A stretch of 64,000 nt of DNA from Kiloniella spongiae (GTDB lineage: Bacteria > Pseudomonadota > Alphaproteobacteria > Kiloniellales > Kiloniellaceae): contig NZ_LAQL01000010.1 of the NCBI RefSeq assembly GCF_001026905.1, positions 62,001 to 126,000 on the forward strand. The letters are read 5' to 3'. Under the pieces are notes generated by a model. The model saw only the letters and a program-made list of their open reading frames with translations, was not told the origin of the DNA and did not search any database. This document shows positions 1 to 64,000 of the stretch, in pieces. A program made the position numbers and the translations under genes. The stretch's first letter is position 1, and the number at the start of each line of letters is the position of its first letter.

Positions 1-522
1 ATGCTGGTCAACGATGTCTCATTGCGCGGGTTAATTCCGGCAGAACTGGCAAAAGGCTTCGGCTTTTTTCAATCCAAACCGTCCAGTGCCTTTTCCCCTG
101 TCACCATAACACCTGACGAACTAGGATCAGCATGGAAAAACGGCAAGATTCATCTGCCCCTACTCTCGGCACTAAACGGTGAACTTTTCGGAAAACCAGA
201 AGCTGGCGAAGATATGACGTTTGATTTTCCAACGATCGTTTCTCATGCGGCAAAAACGCGCCCACTAGGAGCTGGTACAATTGTTGGTTCCGGAACCGTT
301 TCCAACAAACTGGATGGTGGCCCCGGTAAACATGTGAACGATGGTGGTGTTGGCTATTCCTGTATTGCAGAAGTTCGCATGATTGAAACAATTAATTCAG
401 GATCTCCTCAAACTCCCTTTATGAAGTTTGGCGATACCATTTCGATTGAAATGCTGGACAAAGAAGGCCAATCAATCTTTGGGAAAATTAATCAAAAAGT
501 TGTAGAATATTCTATCTCGTAA
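1..522 (+). CDS. Fumarylacetoacetate hydrolase-family protein, C-terminal part (cut by window edge)
   Basis: The first base of the window is already inside this gene. The visible 173 residues begin with MLVNDVSLRGLIP, followed by a KGFGFFQSKPSS segment and later a GTIVGSGTVSN stretch, which match the second half of fumarylacetoacetase (FAH)-fold enzymes of about 330 residues. The ATG at base 1 is therefore almost certainly internal. Family members hydrolyse or decarboxylate acidic ring-cleavage products, such as fumarylacetoacetate in tyrosine degradation. The N-terminal part with most metal ligands is not visible, so the exact substrate cannot be assigned. The gene ends about 60 bases before a strong hairpin terminator. 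The family call is solid, the specific reaction is not. Confidence 0.8.
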   Translation: MLVNDVSLRGLIPAELAKGFGFFQSKPSSAFSPVTITPDELGSAWKNGKIHLPLLSALNGELFGKPEAGEDMTFDFPTIVSHAAKTRPLGAGTIVGSGTVSNKLDGGPGKHVNDGGVGYSCIAEVRMIETINSGSPQTPFMKFGDTISIEMLDKEGQSIFGKINQKVVEYSIS

Positions 523-580
523 TGAATGCTTTATCATGTCATCAATGATAATTTATTGAAACCTCTTTTCCAAATATCTC

Positions 581-616
581 TAAAACAGCTCTGAAGTAAA
601 ATTCAGAGCTGTTTTA
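581..616 (+). terminator. Rho-independent terminator after the FAH-family gene
   Basis: A 15-bp inverted repeat with a 6-base loop reads TAAAACAGCTCTGAA then TTCAGAGCTGTTTTA. It ends in a short T tract and lies about 60 bases after the stop codon of the upstream gene. Confidence 0.75.
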
Positions 617-920
617 GTATATCACTACTGAAATAATACATACTTTGCTCTCTCCCAGTGGGTCAAGAAGATCTCACAATCAAAATCCTATCTGTTTTCT
701 CAAATCATTTAGTAGGATTTGCCTATCAAAATCTGTTATACTCACAAGCAAAACAGCAAGTGGTCGTATTTACCACATTTTGCTGCGCTGATCGGCATAC
801 CCCTGATTTACAGGGCGTATATACAGCACATGGTATGCAAAATTTTGAAATTTTGTGCTGCAATTGGCTGGTAATTGAACACCAAATTACTTTTTAGGCT
901 CTGGATTATTCCAATTAAGC
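617..920. other. Intergenic region upstream of the serine-biosynthesis gene
   Basis: No convincing gene is seen here. A 79-codon open frame starting at a GTG (658) has no ribosome binding site and no recognisable protein character. The stretch contains a near-palindrome of the type GCAAAATTTTGAAATTTTGTGC around 837-858. It presumably carries the promoter of the downstream 992-codon gene, but no clear -35/-10 pair was found. Confidence 0.4.
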
Positions 921-1031
921 CTATTTCTTACGATTGACAACAATCGGCAGATCGTGTGCATTCACCACGCCCAGCAGGCCATCACTATTGAGTAACACAG
1001 GGAATTTAATATCATGGTATCGATTGATGAC
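921..1031 (-). pseudogene. Possible remnant of a CBS-domain-like gene end
   Basis: On the minus strand a 36-codon open stretch ends with TAG at 921-923. It translates to a coding-like tail containing FPVLLNSDGLLGVV and ending NAHDLPIVVNRKK, which resembles the end of a CBS domain (pattern FPVvd.dG.llGVv...DL). It has no ATG start and is closed upstream by an in-frame TAG at 1032-1034, inside the 5' end of the plus-strand gene. It could be the 3' scar of a lost convergent gene, or a coincidence. The call rests only on the look of the translation. Confidence 0.3.
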
Positions 1032-3992
1032 CTAAAGGCACAACGCGATGCGTCCTTGGCAGTCACCGCAAAAGGTGCTCCAACAAGAACGTCTAACCAG
1101 TTCTTTGGCGTAGGCCCAATTACAGATATGACATCTGACGAAGTTGACGGGCGTCGCTTGCGCTTTCAGTTTGATGCATGGCTTGAAGAAAATTATGCCA
1201 AAGTAGATGATCGCGGCAATCGCATCGGTAGCTTTACGACCGCTGAAATTGGCCGCAGCATGCACCGTGGCTATCCGGCTGACAAAGTCCTGCTGGATAT
1301 GGCCCGTGAAATTCATCGTTACTTCGAATTCCCTAAAAAGAATAAAATGGCGATTGGTCTTGGTGGAGGTCACAATGGCTTTACCGTTTCCATTCTTCAT
1401 TTGATGAATGCAAACAACTCAGATCAAAAAATCTACGTAGATACACCAAAACCTGAATCCGCCGAAGGCAAAGCCGGTGGCTTCTTCCGTCAATCTTGGG
1501 GCTCCCAGATTATGGAAATGCAGAAATTTGCTGCAAATGGTGATATTGAACGTATCCATTATTCCGAAGGCGAAGGCGCGATCCCAACCGCAGCCGAGCT
1601 GAGTTCAATGGGCATTAAACTCTTCGTTGGTGTTGGTCATGAAACAACTGGTGCAACGACCTATAAAGAGTCCGAAATTATCGAACTTCTAAAGTGGATC
1701 GACGCTAATCCAGCTGAACACCACGCAATTATTGACAGTACGTCTATGCTGGGTGCGATGCCATGGGCTGAGAATGTTGTTCTTGAGGTCATGGACAAAT
1801 GTTGCATGTTCATGCCATTCCAAAAAGCGATTGGCGGTATTTCAGGTTATTTCATTGCCTCTTATACACCAGAAGCATTAGCCCTGATGAACCAGAACCA
1901 GAAAGACCCTGCCTGGGCGATCCCGCGTCAGCTTAAAATTGCTGTACCTGCGGACCCGAAAGAGCCAATGAGCAGTGAAAAAACCTGGGAACTTGGTCCG
2001 GTTTATGACCCAGCTGAACACAAGATGCTTGGCGGTATCATCAATACCTTCTCGACCCTTGCCTTTGCAGAAACAACTTTTGGCCTGTTACGCGCTGAAA
2101 AATCAATCGGTTCCGCACGTGATCTGAACAAGCGTTCCATCAAAAACCGCCAAACAGCCAATGACTGGATTGCAAACAATCCAACACTTGAACTGGGTGT
2201 TACAGATGCAGATAACCGTGGTGCTGCAGTTACACTGCTCAAGGTTACTGAAGGGGCAAACACAGATCCTGCAATCCACGCAGACATCATTGCTAAATCC
2301 AAACAGATTCTGGGCTACGAAGGCCTGACCCATCCAAATGGTGAACATGAAGAAGGTCAGGATGTTGCGCGTTATGTCAACGCTTTCCCGGGTACACCTG
2401 GGGACTACCGCGCATGGATTGGTGGTCTACGTCCTGTAGAAGACGTTATTGCACTGCTCGAAAACCTTGAATACGCCTATCACCGTGCAAAAATAGTCGT
2501 TCTTGAAGAACTTCTGGCAAAAGAAGGCGTGACCTTCGAAGCTTCCTCTGTTGCTTCAGGCAACAGTAAAGTTCGTCAAGACGATGCAAGCAAAGCCTAC
2601 AAGGTTCTCGTTGCAGATCTTATTGGCCTTAAGTTCGACGCAAATGGCAATCCTGATCACTCTGAAGTACGCGATTATGTAGAAGCCAAGGGCGGCGTAT
2701 TCCACGAGGGTCCTTTTGCTGACGAAGCAAATCTGGAATCTGGTAAAATCCACTTCTCATACCAGCCAGACCTCAGCACTGAAGAAGAGCTTCTGCCGAT
2801 TACGAAAGATGGCCAATTTGACGCGACTATCGTTGCGGCAACCTTCTTACCGAAGGCTTCTGTCTTTAAGTCTGGCGGCGTGCGTATTGGTGCTGGTACC
2901 GGCAACATGGGGTCTGATTCATGGGGCGGTGGTAATGGTGACGGTGGTGAATCTGCCCTCATGAACACACCAAGCTTCAACAGCCGTGCAACTGCACAGA
3001 TGGCAATGAAAGCTCTGTTGAAAGTAACCCCTGATCTTCCTGTCGAAGAAATGTACAAGTTGGTTTGCGAAGGCAACTTCGACACCGGTAAAGACCTCTG
3101 CAAATTCCCAACAGAGAAACTGGAAGGCAAACGCCTTGCCGTAATCGGTTACGGGAACATCGGTCGTGAAGTGGCAAACCTTGGAAAAGCATTTGGTATG
3201 GAAGTTTCCATCTATGCTCGCTCTCGCCATAAAGCCTGGATCGAGTCCGAAGGTTTCACCTACGCAGAGACACCCGAAGAAGCAGCTAAAGGTGCGGATG
3301 TAATCAGCCCACACACTGGTCTTGGTGCTTTCAATGCTGACACGGGCAAATTTGCCAATGACAGCCTTGTAAACGAAACCGTTCTCAATGCCTTGAACGA
3401 CGGTGCCATCGTTGTAAACTACGACCGTGGCGAAGTCATCAATATCGACGCTCTTGATGCAGCACTTACAAGCGGTAAAGTTGCTTACGCTGCTATTGAT
3501 GCTGATCTTTTCAAGAACGCAGAAACAGGTGAGCTAAGCGGCCCAATGGTTCCATACCTCAGCCTGGTTGATCGTCACGCTGACAAACTTGAGCTGCTTC
3601 CACATGCTGCTGCTGATACTGAGCACGTATCCCGTGTTCAGGGTGCTAAACAGGCCGTTGATCAGATTTTCGATGCGATCCAGTTCAAGTCCATCATGAA
3701 CCTAAAAGGTGATCTGCCAACGGGTTACACTAATGCAGGTGCAACAACAGTTAACGGCGTTGGTAAAGTAACACCAAACGCGCTGTCTTCTGTTGCGGCT
3801 GAAAATGAGACAGTGGCTGAACTACGCAAACTAACAGAAGATATGGCCGCAATTTGGGGCGCTCTGTCTGTCACGAAAGATTCAGCACGCCGTCAGGAGT
3901 TGATTGATCGCTATGGTGCTCAACTGACACTACAGTCAAACAAATACATCACTCTTGTTGAAAAGCTCGGTCTTAAAGGCCCTTACGGTTAA
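1014..3992 (+). CDS. Fused phosphoserine aminotransferase / D-3-phosphoglycerate dehydrogenase-like protein
   Basis: This 992-residue protein joins two consecutive enzymes of serine biosynthesis. Residues about 20-480 look like a class V PLP aminotransferase of the phosphoserine aminotransferase type: the GLGGGHNGF loop, a IDSTS stretch and the likely PLP lysine K271 in FMPFQKAIGG. Residues about 640-900 are a D-2-hydroxyacid dehydrogenase domain: NTPSFNSRAT, the NAD-binding GYGNIG at 712-717, the DRGEVINIDALDAAL substrate segment, and the PH pair with H864. Normally serC and serA are separate proteins of about 360-390 and 410-530 residues. There is no obvious ACT domain, so serine feedback through ACT is not expected. 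The gene stands alone, flanked by terminators. Fusion of the two activities is inferred from the domains; the order is aminotransferase first, although it acts second in the pathway. Confidence 0.85.
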   Translation: MVSIDDLKAQRDASLAVTAKGAPTRTSNQFFGVGPITDMTSDEVDGRRLRFQFDAWLEENYAKVDDRGNRIGSFTTAEIGRSMHRGYPADKVLLDMAREIHRYFEFPKKNKMAIGLGGGHNGFTVSILHLMNANNSDQKIYVDTPKPESAEGKAGGFFRQSWGSQIMEMQKFAANGDIERIHYSEGEGAIPTAAELSSMGIKLFVGVGHETTGATTYKESEIIELLKWIDANPAEHHAIIDSTSMLGAMPWAENVVLEVMDKCCMFMPFQKAIGGISGYFIASYTPEALALMNQNQKDPAWAIPRQLKIAVPADPKEPMSSEKTWELGPVYDPAEHKMLGGIINTFSTLAFAETTFGLLRAEKSIGSARDLNKRSIKNRQTANDWIANNPTLELGVTDADNRGAAVTLLKVTEGANTDPAIHADIIAKSKQILGYEGLTHPNGEHEEGQDVARYVNAFPGTPGDYRAWIGGLRPVEDVIALLENLEYAYHRAKIVVLEELLAKEGVTFEASSVASGNSKVRQDDASKAYKVLVADLIGLKFDANGNPDHSEVRDYVEAKGGVFHEGPFADEANLESGKIHFSYQPDLSTEEELLPITKDGQFDATIVAATFLPKASVFKSGGVRIGAGTGNMGSDSWGGGNGDGGESALMNTPSFNSRATAQMAMKALLKVTPDLPVEEMYKLVCEGNFDTGKDLCKFPTEKLEGKRLAVIGYGNIGREVANLGKAFGMEVSIYARSRHKAWIESEGFTYAETPEEAAKGADVISPHTGLGAFNADTGKFANDSLVNETVLNALNDGAIVVNYDRGEVINIDALDAALTSGKVAYAAIDADLFKNAETGELSGPMVPYLSLVDRHADKLELLPHAAADTEHVSRVQGAKQAVDQIFDAIQFKSIMNLKGDLPTGYTNAGATTVNGVGKVTPNALSSVAAENETVAELRKLTEDMAAIWGALSVTKDSARRQELIDRYGAQLTLQSNKYITLVEKLGLKGPYG

Positions 3993-4016
3993 TTTCACCG
4001 TCAGCTTGAAAAATTC

Positions 4017-4050
4017 AAAAGGTGCCATGTTCACTCATGGCACCTTTTTT
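4017..4050 (+). terminator. Rho-independent terminator after the serC-serA fusion
   Basis: The hairpin AAAAGGTGCCATG / CATGGCACCTTTTTT has a 6-base loop and a run of six T. It starts 25 bases after the stop codon. Confidence 0.9.
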
Positions 4051-4104
4051 AGTGCGACAATTATGGCCTCGACAGTGCCCTATTGAATTGGCTAATTTAG
4101 CTCC

Positions 4105-4449
4105 ATGAAAAAATGGACAGCCATAATATGCATGATTTTCAGCTTGAGCGCGTTATTTACACCCTTTGCTCAAGCAAGCCAGCATTCACCTCAAATGAAT
4201 GGCATGCACACTATCGCTGATAACATTGGGCTAGAAAACCCATTGACCACTGGTGATACCTGCGAAGAATGTATTGGTCATTCCAATACAATGACCTGTC
4301 TTGATCGCTGCGTATCAATGACCACAGCTATCCTCGTGGATTTGCCGGCCTTGAAATTGGCTTTACAGCCAGAACCTGTTCATCCTCATACTGAACTCAG
4401 CCGTGGCTTAACGCCAACGGTAGAAACCTTTCCCCCTATCGATCTTTAA
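4105..4449 (+). CDS. Small exported cysteine-containing protein
   Basis: This 114-residue protein starts with a signal peptide (MKKWTAIICMIFSLSALFTPFAQA). The mature part carries His/Met residues (SQHSPQMNGMHT) and paired cysteines in CEEC and TCLDRC, with a proline-rich tail. I do not recognise the family. The His/Met and Cys content, and its position 48 bases upstream of a DUF411 gene on the same strand, suggest periplasmic metal handling, probably copper. This is inference from composition and context. The first ATG (4105) is used because the signal peptide begins there. Confidence 0.6.
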   Translation: MKKWTAIICMIFSLSALFTPFAQASQHSPQMNGMHTIADNIGLENPLTTGDTCEECIGHSNTMTCLDRCVSMTTAILVDLPALKLALQPEPVHPHTELSRGLTPTVETFPPIDL

Positions 4450-4497
4450 AACGACCAAAACCCAAACGTTTATTCAAAAGATTATAGGACAATACTC

Positions 4498-4947
4498 ATG
4501 AGATCTCTTATATTTGCCGTTACTCTTGCGGCCACTATTCTTTTCAACCTGTTCCCCATGCATGCTCATGCAGGTGACGCAACGCTTTTCAAAAACCCAC
4601 AATGTGGTTGCTGTAGTGCCTATGCGGATCATCTTCGGGAAAGTGGTTATAAGGTAACGGAAATACCAACCGAGCAGATGTCACTGATTAAAAAATCATA
4701 TGGCATTTCTGACGACATGGCTTCTTGTCATACCACCTTGATCGACGGTTATGTTATCGAAGGGCATGTGCCGATCAATATCGTTGATAAGTTTTTATCT
4801 GAAAAGCCAGAGGTGACCGGAATATTCCTACCAGGAATGCCAATGGGATCCCCCGGAATGGGCATAGAAAAGGAAGAACCCTTTAAGGTCTATTCTTACG
4901 ATCTGAACGAGGGAGATGAGGCCGTTTCACTCTATGCCGTGGAATAA
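4498..4947 (+). CDS. DUF411 (CopG-like) periplasmic metal-binding protein
   Basis: The 149-residue product has a signal peptide ending around HAHAG, then the DUF411 pattern: a NPQCGCC cluster, YADHLRESGY, DDMASCHT and DGYVIEGHVP, followed by a PGMPMGSPGMG methionine/glycine turn. DUF411 proteins are often found with copper-resistance genes and are thought to bind metal through the CxCC cysteines and nearby His/Met. It follows another exported Cys/Met protein and probably forms a two-gene unit with it. A ribosome binding site (AGGA) lies about 9 bases before the ATG. Confidence 0.85.
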   Translation: MRSLIFAVTLAATILFNLFPMHAHAGDATLFKNPQCGCCSAYADHLRESGYKVTEIPTEQMSLIKKSYGISDDMASCHTTLIDGYVIEGHVPINIVDKFLSEKPEVTGIFLPGMPMGSPGMGIEKEEPFKVYSYDLNEGDEAVSLYAVE

Positions 4948-4951
4948 AAGA

Positions 4952-4975
4952 GAGGGAGCCGATCAAGGCTCCCTC
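4952..4975 (-). terminator. Terminator of the tungstate operon, shared with the convergent DUF411 gene
   Basis: A perfect 9-bp stem GAGGGAGCC / GGCTCCCTC with loop GATCAA lies between two convergent genes. Read on the minus strand it is followed by TCTTTTATT, a T-rich tail suited to end the tup operon. On the plus strand the tail is C-rich and weaker. Confidence 0.75.
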
Positions 4976-4993
4976 CCCTTAAACTCTACTTAC

Positions 4994-5830
4994 CTATTTA
5001 GCGTCAGGTATAAAGAGCTGTTGACCTGAAACCTTGTAACTGGCGATTGTGGACTGCCCTTCTTCAGACAAGAGCCAGTTTACGAAAATTTTTGCAGCTT
5101 CCTCTTTCACATGTGGAAATTTCTCAGGGTTAACAACAATAACACCGTATTGATTGAAAAGGCGCTCGTCTCCCTCAAAAAGAATTTCCATGTTTTGTTT
5201 GTTTTTGTAGCTGATCCAGGTTGCTCGGTCACTAAGGGTATAGCCTTGCATCGCCACAGCTGTATTCAAGGTTGCCCCCATGCCGGACCCGGTTTCACGG
5301 TACCAGCTACCCGAAGCTGTTTTAGGGTTATCTCCATTGGCTTTCCAAAGCTCCAACTCTCTTTTATTGGTGCCACTGTCATCACCGCGCGAGAGAAATA
5401 TTGCCTGTTTTGCTTTAATTTCACCCAAGGCATCAACGATGGTTTCTGTTTCCTTGACGCCAGAAGGGTCGTTATCTGGTCCCACAAGAACAAAATCGTT
5501 GTACATCACGTCAAAGCGCTCCACGCCATAACCTTCTGAAACAAACGTTTCTTCAGAGGTTTTATGATGCACCATCAAGACATCTGCGTCACCATTACGT
5601 GCAAGTTTAAGGGCAGCGCCTGTTCCAACGGCAACAACATGAACCTCAATACCTGTCTGTTCCTTAAAAAGCGGTAGAAGATAATCAAACAAACCTGAAT
5701 TTTGAGTTGATGTTGTAGATGCAAGTGTAATTTCACTCTTGGTCTCATCGGCATACAGGGTTGAACCATATCCGCCTAATACCAATACCGAGGCAAGACT
5801 TAACGCCCGAAAAACAAATCGGTTAATCAT
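4994..5830 (-). CDS. tupA: Tungstate ABC transporter substrate-binding protein
   Basis: The 278-residue protein has an N-terminal signal peptide (through about residue 27) and the TupA-type signature TTSTQNSGLFDYLLP near residues 39-53. VGTGAALKLARNGDADVLMVHH and the YNDFVLVGP block follow. TupA captures tungstate in the periplasm for tungsten enzymes; the TTSTQ-SGL motif distinguishes it from molybdate ModA. It lies 13 bases downstream of the ATPase gene in the order tupB-tupC-tupA, so all three are probably one transcript. A molybdate-specific variant cannot be fully excluded, but the family match is clear. Confidence 0.92.
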   Translation of the reverse strand: MINRFVFRALSLASVLVLGGYGSTLYADETKSEITLASTTSTQNSGLFDYLLPLFKEQTGIEVHVVAVGTGAALKLARNGDADVLMVHHKTSEETFVSEGYGVERFDVMYNDFVLVGPDNDPSGVKETETIVDALGEIKAKQAIFLSRGDDSGTNKRELELWKANGDNPKTASGSWYRETGSGMGATLNTAVAMQGYTLSDRATWISYKNKQNMEILFEGDERLFNQYGVIVVNPEKFPHVKEEAAKIFVNWLLSEEGQSTIASYKVSGQQLFIPDAK

Positions 5831-5843
5831 TTAAATAAAACTC

Positions 5844-6608
5844 CTAAATTTGAACATCATCTTTGTCGGGACGGCGTTTCCACCATATAAGCTGGCCGTC
5901 TAAAAAAGCCTGTGCCAAATCGTTTTGTGGTCCCGTAAAAAATGCATCGGCAGAAGACATTTCCTTGATACGACCTCTGAACATGAAAAGCACATCTGTT
6001 GCCAGACGCTTTGCCTGCCCAAGATCATGACAGGTCATAATAACCGTCGTTCCCTCTGCTGAAATTTCGTGAATAAGCTCTTCGATAGAATGAGTTGCCG
6101 GCGGGTCCAGACTGGCGGTCGGCTCATCCATAAAAAGAACCTGTGGTTTAAGAACCCATGCCCGCGCGATCGCCAAACGCTGCTGCTCACCCAAAGAGAG
6201 AACTGTTGCCAGTTTGTGAGCAACCCGTGTTAATCCCGTGCGTTGAATAACAGCGTTAATCATGTCTGGACGCTGCGCCTTATCTACACCGCGTACAGAA
6301 AGTGCGTAATCAATATTTGCATAAGCCGAACGTCGCAACATCACGGGGCGCTGCGTGACCATAGCCTGATGATGTTTAGGCTTAACATCTTTGTCTAATG
6401 ACCACATAACTTTGCCGGATTTTGGCTTCAGCAAACCATGACACAGCCGAAGCAGCAGTGTTTTTCCTGCTCCATTTGGCCCAAGAAGAAGGTATCTTTT
6501 CCCTTGGTTGAACTCGCAACTGATATTTTTAATAAGTTGCTTCCCACCTGCCTCATAATTAAGACTTTCAATTTTTAACGGTAGGATCGAGGGATATTTT
6601 ATCATCAC
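5844..6608 (-). CDS. tupC: Tungstate ABC transporter ATP-binding protein
   Basis: This 254-residue ABC ATPase shows Walker A GPNGAGKT, the signature LSLGEQQR, Walker B VLFMDEP and the switch histidine in MTCHD. It powers tungstate uptake with the membrane subunit encoded immediately upstream. Its start overlaps the tupB stop by four bases, a typical translational coupling. The assignment to tungstate rather than another anion comes from the neighbouring TupA-type binding protein. Confidence 0.9.
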   Translation of the reverse strand: MMIKYPSILPLKIESLNYEAGGKQLIKNISCEFNQGKRYLLLGPNGAGKTLLLRLCHGLLKPKSGKVMWSLDKDVKPKHHQAMVTQRPVMLRRSAYANIDYALSVRGVDKAQRPDMINAVIQRTGLTRVAHKLATVLSLGEQQRLAIARAWVLKPQVLFMDEPTASLDPPATHSIEELIHEISAEGTTVIMTCHDLGQAKRLATDVLFMFRGRIKEMSSADAFFTGPQNDLAQAFLDGQLIWWKRRPDKDDVQI

Positions 6609-7309
6609 TGATGCCGCCTTTTTACTGTTTCAGTAATACTGTAGGCAAAAAGATTGATCCCTAGAGCAACGGCAAGAAGCACCAAGCCAAGTGCAAGAGC
6701 CATAACCAGATCGCCTTTTCTGGCTTCAAGGGCAATGGCCGTTGTCATAACACGAGTTAAATGATCAATATTCCCCCCGACTATCATTACCGCACCAACC
6801 TCTGAAATCGCACGACCAAACCCGGCCAGTGCAGCAGTCGACAGTGAAAACCGTGCATCCCAGACCAAAGCTGTTACCTTGCGATACCACGGCACATCAA
6901 GGGATCTTAGAAGCTCATCATATTCATGATGTAGTTCTTCAAGAACTTGTCTGGTAATCGCCGTTACAATCGGCACAACGAGGATAACCTGAGCAATAAT
7001 CATTGCTGAGGGTGTAAAGAGGAGTCCGAAAACACCAAAGGGGCCACTACGTGAGAGTAACAAATATACAAAAAGCCCGACCACAACGGGTGGTAACCCC
7101 ATAAATACATTGATAATAACAATTAAAATACGTCGACCGGGAAATTTAGTCAGTGCGAGAACAGCCCCAAAAGGCAATGCTATAAGTAAAGCGATCCCCA
7201 CAGCGGACAAGCTTAATCGTAAGGATAAAAAGACGATTTCAAGCAGCTTGTCATCCAGCGTAACGACAAGGGATATGGCTTTGAAGAATGCCTGCCAAAG
7301 ATCGTTCAT
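6605..7309 (-). CDS. tupB: Tungstate ABC transporter permease
   Basis: This 234-residue integral membrane protein of the CysTW/ModB-type permease family has about five hydrophobic segments. The ATPase-contacting EAA-like loop is around SEVGAVMIVGGN (FGRAISEVGAVMIVGGNI). It forms the channel of the tungstate importer and is the first gene of tupBCA. A short dyad lies about 45 bases upstream of its start codon, a plausible regulatory site. Confidence 0.9.
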   Translation of the reverse strand: MNDLWQAFFKAISLVVTLDDKLLEIVFLSLRLSLSAVGIALLIALPFGAVLALTKFPGRRILIVIINVFMGLPPVVVGLFVYLLLSRSGPFGVFGLLFTPSAMIIAQVILVVPIVTAITRQVLEELHHEYDELLRSLDVPWYRKVTALVWDARFSLSTAALAGFGRAISEVGAVMIVGGNIDHLTRVMTTAIALEARKGDLVMALALGLVLLAVALGINLFAYSITETVKRRHQ

Positions 7310-7354
7310 AAAATTCCAAAATATACTTGAAGCGGGACGTACATAGAGTTTTAC

Positions 7355-7373
7355 GCCATAAAGCTGTTATGGC
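7355..7373. promoter_or_regulatory. Candidate operator upstream of tupBCA
   Basis: A perfect dyad GCCATAA-AGCTG-TTATGGC (7-5-7) lies 46 bases upstream of the tupB start. Oxyanion regulators of the ModE/TunR type bind dyads before such operons, but this sequence does not match a consensus I can quote. The role is inferred from position and symmetry only. Confidence 0.4.
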
Positions 7374-7572
7374 AAAATGTTCGGGCACACTACTCAGTTA
7401 CTTTTATTTTGTATGTATTTATATTTGAAAATCTAGATTTGAAAAACAGATTAAACTTTATGATCTTGCAAAAATGTCTGATTAAAAAGGTATAAAGATT
7501 AAAACAAGCTCTTTTTATATTAATACAAACCCAAAAGTACAAGATATTCACTCGACGAATAGGCCGCCGCCC

Positions 7573-8481
7573 TTGACCACAGATATTACCATTGAAACAC
7601 AAAAAGCCACGGCATCCTTCTCACTCGAAGGTGGTTGTCTAACATCATATGCCATTAAGAGAGATCACCTTTATGATATCCTACGTCCTTATATCCAAGA
7701 CAAAGAATCAACATTTACCCCTCAAAATACAGCGTCATTTCCCTTAATCCCTTATTCCAATCGGATTAAAGATGGGCAATTCACCTTTGAAGGAAGTTCT
7801 TATCAATTAACATTGAATTTTGCTGATCATCCCCATTCAATTCACGGAATTGCCTGGCAAGAACTCTGGCAGATAAAAGAGCACACAGAGTCCAAAATCG
7901 TTTTGGAATTGAATTATATCTCAGAGGATTTTGCTACAGGTGGCTGGCCTTTTGATTTTTATGCTGTTCAAACTTTTAATCTGATAAAGACTGATTTAAC
8001 CCAGCATATTTCTGTCACCAATACCAATGACAAAGTTATGCCACTCGGTCTTGGGATGCATCCTTATTTCCCAAAACGTAAAAACACGCGCCTAAAGGCA
8101 AACGCGCCAAACGTCTGGATGACAGATCAAACTTGCTTACCAAAAGAGCTTGCCAAATGTCCCTATCATTGGGATTTACAGCAAAATCCTCTGATCGACA
8201 CCTTGGAGTGCGACAATCAATTTGAACTGTGGGATGGCAATGCACAAATCCATTGGCCAGAAGACAATGTTACTGTTGAACTAAGTGCCAGCTCAAACCT
8301 GAACCGCCTCGTCGTTTACGTCCCAAAAGGTGAAGATTTCTTCTGTGTTGAACCAACATCGCACATAACAGATGCTTTGAATCCTACATCAAAAGGCATG
8401 TCTTTAGAAAATACAGGCATCCATATCCTTGGGCCACAAGAAACATACAAAGGCTGGATGACCTTTAAAGTCAATTCATGA
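7573..8481 (+). CDS. Aldose 1-epimerase (galactose mutarotase family)
   Basis: This 302-residue protein has the aldose-epimerase hallmarks. It has FPLIPYSNRIKDGQFTFEG with the conserved Asn-Arg, the HSIHGIAW block with a catalytic-type histidine, GLGMHPYF with the second histidine, and a late FCVEPTSH segment with the likely catalytic Glu. Such enzymes interconvert alpha and beta anomers of sugars in the cytoplasm. The first in-frame start is a TTG at 7573 without a clear ribosome binding site, so the exact start is uncertain. It is not visibly in an operon. The upstream 7374-7572 is AT-rich and shows no other gene. Confidence 0.85.
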   Translation: MTTDITIETQKATASFSLEGGCLTSYAIKRDHLYDILRPYIQDKESTFTPQNTASFPLIPYSNRIKDGQFTFEGSSYQLTLNFADHPHSIHGIAWQELWQIKEHTESKIVLELNYISEDFATGGWPFDFYAVQTFNLIKTDLTQHISVTNTNDKVMPLGLGMHPYFPKRKNTRLKANAPNVWMTDQTCLPKELAKCPYHWDLQQNPLIDTLECDNQFELWDGNAQIHWPEDNVTVELSASSNLNRLVVYVPKGEDFFCVEPTSHITDALNPTSKGMSLENTGIHILGPQETYKGWMTFKVNS

Positions 8482-8487
8482 CCCCTG

Positions 8488-8528
8488 TTCTTTCTGCGGA
8501 AAATTAAGATCGTTTCCCGCAGAAAGAA
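8488..8528. repeat. 12-bp inverted repeat between convergent genes
   Basis: TTCTTTCTGCGG and CCGCAGAAAGAA are separated by 17 bases between the epimerase and the oxidoreductase genes. It lacks a T tract after the stem on either strand, so it is not a standard terminator, but its place between convergent genes suggests a 3'-end function. Confidence 0.5.
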
Positions 8529-8534
8529 TATAGA

Positions 8535-9638
8535 TCAACCGTTATTCACAGTGCTCAATTCCGATACTTTGATATCTGCAATCGGCATTAACATCGCAAA
8601 ATCAAACTCTGGCAACGGTTCTTCTTTTAGTATTCTTTTTGGTAGATCAGGAGCTGCCAGTGCGCCTTTACCGATAGCAACAAACTGTGCTTGTTCCGTT
8701 TTGATCATATCCATGGCTTGATCTGGTGAATTTAATCCACCATTAGCAATAACTGGTAACCCAGAAAACTCTCGTGCTAATTTTGCCAATGACGAACCAG
8801 AATTAAATGCTGGGGCCGTTGCTAAAAACTCAGTTGTGTGAATGTATGATACGCCGGTTTTGGCAATGCCCGTAAAAATAGTTTGAGCATCTTCTATCTG
8901 TCCTCTCCATTTATGCTCAAAATCATTAACCTTGGCTTGAGAAATTCGAACACCGAGAGTAAAGGTTTTCCCCACCTTTTCTCTAACCCGTTCTATAATT
9001 TCACTGGTTAATCGAAGGCGGGATATAACATCCCCGCCATATTCGTCTTTCCGTATATTAGTGTAATCAGTTAAAAATTGATCAAGTAAATAGCCGTTAG
9101 CGCCATGAATTTCGATGCCATCAACGCCGGCATCCTGTGCACGCTGTGCTGCATTTACAAAGCCTGATATCGCAATTTTGATTTCTTCTGAAGTCATTTC
9201 TTTTGGCCGTACATAACCACCACGACCATGATAGAACGCCATCTGTTCACCTTTGGGTAAAACAGCGGAAGGTCCGCAAGTTTCAGATGAAAAACCATTA
9301 AATTGAGATAAGGCACCTGCATGCATTAACTGCATAATAATTTTTGTATCTTCGCCTTTTACTTTATGAATAAGCTTCTTCCAACTTTCTTGTTGAGAAG
9401 CATCGGCAATACCAGGCTGCCCTTTGTAACCCTGGCTATAGGCGCGATCGGTATATACGCCTTCCGTAATCACCGCCCCGAAACCGCCTCTCGCAAAGCC
9501 TTTGTAATATTTGGTCATTAAAGGGCCGACATCACCAGTAGCCGTCGCACTAATACGAGTCATTGGCGCCAGAACAAATCGATTTTTGAGAATAAGATTA
9601 CCGAGTGTTCCTGATTGAAAAAGTTGTTTAACCGACAT
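8535..9638 (-). CDS. NADH:flavin oxidoreductase (Old Yellow Enzyme family)
   Basis: This FMN-dependent TIM-barrel enzyme has the OYE N-terminus (LKNRFVLAPMTR), the QLMHAG motif, the catalytic-type GVDGIEIHGANGYLLDQFLTD block with the conserved His/Asn, and VIANGGL near the phosphate-binding end. These enzymes reduce activated C=C bonds using NAD(P)H. I place the start at the ATG ending at 9638 (MSVKQLFQSG), because AGGA lies 7 bases before it; a longer frame reaches 9662. It is divergent from a LysR regulator, which probably controls it. Confidence 0.88.
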   Translation of the reverse strand: MSVKQLFQSGTLGNLILKNRFVLAPMTRISATATGDVGPLMTKYYKGFARGGFGAVITEGVYTDRAYSQGYKGQPGIADASQQESWKKLIHKVKGEDTKIIMQLMHAGALSQFNGFSSETCGPSAVLPKGEQMAFYHGRGGYVRPKEMTSEEIKIAISGFVNAAQRAQDAGVDGIEIHGANGYLLDQFLTDYTNIRKDEYGGDVISRLRLTSEIIERVREKVGKTFTLGVRISQAKVNDFEHKWRGQIEDAQTIFTGIAKTGVSYIHTTEFLATAPAFNSGSSLAKLAREFSGLPVIANGGLNSPDQAMDMIKTEQAQFVAIGKGALAAPDLPKRILKEEPLPEFDFAMLMPIADIKVSELSTVNNG

Positions 9639-9746
9639 ATCCATTTCCTTTCTAAAAAGCATCTGCCGATATAAATAACTTTAACTATATTGTATGGGTA
9701 TATAATATATTAGAATAAGAATTTAAATATTTTATATGGTAATCTT

Positions 9747-10664
9747 ATGTCAGGTATTAATGTCACTGAATGCTTAAAAACATTTCGGACAGTTGTTGAC
9801 AAAGGATCTTTTTCAGCTGCTGGTAAAGAAATAAATATCTCTGCAGCCTGGGTCGCTAAATCAATAACGAGGCTTGAAGAACATTTAGGAACAACCCTTG
9901 TCATACGCTCGACACGAAAACTCAAACTTACGGATGCCGGGCTGGAGTGTTATCAATCTGCAGGCAGAATAATCGATGAAATGATGTTTCTTGAAAATCG
10001 CATGCGCGATAAAAGTGATGAAGTTTCAGGACGGATACGTTTAAGTGTTCCAAACATTCTTGCTATCAATAAAATTGGCCCAATTATCCACCAATTTCAA
10101 GGTTTACACCCCAAAATTCAACTTGAGATAACGGTAAGTGATCACTTTGTAGATCCCATAAACGACGGGATAGATCTGGTTTTGCGAATAACCTCAAACC
10201 TAGAGGATAGCGAGCTTATTTCCAGAAGAGTTTCAAGCGTTAAAAGGATACTTTGTGCTTCCCCAAAATACATTTCAAGAAGGGGACATATTAGAAAAGT
10301 TGATGATCTTGCTCACCATACTTGTCTTATTTACAACCAACTTCACGCACAAACTTTTTGGCACGTATCAGAAGAAAATAAAATAAAAGCAGTTACTTTC
10401 AATTCACCAATTAGAATCAATAGCTCTTATTTGATCAAATCCATGTTGCTGGAGGGTGCTGGTGTCGCGTTCCTGCCAGAACTTGTTATAGAGGAAGAAT
10501 TAACAAGGGGCGAAATTATACAAGTAACAACAGCTGTTGATGCCTCACCAATGCAACTTTTTATCATACGCCCTTCAACGAAACATGTTCCAGCGCGTAT
10601 CCGCGCATTCACAGACCATCTCGTTAAGAAACTAGGATCAGTTACCCATCTTGCTCAAGAATGA
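9747..10664 (+). CDS. LysR-family transcriptional regulator
   Basis: The 305-residue protein has an N-terminal winged HTH (about 6-65, with GSFSAAGKEINISAAWVAKS and the LEEHLG recognition region) and a C-terminal LysR substrate-binding domain beginning IRLSVPN. It is transcribed divergently from the OYE-type oxidoreductase across about 108 bases of AT-rich DNA, the usual arrangement for a LysR regulator and its target. The inducer is unknown. Its last 23 bases overlap the 3' end of the convergent kinase gene. Confidence 0.88.
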   Translation: MSGINVTECLKTFRTVVDKGSFSAAGKEINISAAWVAKSITRLEEHLGTTLVIRSTRKLKLTDAGLECYQSAGRIIDEMMFLENRMRDKSDEVSGRIRLSVPNILAINKIGPIIHQFQGLHPKIQLEITVSDHFVDPINDGIDLVLRITSNLEDSELISRRVSSVKRILCASPKYISRRGHIRKVDDLAHHTCLIYNQLHAQTFWHVSEENKIKAVTFNSPIRINSSYLIKSMLLEGAGVAFLPELVIEEELTRGEIIQVTTAVDASPMQLFIIRPSTKHVPARIRAFTDHLVKKLGSVTHLAQE

Positions 10665-11286
10665 TATCAGCAGGCAATGAGTTACTATTCACAAAATTGG
10701 CGTTTGGAATATCATTAGACAAGGCGCGCTTGACCGCGGCGTCTTTGGTTAAGCCATAATCCAACCATCTCTGGATCAAGCGCGTTTCAAGCGTTTCCAT
10801 AGGAACTTTCAGGAAAACACTCAAGTCCATAAAATCACTAGCTTTATGCCATGGGTCATCCCCTAACTGGAGATAATTACCTTCTACCAAAATCAAATGA
10901 TGTTTTTTTAGAATCCGTTTTGCACAAGGAATTGAATAATCCTTATCCCGATCAAAAATGGGAATGGTCAGCTCTGTATCACTCTTATATAGTTGATAGA
11001 GATCATACAGAAAACTCTCGACATCAAACGTCTCGGGTGCCCCTTTTCTTGACAACAAACCTTTTTGTTCAAGGACTGAGTTATCGAGATGATACCCATC
11101 CATCGGCATGACGACGGCTTGTTCCCCGCCTATTTGAATATTGAGTAAATCGCAAAGGGATTCACTCAGTGTAGATTTCCCTGATCCAGGTGGCCCAGCT
11201 ATGGAAATAACAAGGCGTTGATTAGATCTATCCATAGAAAGAATGTTAGCGGCAAGCTCTTCAATTGTTTGCATAATTATGCTCAC
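10642..11286 (-). CDS. frcK: Fructose-locus P-loop kinase
   Basis: This 214-residue protein has a P-loop GPPGSGKST at residues 31-39 and the overall look of uridine-kinase/pantothenate-kinase-like enzymes (MPMDGYHLDN, LILVEGNYL). It is the last gene of a frcB-frcC-frcA-frcK order known from the Sinorhizobium meliloti fructose importer operon, where frcK encodes a kinase. Its start overlaps the frcA stop by four bases (ATGA). The phosphorylated substrate is not proven from sequence; a sugar or nucleoside is likely. Confidence 0.8.
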   Translation of the reverse strand: MSIIMQTIEELAANILSMDRSNQRLVISIAGPPGSGKSTLSESLCDLLNIQIGGEQAVVMPMDGYHLDNSVLEQKGLLSRKGAPETFDVESFLYDLYQLYKSDTELTIPIFDRDKDYSIPCAKRILKKHHLILVEGNYLQLGDDPWHKASDFMDLSVFLKVPMETLETRLIQRWLDYGLTKDAAVKRALSNDIPNANFVNSNSLPADIILEQDG

Positions 11287-12068
11287 GAGACGAGCTCGTT
11301 TGGTGGTTCTTTTGCACCAGTCATAAAGGCAACAGCATCAGACATAGAGTATTCTTTCGGGTTGATAATACATAACCGACGTCCGAGACGATGAATGTGA
11401 ATGCGATCAGCAATTTCGAAAACATGGGGCATATTATGAGAAATCAGAACAATGGGAATTCCCCGTGATTTTACATCCTTGATCAATTCAAGGACACGAC
11501 GAGATTCTTTAACGCCTAACGCAGCCGTAGGTTCATCCATAATAATAACTCTAGATCCAAAAGCTGCAGCACGCGCGACGGCAACTCCCTGTCGTTGTCC
11601 TCCAGATAAAGTCTCAACAGCCTGCGAAATATCCTGAATGGTCATCAGACCGAGTTCACTCAATTTCTCACGCGCAATCCTATTCATTTCTTTGCGATCC
11701 AGCTTTCTAAAAAGCGATCCCATTAAACCTTGCTGTCGAATTTCTCGCCCCAAAAAAAGATTATCGGCAATGGAAAGTGCCGGAGACAAAGCTAGATTTT
11801 GATAAACGGTTTCAATCCCTGCTTCACGCGCAGCCATGGGTGAGGCAAAACGAACAAGCTTTCCATTTAGATCAATTTGCCCTTCGTCCAGTTGCACTGC
11901 ACCGGACATAGCTTTGATTAAGGATGATTTACCAGCCCCGTTATCACCAATGACAGCAAGAATTTCGCCGGGATAAAGATCAAAATCAGCATGATCAAGT
12001 GCCGTCACTCTTCCATATCGTTTTACAAGGCCTTTAGCCGAAAGTACGGGATTCATTTGTTCTGTCAT
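11283..12068 (-). CDS. frcA: Fructose ABC transporter ATP-binding protein
   Basis: This single-domain ABC ATPase of the CUT2 sugar family has Walker A GDNGAGKSS, the signature LSGGQRQG, Walker B VIIMDEP and the switch region ISHNMP. It is one nucleotide-binding domain long (about 261 residues), unlike the double-domain RbsA/XylG type, which agrees with FrcA. I choose the ATG ending at 12068 (MTEQMNPVL), because it overlaps the frcC stop as ATGA and has AGGAA about 9 bases upstream; a longer frame reaches 12089. Confidence 0.88.
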   Translation of the reverse strand: MTEQMNPVLSAKGLVKRYGRVTALDHADFDLYPGEILAVIGDNGAGKSSLIKAMSGAVQLDEGQIDLNGKLVRFASPMAAREAGIETVYQNLALSPALSIADNLFLGREIRQQGLMGSLFRKLDRKEMNRIAREKLSELGLMTIQDISQAVETLSGGQRQGVAVARAAAFGSRVIIMDEPTAALGVKESRRVLELIKDVKSRGIPIVLISHNMPHVFEIADRIHIHRLGRRLCIINPKEYSMSDAVAFMTGAKEPPNELVS

Positions 12069-13120
12069 GACGATAATTTCCTGATCCACTGGTCAATAGC
12101 GACCGCAATTATGATCAACCACCCAATGGCAAAAACTTGCCAGAGGACATCCACCCCTGACAAGCGTAGCCCTGATTGAAAAACACCAACAATCAGTGCC
12201 CCAATCAAAGGTCCCATAATTGAGCCTCGTCCACCAAAAAGTGAAACGCCACCGATCACGACAGCCGTAATGGATTGCAAATTACCTTCGAAAAAACTCT
12301 GTGGAGAAACAGAACCAACCCTGCCAATAGATGCCCAGGCCCCGACAGCACAAATCAAGCCTGCTACCATATAGACAGAAACGAGTGTTTTATCTGTGCG
12401 AATACCTGCAAGTTCAGCAGATTCTTTATCATCGCCGACAGCATAGACATGCCGCCCCCATGCCGTTCTATTGAGGCAATACCAGAGCACACCAAAGACA
12501 ACCATCATCAAGATTGTGCCGTAGGTTAACTGAGCCCCAAAAAAGACAATGCGCTCACCAAACCATTTCAACATTGGTGCGGTTTTATCAATATCTTGCC
12601 CACGAATAGATTGTGCACCGGAATACCAAAGATTCAGCGCATAAAAGATATTCCATGTTCCTAAGGTCACAATAAAAGGAGGCAGTTTTAAGAGCGTGAT
12701 TAATTTTCCATTGAGATAGCCACAAAAGATACCAACAGCAAAACCAAGCGGAATAGCGAAGTATATAGGAATACCGTAAACAACGGCAAAACGCCCCATC
12801 ACAACCGATGTCAGAACCATGATTGCCGCAACGGATAAATCAATACCCGCAGTTAGAATAATTAAGCTCTGTCCGGCAGCAAGAATACCAATAATTGATA
12901 CTTGCTGCATAATGAGAGAGAGATTAAAGGGATGAAAAAATTTTGCACCTGCCACAAAACCAAAAACAACGATACTAAGTGCCAAAACAATGACTGGCAC
13001 CATCGTAGGGTTACGATGAAAGAAATGCTGTATATGGTTTATGAATGATCTGTCGTGCTCTTCAAAAGAAGCAGGATCTACTTTGTTTTCTGGTAAAGAG
13101 TGTTCGTAGTTTTTTGTCAT
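12065..13120 (-). CDS. frcC: Fructose ABC transporter permease
   Basis: The 351-residue CUT2/RbsC-type permease has about 8-10 membrane segments. The family block is around AAGQSLIILTAGIDLSV, and VIGGVSLFGGRGS lies near the C-terminus. A hydrophilic N-terminal stretch of about 35 residues precedes the first helix, as in FrcC homologues. It forms the sugar channel with FrcA and receives substrate from FrcB. A hairpin lies between it and frcB, so it is probably transcribed at a lower level than the binding protein. Confidence 0.9.
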   Translation of the reverse strand: MTKNYEHSLPENKVDPASFEEHDRSFINHIQHFFHRNPTMVPVIVLALSIVVFGFVAGAKFFHPFNLSLIMQQVSIIGILAAGQSLIILTAGIDLSVAAIMVLTSVVMGRFAVVYGIPIYFAIPLGFAVGIFCGYLNGKLITLLKLPPFIVTLGTWNIFYALNLWYSGAQSIRGQDIDKTAPMLKWFGERIVFFGAQLTYGTILMMVVFGVLWYCLNRTAWGRHVYAVGDDKESAELAGIRTDKTLVSVYMVAGLICAVGAWASIGRVGSVSPQSFFEGNLQSITAVVIGGVSLFGGRGSIMGPLIGALIVGVFQSGLRLSGVDVLWQVFAIGWLIIIAVAIDQWIRKLSS

Positions 13121-13237
13121 AAAGGCAAAGCTACCGGATGAATAAAAAGTGGTTAATCGGACCCATCGACGCCCCTAGAACGAACCGTCAGTAGAGTTTC
13201 TTGTCAAAATTATAACCGATAATGGCCATTGATAGCT

Positions 13238-13276
13238 AAAAAGGAGCAGGACTGATAATTGAACCAGTCCTGCTCT
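13238..13276 (-). terminator. Attenuating terminator between frcB and frcC
   Basis: The arms GAGCAGGACTG / CAGTCCTGCTCT, with a 10-base loop, form a stem of about 11 bp. On the minus strand the stem is followed by CCTTTTTAG. It lies 12 bases after the frcB stop and upstream of frcC on the same strand, so partial termination would favour frcB expression. Confidence 0.75.
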
Positions 13277-13287
13277 CCGCAGGACAA

Positions 13288-14316
13288 CTAGCCCCAACAC
13301 TTTCCAAGGCCAGCTTTGGAATCAATACTTTCAACACCTTTGACAGGGGCGTCGGTAATTAATTGTACGCCTGTATCATAGAAATCCAAGCCCGGTGTGT
13401 TTTCGGGTTTTTTTCCTGTATCAGCCCATGTTTTGATAGCTTCTATGCCTTTTGATGCCATAAGCAACGGGAACTGCATTGATGTTGCGCCGATGACACC
13501 TTCTTTGACGTTTTGAACCCCGGGGCAGCCACCATCAACAGAAACAATCAACACATTCTTTTCACGTCCAACGGCCTTTAACGCTTCATACGCACCTGCA
13601 GCTGAGGGTTCGTTGATGGTATAGACCAGATTGATTTCCGGGTCTTTTTGCAGGAGGTTTTCCATGGCTTTACGCCCACCCTCTTCATTACCCTGCGTAA
13701 TATCATTACCAACAATACGTGGATCATCTTCGTCGCCGATATCTTTTGGATTTTTAACATCAACGCCAAACCCTGTCAGGAAGCCTTGGTCACGCAAATA
13801 ATCAACAGAAACCTCGGATACGTTGAGATCCAATAAGGCAATTTTTGCGTTCGCGGCTTCTGCACCCATTTTAGCCTTGGCCCATTCACCGATCAGAACA
13901 CCAGCTTTAAAATTATCCGTCGCAAACGTTGCATCTGCAGTATCTGCTGGCTCAAAAGGAGTATCCAGGGCAATAACGAGCAGTCCGTTATCACGCGCTT
14001 GTTTAACCGCAGGAGCTAGAGCAACTGAATCAGAAGGTGTGATCAAAATACCTTTAGCCCCGGATGCGATACAGGTTTCAATTGCTGCAACTTGTGTTTC
14101 AACATCACCATCAATTTTTCCGGCAAAGGTTTGCAGATCAATACCGTTTTTTTCTGCTCCTGAAAGCGCCCCTTCTTTCATTTTAACAAAAAAGGGATTT
14201 GTATCTGTCTTGGTAATCAAACAGGCACTTACATTATCAGCAAGTGTTGGCGATACACTCATCGCCCCCATAGCAACAGCGCCCATAAGACCGTACTTCA
14301 AAGAATTGAGTTTCAT
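13288..14316 (-). CDS. frcB: Fructose ABC transporter substrate-binding protein
   Basis: This 342-residue periplasmic binding protein (Peripla_BP_4/RbsB type) has a signal peptide through MPTLA-like cleavage ([10 protein letters not shown]). It then shows the sugar-binding blocks [30 protein letters not shown] and [10 protein letters not shown], and later [17 protein letters not shown]. The mature pattern fits FrcB, which binds fructose and, in rhizobia, also mannose and ribose. It begins the frcBCAK operon and faces a ROK regulator across a 236-base gap with a large palindrome. Confidence 0.88.
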
Positions 14317-14422
14317 GACAATTCTTCCTCCCAGTTGTGATTTAAATTATTTGTTTTGTATAGAAATGGTATTGGCCCTTTAATTCGGCCTTATCCAATT
14401 CCAACACCATATCAGTTCCACT

Positions 14423-14457
14423 GTCAATAAATAAATCACTCTTATTTATTTATTGAC
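14423..14457. promoter_or_regulatory. Large palindrome, candidate FrcR operator
   Basis: A perfect inverted repeat GTCAATAAATAAAT and ATTTATTTATTGAC (14 bp each) is separated by CACTCTT. It lies in the frcB-frcR intergenic region, 107 bases from frcB and 96 bases from the regulator start. ROK repressors typically bind AT-rich dyads of this kind, so control of both divergent units is likely. Confidence 0.65.
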
Positions 14458-14552
14458 CATACTAAAATAATTACCGATATTAGCATTAACAAAGATCAGA
14501 GATTTGGATTTTCCAAAATCTGAAAATCGTAAGGACAGCAAAGGTTTAAAAG

Positions 14553-15767
14553 TTGAACCAGGAACTGAGTAGCGGAAATATTTCTGAATTAGATCAACAG
14601 CTAAAAGGGTCTAATCAAAGTAATATGAGAGCTTATAATGAGCGCTTGGTGCTTTCTCTGGTTCGACGCAAGGGGCCATTACCCAAGATGAAAATCGCAC
14701 AAATGACGGGACTATCTGCACAAACGATATCTGTCATCATGCGATCTTTGGAAGCCGATGGATTGCTTTTAAAGGGTGAACCAGTACGAGGAAAAGTCGG
14801 TCAACCTTCGGTGCCCCTCTCTCTTAATCCCGATGGGGTGTTTTTTTTAGGGTTAAAGATTGGGCGGCGCAGTTCCGAACTCATCCTTGTTGATTTTTTA
14901 GGCAAAGTAAAAAAAAGAACAGTCCACACCTACCCCTTTCCAGAGCCTGATGATATTGAAAATTTTGCTCTAAAATCGATCAAGAAATTTGAATCTGATT
15001 TAGGGAAAACGGCCAGCAAAATTTCCGGCCTCGGTGTCGCAATGCCATTTGAGCTCTGGAACTGGACAGAGGCAATTGGCACCTCAATAGACAAGATGGA
15101 AAGCTGGAAAACATACGATATACAGAAAATATTGAATAATAACTGTTCCTACCCGGTTTATATACAAAATGACGCAACAGCCGCCTGTGGTGCCGAACTG
15201 GCCTTTGGCGCAAACCAAAACAAACGGGATTTTGCTTACTTTTATATTGGCACCTTTATCGGTGGTGGTTTGGTGATTAATGGCAGGCTTTTTATTGGAA
15301 AGAATGGGAATGCCGGGGCTTTGGGCTCTATGCTCATCAGTGACAGAACGAGCCATACCAAACAACTGATAGACGAAGCCTCAATTGTCACTTTTGAAAA
15401 ACAATTACAAGCGGATGATATCGATCCCTCTCCACTATGGAATAGGGAAAGTGGCTGGCAAGACTTCAATGAAAAGATTACGCCCTGGGTAGAACGTGTT
15501 GCCAGTGGTCTGGCCCAGGCAATCATTTCAACCACAGCCCTGATTGATCAGGAAACAACAGTCATTGACGGCGCCTTTCCGGAAGAGGTTCGCCGTCGCA
15601 TTGTAGAAGCCACTCGAGAAGCCCTAAAAAACTACAATCAACAAGGGATAGAGCAACTGGTGATCTGCGAAGGTTCTCTCGGAACAGTCGCCCGTGCCTT
15701 GGGCGGCGCAAGCCTCCCTCTGTTTGATCGCTACCTTGTTGATCAAAACATATCTCTTAATCAATAA
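14553..15767 (+). CDS. frcR: ROK-family transcriptional regulator (FrcR-like)
   Basis: This 404-residue protein has an N-terminal winged HTH (residues about 30-85, KMKIAQMTGLSAQTIS) and a ROK sugar-kinase-like domain with GLGVAMPF and YIQNDATAACGAE. Fructose operons of rhizobia have a ROK regulator at this place. The TTG at 14553 has AAAGG 8 bases upstream; an ATG at 14625 is an alternative. The usual ROK zinc motif CxCGxxGC is absent after GNAGALGSML, which suggests a changed sugar pocket or a different structural metal site. It begins a unit with the isomerase and fructokinase genes. Confidence 0.82.
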   Translation: MNQELSSGNISELDQQLKGSNQSNMRAYNERLVLSLVRRKGPLPKMKIAQMTGLSAQTISVIMRSLEADGLLLKGEPVRGKVGQPSVPLSLNPDGVFFLGLKIGRRSSELILVDFLGKVKKRTVHTYPFPEPDDIENFALKSIKKFESDLGKTASKISGLGVAMPFELWNWTEAIGTSIDKMESWKTYDIQKILNNNCSYPVYIQNDATAACGAELAFGANQNKRDFAYFYIGTFIGGGLVINGRLFIGKNGNAGALGSMLISDRTSHTKQLIDEASIVTFEKQLQADDIDPSPLWNRESGWQDFNEKITPWVERVASGLAQAIISTTALIDQETTVIDGAFPEEVRRRIVEATREALKNYNQQGIEQLVICEGSLGTVARALGGASLPLFDRYLVDQNISLNQ

Positions 15768-15796
15768 TCCTTTAAAACATACGAGAATTCAAGAAA

Positions 15797-16483
15797 ATGC
15801 AACGTTCAGAAGTTAACGAAATCCTTGCCCAATCGGATAGTTTCATCAAATCCCATGGCTATATACTGCCACCCTTTGCGTACTTTTCCCCTAAAGACAT
15901 GCAGACCCGTAAAGAAGACCTAACAGGTATCACAAATGCCCGAATGGGATGGGATATTACAGATTACGGTCAAGGAAAGTTTGATGAACTGGGCCTATTT
16001 CTCTTTACCGTTAGAAACGGATTTGCAGAAGACCTGGAAACTGGCAAAGGTATGCTCTATGCGGAAAAAATTATGATCTCACGTAAAGATCAGATTTCCC
16101 CGATGCACCGCCACAACATCAAAGCCGAAGATATTATCAACCGCGGTGGTGGTGATCTGGTGCTTGAGCTTTTCATGTCAGATCCCAATGGTGATATTGA
16201 TGAAGAAGCCGAAGTAAACGTTCCCTGTGATGGCATCAGTCGAAAGCTTAAAGCCGGTGGTTTACTGAAGTTGGCACCAGGCGAGAGCGTAACCCTCCTG
16301 CCCGGCGTTTGGCATGCTTTTTGGGGAGAAAAGGCCGATGTTCTCATTGGTGAAGTCTCAACAGTGAATGACGATCTGACAGACAATGTCTTTCACGAAA
16401 AAATAGGCCGCTTCTCTCAGATCGAAGAAAACGAAGCCCCTAAACACCTGTTGGTTTCTGATTACGATAAATGGATAAAATAA
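15797..16483 (+). CDS. D-lyxose ketol-isomerase-family sugar isomerase
   Basis: This 228-residue cupin has the D-lyxose isomerase (Lyx_isomer) pattern: KIMISRKDQISPMHRHNIKAED with two likely metal His ligands (MHRH), a following VLELF Glu, and the late LLPGVWHAFWGE with another His. Enzymes of this family interconvert D-lyxose/D-xylulose and also D-mannose/D-fructose. It sits between the frc regulator and a fructokinase, so feeding mannose into fructose metabolism is a sensible role. The start ATG is 29 bases after the regulator stop. Confidence 0.85.
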   Translation: MQRSEVNEILAQSDSFIKSHGYILPPFAYFSPKDMQTRKEDLTGITNARMGWDITDYGQGKFDELGLFLFTVRNGFAEDLETGKGMLYAEKIMISRKDQISPMHRHNIKAEDIINRGGGDLVLELFMSDPNGDIDEEAEVNVPCDGISRKLKAGGLLKLAPGESVTLLPGVWHAFWGEKADVLIGEVSTVNDDLTDNVFHEKIGRFSQIEENEAPKHLLVSDYDKWIK

Positions 16484-16486
16484 CCC

Positions 16487-17431
16487 ATGATCATTTGTTG
16501 TGGCGAAGCTCTAATTGACATGTTGCCAATAGAGATTTCTTCGCAAAAAGAGCAAATAAGAACCGCCTATCAACCTGTTTCAGGTGGCGCAATCTTCAAT
16601 ACTGCCATCGCCTTGGGACGTTTGGGAGTTAAAACAGGTTTTTGCGGCGGTATTTCAACAGACCTCTTTGGGGAACAACTTTGCCAATCACTCTCGGACT
16701 CAAATGTTGACTACAGCTATTCCCATCGACAGGCGGCGCCAACAACCTTGTCGTTTGTAAAATTTACAGATGGGCAGGCTAGCTACGCATTTTACGATGA
16801 AAACACAGCGGGCAAGCTATTCCAAAGACACAATATAAAAAAAATACCTAGCGATCTAGAGGCCTTCCATTTTGGAGCTATCAGCCTCATTCAAGAGCCT
16901 TGCGGAACAGCTTTTGAAGATCTTGTAACCTCGGCAAAAGATAACTGCGTATTGTCTTTTGATCCCAACATTCGAACAAGCTTCATCACTGATTCAGATG
17001 GATATCGTCAGCGTATCAATAGACTGTTATCAATCAGCGATATTATTAAAGTCTCTGACGAAGACTTGTCGTGGCTTTCGCCAGAGACAAAACCAGAAGA
17101 TTTTGCACAACAGCAATTGCAACAAGGTGCATCGATCGTCCTTTTTACCGAAGGATCACAAGGCGCAACGGCCTTTGGCAAACACGCAAGCTTAAAATTA
17201 GAGAGTAAAAAGGTTGAGGTCAAAGACACTATTGGCGCCGGAGACAGCTTTAACGCAGGCTTTCTTTCATGTTTAAGCGAACAGGGGCTTCTGTCGAAAT
17301 CGTGTTTGAAGGATTTGACTGAACAGCAACTATCTGTCGCGCTGGATAAAGCCAATAAGGTCGCCGCCTTTACCGTTACGCAAAATGGAGCAGTTCCTCC
17401 CTGGGCCAAGGAACTCGCCTCAATAGAATAG
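16487..17431 (+). CDS. PfkB-family fructokinase
   Basis: This 314-residue PfkB/ribokinase-family sugar kinase begins ICCGEALIDMLP and shows the first signature SGGAIFNTAIALGRLG. Near the C-terminus is DTIGAGDSFNAGF, with the catalytic aspartate in GAGD. It should phosphorylate fructose to fructose 6-phosphate after uptake by FrcBCA. The gene follows the isomerase gene by 3 bases, so the two are co-transcribed. It ends 5 bases before the convergent phnF. Confidence 0.88.
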   Translation: MIICCGEALIDMLPIEISSQKEQIRTAYQPVSGGAIFNTAIALGRLGVKTGFCGGISTDLFGEQLCQSLSDSNVDYSYSHRQAAPTTLSFVKFTDGQASYAFYDENTAGKLFQRHNIKKIPSDLEAFHFGAISLIQEPCGTAFEDLVTSAKDNCVLSFDPNIRTSFITDSDGYRQRINRLLSISDIIKVSDEDLSWLSPETKPEDFAQQQLQQGASIVLFTEGSQGATAFGKHASLKLESKKVEVKDTIGAGDSFNAGFLSCLSEQGLLSKSCLKDLTEQQLSVALDKANKVAAFTVTQNGAVPPWAKELASIE

Positions 17432-17436
17432 ATAGA

Positions 17437-18174
17437 TTACGAGAGCGGATTAACACTCTCGTTATCCACAAAGAGTTGGACACGTTCACTGGCAAAGTGA
17501 GTAATACCAAACTGTATCGCTTTGCCAGTTGCGTCCACATCAACACTTTCTGTAATCAGGACAGGCTTGTTTTTAGCTTGTTGCAATAGTTCTGCCGTGC
17601 GCTTGCTGGGCATCTGCGCCGTAATTCTTGTGTTTTTACGCGTGTAGTCGTTTAACCCGAAATGCTTAAAAGCCTCAGTCAGAGATTTGGTTTCTGCAAA
17701 AACCTTTTCAATCCCCTTGAAACGGAGTGCTGGCAGGTAACTAATCGAATGGGCGAGTGCAACACCATCAGCATGACTAACTGCTTCCAGTTTAATGACC
17801 TTTTCGTCTATCGCAACCATCAATCTTTTTGCCACTTGCCGCGTTGCCTTTTCTCTTTCGCTGCTTAACAAAGTCTTATCAGGCAAGCGATGGCGCCCCG
17901 AAACAATCTGTGAAAAACGAGTTCGGCTTCCCAGGGTATAGTCCATCAGATTTTCCTGAACAAAGGTCCCTCGGCCCTGTTCAACACGCATGACGTTATC
18001 TTCAGTAAGAGCAGCTATCGCACTGCGCACTGTATGCCGATTAACACCAAACCTTTTAGCCAGTTCATTTTCTGTTGGCAGTTTATCACCCGGCTTATAC
18101 ACCCCCGCCGTAATATCCTGAAGCAAATGACGCCCAATCTGCTTCCAGATTGCTTCACCCTTTTCCCACTCCAT
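17437..18174 (-). CDS. phnF: GntR/UTRA regulator of phosphonate metabolism
   Basis: The 245-residue protein has a GntR HTH at the N-terminus (about 10-75, LPTENELAKRFGVNRHTVRSA) and a C-terminal UTRA ligand domain, the PhnF architecture. It is divergent from phnG and ends convergently with the fructokinase. In C-P lyase clusters PhnF represses phn genes and releases them in the presence of a phosphonate-related ligand. The intergenic region holds a GTCTAGAC dyad and Pho-box-like repeats. Confidence 0.9.
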   Translation of the reverse strand: MEWEKGEAIWKQIGRHLLQDITAGVYKPGDKLPTENELAKRFGVNRHTVRSAIAALTEDNVMRVEQGRGTFVQENLMDYTLGSRTRFSQIVSGRHRLPDKTLLSSEREKATRQVAKRLMVAIDEKVIKLEAVSHADGVALAHSISYLPALRFKGIEKVFAETKSLTEAFKHFGLNDYTRKNTRITAQMPSKRTAELLQQAKNKPVLITESVDVDATGKAIQFGITHFASERVQLFVDNESVNPLS

Positions 18175-18189
18175 CTCATTGTCCTTTAA

Positions 18190-18238
18190 AGTTCATAAAA
18201 CTTTCATCAGTCGTCAATTGTCTTCATCAACACTTCAT
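18190..18238 (+). promoter_or_regulatory. Tandem Pho-box-like repeats before phnG
   Basis: Two pairs of 7-base half-sites ending TTCAT occur with the 11-base spacing of PhoB sites: AGTTCAT-AAAA-CTTTCAT (18190-18207) and TCTTCAT-CAAC-ACTTCAT (18221-18238). PhoB boxes are CTGTCAT repeats separated by 4 bases; CTTTCAT differs by one base. Phosphate-starvation control of phn genes is common, which supports the reading. Confidence 0.6.
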
Positions 18239-18254
18239 TCTATAAATCAAAAAG

Positions 18255-18276
18255 GTATAGACGTCTAGACAAATTT
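18255..18276. promoter_or_regulatory. Candidate PhnF operator upstream of phnG
   Basis: GTATAGACGTCTAGAC (18255-18270) is a near-perfect dyad centred on TAGAC/GTCTA. Its right part, TCTAGACAAATTT, recurs with one mismatch upstream of phnC. It lies 25-46 bases before the GTG start of phnG and 80 bases from phnF. Confidence 0.6.
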
Positions 18277-18300
18277 GATATTTGTCGAAAGGAGATAAAA

Positions 18301-18798
18301 GTGACCGATTGTTTGGGACAGTTAGACCCCAAAAGTACTAATGGCGAGAGGCAGAAATGGTTGTCTGTTCTGGCTCGTTGTACACTGAAAGATTTACAGC
18401 ATCATTGGAATGAACTGACAAAATCAGAAGCTAATTTGAGCAACCTTCCCTATCGTTTCTTGCGTAAAGCTGAAACCGGATTGGTTATGGTTCGCGGAAG
18501 AGCCGGCGGAGACGGACAACAATTCAACTTAGGTGAAGTATCTGTAACCCGCTGTACTGTGTGTCTTGATAGCGACCACATTGGGTATGCTTATATCCGA
18601 GGCCGGGATCATAAGAAGGCAGAACTGGTTGCCGTGTTGGACGCCCTGCTCCAAACCAATCGATGGTCACAAAAAATACGAGATACTTTTGTGATGCCTT
18701 TGGCCTCTGCTCAGGAAAAAGCAAAACAAAATCGTAAATCACAGATTGCGACCTCCAAGGTTGATTTCTTCACTATGGTAAGAGGAGAAGACGCATGA
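18301..18798 (+). CDS. phnG: C-P lyase core complex subunit PhnG
   Basis: This 165-residue protein has the PhnG pattern: LARCTLKDLQHHW, a VMVRGRAGGDGQQFNLGEVSVTRC block and GYAYIRGRDHKKAEL. PhnG joins PhnH, PhnI and PhnJ in the core complex that attaches phosphonate to ribose and cleaves the C-P bond. The start is a GTG at 18301, with AAAGGAG six bases upstream. Its stop overlaps the phnH start by four bases. It is the first gene of a tight eight-gene phnGHIJKLMN operon. Confidence 0.93.
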   Translation: MTDCLGQLDPKSTNGERQKWLSVLARCTLKDLQHHWNELTKSEANLSNLPYRFLRKAETGLVMVRGRAGGDGQQFNLGEVSVTRCTVCLDSDHIGYAYIRGRDHKKAELVAVLDALLQTNRWSQKIRDTFVMPLASAQEKAKQNRKSQIATSKVDFFTMVRGEDA

Positions 18799-19424
18799 TG
18801 AACGCTCAATCAAACTCCCTGACGACGCAGAATATTGGTCAAACAACACTTCCCGGGTTCCATAACCCCGTTTTTGATGCCACGGCAGTTTTCAGAACAG
18901 TTCTGGAGGCTATGTCTCATCCCGGCACAGTCATCGAAACGCCACTTACTTGTGAAAGTCCACGTAAGTTGAATTCATCCGCAGCTTCAATTCTTTTGGC
19001 TCTAACAGACATGGACACCACTGTCTGGCTTTCACCGAAAACAGAATGTTCAGATGTTGCTGATTATTTGCGATTTCATACCGGGTGTTCACTGACAAAT
19101 AATGCGGACCATTGCGACTTTGCCATTATCAATGGCCAGGAAGATCCTGATCTTGTCACAAGCCTGCCAATCGGAACAGCCGAATACCCTGATCGTTCAG
19201 CCACGCTGATTATCACTGTGGATCATTTTAATGCAGAACTAAAAGCTGTGTTAAGCGGGCCAGGTATAAAAACGACAAGTAATCTGTCCCCCGCTCCACT
19301 TAACTCAAAGTTTTGGGGATGGATGAAGGCAAACAGGAACACCTTCCCTTGTGGCATTGATATCATCTTTGCTTCTCCCACCCATATTTGCGCCCTTCCC
19401 CGTTCTTCAGAAATGGACATTTAA
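18795..19424 (+). CDS. phnH: C-P lyase core complex subunit PhnH
   Basis: This 209-residue protein has the PhnH signature near the start: GFHNPVFDATAVFRTVLEAMSHPGT. ALTDMDTTVWLSP and AIINGQEDPDL follow. PhnH binds PhnI in the core complex and is needed for the first step, coupling phosphonate to ATP-derived ribose. The start overlaps the phnG stop. The phnI ATG comes one base after its TAA. Confidence 0.92.
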   Translation: MMNAQSNSLTTQNIGQTTLPGFHNPVFDATAVFRTVLEAMSHPGTVIETPLTCESPRKLNSSAASILLALTDMDTTVWLSPKTECSDVADYLRFHTGCSLTNNADHCDFAIINGQEDPDLVTSLPIGTAEYPDRSATLIITVDHFNAELKAVLSGPGIKTTSNLSPAPLNSKFWGWMKANRNTFPCGIDIIFASPTHICALPRSSEMDI

Positions 19425-19425
19425 A

Positions 19426-20580
19426 ATGTATGTAGCTGTAAAAGGTGGCGAGAAAGCGATCAAAAACGCCCACCGTCTTCTCGCAGAAAAACGACGGGGC
19501 CCAAAAGAAATTCCCGAACTTTCCATTGCACAGATAAAAGAACAACTCAGCTTGTCTGTATCTCGTGTCATGGCTGAGGGATCATTGTTTGATGAAGATC
19601 TCGCCGCTTTGGCTATCAAGCAGGCCCGTGGAGATTTAATTGAAGCAATTTTCTTAATTCGTGCTTACAGAACCACGCTACCTCGCTTGGCCTATAGTCT
19701 CCCAATCAGAACGGACAAAATGGCCATAGAACGCCGGGTTTCGGCAACCTACAAAGACTTGCCCGGTGGACAAATCCTAGGCCCAACCTTTGATTACACC
19801 CACCGTCTTCTTGATTTTGATCTGTTGGAAGCGTCTGACGCCCCCCCGTCAGAAGAGCAAGCTCCAGATGCCAAAAAATCACAAACGGAAAATGATATTC
19901 AGGCATCTGAGACAGATATGCCACGGGTTTTAGGTGGCCTTTTAAATAACGAAGGCCTTATTCAGGTAGAAAAGCTTCCCGAAAATGAAAACGAACATCC
20001 TGTGGGAGACTTAACCCGGGAACCACTTGAATTTCCGGTTGATCGCGATCAAAGATTACAAAATCTTGCCCGTGGCGACGAAGGTTTCATTCTATCACTC
20101 GGTTATTCAACACAACGCGGATATGCCCGAAATCATGCCTTTGTCGGCGAGATTAGACTGGGAACTGTTTCTATCGAAATCCAACCACCAGAGTTAGGAT
20201 TTACGATTGATATCGGCGACCTGGAAATAACTGAATGCGAAACAGTTAATCAGTTTCAGGGATCAAAAACTGAACCCCCACAGTTTACACGCGGATATGG
20301 TCTGGTTTTCGGACAAAACGAACGCAAAGCCATTTCAATGGCCTTGGTCGACCGCGCTCTCCGCGCAAAGGAAATGGGCGAAGATATTGTCGCTCCGGCC
20401 CAGGACGAAGAGTTCGTTATGTCCCATAGCGATAACATACAAGCCACAGGTTTTGTCGAACATATCAAGCTCCCACATTACGTAGATTTTCAGGCCGAGC
20501 TGGGACTGGTTCGTCGCATGCGCGAAGAGCAACAGGACACACCCGCACAACAGGCACAAACACAACAGGCGGCAGAGTAA
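19426..20580 (+). CDS. phnI: C-P lyase core complex subunit PhnI
   Basis: Starting at the ATG 19426 (MYVAVKGGEKAIKNAH), the 384-residue product has the invariant N-terminal block of PhnI and RGYARNHAFVGEIRLG in the C-terminal half, with GYGLVFGQNERKAI. PhnI carries the nucleosidase activity that displaces adenine with phosphonate, with PhnG/H/L. An open frame extends upstream to 19351 inside phnH, but the conserved start is the inner ATG. The C-terminus has a glutamine-rich tail (QQDTPAQQAQTQQ). Confidence 0.93.
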   Translation: MYVAVKGGEKAIKNAHRLLAEKRRGPKEIPELSIAQIKEQLSLSVSRVMAEGSLFDEDLAALAIKQARGDLIEAIFLIRAYRTTLPRLAYSLPIRTDKMAIERRVSATYKDLPGGQILGPTFDYTHRLLDFDLLEASDAPPSEEQAPDAKKSQTENDIQASETDMPRVLGGLLNNEGLIQVEKLPENENEHPVGDLTREPLEFPVDRDQRLQNLARGDEGFILSLGYSTQRGYARNHAFVGEIRLGTVSIEIQPPELGFTIDIGDLEITECETVNQFQGSKTEPPQFTRGYGLVFGQNERKAISMALVDRALRAKEMGEDIVAPAQDEEFVMSHSDNIQATGFVEHIKLPHYVDFQAELGLVRRMREEQQDTPAQQAQTQQAAE

Positions 20581-20584
20581 AACG

Positions 20585-21505
20585 ATGTCTCAAAACACAA
20601 CAGCATCGTCCTATAACTACGCATATCTGGACGAACAAACTAAACGCATGATCCGCCGGGCGCTTCTGAAAGCAGTGGCGATCCCCGGTTATCAGGTTCC
20701 TTTCGCCGGCCGCGAAATGCCCATGCCCTACGGTTGGGGAACAGGTGGTGTACAGGTCACAGCTACTGTTATCGGTCCATCTGACACATTGAAAGTCATC
20801 GACCAGGGCAGTGACGATACAACCAATGCCGTAAGTATCAGACAGTTTTTTGAAAAGACTGCCGATATCGACACAACAGAAAAAACCAAAGAAGCGACGG
20901 TTATTCAAACCCGACACAGAATTCCCGAAGAAGCTCTGACAGAAGGGCAAATTCTGGTCTATCAGGTGCCAATTCCAGAACCCCTTCGTTTTCTGGAACC
21001 CAGAGAAACAGAAACCCGCAAGATGCACGCACTGGAAGAATACGGCCTTATGCATGTAAAGCTGTATGAAGACATTTCGCGCCATGGACACATCGCAACA
21101 ACCTATGCCTATCCGGTAAAGGTAAATGGTCGCTATGTGATGGACCCTTCCCCGACCCCTAAATTCGACAATCCGAAAATGGATAATTGTGCTGCTCTGC
21201 AGCTATTTGGTGCCGGTCGTGAAAAACGGATTTATGCCATCCCGCCATACACAAAAGTTCAAAGTCTGGATTTTGAAGATCATCCCTTTGAAATTCAATC
21301 CTGGGATCAAGACTGTGCCCTCTGCGGATCAACAGACAGCTTCTTGGATGAAGTTATTCTGGATGACAAAGGCAACCGCATGTTTGTCTGTTCCGACAGC
21401 GATTATTGCCAAAGCAGAAGGGATGATTCGATATCCCCGCCAGTAGAACACTCACTCGCCCAAGCTTCCCAGATGCAATCCGTAAATTCTGAGGCATCAA
21501 AATGA
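20585..21505 (+). CDS. phnJ: Carbon-phosphorus lyase PhnJ (radical SAM)
   Basis: This 306-residue enzyme cleaves the C-P bond of 5-phosphoribose 1-phosphonate by radical chemistry. The atypical cysteine motif CX2CX21C then X5C is intact: C244, C247, C269 and C275 (CALC ... FVCSDSDYC). The N-terminal YAYLDEQTKRMIRRALLKAVAIPGYQVPF block and the GWGTGG segment are typical of PhnJ. The start lies four bases after the phnI stop, and the end overlaps phnK by four bases. Confidence 0.95.
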   Translation: MSQNTTASSYNYAYLDEQTKRMIRRALLKAVAIPGYQVPFAGREMPMPYGWGTGGVQVTATVIGPSDTLKVIDQGSDDTTNAVSIRQFFEKTADIDTTEKTKEATVIQTRHRIPEEALTEGQILVYQVPIPEPLRFLEPRETETRKMHALEEYGLMHVKLYEDISRHGHIATTYAYPVKVNGRYVMDPSPTPKFDNPKMDNCAALQLFGAGREKRIYAIPPYTKVQSLDFEDHPFEIQSWDQDCALCGSTDSFLDEVILDDKGNRMFVCSDSDYCQSRRDDSISPPVEHSLAQASQMQSVNSEASK

Positions 21506-22305
21506 CTTCCTCAAATCAAACACGATCACCTGAACAAGCACTTTTAAGTGTCAAAGACCTGGCAATGATGTATGGCAACCGGATCGGCTGCCAGAACATA
21601 TCATTTGACCTTCGACCTGGCGAAGTTCTTGGGATTGTTGGTGAGTCTGGATCAGGTAAATCTACACTTCTCAACTGTATCTCCGCTCAACTGAAACCGA
21701 CTTTTGGGTCTGTCAGCTATCACACTCGCCACGATGGAGAGCAGAACCTTTTTGAAGATATGAGCGAACCAGAGCGTCGTTTTCTTATGCGGACGGACTG
21801 GGCCTTTGTTCATCAGAACCCTCGCGATGGTCTTAGAATGGGTGTTAGTGCGGGTGCTAACATTGGTGAAAGACTGATGGCTGTTGGCTGGCGTCACTAT
21901 GGAAACATTCGTGACACGGCGACTGACTGGCTTGGTAAGGTTGAAATATCGACAGAGCGTCTGGATGACCTTCCGTCGACCTTTTCCGGTGGTATGCAAC
22001 AACGTCTGCAAATTGCACGTAATCTTGTGACGGCCCCGCGTCTGGTTTTTATGGATGAACCAACTGGCGGCCTGGATGTTTCGGTACAGGCTAAACTGCT
22101 CGATCTGCTTCGTGGCCTTGTACAAAACCTTGGACTTTCCGTGGTTATCGTCACCCATGACCTCGCCGTCGCTCGATTATTATCCCATCGTCTTATGGTG
22201 ATGAAAAGCGGACATGTTGTTGAAAGCGGCCTAACGGATCAGGTTCTTGATGATCCTCAGGACCCTTACACACAGCTCCTTGTTTCATCGATATTGCAAT
22301 CTTAA
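21502..22305 (+). CDS. phnK: Phosphonate C-P lyase ABC-type ATPase PhnK
   Basis: The 267-residue ABC ATPase has Walker A GESGSGKST, the signature FSGGMQQR, Walker B LVFMDEP and the switch His in VTHDLA. PhnK is not a transporter subunit but docks onto the PhnGHIJ core. Its place between phnJ and phnL and the overlap with phnJ (ATGA) fit the standard order. Confidence 0.92.
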   Translation: MTSSNQTRSPEQALLSVKDLAMMYGNRIGCQNISFDLRPGEVLGIVGESGSGKSTLLNCISAQLKPTFGSVSYHTRHDGEQNLFEDMSEPERRFLMRTDWAFVHQNPRDGLRMGVSAGANIGERLMAVGWRHYGNIRDTATDWLGKVEISTERLDDLPSTFSGGMQQRLQIARNLVTAPRLVFMDEPTGGLDVSVQAKLLDLLRGLVQNLGLSVVIVTHDLAVARLLSHRLMVMKSGHVVESGLTDQVLDDPQDPYTQLLVSSILQS

Positions 22306-22315
22306 GGACATGAAT

Positions 22316-23011
22316 ATGTCAAAAATGATTAACGTGGAAAATGTCGCAAAACATTTTACTCTCCACAATCAGGCAAGCATGACAATCCCGGTATTCGAAG
22401 GTATTTCCTTCTTTTTGAATCAGGGCGAATGCGTTGCGCTAACAGGTGAATCAGGTTCAGGTAAGAGTACTTTTATGCGCATGCTTTATGCCAACTATAT
22501 ATGCAACAAAGGAAGTATTCATATCCGCCACAATGATCAACTGGTTGATATTGTCAAAGCAGACCCACATCAAATTTTGGATGTAAGAAAGCGCACACTT
22601 GGTTATGTTAGCCAGTTTTTGCGCGTTATTCCAAGGGTTCCAACAATCGAAATCGTTGCCGAGCCATTGATTGCTCTTGGACAGGATAAAGAACTGGCCA
22701 TTGCAAAGGCACAAGACATTCTAGCTCGCTTGAGAATACCAGAACGTTTATGGAGTTTATCGCCTTTGACGTTTTCTGGTGGTGAACAACAGCGTGTCAA
22801 TATCGCCCGTGGATTTATCGCTGATTACCCAATCCTTTTGCTCGATGAACCAACAGCTTCTCTTGATGCCCTGAACAGACAAACCGTCCTTGATCTTATA
22901 GAACAAGCCAAGGACAGAGGCTGTGCTATTCTGGGTATTTTTCATGATCAGGAAGCAAGAGACGCGGTTTGTTCCAGAACCTTTGACGTCACCCAATTTC
23001 AGAGTGCTTAG
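22316..23011 (+). CDS. phnL: Phosphonate C-P lyase ABC-type ATPase PhnL
   Basis: This 231-residue ABC ATPase has Walker A GESGSGKST, the signature FSGGEQQR, Walker B ILLLDEP and a H-loop IFHDQ. PhnL works with PhnG/H/I in the initial reaction. I use the ATG at 22316 (MSKMINVENV), because AAGGA lies 7 bases upstream, just past the phnK stop. An open frame extends back to 22247 inside phnK but lacks support. Confidence 0.92.
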   Translation: MSKMINVENVAKHFTLHNQASMTIPVFEGISFFLNQGECVALTGESGSGKSTFMRMLYANYICNKGSIHIRHNDQLVDIVKADPHQILDVRKRTLGYVSQFLRVIPRVPTIEIVAEPLIALGQDKELAIAKAQDILARLRIPERLWSLSPLTFSGGEQQRVNIARGFIADYPILLLDEPTASLDALNRQTVLDLIEQAKDRGCAILGIFHDQEARDAVCSRTFDVTQFQSA

Positions 23012-23013
23012 AG

Positions 23014-24156
23014 ATGAATGAAAAAGTCTTTACCAATGCAAAAATAGTTCTGCCGAACGAAGTTGTTCATGGGTCTTTAAAAATTGCCAATGGCAAGATT
23101 GAAGATATTTCGACAAGAAATACATCCATATCCAGTGCTCTGGATATGGACGGTGACCTCTTGTTGCCCGGGCTTGTGGAACTGCACACCGACAACCTTG
23201 AAAAACATATGACCCCTCGCCCCAAGACGGAATGGCCATCCGTTGCCGCAGTGGTCAGTCACGACAGTCAAGTTGCAAGTGCAGGGATTACGACCGTCTT
23301 TGATGCGATAGCCGTGGGTGATGTGAACGAAGGAAGTAGCCGGGTTAAACGACTGGAAGAAATGGTCGGTGGCCTGGTTCACGCCAATCGAGAAAACCTG
23401 CTTCGTGCAGATCATCTGATTCACCTAAGATGTGAAGTCAGCTACGCAGATATGGCGCCGGCATTGGATAAGCTGTCTAAAAACAATCTGGTCCGTATGT
23501 TATCGGTTATGGATCATACACCTGGGCAAAGACAATTTGTCTCTCTGGATGCCTATTACATTTATTATCAGGGAAAATACGGCCTGAGTGACGGTGAAAT
23601 GGAAAAGTTCATTTCCGAAAGGCGGTTAGATCAAGAAAGATACAGCCAAAAGAACCGCAAATACGTTGTGGGCACTGCCCATGATAACGGTTTTGCGCTT
23701 GCCAGTCATGACGATGCAACTGAAGTCCATGTAAAAGAGGCTGTATCTGATGGCATGACGGTTGCGGAATTTCCCACCACATTAGAAGCAGCCAGAAGTT
23801 CACATAATTCCGGCTTGGCCGTTATGATGGGCGGACCAAATGTGGTTCGGGGAAAATCCCACTCCGGCAATATTTCCGCAGGTGAGCTGGCAAAGGAAGG
23901 ATATCTGGATATTATTTCCAGTGACTATGTCCCCCATAGCCTGTTGCACGCCGCGATGTTGCTCTATGAAGATTTTGACGCCTACGATCTGCCCAAATCC
24001 ATTCAAACAGTAACCAAAACACCAGCTGAACGTGTTGGTTTAACCGACCGGGGCGAAATTGCCTTGGGAAAACGTGCAGATCTTATTCATGTCCACCACT
24101 CGCACCACCACCCTGTTGTCAGAGGTGTATGGCGCGAAGGAAACAGGGTCTCTTAA
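23014..24156 (+). CDS. phnM: Alpha-D-ribose 1-methylphosphonate 5-triphosphate diphosphatase PhnM
   Basis: This 380-residue amidohydrolase-fold enzyme has DLLLPGLVELHTDNLEKH (metal His), VMDHTPGQRQF, ASHDDAT and VRGKSHSGNISA, all characteristic of PhnM. It removes diphosphate from the ribose triphosphate intermediate, giving the 5-phosphate substrate of PhnJ. The start is two bases after the phnL stop, and the stop is one base before phnN. Confidence 0.93.
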   Translation: MNEKVFTNAKIVLPNEVVHGSLKIANGKIEDISTRNTSISSALDMDGDLLLPGLVELHTDNLEKHMTPRPKTEWPSVAAVVSHDSQVASAGITTVFDAIAVGDVNEGSSRVKRLEEMVGGLVHANRENLLRADHLIHLRCEVSYADMAPALDKLSKNNLVRMLSVMDHTPGQRQFVSLDAYYIYYQGKYGLSDGEMEKFISERRLDQERYSQKNRKYVVGTAHDNGFALASHDDATEVHVKEAVSDGMTVAEFPTTLEAARSSHNSGLAVMMGGPNVVRGKSHSGNISAGELAKEGYLDIISSDYVPHSLLHAAMLLYEDFDAYDLPKSIQTVTKTPAERVGLTDRGEIALGKRADLIHVHHSHHHPVVRGVWREGNRVS

Positions 24157-24157
24157 A

Positions 24158-24760
24158 ATGGAAACAGGCTGGCTTTATCTTGTCGTGGGACCAAGCGGTG
24201 CAGGCAAGGACACCTTGCTTGATGCCGCGCGTCAACGTTTTGGCAATACAACAAGCGTTATTTTCCCAAGACGATCAATCACCCGTTCTGAAAATGCCGG
24301 AGGAGAAGACCATATTGGCCTTTCGGTCGATGAATTTACCCGTAAAAAACGGGCGGGTATCTTTGCACTTTCATGGGATGCACACGACTTGAAGTATGGC
24401 ATACCCCGCTCAATCAATGACGAATTGTCAGATGGAAAATGTGTTGTCGTGAATGTGTCCCGAAGTGTTTTAAACGAGGCACGTAACGAATACCCAAACC
24501 TGAGAATAATCTCAATCACAGTTGATCCCGACATTCTTTCGCAACGATTACACGCCCGAGGTCGGGAAAGTGAAGCCGACATACAAAGAAGGTTGGATCG
24601 CGCCAAATCATACCGTGTTCGCGGCGATGATGTGATTGAGATAGATAACAGTGGCCCCCTTGAAGAGGCCATTTCTAACTTTGTTATGGCAATCGAAAAT
24701 CCTTACTTACAAACCAGCCATCCCTATCGCTATACTGAAGCATCAGTATTTCAGGGTTAA
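24158..24760 (+). CDS. phnN: Ribose 1,5-bisphosphate phosphokinase PhnN
   Basis: This 200-residue guanylate-kinase-like enzyme has a P-loop GPSGAGKDT near residue 11 and the PhnN pattern FPRRSITRSENAGGEDH, then a SWDAHDLKYGIPRS segment. It makes phosphoribosyl diphosphate from ribose 1,5-bisphosphate, returning the ribose of the C-P lyase pathway to PRPP. I choose the ATG at 24158; a longer open frame from 24059 lies inside phnM. It ends the operon and is convergent with the DUF1045 gene six bases on. Confidence 0.93.
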   Translation: METGWLYLVVGPSGAGKDTLLDAARQRFGNTTSVIFPRRSITRSENAGGEDHIGLSVDEFTRKKRAGIFALSWDAHDLKYGIPRSINDELSDGKCVVVNVSRSVLNEARNEYPNLRIISITVDPDILSQRLHARGRESEADIQRRLDRAKSYRVRGDDVIEIDNSGPLEEAISNFVMAIENPYLQTSHPYRYTEASVFQG

Positions 24761-24766
24761 TACTAA

Positions 24767-25468
24767 TCAGCTGATAGCTGAAAGTTTATAACGGGAGATT
24801 TCTTCAAATTTCCCGCCTTGGCCCGGATCACCAAAAAGCGCGATTTCATCAATGACAAAGCGCTCTTTACATAATCCTTCGCAGTGCTCTTCAAGTATTG
24901 CCTGATATTTGATCAGGTCCATTCCCTCGAGTTTGTCACTCAATGTCAGATGAAAACGGAACTCTTCCATCACAAAAGGGTACCCCCATCGCAAGAGCAA
25001 TTGTTCCTGGATGGTCGTTAGGCCAGCTTGTCGACGACGATCTATTTCTTCCTTACCTGGTGCCAATCTAAAATTATCAAACGTTCTCATGCACTGTTCA
25101 GCAAGGTTCGGGATTTGGCTTTCCGGATCATCTGGAACAAGCGCCAGAAACCGACCTATTGATCTTATGGAAAGCGGCCCACAGATAATCGGGTGAATTT
25201 TTGTTGCAAAGGATTCAAGAGATTTATTCAGGGAATTAAAGTTACGATTTTTCCGCAACTTAAATGGAGATCTTAATGTTCCATGAAAAGCATAACGTCC
25301 TGCTCCTTGCGTGATTTTTTCAATCTCTTGAAGGGTCATACCCTTAATAACTGGCCTTGGAATATCATCGCGAGAGACTGGATCATAACCAAACCAGGCA
25401 TTGCCAAATTGCCCCAACCTGCTTTCTAATCGCGGCGTATAATAAATAGCATAACGCTCATAAACCAT
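24767..25468 (-). CDS. DUF1045 2H-phosphoesterase of phosphonate metabolism
   Basis: This 233-residue protein has two HxT-type motifs, HGTL at 62-65 and HLTL at 173-176, the catalytic pair of the 2H phosphoesterase fold, and begins MVYERYAIYYTP as usual for the DUF1045 family found in phosphonate operons. No phnP (cyclic ribose-phosphate phosphodiesterase) is in the window, so this protein may open the 5-phosphoribosyl 1,2-cyclic phosphate made by PhnJ; that is inference. It is the last gene of the phnCDE unit and has AGGA six bases before its ATG. Confidence 0.85.
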   Translation of the reverse strand: MVYERYAIYYTPRLESRLGQFGNAWFGYDPVSRDDIPRPVIKGMTLQEIEKITQGAGRYAFHGTLRSPFKLRKNRNFNSLNKSLESFATKIHPIICGPLSIRSIGRFLALVPDDPESQIPNLAEQCMRTFDNFRLAPGKEEIDRRRQAGLTTIQEQLLLRWGYPFVMEEFRFHLTLSDKLEGMDLIKYQAILEEHCEGLCKERFVIDEIALFGDPGQGGKFEEISRYKLSAIS

Positions 25469-25489
25469 AATTTATCCTAGTAATTCCGA

Positions 25490-26134
25490 TTACAGTCCAG
25501 GATCATACTTCAAACAGAATTCATCAATCCCAAGCGTTCTAAAATCATGCAACCGATCAGTCAAAATGGCGTGATCCCAATCCCACCAATTAATACGAAG
25601 AAGAGCCTTTTGAATAGCCTTCTCAAAACGGGGACGAATTTCTGTCGCGGGAACACCGGCAACAATAGAATAAGGCGCAACATCTTTGGTAACAACGGCC
25701 CCGGAACCGATCACAGAGCCAGTACCAATATGAACACCGCCTTTGACAATTGCGCCATGACCGATCCAGACATCATGGTCGACATGAACAGCAGACGAAC
25801 GACGCCAATTGAAAAAATCAGTATCATCATCCCCCATATCATAGGCATCACTCCGATACTGAAAGTGATGCATGCTTGCCCGGTCCATAGGATGTTGACC
25901 TGGGTTAAGGCGAACAAAGGCCGCAATGTTCACAAACTTCCCTATCTGACTATAGATAATATCGCTGTTATTTACGACATAGCTATAGTCACCCAGTCTG
26001 CTTTCAACGACCTTGGTTCCCTCCCCAACCTCAGTCCACTGTCCTAGATGACTATCAACAACGACCGCACTATCAGCAATGGTCGGCTGTTCAGAAAGTT
26101 GTTTTTTAACATGAGGTTGGGTTTGGAAATACAT
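25490..26134 (-). CDS. Phosphonate-locus hexapeptide-repeat acyltransferase
   Basis: This 214-residue left-handed beta-helix protein has hexapeptide repeats (VGEGTKVVESRLGDYSYV and GVHIGTGSVIGSGAVVTKD) and an internal HHFQYRSDAYD loop, as in chloramphenicol/xenobiotic acetyltransferase-type proteins tied to phn loci. It probably acetylates aminophosphonates or an intermediate, a PhnO-like job by another fold; the substrate is inferred. The start is three bases after the phnE stop, and it is followed by the DUF1045 gene in the same operon. Confidence 0.8.
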   Translation of the reverse strand: MYFQTQPHVKKQLSEQPTIADSAVVVDSHLGQWTEVGEGTKVVESRLGDYSYVVNNSDIIYSQIGKFVNIAAFVRLNPGQHPMDRASMHHFQYRSDAYDMGDDDTDFFNWRRSSAVHVDHDVWIGHGAIVKGGVHIGTGSVIGSGAVVTKDVAPYSIVAGVPATEIRPRFEKAIQKALLRINWWDWDHAILTDRLHDFRTLGIDEFCLKYDPGL

Positions 26135-26137
26135 TAG

Positions 26138-26944
26138 TTAGATAACCATTTTTCTTAAACGTTGTGACAGAATATCCAGAAGGCTGACCGAAATGATAAT
26201 TAGAATGATAACGGCTGCAGTTTCTGCATAATAGAAGCCACGAATGTTTTCCCACAAAACCATACCAATCCCGCCAGCACCAACGATACCAAGAACCGTG
26301 GCTGAACGAACATTGGACTCAAAACGATATAGAGAATAGGAAATCCAGAGCGGAAGCACTTGCGGGATAACGCCGAAGATAACTTCCTGAAGTCCTGTTG
26401 CACCTGTTGCTCTGATGCCCTCAACCGGGCTTGGATCAATCGCCTCTACCGCTTCTGAGAATAACTTGGCCAGAACACCTGTTGTATGTATCCACAGAGC
26501 AAGAACACCGGCAAATGGCCCAAGACCAACGGCGACAACAAAGAGCATGGCAAAAACCATTTCATTAATCGCACGAGCAGCGTCCATAAGGCGACGTACA
26601 GGTTGAAAAACCCACCAGGGTACAATGTTTTCCGAACACAAAATGCCGAAGGGTACGGAACACACAATACTGAGGGCTGTCCCCCAAATTGCAATCTGAA
26701 TTGTTATCCAGATTTCTTCAACGTACATTTTCCATTGCGACATATCCGGAGGGAAGAAACCAGACGCAAACTGACTCATGTTCTCTGCGTTTTCAATCAG
26801 ATCCCAAGGCCGCATATCGGCCCCTTCCCATGACAGCGCAAGTAATGCAAAAAAGACAGCCCACATAACCAGGCTACCAATGGACCGCTTCAAATCATGA
26901 GCAGGAATTTCGATGGATTTTTGAGTTTCTGAAAGATTAGACAT
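26138..26944 (-). CDS. phnE: Phosphonate ABC transporter permease
   Basis: The product (about 268 residues from the ATG ending at 26944) is a PhnE-type permease with about six membrane helices, the [11 protein letters not shown]-like region ([27 protein letters not shown]) and [17 protein letters not shown] near the C-terminus. An open frame extends to a GTG at 27016, but that lies inside the terminator hairpin, so I use [10 protein letters not shown]. It works with PhnC and PhnD. There is only one phnE copy here. Confidence 0.9.
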
Positions 26945-26992
26945 CGGAAAAAATCTTATATTGATGAAAGGAATAGCTGTTCTTATGAACAG

Positions 26993-27023
26993 AAAAACGG
27001 TGCTCGAATAGAGCACCGTTTTT
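26993..27023 (-). terminator. Hairpin between phnD and phnE
   Basis: A 13-bp stem AAAAACGGTGCTC / GAGCACCGTTTTT with loop GAATA begins 14 bases after the phnD stop. It has a T run on both strands. Since phnE follows on the same strand, it likely reduces read-through so that the binding protein is more abundant than the permease. Confidence 0.85.
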
Positions 27024-27036
27024 GTATTGTCATTGC

Positions 27037-28053
27037 TTATTGAGCAGCAACCAGAACTTTCAGATCAGAAAGTTTACTGTTGATTGCCAAGAGTTTTTTC
27101 TCTTTTTCATCAGCAGCCAGACCTTCGTTACCTTCGATCTTTAACTTGTTTTTGAACAGAGCCAACTGACGCACAGGGTATAGCTGTGTGTTGTTGCTTT
27201 CCATGAACAGTCCCTGACCATCAGAGATCCCGCCCAAAACTTTTTTAGCATGAGCAACATCACCAAGACGACCGTAACCAAGGAAGAACGCTTTGATACG
27301 AGATTTAAGTTCTTTGGACATGTCTTTGCGATAAACCATTGGATCAGATGGGATCAATGGAGACGTCCAGATTACTTTGATTTTTGCAGCAGCATCAGGT
27401 GCTTTTTTCATAGAGCGGCCAATCTGCTCTGAATTGTTTGCTGCCACATGAACCTGTTTGTTGGCAGTCGCCATCAGATTTGTTTCGTGGTTCGCATTAC
27501 GAACAGTTTTGAAACATTCTTTTGGATCTACACCGTTCTGCGCAAACACATAATATGAAGGAACTAAAAACCCAGATGTAGAGTTTGGATCGCCAATACC
27601 AAAATTCAGTGACTGATCGCATTTGAAGATATCGTCAAGGCTGTTGATGTCTTTGTTATCTACATGCGTAATGATATGGGAATAATAACCTTGGCTTCCG
27701 TCAGCTTTGGATGTCTGCACGAAAACTTCCCCACCGGAACGATCAACGGCTTCGATGCCGGATTTATTACCGAACCAAGCCACGTGTACTTTACCAAAGC
27801 GCATGGCTTCGATAACGCCTGCATAATCAGGAGCAAAGAAAGGGTTCACTTTCATACCGAGTGCGGCTTCCATGTCCTTCATCAAAGGAACCCACTGCTC
27901 TTTAAGGTTAGAAGTTGATTCTGTTGAAATAATCCCAAAGTTAAGTTCTGTAGGATCTTTCTCAAGAGGTTTGTAATTAGTTTCAGCCTGAGCAACACCA
28001 CCAACAAATGCTGTTACTGCAATAGCTGCAGAAGCGATTAGTTTGCGAACCAT
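27037..28053 (-). CDS. phnD: Phosphonate ABC transporter substrate-binding protein
   Basis: This 338-residue periplasmic protein has a signal peptide (cleavage near GGVAQAETN) and the PhnD pattern: [49 protein letters not shown], and [19 protein letters not shown], the Ser/Thr cluster that binds the phosphonate group. It delivers phosphonates to PhnE/PhnC. It sits 69 bases downstream of phnC. Confidence 0.92.
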
Positions 28054-28122
28054 TTTACCTGTTCTCCTAGTTTTAAAAGTACATAAATGCCAGATGAATG
28101 AGGAACTGCAGATCGTAGCCTT

Positions 28123-28950
28123 TTAAGCTACTGCCTGTTCTGGAAGTGATGTCACAACAGGTTCTTCCTGTTGCTTGGAACCTAGCAATTCCAAACTGTC
28201 ATCACCGTAAAGTTGTTCAAGAAGTTTTGGCGTCAAACGCTTTGAGTCGCCGTCAAAAATAATTTCACCATTCCGCATTGCAATTGTGCGGGGGCAATAG
28301 CGAAGTGCATAGTCAACCTGATGCAACGAAACGAGAACCGTTACACCGTCCTCTTTGTTCACATTTTCCAGTGTGTCCATGACCTTGCGGGCAGAAGATG
28401 GATCAAGGGAAGCAATTGGCTCATCCGCCAGAATCACTTGCGCACCCTGAGTAATGGCACGGGCAATAGCAGCACGTTGCTGTTGACCGCCGGATAAAGT
28501 CGATGAACGCTGTTCGGCAAGATTATCAATACCAACCCGCGCCAAAGCCTTCATGGCAATCATTTTCTCAGCGCGTGTAAAAAGCCCCAGAGTGCCTCGC
28601 CATCTTGGAATTTGCCCCAAAAGGCCAACGAGAACATTTGTCAGGACAGAAAGGCGATTCACCAAATTAAACTGCTGGAATACCACACCGACATCAGAAC
28701 GCGCAGCACGCACTCCACGTCCTAATTTTCCGTTTTCCTGAATGGTTTGATGAAGGACTTCGATTTTACTGTTATCGCTGTCGCTTTTCATCAACCCCGA
28801 AATATGTCGTATCAGGGTGGATTTACCAGAACCGGAAGCACCGATCAGGGCAACCATTTCGCCCCTATCAATCTGTAGGTCCAGTGAATTCAGGGCTTTT
28901 TTGCCCTTTGTGAAGGTCTTATTCAGACCAGTTACCTTGATCGCAACCAT
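28123..28950 (-). CDS. phnC: Phosphonate ABC transporter ATP-binding protein
   Basis: This 275-residue ABC ATPase has Walker [10 protein letters not shown], a PhnC-type Q-loop region [14 protein letters not shown], the signature LSGGQQQR and Walker B VILADEP. I use the ATG ending at 28950 ([13 protein letters not shown]); an upstream TTG-started frame reaches 29007 but adds residues foreign to the family. It is the first gene of phnC-phnD-phnE-acyltransferase-DUF1045, and a PhnF-like site lies 123 bases upstream. Confidence 0.92.
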
Positions 28951-29072
28951 GAAACTTGCACCATAAACCCTTAAATGTTTGTTGGTGCAAGTTTGCCGCC
29001 TTTGCAAGACTCTTGCGTGATGGTTGTTTTAAGGTTCTGTTAACGTCTTTTCTTTTTCCTGCACAAGAAAGG

Positions 29073-29085
29073 AAACTTGTCTAGA
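29073..29085 (-). promoter_or_regulatory. PhnF-like site upstream of phnC
   Basis: On the minus strand TCTAGACAAGTTT matches 12 of 13 bases of TCTAGACAAATTT at the phnG operator (18264-18276). It is in the gap between the threonine aldolase stop and phnC, which suggests that both phn transcription units share one regulator. Confidence 0.5.
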
Positions 29086-29120
29086 TGAATCACGCTCTTT
29101 TACATACACCACAGTAAAAT

Positions 29121-30194
29121 TCAGTTTCTTGTTTGATAGTAAGATCGGGTTTTCTCGATAAAGAGTTCTATAGCTTCATCAGATATATCCATGTGAGTAA
29201 CCAAGCGTATTTTTGGAACTTGAGCACCAATTAGAATGCCTTCCCCGTGAAGGAAATCACACAGAGCTTGATGATGTCCCTCGCCTGGGTTCATAAAGAC
29301 CATATTCGTTTCAACCGTCGACATATCAATTGAAACCTCTGGAATTGACTGTAAACCCTGTGCCAGTTTTGTCGCTTTTTCATGATCTTTTCCAAGCAGG
29401 GGAACATTGTGTTCCAAAGCATAAAGACCACAGGCCGCAAGTACACCGACCTGACGCATACCACCCCCCAAAAGCTTTCGCATCCGCTTTGCGCGCTTTA
29501 TTAAATGCTCAGATCCGCAGAGCACAGACCCAACTGGTGCCCCCAATCCCTTGGAAAGACATATAGAAATTGAATCAACAGGTTCGCACAGTGTTTTCAA
29601 TGACGCATTCAACGTGGTAGCCGCATTAAATATGCGCGCACCATCAAGATGAACCGCCAGGTCATTCTCGTGTGCGACCGCGGCTAAGGAAGCGATACGT
29701 TCAAGGCCTTGCACACGCCCATTGACTGTATTCTCAAGGCACAGTAAACGACTGATCGGACAATGAAAATCATCTGGCTTTATCGCATTCACTACCTGTT
29801 GAGGGGTAAGACCACCAGAATTATCGGTTGGCAACGGAAAAGGAGAAATGCCTCCGAGTACAGCGGCACCTCCCGCTTCATCGATAAAGATATGATACGC
29901 GTCCCCCACGATATATTCGTCCCCACGGCCACAATAACTCAAAAGAGCCGCAAGGTTACTTTGAGTGCCCGTCGGAAAGAAAAGAGCATTTTCCATTCCC
30001 GCCATTTCAGCAAGTTTACTTTCGAGTTCTGCCACGGTTGGATCATCATCGTAAACATCATTCCCTACCCTAGCATTCGCCATGACATCACGCATTCCCT
30101 TGCTTGGCTTTGTGACCGTATCACTTCGGAAATCAGCAATCAGCCCTGAATTCGAACCAATCTTGTTTTTGCGATCTAACATACCTGAGTACAT
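29121..30194 (-). CDS. ltaE: Low-specificity L-threonine aldolase
   Basis: The 357-residue PLP enzyme has DFRSDTVTKPS at the start, a FFPTGTQSNLAAL block, VHLDGARIFNAA with the PLP-contacting Asp, and the Schiff-base lysine in SICLSKGLGAPVGSVL. It cleaves L-threonine/allo-threonine to glycine and acetaldehyde. AGGAG lies seven bases before the ATG ending at 30194. It lies just upstream of phnC on the same strand, but a promoter-like gap with an operator separates them, so co-regulation is uncertain. Confidence 0.9.
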   Translation of the reverse strand: MYSGMLDRKNKIGSNSGLIADFRSDTVTKPSKGMRDVMANARVGNDVYDDDPTVAELESKLAEMAGMENALFFPTGTQSNLAALLSYCGRGDEYIVGDAYHIFIDEAGGAAVLGGISPFPLPTDNSGGLTPQQVVNAIKPDDFHCPISRLLCLENTVNGRVQGLERIASLAAVAHENDLAVHLDGARIFNAATTLNASLKTLCEPVDSISICLSKGLGAPVGSVLCGSEHLIKRAKRMRKLLGGGMRQVGVLAACGLYALEHNVPLLGKDHEKATKLAQGLQSIPEVSIDMSTVETNMVFMNPGEGHHQALCDFLHGEGILIGAQVPKIRLVTHMDISDEAIELFIEKTRSYYQTRN

Positions 30195-30552
30195 ACTTAC
30201 TCTCCTGCGATACCTTAACGCCTCAAGGGCCTGTTTATGAATGATGTGATATTTGCGAATAGTGGTTACTTGAAATGACGAGATCGCTTTTGGGTAAGTA
30301 GCAAGATAATTCTATGTACATTACCAACAAGCATAAAGAAGAACGAAAGCAAACGATAAACAGAGCAAGAAACTTTGTCACGAAGGGAAATCATCTCTAA
30401 GTTAAAAGCTTATTGTGCCCCCCTTTTAGCTCGATACCTTTGAATTAAAATCCAAAAATCAAATAAAACAGTAGGCAAAATCACCTTAACTGATATTAGA
30501 TAGACAACCAGAACGCTCTTCATCTGCTCCTATTTAGTGGTAAATACAAAAC
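30195..30552. other. Intergenic region between ltaE and the MFS gene
   Basis: This AT-rich stretch lies between divergent genes. No gene, convincing dyad or repeat is seen. It must contain the two divergent promoters. Confidence 0.4.
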
Positions 30553-31815
30553 ATGTGGCAATCAATCAGGTCAATCTCATCTCTTCTATTTAGTTTTGCC
30601 ATGCTTATGCTTGGACAAGGGATGATCAACACACTGTTGGGGCTTCGGAGCCGAATTGAAGGCTTCTCAACAGAGACTACTGGCCTGATTATGACGGGCC
30701 AATTTGTTGGCATGTTGATAGGTGCTGTTTTTGCCATACGCGTTATCGCCGCAGTTGGACACATTCGCTCTTTTGCCGCCTTTGCCTCCGTCCTCTCGGT
30801 TGCCGTTCTTGCCCATGTTCTGTTTACCGATCCTATCTTCTGGTTTTTTCTTCGAATTGTGACTGGTTTTTGTATGGCAGGCATGATTATGGTTGTCGAA
30901 AGCTGGGTGAATGAAAAATCCAGCAATGAAAACAGAGGGAAAATTCTCTCGCTCTATATGATTACCAACTACATTGGGGCCGGTACCGGGCAATTTATGA
31001 TGTTATTGGGTGATCCTGCCCAATTCCAGCTCTTTGTTATTGGCTCTATGGTTTATTCATTCGCTTTGGTTCCGCTTCTTTTAACCAGAGCAAAAGCGCC
31101 AACACCAAGTTCACCAAAACGAATGGCCTTCAAGAAACTTTTTTTGGTGTCACCAGTCGGTGTTTTCGGAACGGTGTGTGCCGCTATGTCCAATTCGTCT
31201 CTCAACAGTATGGGGGCCGTTTTTGGCAAGGATGTTGACCTTACTATTCCCCAGATATCATCCTTTATGGCTGCCGCAATTTTTGGCGGTATGTTGTTGC
31301 AATTTCCCATTGGCCGTATATCTGATCGTTTTGACAGGCGTACGGTTCTTATCTTTTCGTCACTTCTCACCATAGGATCTTGTTTTGCCGTTATATGGGC
31401 TACGGGACAGAGCTTTATTATTCTACTGGCCGCCATTGCACTTTATGGCGGTATGTCCTTTACCATATATCCAATTTCAGCATCACAGGTTAACGACATG
31501 GCAGACAGAAAAGAGCTGGTTCAAGTCTCTGCTGGTTTATTGATCGCTTATGGGGTTGGCGCTAGTTTAGGGCCAACAATTGCCGCTCAATTTATGGGTT
31601 ATTTTGGTCCCGAAGGTATATTTATGTTCTTTATGATTAATAACAGCCTGTTAGTAATCTTCACCATAGTTCGTATTTTCCAACGTCAAAGGCATCTGGA
31701 GAGCAAAGCGCCATTCATGCCACTGGGCGGTAATGGTATGAGCAGTAAACAGCTCTATACTGCCGCGATCAAAGCTGAAACATCATCCAAAAACGAAAAT
31801 AATACCGAGACTTAA
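30553..31815 (+). CDS. MFS transporter (YcaD-like)
   Basis: This 420-residue protein has about 12 membrane segments and resembles YcaD-like members of the major facilitator superfamily: LGLRSRIEGFSTETTGLIMTGQ at the first loop, GRISDRFDRRTVL at the inter-domain signature, and VESWVNEKSS. The substrate is unknown. The first ATG at 30553 lacks a clear ribosome binding site but directly precedes the first helix. It stands alone and ends before the convergent malyl-CoA lyase gene. Confidence 0.82.
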   Translation: MWQSIRSISSLLFSFAMLMLGQGMINTLLGLRSRIEGFSTETTGLIMTGQFVGMLIGAVFAIRVIAAVGHIRSFAAFASVLSVAVLAHVLFTDPIFWFFLRIVTGFCMAGMIMVVESWVNEKSSNENRGKILSLYMITNYIGAGTGQFMMLLGDPAQFQLFVIGSMVYSFALVPLLLTRAKAPTPSSPKRMAFKKLFLVSPVGVFGTVCAAMSNSSLNSMGAVFGKDVDLTIPQISSFMAAAIFGGMLLQFPIGRISDRFDRRTVLIFSSLLTIGSCFAVIWATGQSFIILLAAIALYGGMSFTIYPISASQVNDMADRKELVQVSAGLLIAYGVGASLGPTIAAQFMGYFGPEGIFMFFMINNSLLVIFTIVRIFQRQRHLESKAPFMPLGGNGMSSKQLYTAAIKAETSSKNENNTET

Positions 31816-31870
31816 TCTGATAAAATCAACTCAAGACTGACAGAAATAAATTATCTGTTTAAAGAAGATC

Positions 31871-31901
31871 GGTGGCGCTGCTCATCTTAAACAACGCCAC
31901 C
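31871..31901. repeat. Inverted repeat between MFS and malyl-CoA lyase genes
   Basis: GGTGGCG and CGCCACC are separated by 17 bases between convergent genes. The minus-strand tail (GATCTTCTTT) is only moderately T-rich, so this is a possible but not typical terminator for the lyase gene. Confidence 0.45.
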
Positions 31902-31909
31902 TAAAAATA

Positions 31910-32887
31910 CTACCTTGACGCGATTTGCTGTGATTTTTCGACCAACACTTCAGCTTGACGAATTGATGCGTAATCGATTAATCGACCATCAAGTGAAACA
32001 GCACCCTTCCCTTCACTCTCAGCTTCTGCCATAGCGTCAAGAATAAGTTTGGCCCGGGTTACTTCTTCATCACTTGGGCTCATCACCTCGTTCGCCAAAT
32101 CGATCTGGGACGGGTGAATAGCCCACTTACCTTCACAGCCAAGAACCGCAGCACGTCTAGCTGCTGCTTTAAAACCTTCCGGATCAGAAAAATCCCCAAA
32201 TGGTCCATCAACAGGTCGTAATCCATTGGCCCGTGCTGCGACAACCATTCTGCTAATAGCATAGTGCCACATATCGCCCCAATGGGTGAGACGATCTCCA
32301 GACAAGTCAGGATCTGTCAAAACGGCGTAATCTTTATTCACACCACCTATCATTGTGGTTCTTGCGCGGGTTGATGCAGCATAATCAGCCACACCAAAAT
32401 GAAGAGATTCATTGCGACGACTTGCAGACGCAATTTCGTTTACATTTTGCATACCAAGAGCGGTTTCAATGATGTGCTCAAAACCAATACGCTTTTGATA
32501 TCCCCGGGCATCTTCAATCTGAGTAACAAGCATATCAATCGCATAAACATCAGCCGCGGTTCCAACCTTTGGTATCATAATCAAATCAAGATGTTGACCG
32601 GCCTGTTCAACGACATCCACGACATCACGATACATGTAATGGGTATCCAGTCCATTGATGCGAATGGACATGGATTTTCCTGTCCAATCCAGATCATTTA
32701 ACGCCTGAATAATATTCTTTCTGGCTTGTTCTTTTTCATCGGGAGCGACGGCATCTTCCAAATCAAGGAAAATAACGTCAGCATCTGATTTTGCTGCCTT
32801 TTCAAAAAGTTGCGGTTGGCTTCCCGGGACGGCAAGCTCACTTCGGTTCAGCCTTGCTGGGGCTTGTTCTATTATTTGAAAACTCAT
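31910..32887 (-). CDS. mcl: L-malyl-CoA/beta-methylmalyl-CoA lyase
   Basis: This 325-residue CitE-like enzyme matches Methylobacterium-type MclA closely: LNRSELAVPGSQP, VIFLDLEDAVAPDEKEQARKN (metal-binding Glu/Asp), IRINGLDTHYMYRDVVDVVE, and WAIHPSQIDLANEV near the end. It cleaves malyl-CoA to acetyl-CoA and glyoxylate. The malate-CoA ligase subunits that make its substrate are encoded about 1.1 kb away on the opposite strand, with a response regulator between. This pair is the core of the serine cycle; other serine-cycle genes are not in the window. Confidence 0.92.
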   Translation of the reverse strand: MSFQIIEQAPARLNRSELAVPGSQPQLFEKAAKSDADVIFLDLEDAVAPDEKEQARKNIIQALNDLDWTGKSMSIRINGLDTHYMYRDVVDVVEQAGQHLDLIMIPKVGTAADVYAIDMLVTQIEDARGYQKRIGFEHIIETALGMQNVNEIASASRRNESLHFGVADYAASTRARTTMIGGVNKDYAVLTDPDLSGDRLTHWGDMWHYAISRMVVAARANGLRPVDGPFGDFSDPEGFKAAARRAAVLGCEGKWAIHPSQIDLANEVMSPSDEEVTRAKLILDAMAEAESEGKGAVSLDGRLIDYASIRQAEVLVEKSQQIASR

Positions 32888-32970
32888 TTTTGGGACTTCC
32901 TATTCCAAATTTACAGGTCTAGGAGCGGAATTAACCGGGCAAAATATCGTTGCTGTCAACCATGATTTTT

Positions 32971-32989
32971 TCCTTCACGTAGTGAAGGA
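32971..32989. repeat. Short hairpin TCCTTCAC-GTA-GTGAAGGA
   Basis: A perfect 8-bp stem with a 3-base loop, followed on the plus strand by TTTTTT, lies between the response-regulator and mcl genes, both on the minus strand. As a terminator it would act against plus-strand transcripts; otherwise it may be a binding site upstream of mcl (82 bases from the start). Confidence 0.45.
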
Positions 32990-33069
32990 TTTTTTGAGAA
33001 ATTGAATCATTGGATTCTTGAGCAGATTCTTCAGCAGAAAACTAAAGATTGAAGTCAAGGAAAAATCCC

Positions 33070-33735
33070 TCAATCATCTTCCTCGCCTTGTGGGCTTACA
33101 CGTGTTGAATAGTAATAGGCAATCGCTTGTGATCTGTTGGTTACAGAGAGTTTTCCAAATAAATTTCTAAGATGAAATTTCACCGTATTCAGAGAGATAT
33201 CATGATCACGTGCAAGTTCTTTGTTGGTCCGACCCTGAGCCAGCGAAATCAACAAAGCTCGCTCTCGTTTTGTCAGGGAATGCATAGGATCCTGACGTAG
33301 ATCACGCACATCAACAAAGGGGAATACCATCCCTCCCTTGGCAATACTTTCGACCGTATCCAGCAGGTATTCAGGCGGCTGTGAGCGCGAGCAATACCCC
33401 GCCGCTCCAGCCGCCATGGCCTGTCTTGGAATATCCTGATTATCGCCTTGAGCATAGACGACAATACGAGGCGGATTTTCCTGGTTCCGAATAATCTCAA
33501 TCAAACGTTCCCCCCCCAGCATCGGCAAGGCCCAGTCAACAATGCCAACAGTGAAAGTCGAGAGTAAGGTAATTTCGAGAAAGCTCTCAGCTGATCCGAC
33601 TGACGCCACAAGACTAAACCTGGGATCGCGATCAAAAAATTCTGACAAGGCAGAAAGCATCAATGGATTACTATCCGCCAAGGCGACTTTGATCGGTTGT
33701 ACGTCAACCGACGGTGCTTTTCCCACAACCGACAT
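33070..33735 (-). CDS. NarL/LuxR-type response regulator
   Basis: The 221-residue protein has an N-terminal receiver domain with acceptor D67 (VGIVDWALPM) and a C-terminal LuxR HTH (about 157-205, LTKRERALLISLAQGRTNKELA and NTVKFHLRNLFGKL). The usual receiver lysine near the end of strand 5 is not obvious (CSRSQPPEYL has Arg/Ser), so phosphorylation control may be altered. It lies between mcl and mtkAB and probably regulates them. No partner kinase is adjacent. Confidence 0.85.
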   Translation of the reverse strand: MSVVGKAPSVDVQPIKVALADSNPLMLSALSEFFDRDPRFSLVASVGSAESFLEITLLSTFTVGIVDWALPMLGGERLIEIIRNQENPPRIVVYAQGDNQDIPRQAMAAGAAGYCSRSQPPEYLLDTVESIAKGGMVFPFVDVRDLRQDPMHSLTKRERALLISLAQGRTNKELARDHDISLNTVKFHLRNLFGKLSVTNRSQAIAYYYSTRVSPQGEEDD

Positions 33736-33760
33736 ATTTCAACCGTTTAAACCAAAAACC

Positions 33761-33834
33761 TACCCATAAGAATGGTACTGTATATTGAAATTTGATAGAA
33801 TACAATAATTTAGGATAGTTTTTTACCTACCTAT
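33761..33834. promoter_or_regulatory. NarL-like heptamers between the regulator and mtkA
   Basis: TACCCAT (33761-33767), facing an imperfect inverted AATGGTA (33771-33777), and TACCTAT (33828-33834) match the TACYNMT heptamer bound by NarL-type proteins. They lie between a NarL/LuxR-type regulator gene and mtkA. Heptamers are short and may occur by chance in AT-rich DNA. Confidence 0.35.
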
Positions 33835-33983
33835 ATAGACACTCAAAAGCAGTAATTATGAGTGTTGCGCTAATTTCAAAAACAGCGTTTCATTATTGAT
33901 ACTTATCGGTTTGCTTATACCCAGCTCCCGGTTTGTGAAGATACTAATGTAAGTTCAACAAAATGAATTAAAAAGGAAGATTC

Positions 33984-35195
33984 ATGGATATCCATGAGTA
34001 TCAGGCAAAAAGTATCCTTGCGAACTTCGGCGTCGCCATTCCAAGAGGAGGCCTCGCCTATAGTCCCGAACAAGCAGCTTACCGTGCCAGAGAAATTGGT
34101 GGCAATAAATGGGTCGTTAAGGCCCAGGTCCACACAGGTGGTCGCGGTAAAGCTGGTGGTGTTACGTTATGCGAAAACGAAGAACAGGTGTTTGATGCGG
34201 CAGACAAAATGTTCGGAAAGCGCCTCGTAACCAACCAGACAGGTCCCGACGGTAAATTTACCTATCGCGTCTATGTCGAAGGTGGTGTTCATATCGAACG
34301 GGAAATCTACCTTGGTTTTGTCCTTGATCGTAAGTCCGAACGAATCATGGTTGTAGCCTCTGCTTCTGGGGGAATGGAGATTGAAGAAATTTCTGAAGAT
34401 CATCCCGATAGTATTATTAGATCCATTGTTGAACCTGCTGTTGGCATGCTTGATTTCCAAGCACGCGAAATTGCTTTCAAGCTTGGTGTTAATCCCGGGC
34501 AAATTCCACAAACTGTGGAAACTATCATTGGTTGCTATAAAGCATTCCGTGAACTGGATGCTACAATGGTCGAAATCAATCCGTTGGTAGTCACCAGCGA
34601 AGGTGCAATCATTGCTCTTGATGCAAAGATGACATTTGATGATAACGCCCTTTTCCGACACCCGGACATTTCAGAACTACGTGATAAATCTCAAGAAGAC
34701 CAAAGAGAGTCGAAAGCATCTGATCGCGGCCTGAGTTACGTAGCATTGGATGGTGAAATTGGGTGCATCGTAAACGGCGCTGGACTAGCCATGGCCACAA
34801 TGGATATCATCGAAGTATCCGGCGGTCGTCCCGCAAACTTTCTGGATATTGGCGGAGGAGCATCACCAGAGCGTGTTGCCAAAGCTTTTAACCTTGTCAT
34901 GGCAGATGACAATGTAAAAGCCATTCTGGTTAATATTTTTGCCGGCATCAATCGTTGTGATTGGGTCGCCGAAGGTATCGTGCAAGCCTTGCAAAACAAC
35001 CCGGTTGATGTGCCAGTTATCGTACGCTTAGCGGGAACAAAAGTTGAAGAAGGTCGGAAGATTTTAGCCAGTAGTGGCTTGCCTATTATTCGCGCCAGTA
35101 CCTTGGCCGAAGCGGCTGAACGTTCTGTTGAAGCATGGCAAAACACAAATAAATCAACCAACAACGTCCAAATCCTTGGTGAGGTCGCGTCATGA
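33984..35195 (+). CDS. mtkA: Malate-CoA ligase beta subunit
   Basis: This 403-residue ATP-grasp protein resembles succinyl-CoA synthetase beta and Mtk[52 protein letters not shown], and [16 protein letters not shown]. In place of the succinate enzyme it should make malyl-CoA from malate, ATP and CoA. AAGGAAG lies six bases before the ATG. Its stop overlaps mtkB by four bases. The nearby mcl gene supports malate over succinate as substrate. Confidence 0.88.
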
Positions 35196-36082
35196 GCATT
35201 CTATTAAACCGGGACACAAAAGTCCTTGTTCACGGCATTAGTGGTAAAATTGCCCGCTTCCATACAAAAGAGATGGTGGGCTATGGCACTAATATTGTTG
35301 GCGGCGTTGTGCCGGGAAAAGGCGGTGAAATCGTCAATGACGTTCCCGTTTTCGACACCGTTAAAGACGCCGTAGAACAAACTGGCGCCACTGCTTCCAT
35401 TGTATTTGTACCGCCCCCTTTTGCTGCTGATTCGATAATGGAAGCTGCGGATGCAGGCATTGAATTCTGTGTCTCTGTAACTGACGGCATTCCAGCACAA
35501 GATATGATGAGTGTTAAACGTTACATGCGTCGATATCCAAGAAACGAACGTATGCGATTAACAGGGCCAAACTGTGCAGGAACGATTACACCAGGCGAAG
35601 CATTACTTGGTATCATGCCTGGTAACATCTATATACCTGGCTCCGTAGGTATTGTTGGTCGTTCGGGAACATTAGGGTATGAAGCCGCATCACAAATGAA
35701 AGCGTTAGGGATTGGCGTTTCGACAAGTGTTGGTATTGGAGGCGACCCTATTAATGGGAGCTCGTTCAAAGATATTCTGGAGCTCTTTGAAGAAGACCCT
35801 AAAACAGAAGCTGTTGTCATGATCGGTGAGATTGGCGGACCACAAGAAGCAGAAGCTGCTGACTTTATTCGAGATCACATGACCAAACCCGTTATCGCCT
35901 ATGTTGCAGGACTAAGTGCCCCTAAAGGGCGTACGATGGGACACGCAGGTGCAATTATCACAGCTTTTGGTGAAAGTGCCAATGAAAAGGTCGGTATCTT
36001 GCGCGAAGTCGGCGCTTCGATCGCCCCTGATCCCTCTTTAATCGGAACTACTGTTGCACAATCCCTATTAAAAGCTTCTTAA
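35192..36082 (+). CDS. mtkB: Malate-CoA ligase alpha subunit
   Basis: This 296-residue CoA-binding subunit has [54 protein letters not shown], and the phosphohistidine region MGHAGAI. It pairs with MtkA; together they activate malate for cleavage by Mcl. SucC/SucD-type proteins are related, but the gene order with mcl favours malate thiokinase. A hairpin follows 18 bases after the stop. Confidence 0.88.
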
Positions 36083-36100
36083 ACACAAATAAAGCTTGGA

Positions 36101-36146
36101 AATGATGCTGTGCGTTACCTTCTAAAGTCACGCACAGCCTTTCATT
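36101..36146 (+). terminator. Probable terminator after mtkAB
   Basis: GCTGTGCGT / ACGCACAGC forms a 9-bp stem with a 14-base loop, extendable by AATGA/TCATT. The tail CTTTCATT is only weakly T-rich. Confidence 0.5.
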
Positions 36147-36289
36147 GAAAAATATTAAGTAATTTTAACTAATAAATTTATATAAAAAGATTTCAAACAC
36201 CCATATAAAACAACAAAAACAATATATAAAATAAATACAATAACAATAACTTTTAAAATAAAGTCAATCACGAATATTTTCTTATAACT

Positions 36290-36306
36290 TACCTATACAT
36301 ACCTAT
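36290..36306. promoter_or_regulatory. Tandem TACCTAT heptamers upstream of the adhesin gene
   Basis: TACCTAT occurs at 36290-36296 and 36300-36306, exactly ten bases apart, in a long AT-rich region (36130-36400) without genes. The heptamer fits the NarL-type TACYNMT and also appears upstream of mtkA. The remaining leader up to 36465 turns GC-rich and ends with GAGGAGG five bases before the ATG. Confidence 0.35.
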
Positions 36307-36465
36307 TATTACGAAATAATCATACATCTGTATGTAGTTTTTTTAATATTAAATCTATCTAAAATTTTAAATACTGTTATTATATTCGAGTCATTTTCCT
36401 CAACCGTGGCCTGACTGATTTGCCTGAGGGGGCAGCGCCAGTATTAGGAGCCCGAGGAGGCTAGA

Positions 36466-39400
36466 ATGTCAGATTCAAACACACCCCGTAATTCCGGCGA
36501 CGCTACATCTGAAATCAAAGTTTTAGAGCAAGAACCACTTCTTGCTGTAGGCCAAGAAGCCACAGAACTCTCGATTGATTTACCGGCGGTAGGTACTTCC
36601 CAATCAATAACGGCACAAGCAGGACAACGTTTACAGTTAAACTTTGATGCAACCCAGGCTGCTGCTGTTGTTGACGGGAAAAATCTGGTTTTGAATTTTG
36701 ACCTTAATGGGGACGGCACACCAGAAAGTAGCATTGTCTTTGAAAATCTGGCGGGTGATTTTGGCGACGGAGAAGCTCCTGTTCTTGTTATTGACGGTAC
36801 AGAAGTTGCGGCAAGTCAATTGATCGGACTTGTGCTGGCTCAAGCAGGAGATCTACCTCTTGAAACAGCGGCTGGTGCTGGTGCCGGTCCTACAGGTGGT
36901 GGCGGTAGTGTCTACAGTGAAGATACTGGTAGCGTTATCGACTTATTGATTGCTCAGGGTGTAATTGGACCGACTGAACTGGATTTTGGCCTACTTGGTG
37001 GTATTGATGAGATTACAGACCCTGCAGAAGGGTCGTTTGATGTTAGCTTTATTACAACATTCACAGAGGTACCAGATTTTGAAGGCGGCATATCCGGTAC
37101 TTTTGCTGGTGGATTTGAGGATTGGTTGCCCAATCAAAATTTACCAGGCGGTGATTTAAATAAAGACGATAACCCTTTTGGCGGTGAAGCCGGGGAAGAC
37201 TCCCTTGAACAGTTCGCTGCTCCTATGCAGGTCGTCTTTACCTTTACACCCACTGACAACGAGACACTCGATTTTGTTGTTATGGACGCCTTACCAGACG
37301 GCGCCCGTTTATTTATTGGTGGTTCGGAACTAGGCAATGAATATACAGGTACCTTCCCTGCTGTGATTTCCCCTGATGACTTTGGTGATGTTTTTATCCT
37401 TCCCCCACCAGATTCAGATGAAGATATTATTGTATCTGGTACAGCAGTTATCACCGACCCAGATTCAGGTTTATCAGCCGTACTTCCCTATTCTGTTGAA
37501 GCCATTATTGATGCAGCAGCAGACATGCCATTGTTATCTCTGGGACGCGATGATGGCGGCGAAGGCGGCGAAGGTGGTGAACATGACTATTCTGATATCC
37601 AAATTAGAGAGCAAATCAAAGATGGACCTAGTGATGACGGCAATGAAGTCTTCTTGGATGGTGGTAAAAATGGTGTCATTGGCGAAGAGAGCATTATCAA
37701 GCTTCCAATCAATGCAGAGCTCTGTGATAAAGACGGCTCGGAAACACTAACACTTGTCCTTTCCGGTATTCCTGCCGGATTTACTATTAATGAAGACTGC
37801 ACAAAATTACCCGAAGGCTGGGAGATATTCGGACCAATTTCAACGGATGTATCTGATCCCACAAATGAAGAAGAAGACAATGAAGATCCGAATGGAACGG
37901 TTCAATATATTGTTCGTTACACAGGAGATCTTCCTGACCCAGACGATCCGGATCTTGATTCATCAGAAACAATTGACTTTACAATGTTTAGTGGATTGGT
38001 TGCGTTCAACACCAACGACTATACAACAACAGGCGTTGATGTTGAGGGCGGTGAAGGCGGAGAAATTCCGACATTACTAACGGACGAACAATATCCTTAC
38101 CCATCGCCCGATACAGAAGATGGTGGACGCTATGTCGAAGGCCCGACACATACAAATGGACCTGTTGTCATTACTGTCAGAGCCGTTGCAGAAGAGCAAG
38201 AAACAGATATCGGTACAGATGAGTTAACGCTGGAAAATAATACTGCCTTGGCAGAAAGCAGCTTTATCTTTGATATCCAGGAAGATACTCCCGAAATCGA
38301 CACAAAAATTGCCATTAGTATTGATGAGACTGATGGTGATCAAACCAACGCCGAAAAACGTGTAACAAATGATGTCGCAGGCGTTTCAGAAGCGCAAAGC
38401 CATCTAGCAACGATAATGAGCAACGATGGCGTCACGCCACCAGATGCAATCAGCCAAGGGTTCAGACCAATTAAAGATGCCCTGAATCTATTTACTGATG
38501 GATCAAATGACGAAGCCGATGGTTCGGACGGACCTTCTGATACTGATAGTGCTTCAAGCCCATCACTATCACCACCAGATGATTTAGAAGATATACGCTT
38601 CATTGACTATAACGGCCAATACAGCGGTGTTAATACAACTGATGGATCACCTATTTACCTCTATTCCTCTTCTTCGGATTTATCAGTCGTCTATGGCCGA
38701 ACTTCGGGTGTTAGTGGCGATTTAGCTTTTGTCGTAACCATCGGATCAGACTTGCTCAATGGTGAAAATGATATCGATATCTATATTGAGCAATACGAGT
38801 CATTACAGCATCCTGATACAAAGGATCATGACGAAACAATTAGCTTTAATCTCAAGTACTACGCCACAGACGATGAAGGTGACCAAAGTGAAATTGGGCG
38901 ACTGAAAATCAAAGTGGATGACGACGGTCCGGAAATTAGCGGTCACGAATTTCTCTGCGTCGATGAAACTGACTTTGATAACGGATCTGTCATTTCCGAC
39001 TTTGGACAGTTTGATACTTTTGATTTTGGTGCAGATGGCCCGGCAGCCGATGATATACATATTGATATGTTTTCTCTTGGCACGATCAGAACAGCACAAG
39101 GGAACCACCCGGTTAACACAAGCCAGACTGGCGACACCTTGATTGGTACCGCGAATGGTGAAGAAGTTTTCAGGTTTACCGTCAATCCAGATGGAACCTA
39201 TAACTACGAACAGTATGAGGCTTTGGAACACTGGAATCCCTATAGTCATAACGAACCTCTTGGGATGCTATTTACTGTTAAAATTAAAGACGGTGATGGC
39301 GATAAAGATTATGGAAAGGTTCTGCTAAAAGTTCTGGATGACGGTCCTGATATTGGTGGTCAGGAAATGGCAATGGTCGATGAGACTGACCTGAATACAA

Positions 39401-42400
39401 GCGCATCAATAAAAGATGGCGGTACTTTTGATATCTTTGATTTCGGTGCCGATGGACCACAAACAGATTATCCTTGGACACCTCATAACGATGCCATCAG
39501 AATTTACGCAAATACCAGTGGCATCACGACCTCAGAAACCGATACGCCAATTACAACATCACAAAGTGGCAATGTCCTTACCGGATGGGCCGCCGGTGAT
39601 GTGGCTTTCACCTTTACAGTTAATCCTGATGGAACCTATGAATACGAGCAGTTTATTGCTTTGGAACACCCGGATACAGAAGATCATAATGATCCGCTGC
39701 CCATGAAATTCCACGTCAAGCTTATTGACGGGGATTGGGATTTTGACTGGGGTTCTGTTGATGTCATTGTCAAGGATGATGGCCCATCGATTTCAGTCAA
39801 TCCTCCGAATGAATTTGTTCTCAATGGTAGCTTTGAGGATGGCCATACGCTAAGCGGGGCGAACTGGGACGTATTTGAAGATCTTAGTGATGGATCCTGG
39901 AGCAACGGTGGTGTTGGTCAACCCGGTTTTGAAATCCAGCACGGCAACGTAGCAGGGCCTGCACAACATGGTGATGCCTTGCTCGAGCTTGATGCGCATG
40001 AGAATTCAATTGCCCAGCAAGATATCTCTGGCATGACCGCAGGTGAAGACTATGTATTGACCTTCCACTATCGTCCGCGTGTTGATAACGGTACGGATAC
40101 GGATGATGTGGTTATCAAATGGAATGGTGTTACTGTTGAAGATGTCACCTCGACTGATGCCCCTGGTGGATGGATTAAGTTCACAGTTGTTGTGACCGCT
40201 GGTGCCGGTACCAATAATCTTGCCTTTGAAGGTGCCGGTACCAACGAAAGCTTGGGTGGATATATTGATAACGTCTCAATTACCCATGCCCTTTGTGTTG
40301 ATGAAACCAACCTTGATCAGGATGACAGCCTTGATTTCTCTGGGCGTTTTGCCAGTAGTTTCGGCGCAGATGGTCCTGGCAGCCTGACATATGATGTCTC
40401 AGCAACAGACGGAACAGATTCCGGGTTGGTAGATACTGCCACAGGTGATCCTGTGCTACTTTACACACAAGGCGGTGATGTCTATGGACGTGTTGGCGGA
40501 CCGGGTGGAGATGTGGTTTTCAAAGTATCCGTTGATGGTAGCGGGGTTGTTACACTGGACCAACAGCGTGCACTTGAACACCCAGATGCTGACAACCCAA
40601 ATGATGCAATAAGCTTGGCATCAGGTTTGATCAATCTCACCGGCAAAATTATCGATAGTGATGGTGATCATGCTGAAGCAGTTCTTGATCTTGGAACCTC
40701 GCTTTACTTCAAGGATGATGGGCCAGTCGCTCATGATGATGAAGAATGTGTCACCGAAGTTGAAAAGGACGCCCAGCCCCAAAATATCGGTATTGTTATG
40801 GACTTTAGTGGGTCAGTCAGCAATAGCGATCTTGCAACAGAAATTGCCAGTGTAAAAACGTTCATCCAAACGCTTTTTGCTTCCGGCGCAAGTGTTTCTG
40901 TAACCCTTGTGGCCTTTGGTGATAATGCCGCAAATCTTGGCACCTTTACTGATCTTGCTTCTGCCGAGGCTGCACTTGATGGAACCAGTCGTGGTGTCAT
41001 TGATTCTGGAGCCACAGATTATGAAGCCGCCATGGAGATGCTCTTTTCTGACAGTGGGGGCGATTTCGAATATGTTCCTGGTGCTAATAACCAGGTCTTC
41101 TTCCTCAGTGACGGTGAACAGAATGACGGGGCTTCGCCGTTAAGCAATGCATCTATCGTTTTAGATAGCGGCGGGAAAGCTGATCTCCTGGACGGTGATA
41201 TCGGCTTTACAGCCGTGGGTATAGGCGGCGTTCAACCTGCTGATTTTGTCAATTTCTTTGATGGCGGCGTGGTTGCCAATAATAGCGAAGTTCTGAATGC
41301 AGCAACCTTCGAAGATCTCGCTGATGTTCTGGTCGGTACAATCGGTTTGAGCAATAGCGTTAGCGGCAATGTTGTCAATAATGACGATGCCGGCGCAGAT
41401 GGTCTGGACCGCATTTGTGACATCGAGATTGAAGGCACAACCTTTAGTGTTGATGATGCAGGTGACCTTACCGGGCCAACGGTCGGCACTCCTTCTGCCA
41501 CTTATGACGATGGAAGCAAACTTCTAACGATCACAACGGCGAAAGGTACTTTGGAAATCTATCTTGATGATCAAGGTAGCAATTCAGCCGGTGACTATAC
41601 ATACACAAGTCTTCCATCAGTGATGCATGGTGCGCCCGGATCCGCAACAGATGATGAGGTAGAAGATATCTTTACCTATTCCATTCTGGATAATGATGGT
41701 GACAAATCATCAGCTGATTTGAAAATCCGTATCAAGGATGACGAACCTGAAGCCGTTGATGACAAGGTTACAACAGTAGCTGATGCAACCTCTGTTCCCC
41801 AAAATATTGCCATTGTAATTGATCGTAGTGGATCAATTGATAATACGGAGTATCAACAAGAACTGAACGCAATCCGTTCCTTTATCGCAACACTTGCTGA
41901 AGACGGCGACCCAAGCCAATTTGCATTCTCTATTGTTGCCTTTTCGGATAGCGGATCCAGCTTCGGCACCTATGTTTGGGATGGATCTGGTGATGATTTG
42001 AATGATTTTGACGAGATCGGCGGCTCTCGAAACCTTGATAATCTACTAACCACATCTGCCATTAATAATCAATCTGGTGTCACTGATTTCAATTCTGCAT
42101 TGAATGCTTTATTTGGAAATACTGATTTCCTAGGTAACGGCATCGCCAATGCCTCGAATCATCAGGATAAGATTTTCTTTCTCAGCGACGGAAAGGTTAA
42201 TGACGGCGGCACAACAATAACAGAGACAAATAACAACAATATTACAAATAATGATATTGATGTTATTCCCGTAGCGATTGGTGAAGGTGTGAGCCCTAAT
42301 AATTTCATTGATTTCTTTGGCACGGATATAGTTCCAAGTATTGCAAACGTACTTAGTGCTAGTGGGTTTACGGATCTAGCTGATGTTTTGATTGCAACAA

Positions 42401-43986
42401 TTGGTGCTGAAGCAACAGCCACAGGTAACCTTCTAACGAATGACATAGAAGGGGCCGATGGCTTCGGATCTCCTGTTGTCATTACAGAAATCGAACACAA
42501 CGGAGTAACATACACCGATTCAGGAGACGGAAGTACGGATGGCTTTATCAATTTGCCAACTGCAAGTGGTGGGGCATTAAAGGTTAATACCGGGACAGGT
42601 AATTATGAATATTCTTCCGGTGTTGTTAATGAAGATTTTGAAGAAATCTTTACCTACACAATTGTTGACGGAGATGGTGACCCCTCTTCTGCTGATTTGA
42701 AGGTCTGTGTCAAGGAGCCAGTACCACCTGTGGCAACTGATGATCTTGTTTTAACGAATGATCTTTCTAGTGATCCCTTATCCATTGCCAAAGCAGCACT
42801 CTTGATAAATGACAACTTTATGGATACACCAAGCCCAGAACCAGATTTCATTAACCTTAATGGACATGGTTGGAATGGTGTTTCCATGGAATCAGCCGAT
42901 GTTCTATTTGACTTTTCTCGATCTGGGAATTCGGACAGTCACTTCCATTATGATCTAGAACAGAATGGTCTTGAATCCCTAGATGATGCAAGAGTGGATG
43001 TAAAACGCATCAGCAATAATCGAGGAAATGAAACAGATACTGTGAATGGTGGTAACGGTAATGAAATACTCATTGGTCGTGACACCATGGAAATCGTTAC
43101 TCGTAGGGTAATTGCCAAAGCGAGAGGTGAAGGTAGTAGCCGTAATAATGATTTCCTTCGTTTCCACTTGGCCGCTGGCGCTTCCGGTGAACATATACAG
43201 CAAATTGTAATCGATTTACGCGGTGGCAGTGATACCAATGCTTATTTTGATCCTGCGGGTTCAATAGGCAGCAGTGATTATGGCCCAACCTTTAATAATA
43301 GCTCTGGTCTCTCTTCTGGGGATGTTACTTTTTCCCCAACGAATGCAGCAAGCTCAACCCTTACAATGACTTTCGATAGTAACTCTTTCGGGGTTGGAGA
43401 TTGGTTTGATTTCAATATTGATATCGATAGGCTTAGTGGCAATGATGGCGATGACTTTGGCGATGGCGGTGTTACCTTTACTGTTACCTGGAGTGACGGA
43501 ACAACCTCAACGGGTGTTTATGATCGCTTAGGTAGAAGTGATAATTCTGAAGGCGAAGCCATTTCAACAGCAGTAGTCCCAGCGGATGATAATCTGTACG
43601 GCAATGGCGGTGATGACTTCTTGGATGGACGTGCCGGTAATGATCTGCTCGTTGGTGGAACCGGATCAGATATACTGACAGGCGGCACCGGGGCGGATAC
43701 TTTCCTCTTCTTCGGGCAAAATGTTGGCACTGATGTTGATACCATCACGGACTATGACAAAGCCGAAGGCGATATTCTGGATATCAGTGACCTGATTGCC
43801 TTTGATGACAACACAGATGTAGTTGCAAACTTTGTTCGGGCCACAGATACAGGGTCAACTACATCACTGGAAATCTCCAATGATGGTGTGACCTATACCG
43901 AAGTGGCCGTCATGGAAAACATTGATGCAACAGATATCCTGACCGTTGTTCTGGACAATGACGAACATATGATTGTCGTTGGATAA
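36466..43986 (+). CDS. Giant LapA-like RTX adhesin with two VWA domains
   Basis: This 2506-residue surface protein has no Sec signal. Residues 1-133 look like an N-terminal retention module, followed by TAAG at 134-137 and a Gly-rich linker. Then come repeated extracellular beta-domains with (V/I)DET motifs, near 619, 832, 972 and 1277 (DUF5801-like), and a jelly-roll-like insert (about 1116-1270, beginning NGSFEDG). There are two von Willebrand A domains with MIDAS DFSGS (from about 1438) and DRSGS (from about 1778). RTX repeats (GNGGDDFLDGRAGNDLL, from about 2374) end in a type I secretion signal. It should be exported by a type I system, not in this window. A strong GAGGAGG precedes the ATG. 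Confidence 0.9.
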   Translation: MSDSNTPRNSGDATSEIKVLEQEPLLAVGQEATELSIDLPAVGTSQSITAQAGQRLQLNFDATQAAAVVDGKNLVLNFDLNGDGTPESSIVFENLAGDFGDGEAPVLVIDGTEVAASQLIGLVLAQAGDLPLETAAGAGAGPTGGGGSVYSEDTGSVIDLLIAQGVIGPTELDFGLLGGIDEITDPAEGSFDVSFITTFTEVPDFEGGISGTFAGGFEDWLPNQNLPGGDLNKDDNPFGGEAGEDSLEQFAAPMQVVFTFTPTDNETLDFVVMDALPDGARLFIGGSELGNEYTGTFPAVISPDDFGDVFILPPPDSDEDIIVSGTAVITDPDSGLSAVLPYSVEAIIDAAADMPLLSLGRDDGGEGGEGGEHDYSDIQIREQIKDGPSDDGNEVFLDGGKNGVIGEESIIKLPINAELCDKDGSETLTLVLSGIPAGFTINEDCTKLPEGWEIFGPISTDVSDPTNEEEDNEDPNGTVQYIVRYTGDLPDPDDPDLDSSETIDFTMFSGLVAFNTNDYTTTGVDVEGGEGGEIPTLLTDEQYPYPSPDTEDGGRYVEGPTHTNGPVVITVRAVAEEQETDIGTDELTLENNTALAESSFIFDIQEDTPEIDTKIAISIDETDGDQTNAEKRVTNDVAGVSEAQSHLATIMSNDGVTPPDAISQGFRPIKDALNLFTDGSNDEADGSDGPSDTDSASSPSLSPPDDLEDIRFIDYNGQYSGVNTTDGSPIYLYSSSSDLSVVYGRTSGVSGDLAFVVTIGSDLLNGENDIDIYIEQYESLQHPDTKDHDETISFNLKYYATDDEGDQSEIGRLKIKVDDDGPEISGHEFLCVDETDFDNGSVISDFGQFDTFDFGADGPAADDIHIDMFSLGTIRTAQGNHPVNTSQTGDTLIGTANGEEVFRFTVNPDGTYNYEQYEALEHWNPYSHNEPLGMLFTVKIKDGDGDKDYGKVLLKVLDDGPDIGGQEMAMVDETDLNTSASIKDGGTFDIFDFGADGPQTDYPWTPHNDAIRIYANTSGITTSETDTPITTSQSGNVLTGWAAGDVAFTFTVNPDGTYEYEQFIALEHPDTEDHNDPLPMKFHVKLIDGDWDFDWGSVDVIVKDDGPSISVNPPNEFVLNGSFEDGHTLSGANWDVFEDLSDGSWSNGGVGQPGFEIQHGNVAGPAQHGDALLELDAHENSIAQQDISGMTAGEDYVLTFHYRPRVDNGTDTDDVVIKWNGVTVEDVTSTDAPGGWIKFTVVVTAGAGTNNLAFEGAGTNESLGGYIDNVSITHALCVDETNLDQDDSLDFSGRFASSFGADGPGSLTYDVSATDGTDSGLVDTATGDPVLLYTQGGDVYGRVGGPGGDVVFKVSVDGSGVVTLDQQRALEHPDADNPNDAISLASGLINLTGKIIDSDGDHAEAVLDLGTSLYFKDDGPVAHDDEECVTEVEKDAQPQNIGIVMDFSGSVSNSDLATEIASVKTFIQTLFASGASVSVTLVAFGDNAANLGTFTDLASAEAALDGTSRGVIDSGATDYEAAMEMLFSDSGGDFEYVPGANNQVFFLSDGEQNDGASPLSNASIVLDSGGKADLLDGDIGFTAVGIGGVQPADFVNFFDGGVVANNSEVLNAATFEDLADVLVGTIGLSNSVSGNVVNNDDAGADGLDRICDIEIEGTTFSVDDAGDLTGPTVGTPSATYDDGSKLLTITTAKGTLEIYLDDQGSNSAGDYTYTSLPSVMHGAPGSATDDEVEDIFTYSILDNDGDKSSADLKIRIKDDEPEAVDDKVTTVADATSVPQNIAIVIDRSGSIDNTEYQQELNAIRSFIATLAEDGDPSQFAFSIVAFSDSGSSFGTYVWDGSGDDLNDFDEIGGSRNLDNLLTTSAINNQSGVTDFNSALNALFGNTDFLGNGIANASNHQDKIFFLSDGKVNDGGTTITETNNNNITNNDIDVIPVAIGEGVSPNNFIDFFGTDIVPSIANVLSASGFTDLADVLIATIGAEATATGNLLTNDIEGADGFGSPVVITEIEHNGVTYTDSGDGSTDGFINLPTASGGALKVNTGTGNYEYSSGVVNEDFEEIFTYTIVDGDGDPSSADLKVCVKEPVPPVATDDLVLTNDLSSDPLSIAKAALLINDNFMDTPSPEPDFINLNGHGWNGVSMESADVLFDFSRSGNSDSHFHYDLEQNGLESLDDARVDVKRISNNRGNETDTVNGGNGNEILIGRDTMEIVTRRVIAKARGEGSSRNNDFLRFHLAAGASGEHIQQIVIDLRGGSDTNAYFDPAGSIGSSDYGPTFNNSSGLSSGDVTFSPTNAASSTLTMTFDSNSFGVGDWFDFNIDIDRLSGNDGDDFGDGGVTFTVTWSDGTTSTGVYDRLGRSDNSEGEAISTAVVPADDNLYGNGGDDFLDGRAGNDLLVGGTGSDILTGGTGADTFLFFGQNVGTDVDTITDYDKAEGDILDISDLIAFDDNTDVVANFVRATDTGSTTSLEISNDGVTYTEVAVMENIDATDILTVVLDNDEHMIVVG

Positions 43987-44005
43987 ACTCTAACATCACT
44001 CAAAT

Positions 44006-44035
44006 AAAAACCCCCGCTTTAACAGCGGGGGTTTT
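44006..44035 (+). terminator. Terminator of the adhesin gene
   Basis: AAAAA then CCCCCGCT / AGCGGGGG with a 5-base loop and TTTT form a strong rho-independent terminator 20 bases after the stop codon. Confidence 0.9.
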
Positions 44036-44059
44036 GTATTGTTTGTTCTTGGTTCTGTC

Positions 44060-44854
44060 TTATGGCCTGAAAACTTTCCAACCATTTACTGTTTTTAACC
44101 AAAAGGCACCCTGTGAAATTGTTGTACGCCCAGTTGCAACATCAGTTTTTTCTTCGAACTGAATTGGCCCTTGATCTTTGCTGTTCACAACCTGATAGGC
44201 CCGGCCGCCCAGAATTTTATGGATCTGAATATTCTTCGATGACTTGATCGTGTACTTGCCACTCAATAATTCAGCGACCATCCCCTTGATCATTTCAGGT
44301 GGCGGGCCACCCGCTAGTGGTAAATCTGTCATCATAGGTTCAAAGAAAGCTATATAAGTTTCTGTGTCTCCGTCGGCGGCGGCTTGATACATAACTTCAA
44401 TCGCTTCGAGCAATCCATCATCTGTCGTTACGTCACCCGTTAAATAGCTGAATGCGGGTTGGGCACCAGCTTGAAAAGTTGCACTTTGCTCCCCTGCCCC
44501 TTTTTGGTGTAGTTCAGCCAGTACATTCTGATTTTCACCCGGTTCTTCAGGAAAATCCCCCTGACAGGCAACAAAAACTTCTGCACGTCCAGTTGCTTCG
44601 GGATCATCGGTAATCAACTCAATCTGGAAATCGTTATCCCCTTCAAATAGAAAGTTAGCCGGGACTGTATTTGAATGTAATCCTTTATGATTGATAAGAA
44701 CGACATCGTTAACTCGTACAGTTAAGGTTGCAGTGTCACTTCCTTGTAAAGCAACAGCTGTAATTTCGTTACACGCGTGAACAGGCATTGCCGTTATCCC
44801 TATTGATCCCATTGTTACCAAAGCCAAACAAACAGGTTTTATGCTTTTAAACAT
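44060..44854 (-). CDS. Exported protein with NTF2-like C-terminal domain
   Basis: The 264-residue product has a signal peptide ending MPVHACN, with the first cysteine just after the cleavage region. The N-terminal half is beta-rich (about 35-110, with ACQGD). The C-terminal half (about 145-264) has helices then a curved-sheet pattern ending TTISQGAFWLKTVNGWKVFRP, which resembles an NTF2/SnoaL-type cone. I do not recognise a specific family. It lies between the adhesin terminator and the S8 protease gene, on the protease strand with a 188-base gap. Function unknown. Confidence 0.65.
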   Translation of the reverse strand: MFKSIKPVCLALVTMGSIGITAMPVHACNEITAVALQGSDTATLTVRVNDVVLINHKGLHSNTVPANFLFEGDNDFQIELITDDPEATGRAEVFVACQGDFPEEPGENQNVLAELHQKGAGEQSATFQAGAQPAFSYLTGDVTTDDGLLEAIEVMYQAAADGDTETYIAFFEPMMTDLPLAGGPPPEMIKGMVAELLSGKYTIKSSKNIQIHKILGGRAYQVVNSKDQGPIQFEEKTDVATGRTTISQGAFWLKTVNGWKVFRP

Positions 44855-45042
44855 GATACTTCCTTTTCATTCCTGACATCAGATCCGACCTGTAAAACCA
44901 AATATTTTGATTTGGCATCAAACAACCGGAAATATTCGATGTATTGTTCACAACTAGGTCGGAGCAATGAGATCAACAGTTCAATTAAAAATAATTTTCT
45001 TTTATCTTATTGTTTTTATGTGAATTTTAAATCGTTAAAGTT

Positions 45043-46593
45043 TTAACAAGTTCCTTTAAGTAATCCTGCACCATATACAGGATCTGGCCCGGGAGTACCG
45101 AGGTCAATTAATGAAAAAGATAATGCGCGCGATAAAACTTCGCGGGAAATTTTTGGGTTGTTTTTCAGAATAAGCGCAGCCACGGCCAAAGCATGGGGCG
45201 TTGCGAAGGATGTGCCTGATACATAGGCTCCTTTATTATCGGGAGTAGCAGCCCAGATATCCACACCCGGGGCTGCAAAATCAATGAAATCGCCTTGATT
45301 GGCGTCGCGGTAAATCTTTTGGCGTGAATCAATCGCAGTAACAGAGAAAACCCCGTCCAAGGCTGCGGGATAACTTTCAGGAGCTTCAGGCCCCTGATTG
45401 CCTGCGCTCGAGAAAACAATAGCTCCTTTCTCTAGGGACAGAACAAACCCTTTGTTAAGTACTCTGTTAGAAGTTGCTGTGCTCAAAGAAACATTAATCA
45501 AGCGGACCTGATTAGAAAGCAGCCAATCCAGCCCTTGTAAAACAGCAACAGTACTGGCCAGTTGATCACCAGAATGCGAGAGCCTCAAAACCACAGCGTT
45601 GTATAACGTTGTCCCGGGGATCAAACCTTGATAGCCCTGTACCGGATCATTTCCAATAAGAATAGATCCGATTGAAGTTGCATGGCTGAGATCAATGGTT
45701 TGAGTACCTAAGAAACTGCGTGATACAATCGACTGCCCAACAAAAGCAATATGGTGTTGATCAATCGCCCCATCCAATAAACCAATCGGGAAACCAAGCT
45801 GTGTATTCTGACACCCGCTATCATGCCCCCAACCAATTGCCTTCTGAGCATATAAACGTGGTTTGGCAGAGGACGTGAGGTCATTATTAAAATCAATCTC
45901 GGCATCCGGGAAAACAGCTCTGAGTTCCTGAATAACAATTGCTGCATTAGCCGTGCGTGTCTGAATGAGAACCGACTGCAAAGCATCTAGATTATACACA
46001 TCAACAACGGGTAAACCGCGTTTTTGCAACTCTGAGCGCACCGGATTTTCCTGGGTATTCTCCACAAGAATAATAACATCCTGCTCAGCAGAACTATCGC
46101 GAGAAGCAACCTTATTTGACGGACAAATTCGAACACTCAACCCGGTTTTATCGAACGTATGTTCTTTATTCTGTTGATAGAACACAAGATCGTAAGCCGT
46201 ATTAAACTCAATAATATTTTTTGGCAGGTAACTGGAAATCCTCGTCTGGGTTTTATTTAAAATTTCCAGTTCGATCAACTTGCCTGCATTATTCAATCCA
46301 AGACGGTTATTCTTCGGAATCTGATCCAGGTTCTTACCTTGAATGGTGAGTATCGTTCCTGGTCGAACGCAATTCGCCCTGAGGCCTGTAAAAATAATCT
46401 CATCCGGTTGTAGGATCTCAGGTGAACGATCATCGGGGTTGGGCGTTCCCGTCGCCCTTGCGCCTGCCGGTGTTGGTGCGGTTCCAGGTAATGTACCCGC
46501 AGGATCAACAGATGTTTGCGCAGGAAGATATTTTGGCAAACCGACTGAAAGCAGAAGGAAGCCAAGGAAAGTTAGAGAATGGCGTAACATCAC
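45043..46593 (-). CDS. Secreted S8 subtilisin-like protease with TIG-like domain
   Basis: This 516-residue protein has a signal peptide (about 1-25), a Pro-rich linker, an IPT/TIG-like beta domain (about 58-157), a prodomain-like segment (about 170-236), and an S8 domain. The catalytic triad D274 (IGLLDGAID), H304 (LSHATSI) and S462 (SGTSFATPH) is intact, with the oxyanion Asn N399 (SSAGNQG). It should act in the periplasm or outside. The start overlaps the anti-sigma stop by four bases, so it is translated together with the sigma/anti-sigma pair. A role in cutting the anti-sigma factor or its targets is inference from this coupling. Confidence 0.85.
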   Translation of the reverse strand: MMLRHSLTFLGFLLLSVGLPKYLPAQTSVDPAGTLPGTAPTPAGARATGTPNPDDRSPEILQPDEIIFTGLRANCVRPGTILTIQGKNLDQIPKNNRLGLNNAGKLIELEILNKTQTRISSYLPKNIIEFNTAYDLVFYQQNKEHTFDKTGLSVRICPSNKVASRDSSAEQDVIILVENTQENPVRSELQKRGLPVVDVYNLDALQSVLIQTRTANAAIVIQELRAVFPDAEIDFNNDLTSSAKPRLYAQKAIGWGHDSGCQNTQLGFPIGLLDGAIDQHHIAFVGQSIVSRSFLGTQTIDLSHATSIGSILIGNDPVQGYQGLIPGTTLYNAVVLRLSHSGDQLASTVAVLQGLDWLLSNQVRLINVSLSTATSNRVLNKGFVLSLEKGAIVFSSAGNQGPEAPESYPAALDGVFSVTAIDSRQKIYRDANQGDFIDFAAPGVDIWAATPDNKGAYVSGTSFATPHALAVAALILKNNPKISREVLSRALSFSLIDLGTPGPDPVYGAGLLKGTC

Positions 46594-47207
46594 TTCCCAC
46601 CACTTTCCCCGCCGTCTCGTTGTACGGTTTCTACCAGATTTTTATGAGCCCTAAGTTTTGAGATAACGGCTTCTGGGTCTTTTGGTACGACAAGTTTATA
46701 AACGCCCAGTGCAGATGGTCCGTCAACAATACGAGCATCGACAGCCAACAAAAGCTCGCGGATATTTTCTTCCTGTGCCTCGGGCACAAAAGTAACCGAG
46801 AGAACCGGGCCGCGAATATGAGTGACATTGCCACCACTGGCCGCAACCAAATCATTATTCTGTTGCCAAAGCGGGACGACATAAGCCGTTTGGACAAGCA
46901 ACATTATGCAGGCCGCAATTGTTGCAATCCGCCATATACCGCTTTTCACGTTATCATTTTGCGGAATTTTTTGTGATAGAGTGCTTTTTTCTTTCGCAAG
47001 ATCCCGCTGTAGCCGTTTTAGACCAAACTCTCCCGGAGATACGCCAAGGTCCTGATTTAGCACCTCGTCTCTTATACTTTTCAGAAAAGTACATTCGTCG
47101 CGAAGAGCTTCATCTTTGGCCAAAGCATTCTTGACAGTTTCGAGCTCTTCGCCCTCAAGGCTGCCATTTACATAAAACGGCAAAAGCTCTTCAATTTCCT
47201 TTTTCAT
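46590..47207 (-). CDS. Membrane anti-sigma factor with protease-prodomain-like periplasmic end
   Basis: Starting at the ATG ending 47207 (GGGAGG upstream), this 205-residue protein has a cytosolic N-terminus resembling anti-sigma domains (LLPFYVNGSLEGEELETVKNAL) but no HxxxCxxC zinc motif. A single membrane helix follows at about 91-114. The periplasmic part at about 136-197 (LSVTFVPEAQEENIRELLLAV, then IVDGPSALGVYKLVVP) looks like the inhibitor-I9/subtilase prodomain fold. It lies between the sigma and S8 protease genes with overlaps on each side. It likely holds the sigma factor at the membrane until a periplasmic signal arrives. Confidence 0.75.
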   Translation of the reverse strand: MKKEIEELLPFYVNGSLEGEELETVKNALAKDEALRDECTFLKSIRDEVLNQDLGVSPGEFGLKRLQRDLAKEKSTLSQKIPQNDNVKSGIWRIATIAACIMLLVQTAYVVPLWQQNNDLVAASGGNVTHIRGPVLSVTFVPEAQEENIRELLLAVDARIVDGPSALGVYKLVVPKDPEAVISKLRAHKNLVETVQRDGGESGGK

Positions 47208-47209
47208 GT

Positions 47210-47764
47210 TCAGCCTCCCATACGGTTGGACAGGCAACGTTTCATCGCCTGTTTGGCATGGAACATACGGGTCTTAACGGTGTTTTCCGGACAGTCCACA
47301 ATCAGCGCAATCTCTGAATAGGGAAGATCTTGGAAAAATGCCAGTTGCATCACAGCGCGTTGTACTGCCTTTAGTGTATCAAGACAAAACTTGATATGAT
47401 CACTTTTTTCAGCCGTCAAAAGACACGCCATTGCATCAGGACTATCATCCGCAGTTTCCGGAAAGTTGTCACTATCCATTGGTATGTCTGTTCTTTTACG
47501 CATCCGATCCACCGTCTTGTAGTACGCTATTCCAAATAGCCAGGTTGATACTTTAGAACGCCCTTCAAAGGTTTCAGCTTTGCGCCAAACCTCTAAAAAG
47601 GTTTCGTTTAGTATGTCGGCTGCTTCGAATGAATCGTTCAATTTTGATTTAATAAAATGATACAAACGTTTTTCAAACAGATTATAAAAATCAGCAAAGG
47701 CGGTTTCATCGCCTTTGCTGACACGTTTTAGAAGAGAAAATGCTGTATCGTTTTCTGTCATCAA
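47210..47764 (-). CDS. ECF-family RNA polymerase sigma factor
   Basis: This 184-residue protein has sigma region 2 (about 30-92, AADILNETFLEVWRKAETFEGRSKVSTWLFGIA) and region 4 (about 130-180, LPYSEIALIVDCPENTVKTRMFHAKQAM). It lacks regions 1 and 3, as usual for ECF factors. It precedes its probable anti-sigma gene by 2 bases and follows the secreted protein gene by 10 bases. I do not see a classical GGAAC promoter before the operon, so its target promoters are unknown. Confidence 0.9.
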   Translation of the reverse strand: MMTENDTAFSLLKRVSKGDETAFADFYNLFEKRLYHFIKSKLNDSFEAADILNETFLEVWRKAETFEGRSKVSTWLFGIAYYKTVDRMRKRTDIPMDSDNFPETADDSPDAMACLLTAEKSDHIKFCLDTLKAVQRAVMQLAFFQDLPYSEIALIVDCPENTVKTRMFHAKQAMKRCLSNRMGG

Positions 47765-47774
47765 ATAAAGATCT

Positions 47775-48968
47775 CTATGGCATATATATCAATTGACGGG
47801 GCGAAGACCCGATAACACGGCCTTCTTTATCAAAAGCACGTAATCGCCAGTCATAGCTTTCACCAGGCGTCAAATTATCCAAAGAAAAAGCGGAAAGTTT
47901 AAGCTTTAGATCCTTCGCGGAGACAACTTTCCCTGAAACCACTTTGCTGTGGCCCGGATTGAATATTTCAACCTGATAGGCAAGAGCACCGGGAATATTT
48001 TCCCACGCAAAAACCGTATCCTGACTAACCCTTGCACCATTTCCGGGGCTGAGTGTTGTCAGATTATCTTCCGGTCTATTGGTTGTACCTTCAAGAACAA
48101 AGTATCTCAACACAGGAAGTTCGGCGATACCATCGGCATCTTCGACGCTGAAAGTCAGCAAATAGAGGCCGTTTTTGGCTGTTGGCAAGGCCGGACTTAC
48201 TATTCTTGTTCGTCCCTGGCCAGAGCTAACAACCTGTTGACGCACAACTTGCAGGATACGCCCACGTGCACTGCCAAGGCTTGCAGTTGGATCAATAATT
48301 CGCCACTCACCTTTCAAAAGCCCGCTACTACGGAAATTTATTTCTGCAATGGCTCTTCTTGTATCGCCCTTTGCGATCACATCGGTTCTGGCGTCATTGT
48401 CGAAACGCAGATCAATACGATTAATGCTGAGTGCACCCCCTTGACCTGAACTTGAAAAAACAGAAAGTCGCGCTAAACCTGTCGTTTGCGTATCCGTAAA
48501 AATTCTGGATATCAAAACAGATCCGGCGGGGGCTTCGGCTATTTTTCGGGCCAAGGCCGGAGAAATTGAGAGAACCTCGCTAAAGCGTAGTGTTTCACTT
48601 TGCGGAGGACTCAGAGTTGATTGCTTAAGCAAACTACCACCAAGTGTGGCGACATTCGTACCGTTAATTTGCAAAACGGCATTTGCTGAGCTGACAGGAA
48701 CAGTTGATGGGCCAGTTGGCTCAAACCTTGTAACATTCCATGTCAATGATATAGCAGACGCCCCCTTCACATTAACATTTGCGCGTTGTGGCGAAACAGT
48801 AACCGAACTCACATTGGCTTCGGCAACTATAGGCACAGCTAGTCCTGCCCCGGATATGACACCCGAAACCAGAACCGCCTTAATAGCTAAGCGAAAATGG
48901 TGCTTTAACGCGCAGAACCATGTAGGCCTGATACTCTGTTTCATTTTGAGCACTATCTGTGTTTCCAT
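47775..48968 (-). CDS. Secreted beta-rich protein with Fn3-like C-terminus
   Basis: The 397-residue product has a long signal sequence (n-region about 28 residues, then AIKAVLVSGVISGAGLAVPIVAEA). Its beta-rich domains end in a fibronectin-III-like repeat (about 310-395: FAWENIPGALAYQVEIF and LTPGESYDWRLRAFD). GGAGG lies seven bases before the first ATG (48968), so the gene truly begins inside the end of the outer-membrane-barrel gene, an 89-base overlap. Its function is not recognised; as second gene of the barrel-sigma-protease operon it may be a partner of the barrel. Confidence 0.75.
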   Translation of the reverse strand: METQIVLKMKQSIRPTWFCALKHHFRLAIKAVLVSGVISGAGLAVPIVAEANVSSVTVSPQRANVNVKGASAISLTWNVTRFEPTGPSTVPVSSANAVLQINGTNVATLGGSLLKQSTLSPPQSETLRFSEVLSISPALARKIAEAPAGSVLISRIFTDTQTTGLARLSVFSSSGQGGALSINRIDLRFDNDARTDVIAKGDTRRAIAEINFRSSGLLKGEWRIIDPTASLGSARGRILQVVRQQVVSSGQGRTRIVSPALPTAKNGLYLLTFSVEDADGIAELPVLRYFVLEGTTNRPEDNLTTLSPGNGARVSQDTVFAWENIPGALAYQVEIFNPGHSKVVSGKVVSAKDLKLKLSAFSLDNLTPGESYDWRLRAFDKEGRVIGSSPRQLIYMP

Positions 48969-50937
48969 TGAATTCCTCCATTGATCCTCTCAGGGCCAAT
49001 GCCAAACCTGGGCGATTGGTGCGAGGTCGAAGGAAAGTCCATTCTACCTCGCTATTAACGATATGACTATCAGATGAGTCGCCGCTACCGTTCGCAAGGT
49101 TCAAATTATAATCAATATTTAAGTCAACTTTATCCGGAACAAGCTCTGCTGTCGCCCCCAGATAGAGGTTTGTACTAAAGCTGTTTTTATTTGTATCAAG
49201 ATCCTCAAACACCCCGAACTGCGTGCCGCCATTAACATCCAGTCTGTCAGAAACAATCCACCCAACATTAAAACCTGTCAGATTGTTAACTGTGTCACTT
49301 GATACATTGGTAAAATCATCAAAACGGGAATAGCTATGGGATGCAGACCAATACCAAGCATCATAGTTAGCACCGCCACCCAGTGTAATAGAAGACGATA
49401 GATTATCCGTATCACCGCCATCATATCCAGATGGTGTTTTAACACGCCCCAAGCTGGCTAGATAACTGTTCATAAAAATATAGGGTGTTCCCAGCCATTC
49501 TGTTGATCCCGTTTGTTGATCAAAGGAATAGTTCAAACCAAAATCAATACTTTCCAAACGATCTGTTGGAACATTTGCGAGATCATCAACGTTATTGGTT
49601 TCATGTAATGCATAGAGGTTCGCGGATAAAGCACCCCAATAGAGGTTTGTATAGGCAGAATAAGCATCGCGGTCAGAAACCAGTCCCGGATTGGCCAAGC
49701 TTTCAAAGAAAGTATCAACGCGGTCATACCCAAAGCCAACGTCAATATCCAATGCGTCATCCCATACAACTGGCGCTTCTTCAAACAGACCATGTTCAAT
49801 CAAAAACGAAATAGCATCACTGCTATCTTTTGGTGCATCCCCATTATCACCATCCTGATCAAACAGGGCGTGAGCGTATTGTGCTTTTAAACGGGTTCTA
49901 TTTTGGCCAAAGCTTTTTTCCAAACCGACGCCCCATCCAGAACCAGAGGCAGCACTATCTAGATCAGAAAGGCCAATGCCACTTCCCTCACCCAAACCGT
50001 CGTAGTAAGTACCGGTTAATTTCAATGCATCCACATCAGTTGAAAATGGCTTTACAGCCAGACTAACGCCTTTCAGGCGGTTGTCTGTACTGTTAAGACC
50101 AGTCAGATCTGCGGCTCCTGAAACGGACTCTGTACCAAAAGCAAAACCCTGCGCCTCTACCCTGCTATCACTTGTACCAAGTCGTGCGGAAACACCACGA
50201 CGATAAAAATCTGAAACAAGAAGAGTTTCCAACCCCGTATCATGGTGGCCGAGAGAAAAACCTCCGGCTAAGGTATCCCCTTGATAATCGGCGTTTATAT
50301 CATATTCCCCCAAATCGACTGCACGTTCAGTCTGGGCAAAATCAACATCACTTTGCACAAGGTAATTTGCATGACCATCCACGGTCCATTTCCCGGCAGA
50401 GAAACCCGTGTTGATATCACCACTCCCCGATAAGGTTGAGCGATTAGTCTCATGCCCGATATTTTGCTGCACAACACGTCGACTGAATTCTGTTAAGGTA
50501 TCAGCACGAAAATAGGCAGAGCGAAGTAATCGTTCTGCCATTTCAATTTCCGGGGTATTTTCATTTAAATCTGAGACATTGCCAACAGGAGCAGCATTAG
50601 TAACATTAAAAGTCCATTGTTGCCTAACCTTTGATGTACCATCAGGGTTCAGCGTTACCAATTTCAGTGTATGTTCATTTCCATCCAGTGCTTGAAGCGG
50701 CTTGTAGATAAAATCCACGCCATCAAGTGAAAGCAGCGATGTGATATCAATCCCATCCAGTTCTACACCAAGCTGAGTCAGTGTTATCACATCCAGATCA
50801 TCAGGAAGATCAATGACTATCTTTGCATCAGGTGCGTCAGGAGGTGTAAAATTTGCGGTCCAATCTGCCAAAGTTGGTTGAACGTATAAAAGCGGCAAAA
50901 CCATTGCCGCTACTAAAGTCCTATAATCATAACGCAT
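48880..50937 (-). CDS. Outer-membrane beta-barrel protein
   Basis: From the ATG ending at 50937 (MRYDYRTLVAAM, signal peptide to about PTLADW), the product is about 685 residues long. It has a beta-rich N-terminal domain (about 24-150) and then many amphipathic strands with alternating polar/hydrophobic residues and acidic turns (GDINTGFSAGKWTVDGHANYL, IDFGLNYSFD). It ends in FSLSY with a terminal aromatic, the typical barrel signal. An open frame extends to 51033, but the signal peptide fixes the inner start. It is first in the operon leading to the sigma factor, so its own regulation matters to the whole unit. Confidence 0.75.
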   Translation of the reverse strand: MRYDYRTLVAAMVLPLLYVQPTLADWTANFTPPDAPDAKIVIDLPDDLDVITLTQLGVELDGIDITSLLSLDGVDFIYKPLQALDGNEHTLKLVTLNPDGTSKVRQQWTFNVTNAAPVGNVSDLNENTPEIEMAERLLRSAYFRADTLTEFSRRVVQQNIGHETNRSTLSGSGDINTGFSAGKWTVDGHANYLVQSDVDFAQTERAVDLGEYDINADYQGDTLAGGFSLGHHDTGLETLLVSDFYRRGVSARLGTSDSRVEAQGFAFGTESVSGAADLTGLNSTDNRLKGVSLAVKPFSTDVDALKLTGTYYDGLGEGSGIGLSDLDSAASGSGWGVGLEKSFGQNRTRLKAQYAHALFDQDGDNGDAPKDSSDAISFLIEHGLFEEAPVVWDDALDIDVGFGYDRVDTFFESLANPGLVSDRDAYSAYTNLYWGALSANLYALHETNNVDDLANVPTDRLESIDFGLNYSFDQQTGSTEWLGTPYIFMNSYLASLGRVKTPSGYDGGDTDNLSSSITLGGGANYDAWYWSASHSYSRFDDFTNVSSDTVNNLTGFNVGWIVSDRLDVNGGTQFGVFEDLDTNKNSFSTNLYLGATAELVPDKVDLNIDYNLNLANGSGDSSDSHIVNSEVEWTFLRPRTNRPGLALALRGSMEEFNGNTDSAQNETEYQAYMVLRVKAPFSLSY

Positions 50938-51043
50938 CTTTTTTTTAATTTTCAAACACACGCCCGATTTTCCCCAAGGCAGACTTCGTACAATTTTACA
51001 CCAAGATACTATAGAAATCAGTATTTTGAGCAATCATCCAAAG

Positions 51044-51059
51044 TGTATCAATTGTATCA
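51044..51059 (-). promoter_or_regulatory. TGATACA tandem element before the OMP/sigma operon
   Basis: On the minus strand TGATACA-AT-TGATACA, a perfect direct repeat with nine-base period, lies 107 bases upstream of the barrel start. Closely related elements in the same orientation to the gene occur at 52725-52740, 54693-54708 and 59492-59507. Confidence 0.6.
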
Positions 51060-51145
51060 GTTAAGATTGAATGTACTATTAACCACAAGGATAAAAGAGT
51101 AGCAGAACCTTATTCTAGGCCCTGCCACTCGCTGAGATCCTAATT

Positions 51146-52492
51146 TTATTCAGGAGTCTGGATTTTCAAACGTTTCGGCCTTTGTGTTTTGGGCTCTGCC
51201 TTACCCAAAGGACCTCGTTGAGGTTTTGTTTGCAGGATTGGCTTAACCATTGGTTGATTTGCATTATCCTGACTTTGATAGCCACCCGCTTTAGCTCCAC
51301 CAGTATTCACAGTTACCTGTGGCGTACAGCGATGCTTGAAGGTCGCAGAACCAAACTCTGTCCATGGTCCATAACTATCGCTATTTTGATCTTTAAGCTG
51401 AGCCTCAATAGTCATCGTATGTTCATAGGTTTTGTTAATAGTCGCCCACCACTTGAATTGATGATGATTGTACATTTTATCAATCAAAGGATAGTCAAAA
51501 TCAAAGTGCCTATTTATTTGGTTGGCTGAATCATAACTGCCCAGATAAACCTGCGGAAGCACGAAGTTCCCTTCACTGTTTTTCACACCGATCTTAAAAC
51601 GTACAGTTCCTTTACCTGCCCCTTTATAGTTCACACGGATTTTAGGATCAGGCGTTCCTTCTGTACATTTTCCAATGTGATGAGGCATATTTGGCTGGAA
51701 AGTTGCCTGATTTAAAAGCAACGACTGATTGTTATTGTATTGCGGTTGATTTTGTTGTCCTAACTGTACATTTAGAAGGGGCTTATCAGTAACCGCAGGA
51801 TCACCTTTATATTTCACTTGGATAGTGAAGTTTTTAGTTTCAAACCCAGCTTTCCATGGGCTTTGACCAGGGTAAATGTATTTTCCGCACCATCCCGCAA
51901 TAGAAACAGGTCTTTGCAGGACTATTTCCTGATCATTTTTGTAAAAGCTTGCCTTCGTCCCGCCTCCTTGTATGTGAGCTTGCAACTTTTTATTGATTTC
52001 TTCCAATGGATCAACACGAACGACCGGATGACCATTCTTAATTTGGTTGAGAGGAACTATGAAACTATCATCACCATAAGTGCCCTCGGTTATCCACTTC
52101 CCTAAGCCACTTCGGGTTTTATTAACAACATCGTAATTGCTTTTATACAAAGCAGCATTCTCGTTGATGTCCTCACTAAACATACTAAGAGGACCAAAAT
52201 AAATTTTAGCTACTTTAAAGCTAATTTTTTTATCATCACCACATTGAACAAAGCCATCTGCTTCGATTTCAATGGATGATTCCTGTACTTGTAAATTTAC
52301 GTTACTTGCCAATTTATTTGCTGAAGTATTTTTCACATTAATAACCGCAGCATATCCCGGAAAACTTACATCAACATTTTGTACATATTCTGAATTCCCA
52401 CTGGATGCTGCATAAACAGCATTAGAAGCTATTGCACTGACACCAAGAGCTGCGGCACTTGCTCCTAGGAATATTTTTTTCAGCTTATTCAT
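51146..52492 (-). CDS. Secreted protein, paralog of the neighbouring gene
   Basis: This 448-residue exported protein has a signal peptide (MNKLKKIFLG to about VYAASS). Two halves share beta-rich features: IYFGPLSMF, FIVPLNQIKNGHPVVRVDPLEEINKKLQ, FTIQVKYKGDP and a C-terminal TFKHRC. A Pro/Gln/Lys-rich tail (about 400-448) follows. It is clearly paralogous to the product starting at 53834. I do not know the family; conserved cysteines (QCGDD, GWCGK, GKCTEG, HRC) suggest disulfide bonds. A TGATACA-type element lies about 233 bases upstream. Confidence 0.75.
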   Translation of the reverse strand: MNKLKKIFLGASAAALGVSAIASNAVYAASSGNSEYVQNVDVSFPGYAAVINVKNTSANKLASNVNLQVQESSIEIEADGFVQCGDDKKISFKVAKIYFGPLSMFSEDINENAALYKSNYDVVNKTRSGLGKWITEGTYGDDSFIVPLNQIKNGHPVVRVDPLEEINKKLQAHIQGGGTKASFYKNDQEIVLQRPVSIAGWCGKYIYPGQSPWKAGFETKNFTIQVKYKGDPAVTDKPLLNVQLGQQNQPQYNNNQSLLLNQATFQPNMPHHIGKCTEGTPDPKIRVNYKGAGKGTVRFKIGVKNSEGNFVLPQVYLGSYDSANQINRHFDFDYPLIDKMYNHHQFKWWATINKTYEHTMTIEAQLKDQNSDSYGPWTEFGSATFKHRCTPQVTVNTGGAKAGGYQSQDNANQPMVKPILQTKPQRGPLGKAEPKTQRPKRLKIQTPE

Positions 52493-52759
52493 TTTGATCT
52501 CCTGCTTTAATCAATCATTACTTTCGAACAACGCAATGTTGTCGTTACAGGGTCTGACGGTATAAAAACGGGAAAAGTTCAAAATGAATTATAAAAATTT
52601 TCAGATAACAGTTTTATAGCTACCTGATTGCTCCCAAGACAGACGCCCTGATACTCGGGATAAGCCATCCAAAGCATCAGGGCGTGATTATAAGTCGTAA
52701 TGTTATCAATCGTATTTCAGGGAAAGTATCTATTGTATCAAAGGAACAAGATTACGTTG
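52493..52759. other. Leader region of the secreted paralog gene
   Basis: No gene is seen. It contains a 9-bp inverted repeat CGCCCTGAT (52644-52652) and ATCAGGGCG (52676-52684), separated by 23 bases and without a T tract, and the regulatory repeat at 52725-52740. The 5' leader of the 51146-52492 gene thus appears to be more than 200 bases long. Confidence 0.5.
52725..52740 (-). promoter_or_regulatory. TGATACA tandem element before the secreted paralog gene
   Basis: The minus strand reads TGATACA-AT-AGATACT, the first heptamer perfect and the second with two changes, at the same nine-base period as the other elements. It lies about 233 bases upstream of the 52492 start, between that gene and the decayed end of its paralog. 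Confidence 0.5.
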
Positions 52760-52850
52760 CTACTCTTTCAAACAACGATAAACAAATTTTTCAGAGACAA
52801 AGTCCCCTCATTCGCCCCACTGGGTTCCACGTTTTTCCTTGATCTGAGCT
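52760..52850 (-). pseudogene. Out-of-frame remnant of the second paralog's C-terminus
   Basis: Downstream of the 52851 stop, another minus-strand frame reads AQIKEKRGTQWGE, a TGA (52808-52810), then GDFVSEKFVYRCLKE before TAG at 52760-52762. This aligns with AQLKDQNSDSYGPWTEFGSATFKHRC of the intact paralog. A frameshift near 52860-52900 plus the in-frame TGA therefore separates the gene from its ancestral end. Confidence 0.65.
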
Positions 52851-53834
52851 TTAAGATAATTGCGTCATAAAAGATCCCTGACCACCCCTGTGCAACATAT
52901 GCGCGCCCAAAGGATAAAGAATTTCAGTAGCAATTGTTAATGGTATTTCCGAGTTATGAGGTATTATTTGAGAACCAGCAATAGTTTGCTCATTTTGTAG
53001 TAAAACAAACCGAATGGCCCCTATACCAACTGCTGTATAGGAAAACCTGACTGGACTGGTTGTCTCGGCATGACAAACACCAGAATACATTAAGGATGGT
53101 TGAAATATCGACACATCTGTCAGCTTTAAGAATGACTTATTAAAATTCGCTATTTGTCGGTCCAGTGACTTCGAGCCAGAAAAATTTTGATCCCCCTTAT
53201 ACCGAATAACAATATTAATAGTTTCAGTATCATAACCAGAAAATCTCTCTCCTTTACTTTCACACTCTGTAATCAGTGTAATAGCCCTCGAGAGTATAAT
53301 TTCATGACTATCCTGATAAAAATTCTCAAATGTCTTTCCCTCTTCTAAATACCCCAACAGCTTTTTTTGCATCAGCTCCTTCACATCAACACGCAAAGAA
53401 GAATGACCATTTGAAATATTTGATAATGGAACTCGAAACACTTGCGGATCAGAACTATACTTCGTCTCCCATTCGGAAGTTGACGCATTCCATTCATTAA
53501 GATGTGGAGGATATGTTTCCCCATATAATATGCGGTCAAAAGTACCAAAATAAATTTCCGTATTTTCTGGAACTATTTTCGCATCAATAGAACATTTTAC
53601 ATAACCATCAGCCAATAGCTCCAGATAGGGAGGCACTGTCAAAAACTCTATATTATCAGAGCCATCAGAACGATTAACCTGAAGCACGATATTATCTGAT
53701 CTTAGTTCCAGATTGACCGCTTTAACAAAACCAGAGCTTTCTTCGGCACCAGCAGAAGCATTCATCATCAAAACAAGAACTGTTAATGACAGCCTGACAA
53801 AGTATTTGAAAGGATTGCGGCTACTGTTCGACAT
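52851..53834 (-). CDS. Truncated secreted paralog (C-terminus lost by frameshift)
   Basis: This 327-residue protein has a signal peptide (to about NASAGAEE) and runs parallel to the 448-residue neighbour: IYFGTFDRIL, FRVPLSNISNGHSSLRVDVKELMQKKL, FYQDSHEIILSRAITL, INIVIRYKGD and SIFQPSLMYSGVC. It ends early as SFMTQLS, while the following bases encode the homologous end in another frame with an extra stop. It is either a decaying gene or affected by an assembly indel, perhaps in the CCCC run at about 52883. It starts six bases after the VOC gene on the same strand, so they may be co-transcribed. Confidence 0.65.
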   Translation of the reverse strand: MSNSSRNPFKYFVRLSLTVLVLMMNASAGAEESSGFVKAVNLELRSDNIVLQVNRSDGSDNIEFLTVPPYLELLADGYVKCSIDAKIVPENTEIYFGTFDRILYGETYPPHLNEWNASTSEWETKYSSDPQVFRVPLSNISNGHSSLRVDVKELMQKKLLGYLEEGKTFENFYQDSHEIILSRAITLITECESKGERFSGYDTETINIVIRYKGDQNFSGSKSLDRQIANFNKSFLKLTDVSIFQPSLMYSGVCHAETTSPVRFSYTAVGIGAIRFVLLQNEQTIAGSQIIPHNSEIPLTIATEILYPLGAHMLHRGGQGSFMTQLS

Positions 53835-53840
53835 TAGAAG

Positions 53841-54242
53841 TCAGCCCCCCATTGGCGTACAGATTTCGATAAGTGTTCCTGCTGTATCTCGCAAATAGGC
53901 AACAGTCTGTCCCCATGGTTTTTCGTGTGGTGCTGAAATTGCGACAGCTCCGGCCTTTACCGCATCATCCCACTTTTGATGAACCTCATTCGTTACAAAA
54001 ACCATGGTTTGACCGAATGGCAGATTGTTGATTGATAATTTCTGATAATCTCCCTTGAGGCTATCCTTCCCCATTATATGAGAAGCAATGCCAAGAATAG
54101 CTCCTTCAGTTTCGAGTTCTCCATAGAGTAAAGAGTCATGCTCTTTGTATTCCATGCGAACTTTCAAATCGAATGCCTGTTGATAGAAATTCAGGATTTC
54201 CTGAACATCTTCTACATAAATAACAACAAATCCGAGTTTCAT
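53841..54242 (-). CDS. VOC-family (glyoxalase/bleomycin-resistance-like) protein
   Basis: From the ATG ending at 54242 (AGGGG seven bases upstream), the 133-residue product begins MKLGFVVIYVEDVQEILNFYQQAFDL, the standard VOC start. It continues with TMVFVTNEVHQKWDDAVKAGAV and ends YLRDTAGTLIEICTPMGG, with the metal-site Glu in LIEIC. VOC proteins range from glyoxalases to dioxygenases and antibiotic-binding proteins, so the reaction is unknown. An open frame extends upstream to 54353 without a usable start signal. Confidence 0.82.
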   Translation of the reverse strand: MKLGFVVIYVEDVQEILNFYQQAFDLKVRMEYKEHDSLLYGELETEGAILGIASHIMGKDSLKGDYQKLSINNLPFGQTMVFVTNEVHQKWDDAVKAGAVAISAPHEKPWGQTVAYLRDTAGTLIEICTPMGG

Positions 54243-54417
54243 AATAATCCCCTTATTCTTGCCTCTAATGAAGAAACAATACCCATAAAAACCAGTAAGT
54301 CGTTGCGCTATAACATCAGGTTCAAAATTTATATAAAAACATTTTTGAACCATCCAAACCTCTGACTCGACAAACGTAACAAGTTGTCAAAAACAAGAGA
54401 ATAAATTGGAGTTTACA

Positions 54418-54651
54418 ATGGGTAATTATCGCACAGATATCAAAAAGTTAGAAACCAACAATTCAGAAGAATCTTATACAGTTATTTTTGCAGATCTATT
54501 TGATGATATCATTACTGATCAGGAAACTCCGAAAGTTGATGCTGTGTTTGTAAGTAATCGTTGGCAAGATTGCGATACTACGGCTTCAAGAGAACCTTCT
54601 ACTCGGCTTTACAATTTAATTGATAATCATGAACTCGTTAAAAACGTATGA
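54418..54651 (+). CDS. Small hypothetical protein
   Basis: A 77-residue open frame starts at ATG 54418, with GGAG six bases upstream. The product is acidic and has no signal peptide or membrane helix; it contains TVIFADLFDDIITDQE and FVSNRWQD. I do not recognise it. The clear ribosome binding site and the gap-filling position support a real gene. It is followed by a regulatory-type repeat. Confidence 0.5.
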   Translation: MGNYRTDIKKLETNNSEESYTVIFADLFDDIITDQETPKVDAVFVSNRWQDCDTTASREPSTRLYNLIDNHELVKNV

Positions 54652-54692
54652 GTTCAGGAAAAGTGTACGAGTTCTGGCATCTAGAGGTTCTT

Positions 54693-54708
54693 TGATACAA
54701 TTGAAACC
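54693..54708 (+). promoter_or_regulatory. TGATACA tandem element before the DUF3592 gene
   Basis: TGATACA-AT-TGAAACC on the plus strand lies 91 bases upstream of the 54799 start. The first heptamer is perfect and the second has two changes. The orientation relative to the gene is the same as at the other sites. Confidence 0.5.
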
Positions 54709-54798
54709 ATTAAGGATGCATTCCTGACAAGAAGCCTATTTATGATTCATTCAAGCACATTATCTAAATGATAAGTTTGAAAACCTAAGGAGTGTACA

Positions 54799-55257
54799 AT
54801 GCAAATTGTTGGAATTTTGTTTGCGGTACTATTTACAATTGTTGGTACCGGTGCGCTCTATTTGCATAACGCTCAACAGCAAAACGCAAACAATCTTGAT
54901 GTTGATGGCATGGAGGTCATGGGCATTATCACAGATAAGAATGTTAAAACCCGATATAACTCTAAGCGACGTAAAACAGAAAATTTTGGATATGAAGTTT
55001 CCTTTAGTTTTATTCCTCATGAACAGAAAGAACGTCAAGGGAAAGAGGACGTTTCGTTTGAAACCTTTAAGACCATAAAACCAGGTCAAAAGGTTCCTGT
55101 ACATTATTGGCCAGAAGATCCCGACATCGCGACAATATTTAATGAAAGCTATAGCGACGGAGCAGCATTTTTAAAATGGATGAGTTGGGGGATGTTTAGC
55201 ACTTCAGGTTTCATCGCATTCCTTCTCTTCCTTGGTCGATTGAGAGTTTTTGGGTAA
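54799..55257 (+). CDS. DUF3592-like membrane protein
   Basis: This 152-residue protein has an N-terminal hydrophobic segment (about 3-25) and a second near the end (about 126-148). Between them is a soluble domain with MEVMGIITDKNVKTRYNSKRRK and VPVHYWPEDPDIATIF, the DUF3592 layout. Proteins of this family are membrane-anchored with unknown role. AAGGAG lies six bases before the ATG. It is followed by an exported protein gene on the same strand (29-base gap). Confidence 0.75.
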   Translation: MQIVGILFAVLFTIVGTGALYLHNAQQQNANNLDVDGMEVMGIITDKNVKTRYNSKRRKTENFGYEVSFSFIPHEQKERQGKEDVSFETFKTIKPGQKVPVHYWPEDPDIATIFNESYSDGAAFLKWMSWGMFSTSGFIAFLLFLGRLRVFG

Positions 55258-55286
55258 TTGCAGCAATTAATGAAAGGTTTTTCATA

Positions 55287-55826
55287 ATGAGAAAAACAAT
55301 TACAAAGAAATTAAATATTTTCAACACCTTATTGATATCAGTATCACTGTTATCATCACTTGCTTCAGCCAATGATCAAAAGCCTGCGCTTCACGATACA
55401 AGTCAAAAATGTACGTCAGATAGATACCTCCAACCAATTGGACAATTTGCAGTCGATGTCTATTGTGACGACGCTCTCGGCACCAACATTTCAATCGTGA
55501 AATTAAAATTTGATGCCCCAATAGTCGGGCCCTATACGACAACAAGAAGAACCTGGCAGGGTGGTGACTGGGCTTTCTCTATTACCAGTTTCATGTGGGG
55601 AACAGATAAAAAATCACTTTATGTCGCGACAGAAGGATATAATGGTACCGGTAAAGCCTACTACCTGGATGTTGAAACACAAACCATTCAGGAAATTTGG
55701 TCCATGTCCTCTGGAGATTGCGGAAGTGTATTGAAGGGAATGGATAAGAAGACCATTACCCTTGAGAATATTCCTTGCTCTGGAAATAAAGCTCAAGAGG
55801 TTAAACTACCCATTCCAACGAATTAA
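55287..55826 (+). CDS. Hypothetical exported protein
   Basis: The 179-residue product has a signal peptide (to about LSSLASAND), then CTSDRYLQPIGQFAVDVYCDDALG and other paired cysteines (GDCGS, PCSG), suggesting disulfides in the periplasm. GAAAGG lies eight bases before the ATG. I do not recognise the family. It probably follows the DUF3592 gene on one transcript. Confidence 0.65.
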   Translation: MRKTITKKLNIFNTLLISVSLLSSLASANDQKPALHDTSQKCTSDRYLQPIGQFAVDVYCDDALGTNISIVKLKFDAPIVGPYTTTRRTWQGGDWAFSITSFMWGTDKKSLYVATEGYNGTGKAYYLDVETQTIQEIWSMSSGDCGSVLKGMDKKTITLENIPCSGNKAQEVKLPIPTN

Positions 55827-55852
55827 TGTGTCTATCTCATAGATAAATAAAG

Positions 55853-56464
55853 TCATCGATAAAACCCAAATATTCTCCAAAAATTCATCCAGCTATAGAT
55901 GAAACCGTCCTGGTCTAATGGCCAGGACTTGAGGCGAAGAACAAGTTTGTTTTGTTGTTCATTACCATCAGGAAATAACATTGTTGTAACAACAGAAGCT
56001 TTCGCATCTTCATCCTTGGATTGAATGATATACGCTCCCTCGCCATAAAAATCTGCTACATATCTTTCAGATGAGACTTTATTCAAAACAAGTTTATCAA
56101 CTCCACCTGGCAAGATTGCATTAACTTTCCAATCTTTCGTATAAACAGATACGTCACTAATTGTAACCTTTTCAGGGATATCAGGCATGCCATCCCCTAT
56201 ACTCACATGGAGCTTAAACACAAGCTTCTGCCCTGTTCCTGTAAGATCAATAATTCCTGTTTTTTCCGATATTTCCAGATCACTAACTGAAACAAAATCT
56301 ACTACCAAAGATTTGGCAAAACTAGCGTATTGTTCACTCTTGTAGTGATAGCTAGGTTGCTCACTTTCTCCGCAACCAAACAGACTGGTAAAAACTAAAA
56401 CAGGCATAAATTTCTTCAAGTGTGATTTTTTCGTTACGTGGCTTTTTCTACGATCCGAACACAT
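55853..56464 (-). CDS. Putative lipoprotein, last gene of the two-component operon
   Basis: This protein of up to 203 residues contains a lipobox-like LFGC after a lysine-rich, hydrophobic stretch (KKFMPVLVFTSLFGC), so it is probably a lipoprotein. The first ATG (56464) overlaps the regulator gene by 17 bases; a TTG at about 56419 would give a cleaner signal (KKFMPV...). The mature part is beta-rich. Function unknown. The overlap puts it in the histidine-kinase/regulator operon. Confidence 0.6.
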   Translation of the reverse strand: MCSDRRKSHVTKKSHLKKFMPVLVFTSLFGCGESEQPSYHYKSEQYASFAKSLVVDFVSVSDLEISEKTGIIDLTGTGQKLVFKLHVSIGDGMPDIPEKVTISDVSVYTKDWKVNAILPGGVDKLVLNKVSSERYVADFYGEGAYIIQSKDEDAKASVVTTMLFPDGNEQQNKLVLRLKSWPLDQDGFIYSWMNFWRIFGFYR

Positions 56465-57158
56465 AACCGATGCCTCTTACTGTGCGAATAATTTCAGGTT
56501 TTGTCGGGTTTGCTTCAATCTTTCGACGCAAACGAGAAATACGAAGATCTATAGACCTATCGAACGGTTCCCATCCTCTATCGTGTGCCTGTTCAAGTAA
56601 CTGATCTCGGTTTAATACACGGCCTGTGTTTTCAGAAAAAACACGCAAAAGGCTAAATTCCATAGCTGTTATGGCAATTTCATTATTTTCAGCATCAAAG
56701 AGTTGCGCACTATCAAGATCAAGTCGGCATAAACCAAATTGTACTGATCCTTTTATCTTGTTTGAATTTTGCTCTGATAGCGTGCCCGGACGTCTTCGTA
56801 ACGTTGCCTTTATTCTTGCCTCTAATTCACGCAAGTCGACAGGTTTGGCAAGGTAATCATCCGCGCCCATTTCCAGTCCGACAATTCGATCAACAACCTC
56901 TGACGCTGCGGTCAGCATAATGACTGGTACGTCAGAGTTATTTCGTAAATTACGAAGGGCAGTCAGACCATCTTCGCCTGGCATATTAATGTCCAGAATA
57001 ATTAAATCAGGGGAATGCTCTTCTGATGCTTCGTGCATGGTTTTAGCATCAACAGCTTCAATAATTTCATAGCCACGATCATTTAAATATTCAGCAACCA
57101 TTTCACGTAAATGTGGCTCATCATCGCAGACAATAATTTTGTAACCATTTGCATTCAT
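56448..57158 (-). CDS. OmpR-family response regulator
   Basis: The 236-residue protein has a receiver domain with acceptor D56 (LIILDINMPGEDG), Lys in LAKPVDL, and a C-terminal winged HTH (about 145-235, MEFSLLRVFSENTGRVLNRDQLLE and VRGIGYVF). OmpR/PhoB-type proteins bind tandem direct repeats as dimers. It follows the hybrid kinase gene by seven bases and is its obvious partner. A tandem heptamer element lies upstream of the kinase gene and of several others here. Confidence 0.92.
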   Translation of the reverse strand: MNANGYKIIVCDDEPHLREMVAEYLNDRGYEIIEAVDAKTMHEASEEHSPDLIILDINMPGEDGLTALRNLRNNSDVPVIMLTAASEVVDRIVGLEMGADDYLAKPVDLRELEARIKATLRRRPGTLSEQNSNKIKGSVQFGLCRLDLDSAQLFDAENNEIAITAMEFSLLRVFSENTGRVLNRDQLLEQAHDRGWEPFDRSIDLRISRLRRKIEANPTKPEIIRTVRGIGYVFGS

Positions 57159-57165
57159 GTAAAAA

Positions 57166-59412
57166 CTATTTCCCCGTTTTTTGAATAAGTGATCGCATCA
57201 TATTGACAAGCTCTTCCGGAGAAACTGGTTTCTCCAGATATAATTGTCCCGAATTCTCTATAAAATCAGCAACTCCCGGGCTCATTGAATCACCTGTCAC
57301 AAAAGCTGTTTTCGTTGACATCTCTGGAAATTCAACAGCAATACGTTGCAAGAAAGCCATACCATCCATACCCGGCATTTTTACGTCACTTAAAATTGCA
57401 TCGTATGAATGTACCTTTAGTTCGGAAAGAGCATCTTTGGCTGAGTTAACTGATGTCACTTGATAGCCATCTTCCCTCAGAATTTCACTAATAAGATCTG
57501 CGACATCGACTTCATCATCAACAATCAAAATACTTTGTTTTAAATGCTTTTCATCATGTAAATCAGGAGCAATTTTATTCTCCTCGACCACTTCAGAAGC
57601 TTTCATTCGAACGGAAAAACAAGTGCCGCTTTTTGCAGATGAGCGGAAAGATAAATTTCCATTGTGGGCATCTACAATGCGATGGCAAAAAGCAAGTCCA
57701 ACTCCCGTTCCGCTTCCAACATCTTTTGTTGTGAAAAACGGTTCAAAAATTCTGGCCTGTATCTCTTTCGGAATGCCGATACCATTATCAATGACATCAA
57801 CAATAACTTCGCCTAATAAATCATCAAACGAAGAGCGAATAACAAGTTTCCCCTCTTCTCCCTTTTCAGACAGGGCATGTTCTGCATTCACGATCAAATT
57901 GGTAAAGACCTGTGCCATTTGATCATAGTCAGCAGCAACAAGAGGTAAATCCTTCGCCAAAGACAAAGATATATCTGCACCAGAAACTTTCAGTCCGTAT
58001 CCGGCAACGTCCAGAGCAACTTCAACGGCTTCGTTCAAATTACAATTTTCAATCTGCATGGGGCGTTGTCTGGCCATTGCCAAAAAGGTTTTAACAATTT
58101 TGGCACAGCGCTCTGCGGCGATTGCAATCCGGTCAACCCTTCTTTTTATTTCGGGATCGTCTGTTTTATCTTGTAGCATCAAGGCATAACCAACGACGAT
58201 AGAAAGTGGGTTATTCAATTCATGGGCGACACCGGCAAGTAACCCGCCCAATGCAGAGATTTTTTCATTCTGATGTGCAATTTCCCGCTGCTCTTCCAGC
58301 TCTTTTTGCATTTGAAGCTGTTCAGTAATATCTCGCGTTGACGAAACGATAACATCTTCGCCTTTGTAATCAGTTACACGGGCAGAAGTCAGACCTTGCA
58401 TGATAGACCCATCCCGACGACGGAACTGAACCCTGTAATCATCCAATGTTCCTGTGGGCAGTAAAGCCTTGAGATAATCTTCCCGGTCCTGCGGTTTGAT
58501 AAAAAAGCTTTTTGCCGTTTTTATATCTCCAAACCGATCCCTTGAAGCTGGCGGACAGTAAACGATTTTTCCGTCAGAAACCCGCGAAACCAAGAAGTTT
58601 GCAGGACAGGCCTCAACAATTTTATGAAGCAACATATCCGCTTCACGACTGGCATCTTCAATTTGCCGCTGCTCGGTGATGTCTTTTACTGTAATGAGAT
58701 AGCCGCCAAAACCTGTTTCATGGGTTGAACCGAGAAACAAATGACCATCGGGCCTTGGAATTTCAAGGTCTTTTGCATAGCTGGTAATGCTTAGGACAAC
58801 ACGATCTATCCATTCTTCCAAAGTGAGGCCTTGGGGCAATGAAAATCCACCTGAAGAAGCCAAATCTCTGGTTATATCCCTGATATTCCGCCCAGGACGT
58901 AACAAGTTACCATCCGGTATAACCAGATCTACATATTTTTTATTGGATAAAACAAAACATAGATCAGAATCATAAAGAGCAATCCCGACATCCAGGGATT
59001 GAATGGCATCCAAAAGCACTTCAGAATCAGGTGGCGATTGTATTTCAGGTTCAGTTTTATAGGGAACCTTCAGATAACAGGTTTCGCCTTCAGGTGTTTT
59101 ATAGTGAGAGAGTAAAAACATATCTCCCACAGCATTTCTTCGAACAAAACCACTGCAATTAGAGCGCCATTGATGAATAACATCATTCTTTTTTGATATA
59201 TTCTCAAAAGAAGTTAACGCCTTATCCAAAATAAATTTTTCTACCTTGGAACCAATCAACTGTTGTCGTGTTTCATCATCTAAAATCAGAAAACTATCAT
59301 TAATCGTAAGCAAGCGCCCAGAGTTATCAAAGGTCGCAAAACCAGTCTCCATTTGAGATCCCTTTTGTAATACCGTCTCAAACACAGGATACACCCCGTT
59401 ACTCTCTTTCAT
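57166..59412 (-). CDS. PAS-containing hybrid sensor histidine kinase
   Basis: This 748-residue kinase has at least three PAS-like segments in residues 1-375 and no obvious membrane helix, so it probably senses a cytoplasmic cue. It has HisKA with H397 (GVAHELNNP), HATPase_c (NLIVNAEHAL, DNGIGIPKE, GSGTGVGLAF), and a C-terminal receiver with D676 (SDVKMPGMDG). The phosphate may pass to the adjacent OmpR-type regulator, encoded seven bases downstream. An upstream tandem heptamer (59492-59507) suggests autoregulation. Confidence 0.92.
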   Translation of the reverse strand: MKESNGVYPVFETVLQKGSQMETGFATFDNSGRLLTINDSFLILDDETRQQLIGSKVEKFILDKALTSFENISKKNDVIHQWRSNCSGFVRRNAVGDMFLLSHYKTPEGETCYLKVPYKTEPEIQSPPDSEVLLDAIQSLDVGIALYDSDLCFVLSNKKYVDLVIPDGNLLRPGRNIRDITRDLASSGGFSLPQGLTLEEWIDRVVLSITSYAKDLEIPRPDGHLFLGSTHETGFGGYLITVKDITEQRQIEDASREADMLLHKIVEACPANFLVSRVSDGKIVYCPPASRDRFGDIKTAKSFFIKPQDREDYLKALLPTGTLDDYRVQFRRRDGSIMQGLTSARVTDYKGEDVIVSSTRDITEQLQMQKELEEQREIAHQNEKISALGGLLAGVAHELNNPLSIVVGYALMLQDKTDDPEIKRRVDRIAIAAERCAKIVKTFLAMARQRPMQIENCNLNEAVEVALDVAGYGLKVSGADISLSLAKDLPLVAADYDQMAQVFTNLIVNAEHALSEKGEEGKLVIRSSFDDLLGEVIVDVIDNGIGIPKEIQARIFEPFFTTKDVGSGTGVGLAFCHRIVDAHNGNLSFRSSAKSGTCFSVRMKASEVVEENKIAPDLHDEKHLKQSILIVDDEVDVADLISEILREDGYQVTSVNSAKDALSELKVHSYDAILSDVKMPGMDGMAFLQRIAVEFPEMSTKTAFVTGDSMSPGVADFIENSGQLYLEKPVSPEELVNMMRSLIQKTGK

Positions 59413-59491
59413 TTACGAGCCACAATGCTGTAATTTTCCAAGCCACATTAGAAGATGAAGGTATCTGTTAGATGTCTGAGTAATTATTATT

Positions 59492-59507
59492 TGTATCAAT
59501 TGTAACA
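59492..59507 (-). promoter_or_regulatory. Tandem element before the kinase/regulator operon
   Basis: The minus strand reads TGTTACA-AT-TGATACA about 80 bases upstream of the kinase start, with the same nine-base period and gene-relative orientation as the sites at 51044, 52725 and 54693. Confidence 0.55.
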
Positions 59508-59591
59508 TTATCTATTCGAAATAGGTTTTGCAAAATTCACTCGACCATTTTATTCCATGACAAAATGATGAAATAAAATAAGACATCAGAA

Positions 59592-59611
59592 TGATACAAA
59601 CGTGCGATACA
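59592..59611 (+). promoter_or_regulatory. Variant element before the small membrane protein gene
   Basis: TGATACA and CGATACA occur with a 13-base period on the plus strand, 83 bases before the 59694 start. The wider spacing makes this a weaker member of the family. Confidence 0.35.
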
Positions 59612-59693
59612 CTATCCAAGGAATTGGATATTTACCCAAAACATACAATTCGACGTACTTAATTAAACAGGTGAAATTTGGGAGTTTGATATC

Positions 59694-60038
59694 GTGAAAT
59701 CAGAATTTCTGATACCTGTCATCATCATATCAATACATCTAATCGCTGCTTATTTAGGTTGGCAAAATAGCTGGGCAATCACGGTCCCCAAATGGCTTTT
59801 ACGCATTACGCTCACCTCTTTGGTTATCTGTTCTTCCTTCTGGATTATGGAAGAAATTCAATATGACCTACGCCCTCAGGTCATTCTCATTTTTATAATT
59901 AGTACTGCGCTTTGTCTTTTTATTTGGCTTTCAGCTTCTCAGATTTTTATCTGGAGTATCTTTACACTACAGTTTTTAATTCTGGGGCTAGGATCAATTT
60001 GGTTTGTTTTTTTCTTCAGAATAACGAAATTATTTTGA
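59694..60038 (+). CDS. Small integral membrane protein
   Basis: A GTG start at 59694, with GGGAG nine bases upstream, gives a 114-residue protein made of about four hydrophobic segments with short polar loops (KWLLRIT, EEIQYDLRPQ). I do not recognise a family. It is divergent from the kinase operon and preceded by a variant of the shared heptamer element, so it may belong to the same regulon. Confidence 0.55.
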   Translation: MKSEFLIPVIIISIHLIAAYLGWQNSWAITVPKWLLRITLTSLVICSSFWIMEEIQYDLRPQVILIFIISTALCLFIWLSASQIFIWSIFTLQFLILGLGSIWFVFFFRITKLF

Positions 60039-60056
60039 CTCTAAATAAACACGATC

Positions 60057-60095
60057 TTTTCCCTCTCAAGCAACACTTTATCCAGAGAGGGAAAA
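60057..60095. repeat. Inverted repeat between convergent genes
   Basis: TTTTCCCTCTC and GAGAGGGAAAA (11 bp, 17-base loop) lie between the small membrane protein and the chemoreceptor genes. T and A tracts are on the wrong sides for a standard terminator, but it may still mark both 3' ends. Confidence 0.5.
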
Positions 60096-60110
60096 AATAT
60101 AGGGCAAATT

Positions 60111-61805
60111 TTATCCTGTACGAACTTCATTCAAAAATGAATTCACCACATTTTTCAAATCACTCGCCTGAGCAGAAAGATTATCCGAAGCTTTTTGAAG
60201 GCTTTCAGCAGAACTGGCAGATTCATCCGCCGCGCTCAACACATCATTAATATTACGAGACACTTCATCAGTCCCATTGGAAGCTGTTTGAATATTACTA
60301 TTGATTTCCTGGGTTGAAACATCCTGCTTTTCTATTGCCAGAGAAACACTCGTCGTCTTTTCATCAACAGACTGAATACGCCCAAGAATATCTTCAACGC
60401 TATTGGTTGTTTCTTGAGCACTGGATTTAATGTCAGCAACTTTTTGTGAAATCTCTTCTGTCATCTTATGTGTTTGCCCGGCAAGAGACTTAACCTCTGT
60501 TGCGACGACAGCAAAGCCTTTTCCCGCTTCCCCAGCCCTTGCCGCTTCAATAGTCGCATTTAAAGCAAGTAAGTTTGTTTGTTCAGCAACATCATTAATT
60601 GATTTAATAACGCTATCAATTTCATCAACTGCACTGTGTAACTGGCCGAGTTTACTTTTTGATATTTCGGCTGATTGTGCACAAGCTTTAGCTGTATGTG
60701 CTGTATCAGTCACGTTGGTTGATATCTCACGAATAGAAGCTGAAAGTTCCCCGGTAGCTTGCGCGGCAATCTGCACACTATTAGATGACTTTTTAGAAAT
60801 ATCGTTCATCGCCGCACTACGAGAAGTTGTCACTTCGGTTGTTTTGCTTAAATCTGTGGCAAGTGCCTGCATATCATTTGCGGCATTTTCAACAGCAGAA
60901 ACAACGGAACCGACACGGTTATCAAATTCGTTGGCAAGTAAGGTCATAGCTTCTTTACGTTCTTGGGCTTGACGTTTTTCAATATTTTTTTGTTCGGCTT
61001 CCAAGCGTTTGAACTCGAGTGCATTATCTTTAAATACATGAACCGCTTTGGTAATTTCACCAACTTCATCAGATGATTTTACAGCCGGGATTTTTACACT
61101 CAAATCGCCTTCTGCAAGTTTAAGCATATCGCACGTTAAATCACGCAGAGGTTTAATTGCATTAATTGCCCACCAAACAAATCCAAGACTGATAAATAAA
61201 GCTATCGCACAGAATGCAATCATCATTATTTCAAAACGGGAAGCAATCTCACGGGCTTCTGCGCTAACTATTTGATTTTTTGATTCTTCCAGATCAATAA
61301 ATTGATTAATTCTTGCAAGCCAGGTCACAACAGCTGGGCGCGCCTGTTCCATCAGGATCTTGCGTGCCTGATTATCTTGCCCTGATTGTTGCAGAGATAT
61401 AATTTTGGCAAACAGAGGTAAAGTGGAAGCCTCGATCTCTTTTATAGATTTAAGAATATTTCGCTCAACAGGATCAATTAGAACACTTGTAGCAAATATT
61501 TCATCCATCATTTTCGCTGCTTTGATATAATCATCTGAAAGCTTTTCTATCTCTCCAAGAACAGTCGGCATTTCTGATGGATTAAGTAAAAGCGTCACAT
61601 CTCTTACCGCAATTGCCCGATCATGAACGGATCCCCGAAAATTAATGGCATAACGCTGTTTAACAGAATTGACATCATTGATTGTTGTTAAAGATTCTTT
61701 GATTAAATTAACCTGTGATATTCCAATAACAGTCAAAACAATCATTAAAAAAATTACAGAACTAAATCCGATAACCAAACGTGTTTTTATTTTTAAAGAC
61801 TTCAT
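60111..61805 (-). CDS. Methyl-accepting chemotaxis protein
   Basis: From the ATG ending at 61805 ([10 protein letters not shown]), this 564-residue receptor has TM1 (about 8-30), a periplasmic four-helix-bundle-type sensor (about 31-185), TM2 (about 190-212), HAMP, and a signalling domain with the canonical tip [31 protein letters not shown] and the following [13 protein letters not shown]. It would relay an unknown ligand signal to CheA/CheW; no che genes are in the window. A GTG-started frame reaches 61820. Confidence 0.92.
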
Positions 61806-62049
61806 TACAGCTTCTAACACCCATGTTATTTAATTTATTCGTGATTAGAACGTTCGCATTTAACATAATTTCACACGGCAAAACTTACTGATCGTTCTAC
61901 ATACAAACATTGTATAAAAGATTAAGAAGCATATATAAAGATAAGGAATTAGAAGCAATCTAGATTGCTTTTTCTTTAAAGTTGTTTAGCTTTATTAAAC
62001 AGTGACATAATTAGTACTTGTACGATTTATTGATGAATAAAAATCTCTG

Positions 62050-63540
62050 TTAATTTAACTTCATCATACGTACAGATAAAAACATATTAATTCCAGTTAA
62101 TCCGAGAATAGATAACCAATTAACAGGGACAATTCTCAATAAGTACATTTCAATTGAAACAGATATCGTGAATAAAATAGCGATTAGAATAACAAGCTCG
62201 ACAATCACAATGGCTAAGCGCTGTACAACTTGTTTCAATATGCCAAAGATTTCTTTTTGATCAATTAGATAGCATAAACGATTATAATAATACTTAAAAA
62301 TACACAGCGGGTTATTAGTGATGTTAAATTCTTTGTCTTCTCTTAAAGCAGAAGAAAAAGTACTACCTCTAGTGCGTCCTAAAACATATTTTAAAATAGC
62401 ATAATGAAAAATCAAAATTAGAATTAGGGTCATAATTTCAATGCTATCAGCTGTAATTCGCATATCCGAAAATACTGCCTCTATGGCGAAATAATCATCC
62501 CCCCAGGCAACCAAATTATCAAAAGCCATCGCGTGGATATAAACCCCCGGAATTGGTGATGGCGTCGTTGGAGGAACGACAAAATCCTGAATTCCTTCCA
62601 TATTAAAGCCAACAAAGACAACTTTATTTGTTATCATTTTTTTAACGCGATCATCAAAATCTTTGATCAAATAATGCGCTGGTAATGTTATTTGTGAAGG
62701 GCAGCTTGATACTTGACCACCAACATAATCAATAGCTTTACCTATGAGATCATTTGAAGCATGTTTTTCACATTCAATAGCCTTAAAGAGTTCATTATCA
62801 GATAATTGAAAAAAGCTTTTATAATCAGGAATCCTAGAGGACCAGAAAACCCACATATTCCGATCGTAGTTAAAACCATCGTGATCACAGCTTGGTAATT
62901 TAGGGTATTTTTTACAATATTTTTTAAAAGCGATCAGGGCAAGAGAATCAAGATAATGATCATCCCCATGTTCCATGGCTATATTATAAATAAAAGGAGA
63001 AGCAGCGTTTTTTTTATCACGCCAACCTGCGGATAAAATTACATGCTTGCCTAATTCCGGTATAATGCCATGCTCAGGATATCCTGTATAACTACCGCGT
63101 GCTGCTATAACTGGAATACCCTGCTCTTTAGCATAAAGAAGAGTTTTTTCCAACTCTTCAAGAGATCGATCATTTCTTTTATCAACCAGCAAATAATCCA
63201 GTACAATCGCAGCAGGTTTGTCTGCGATCAATCTTTGTAAAAGAGAAGCATGAAATCCAAATGATGGTGGCCATTTTTCATTTGTATCAGTTAAAGATTT
63301 TTGATTGATCAAAACAACAGTTGAAGCCGAGTTAACAGCTACATTCTCTGGATACAATGAATGGCTAAACAATCTGGTGAACAAACCAAAAGATGCTTGA
63401 TCTATTGGATCAGCAATTATATCCGGTTCAAAAGAAATAACACCAATGCTCAGGATAATAGCAAATATTGCCGAAGACCAATACCTTAACGAAATACCAG
63501 CCTTGGTTACTATCAGTTTCCCTTGAGCATTCACTGACAT
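62050..63540 (-). CDS. CHASE2-domain membrane protein without output domain
   Basis: This 496-residue protein has an N-terminal helix (about 17-37), a large extracytoplasmic CHASE2-like domain (SASTVVLINQKSLTD and LLQRLIADKPAAIVLDYLLVDKRND to VVPPTTPSPIPGVYIHAMAFDNL), and then about three C-terminal membrane helices. CHASE2 is normally followed by a cyclase, kinase or GGDEF domain, but here the chain ends after the helices. It may signal through a partner protein. It overlaps the upstream gene by 10 bases, so the two are translated together. Confidence 0.82.
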   Translation of the reverse strand: MSVNAQGKLIVTKAGISLRYWSSAIFAIILSIGVISFEPDIIADPIDQASFGLFTRLFSHSLYPENVAVNSASTVVLINQKSLTDTNEKWPPSFGFHASLLQRLIADKPAAIVLDYLLVDKRNDRSLEELEKTLLYAKEQGIPVIAARGSYTGYPEHGIIPELGKHVILSAGWRDKKNAASPFIYNIAMEHGDDHYLDSLALIAFKKYCKKYPKLPSCDHDGFNYDRNMWVFWSSRIPDYKSFFQLSDNELFKAIECEKHASNDLIGKAIDYVGGQVSSCPSQITLPAHYLIKDFDDRVKKMITNKVVFVGFNMEGIQDFVVPPTTPSPIPGVYIHAMAFDNLVAWGDDYFAIEAVFSDMRITADSIEIMTLILILIFHYAILKYVLGRTRGSTFSSALREDKEFNITNNPLCIFKYYYNRLCYLIDQKEIFGILKQVVQRLAIVIVELVILIAILFTISVSIEMYLLRIVPVNWLSILGLTGINMFLSVRMMKLN

Positions 63541-64000
63541 AATTCACGGCTCTGAGGAAACTTGGCAATACATGACAAGTGATATTGTGTGACATTTTTT
63601 TCGTCACCTAGCTCATGAGCCAATCGGATCGCATCTTTGTAGAATAGTAAAGGCCAATCATAATATGCACCGACTTCCTTTACTCTTTCATATGCTTTTT
63701 GCTTTTTATCCGTTTTTTCCAACCAATGAATACGATCCTGCTCCATAGCAGCAGGAAGAATACCATGCGAAGATTTGGCTAATTCCAAATTCTTTAATGC
63801 GAGACGATAGTTTCTTTGAGACTCTCTTAAATTAGCGAACGCGTTTCTGGTATATGTATGATTTGCTGTCTGTTTTGATACAGCTGCACGCGCCAATTTT
63901 TCCAGCCTTTTAAGTTCTTTAGGTGTAACATTTTCCGACTGTGACAAACCTCTGTTAACATCATATGCCATTTGATAATTATTCAAAATAGCACTATTTT
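63531..64000 (-). CDS. Protein upstream of the CHASE2 gene (cut by window edge)
   Basis: The window ends inside this gene; the frame is open to the last base and a TTG at 63986 has no special support. The visible part, about 155 residues, is rich in charged helices (ELKRLEKLARAAVSKQ, LRESQRNYRLALKNLELAK) and ends FPQSRELCQ. It looks like the end of a helical-repeat protein, possibly tetratricopeptide-like, but this is not certain. Translational overlap with the CHASE2 gene suggests a shared role. Confidence 0.6.
   Translation of the reverse strand, partial: NSAILNNYQMAYDVNRGLSQSENVTPKELKRLEKLARAAVSKQTANHTYTRNAFANLRESQRNYRLALKNLELAKSSHGILPAAMEQDRIHWLEKTDKKQKAYERVKEVGAYYDWPLLFYKDAIRLAHELGDEKNVTQYHLSCIAKFPQSRELCQ

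Follow-up and report, generated by a model that had tools for sequence, protein, structure and literature searches.

A membrane anti-sigma factor ending in a subtilase-prodomain-like domain beside an S8 protease gene in Kiloniella spongiae

The outer part of a membrane anti-sigma factor of Kiloniella spongiae resembles the inhibitory prodomain of the S8 (subtilase) protease encoded next to it, which suggests a gene switch that detects its own protease and is probably also cleaved by it. The window is the whole stretch of DNA that was analysed (64,000 nucleotides, positions 62,001 to 126,000 of contig NZ_LAQL01000010.1, assembly GCF_001026905.1), and the coordinates below are positions of this window. 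An ECF sigma factor, the membrane anti-sigma factor and the secreted S8 protease lie there head to tail on the minus strand, and the features are given below with the basis of each assignment.

47210..47764, minus strand: ECF sigma factor, 184 aa (Sigma70_r2 3.7e-13 and Sigma70_r4_2 1.6e-12)
46590..47207, minus strand: membrane anti-sigma factor, 205 aa (open reading frame; family profile leading to ChrR in the PDB)
46974..47207, minus strand: anti-sigma domain, residues 1-78, helical, without zinc motif (AlphaFold2 model; zf-HC2 family matches)
46863..46937, minus strand: membrane helix, residues 91-115 (hydrophobic stretch and predicted helix)
46836..46850, minus strand: juxtamembrane linker motif L-V-A-A-S, residues 120-124, putative cleavage site (low pLDDT; shared motif)
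46617..46814, minus strand: I9/subtilase-prodomain-like periplasmic domain, residues 132-197 (AlphaFold2, structural matches, PF22148)
45043..46593, minus strand: secreted S8 (subtilase) protease, 516 aa (Peptidase_S8 1.5e-23)
46126..46395, minus strand: N-terminal all-beta domain of the protease, perhaps IPT/TIG-like, residues 67-156 (strands of the model; TIG)
45889..46083, minus strand: the protease's own cis prodomain, residues 171-235 (fold of the model; pro-subtilisin matches)
47775..48968, minus strand: exported protein upstream of sigma, conserved neighbour in Kiloniella-type loci (weak fn3-like match)
48880..51033, minus strand: large exported protein, conserved neighbour in Kiloniella-type loci (locus comparison)

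Both ECF regions are present in the sigma protein in the Pfam scan, and its top NCBIfam match is PRK12515, under the cut-off of that model. The initial annotation had given the anti-sigma gene the coordinates 46590-47207, which proved correct, as the minus strand translates there to 205 aa and a stop. It had also described the next gene as an S8 protease with an intact triad and a four-base overlap; this gene was recovered as the open reading frame 45043-46593 with a GTG start that gives the four bases (the ATG one codon on would leave an overlap of one base), and the triad D274, H304 and S462 is invariant in 28 aligned sequences, that of the window included. Since the protease and anti-sigma genes overlap, they are probably co-transcribed, as judged from the reading frames. 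The same neighbours, with the anti-sigma factor at 86-88% identity, were found in three Kiloniella records, and a full-length site-2 protease gene is present in the genome. The strict pattern of an ECF26-like promoter (GGAATA...GT) occurred in none of 16 stretches upstream of the operon, and a loose pattern gave one match in the same stretches, which is chance level.

The regions 47775-52492 and 52854-53834, upstream of sigma, encode exported proteins with few or no Pfam matches; the product of 48880..51033 gave zero matches in the Pfam scan at E up to 1, and that of 52854-53834 is similar to that of 51146-52492. The genes at 47775-48968 and 48880-51033 accompany the operon in some families beyond the order too. 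Directly downstream of the operon and on the opposite strand, 36466-43986 encodes a 2506-aa protein with DUF5801 repeats, two VWA stretches and an RTX repeat.

The N-terminal domain, the single membrane helix and the adjoining sigma gene place the protein among the membrane anti-sigma factors with the ASD fold. The zinc-binding anti-sigma (ZAS) factors carry an HxxxCxxC zinc motif, and the present protein does not belong to them, its Cys and His residues being limited to C39, C100, H130 and H188. The zf-HC2 profile matched 28 of 43 members of the anti-sigma family at E up to 1, the window protein taken alone lying under the zf-HC2 cut-off. When the family profile was searched against the PDB, ChrR (3.9e-4) and chain 3hug (8.2e-4), which we take to be a second membrane anti-sigma chain, were both found via the N-terminal half, and DdvA (0.045), RsiW (0.1) and RseA (0.73) followed further down. 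A phmmer search of the anti-sigma factor against the PDB sequences gave chance-level matches and nothing else.

A membrane helix followed by a periplasmic segment at about 136-197 had been proposed from the letters, and the AlphaFold2 model agrees, with a helix at 91-115, a low-confidence stretch and then a folded domain at 135-197. This domain has the order beta-alpha-beta-beta-alpha-beta, which matches solved prodomains of the I9/subtilase type, with pLDDT of 88-96 by blocks of ten. Structure prediction of the C-terminal region had been suggested as a check on the prodomain likeness, and its matches in the PDB are led by the trans inhibitor POIA1 (top Foldseek match) and the subtilisin prodomain; the lowest Foldseek E-value is 4.2e-3, with unrelated ferredoxin-like folds close behind, within one Z unit. 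The inhibitor-I9 look was upheld by the predicted fold and by the family. Pfam's Fervidolysin prodomain model, PF22148, finds 15 of the 43 family members at E up to 1, the strongest at 6e-6; the window protein taken singly is sub-threshold (E 0.011; 16.6 bits, the cut-off being 21), so that its I9 likeness rests on the family matches and the fold. Among four Kiloniella-type sequences the periplasmic domain is 93% conserved and the anti-sigma domain 83%. Classical prodomains have a C-terminal tail which enters the active site of the protease; many homologues of the present domain stop directly after the last strand, without such a tail.

The protease model comprises a beta-rich N-terminal domain, a cis prodomain at 171-235 and a subtilase core, and export of the protein is predicted from its hydrophobic N-terminus. 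TIG matches 2 of the 28 aligned S8 sequences (best 0.0064). The cis prodomain again has the fold beta-alpha-beta-beta-alpha-beta (pLDDT 89-98 by blocks of ten), the top structural matches of the whole-chain model are unprocessed pro-subtilisins, and a prodomain-like segment was seen by eye ahead of the catalytic domain in 35 aligned S8 proteins. A split proenzyme, of which the S8 protein would be the missing half, was considered and is ruled out by this complete cis prodomain; the domain on the anti-sigma factor would thus be a second copy and not a missing half. In one alignment the column of the oxyanion asparagine holds Ala or Pro in the S8 proteins of L103, L106, L110 and L111, which may be a misalignment.

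The two prodomain-like segments were then compared as profiles. The profile of the anti-sigma domain (137 rows) aligned with that of the S8 cis prodomain (68 rows) over 67 columns in hhalign, with E 2.7e-4, score 22.5 and probability 42%, and the controls scored up to 9.9 (20 column-shuffled templates), 6.2 (one reversed template) and up to 14.5 (six catalytic slices). This gives modest but consistent support, from sequence profiles, to a shared descent of the anti-sigma domain and the protease cis prodomain.

Homologues of the anti-sigma factor were sampled from the order (61 genomes), the class (385), the phylum (398) and the class of a second centre (369), and these samples overlap. Out of 83 loci taken forward, 80 had a domain match; outside this count are L081, L251 and L252 without domain match (the last two have S8) and rows lying mostly on the anti-sigma domain (one from the order, one from the class and nine from the phylum search). 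The class search of the second centre gave 71 rows, of which 20 served as controls and 23 were left out, including G1135, possibly reaching into the domain. An S8 match lies within 0.9 kb of the anti-sigma match in 69 of the 80 domain-bearing genes, 67 of them on the same strand, and 30 of 34 families have domain-bearing genes with an S8 neighbour. As the whole genome (4.47 Mb) has two S8 matches and S8 recurs in 69 of the 80, the pairing is more than chance. Among the control loci, whose anti-sigma factors have no domain match, S8 was found in 2 of 20 (L261 and L267); in these two, and also in L263, which is without S8, a C-terminal stretch of similar pattern is visible by eye and profile support is absent. 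The order of genes varies, the protease preceding the others in L097, L107 and L121 (a plasmid locus) and the anti-sigma gene having the opposite orientation in L087 and L105, and despite this rearrangement the sigma, anti-sigma and protease genes remain neighbours.

It had been asked whether an S8 gene is always next to such anti-sigma factors. This holds for most and not for all of them, as S8 is absent near 11 of the 80 domain-bearing genes. Two of these loci (L236 and L250) end at or near a contig edge, a caspase-like gene adjoins the anti-sigma gene in L108 and L249 and lies 2.9 kb off in L109, and in L241, L242, L245 and L254 the sigma/anti-sigma pair stands alone. The remaining two, L079 and L080, are extra anti-sigma copies lacking a sigma gene; such copies were seen in three related genomes (L079:6959-7675, L080:7073-7786 and L081:7805-8113, the domain missing in L081), with no sigma or protease match near them within stretches of 16 kb.

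The converse linkage was surveyed from the protease side. The S8 profile was applied to 30 loci and matched in 29; a divergent sigma/anti-sigma pair is present in 17 of the 29, and the other 12 lack a sigma match within the few kb covered (L171-L173, L175, L177, L187, L191 and L194-L198). None of the 17 anti-sigma factors of the divergent loci (L119:7426-10287, L174, L176, L178-L186, L188-L190, L192 and L193) has a domain match at E up to 0.1, and S8 linkage was therefore rejected as a proof of the domain. Both kinds of anti-sigma factor occur together in ten genomes of the order. S8 linkage hence extends beyond the anti-sigma factors with a prodomain-like end, and a single cell can offer both anti-sigma designs for comparison. 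No natural fusion of an anti-sigma factor with S8 came to notice along the way.

The divergent arrangement has a described relative. In the parts of PMC6180224 that were available, rpoE6 of Sinorhizobium meliloti is divergent from a serine protease gene, this arrangement is said to be widely conserved in ECF26, the linked protease is an RpoE6 target and rises on RpoE6 overexpression, and the mechanism of activation of the ECF26 sigma factors of S. meliloti is termed hypothetical. In the S. meliloti rpoE6-ecfR6 locus we found that the protease SMa0142 is an S8 protein and that the C-terminus of EcfR6 has no prodomain match. The operon of the window shares with these loci the close grouping of an ECF sigma factor and a membrane anti-sigma factor with an S8 protease of broadly similar type (PMC6180224, in part); it differs from them in its co-directional protease and prodomain-like C-terminus, the RpoE6 loci having a divergent protease and an RsiW-like anti-sigma C-terminus. 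For ECF54, the available parts of PMC8999054 describe subtilase and CHAT proteins among the conserved neighbours, propose proteolytic control and present the group without an anti-sigma factor, whereas the window locus has a membrane anti-sigma factor with a prodomain-like domain.

The stretch ahead of the domain carries a further shared feature. An unguided motif search of this stretch in 66 S8-linked homologues scored 309, against at most 241 in eight shuffles, and in 112 S8-linked sequences the motif [Y/F/L]-x-[T/A/P]-[L/A]-[S/G/A] holds 10.5 bits per sequence, six shuffles reaching 6.5 at the most. This resembles what we take to be the subtilase preference at P4 to P1'. The linker has low pLDDT in the model and is probably flexible there, yet it is conserved in sequence. 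We also considered the linker as a copy of the pro-mature junction of the protease; the cognate likeness (p 0.006) was nearly equalled by reversed linkers (0.009), is not order-specific and leaves this reading unproven. Among the other controls, one of ten shuffles gave p 0.032 and the segment preceding the linker 0.33.

In one lineage a caspase-like protease stands in place of S8, and the linker and the domain end of the anti-sigma factor differ accordingly. The gene in L108:5953-6756 is a Peptidase_C14 (Pfam 1.8e-39), and a profile built from it finds caspase-like genes in L249:6081-7475, L277, L279, L281, L289-L291, L295, L299-L301 and L304, the matches in L299 (4e-5), L300 (2e-3) and L301 (2e-8) being weak or partial ones at the edges of short loci. 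Two added searches brought in 56 new loci with the domain, of which 44 have S8, 11 a caspase-like gene and one neither. An expectation of Arg/Lys in caspase-linked linkers had been set from three loci before the 11 further ones were examined, and the pattern hydrophobic-Arg-small was found in 10 of these 11 and in 10 of the 44 S8-linked loci of the same searches. Within one mixed family, the subtilase-like linker pattern is present in 1 of 13 caspase-linked and 13 of 14 S8-linked members, hydrophobic-Arg-small in 12 of 13 and 4 of 14, and an Ala/Val-Glu end of the domain in 2 of 13 and 13 of 14, respectively. The Glu of this end presumably corresponds to one which caps a subtilase helix in prodomain complexes, and the end is kept in 6 of 7 anti-sigma genes with neither protease nearby.

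The unguided motif search on the 14 caspase-linked linkers did not pick the Arg motif, and Arg or Lys anywhere in the linker is found in 94 of 112 S8-linked and in all 14 caspase-linked sequences. On a sigma tree which included 10 of the 14 caspase-linked loci, the caspase switch amounts to only two to three changes, and one S8-linked row lies inside the caspase-linked group; the linker and end counts are therefore not independent, and the p-values of the contrast are overstated, also because the exact patterns were worded after the data were seen. The S8-linked row is L298, whose sigma factor sits inside the caspase-linked group with low support on an inner branch and whose linker reads V-V-P-L-G as in some other S8-linked loci, and it is possible that it switched back from caspase to S8.

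The reading we prefer, though at somewhat less than even confidence, is that the sigma factor, the membrane anti-sigma factor and the secreted subtilase form one signalling unit in which the protease docks on the domain, cuts the linker and frees the sigma factor. The subtilase would shed its own cis prodomain and so free the surface that had held it, and the prodomain mimic of the anti-sigma factor would dock on this surface of the mature enzyme. Docking would place the active site at the membrane-side linker with its subtilase-like motif L-V-A-A-S, and a cut there would be site 1; an RseP-type site-2 protease would then complete the destruction of the anti-sigma factor and release sigma. The input signal would be the quantity of mature, unoccupied protease in the periplasm. 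This reading is supported by the fold, the PF22148 family match, the hhalign similarity, the S8 linkage, the linker motif and the caspase contrast, and further by the higher conservation of the domain, the site-2 protease gene and the precedent of RsiV as given in the available parts of PMC5014341. Against it stand the cis prodomain, which would occupy the same surface of the protease, the 11 domain-bearing genes without S8, the 17 S8 loci beside domain-less pairs, the linker's likeness to the pro-mature junction, which is not order-specific, and the Foldseek value with its ferredoxin-like neighbours; the caspase contrast is itself limited by few changes on the tree, post-hoc patterns, three weak assignments and a Glu end mostly kept where neither protease is near. 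The initial annotation had proposed that the domain could bind the protease in trans and link protease state to sigma release. Of its expectations the prodomain-like fold and the S8 linkage were borne out, binding in trans stays a candidate role, and homologues without a linked S8, which it had named as refuting the idea, do occur. It mentioned neither the cis prodomain of the protease nor the S8 genes beside pairs whose anti-sigma factor is domain-less.

Inhibition alone is the strongest rival of this reading, although we regard it as unlikely: the anti-sigma factor would park and silence the protease at the inner membrane, another site-1 protease would answer a separate signal, and the freed sigma factor and protease would act jointly. 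Trans inhibition is the activity of I9 domains such as POIA1, and POIA1 being the top Foldseek match speaks for such a role, as does RsiV, which likewise inhibits its enzyme (PMC5014341, in part). Against it, the many homologues that end after the last strand would have no tail for the active site, and the linker motif resembles a subtilase substrate. A bound protease might instead protect or stabilise the anti-sigma factor, so that abundant protease turns sigma off; the overlap of the two genes, probably co-transcribed, and the S. meliloti protease as a target of its linked sigma factor (PMC6180224, in part) are in line with such feedback, which we judge a little less likely still since it leaves the conserved substrate-like linker, varying with the class of the protease, unexplained.

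Rather improbable, in our estimate, is a generic ferredoxin-like sensor whose I9 likeness is fortuitous, S8 being simply a member of the regulon that has stayed close by. Folds of the ferredoxin-like kind are widespread, unrelated chains come within one Z unit and 17 S8 loci adjoin pairs whose anti-sigma factor is domain-less, but the profile similarity to the protease prodomain exceeds its controls, PF22148 matches, and the Ala/Val-Glu end mostly accompanies S8 and seldom caspase. That the domain assists the folding of the protease in trans seems very improbable, as the protease owns a complete prodomain and the domain is retained in caspase-linked homologues, even if propeptides act as chaperone and inhibitor in mesophilic bacterial subtilases according to the available parts of PMC10580911. 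Returning to docking and cleavage, the caspase-linked loci would extend them to a class of protease-sensing anti-sigma factors, in which the domain mimics the prodomain of the partner and docks the partner, the tether is the substrate, and a caspase-like protease has taken the place of the subtilase as partner while tether and docking end changed to match; this wider claim is more doubtful than the mechanism for the subtilase pair.

Among known systems, membrane anti-sigma factors of the RseA/DegS type are destroyed by proteolysis in two steps, and the present case is like them in that the anti-sigma factor sits in the membrane and the genome encodes a site-2 protease; it would differ in that the proposed site-1 protease is a subtilase encoded in the operon and docking via a mimic of its own prodomain. 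POIA1, a stand-alone I9 inhibitor, and the subtilisin prodomains share the predicted fold and strand order, but the domain here is the C-terminal part of an anti-sigma factor, with its N-terminal side anchored to the membrane. In RsiV, site 1 is cut by signal peptidase. The available parts of PMC5014341 describe RsiV of Bacillus subtilis as an anti-sigma factor which is both receptor and inhibitor of lysozyme, binding of which triggers the site-1 cleavage. By analogy the anti-sigma factor here may bind an enzyme through its outer domain and then be cut, the candidate ligand being the co-encoded protease and not lysozyme; the comparison concerns the proposed working only. The Pfam scan of the window gave no match to the RsiV-type family. 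The known part is thus the anti-sigma factor as an enzyme-binding receptor, and the new part is the co-encoded protease as its partner. The initial annotation knew of no standard description for the arrangement. For the domain this agrees with the matches listed by a full-text search (mostly titles and abstract beginnings, the 2021 ECF reclassification, 10.1093/nar/gkaa1229, lying outside them), among which a prodomain-like anti-sigma domain is undescribed; the linkage of ECF26 with S8 is already in print in the available parts of PMC6180224.

For many ECF sigma factors the mode of activation is not known. In this system the sensor domain itself points to its probable ligand, so that the signal can be tested in many Pseudomonadota. 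If the proposed working is true, it would extend the idea of RsiV from lysozyme to the cell's own protease and would put the prodomain fold to a new use outside a protease, in a transcription switch which reads active periplasmic protease directly.
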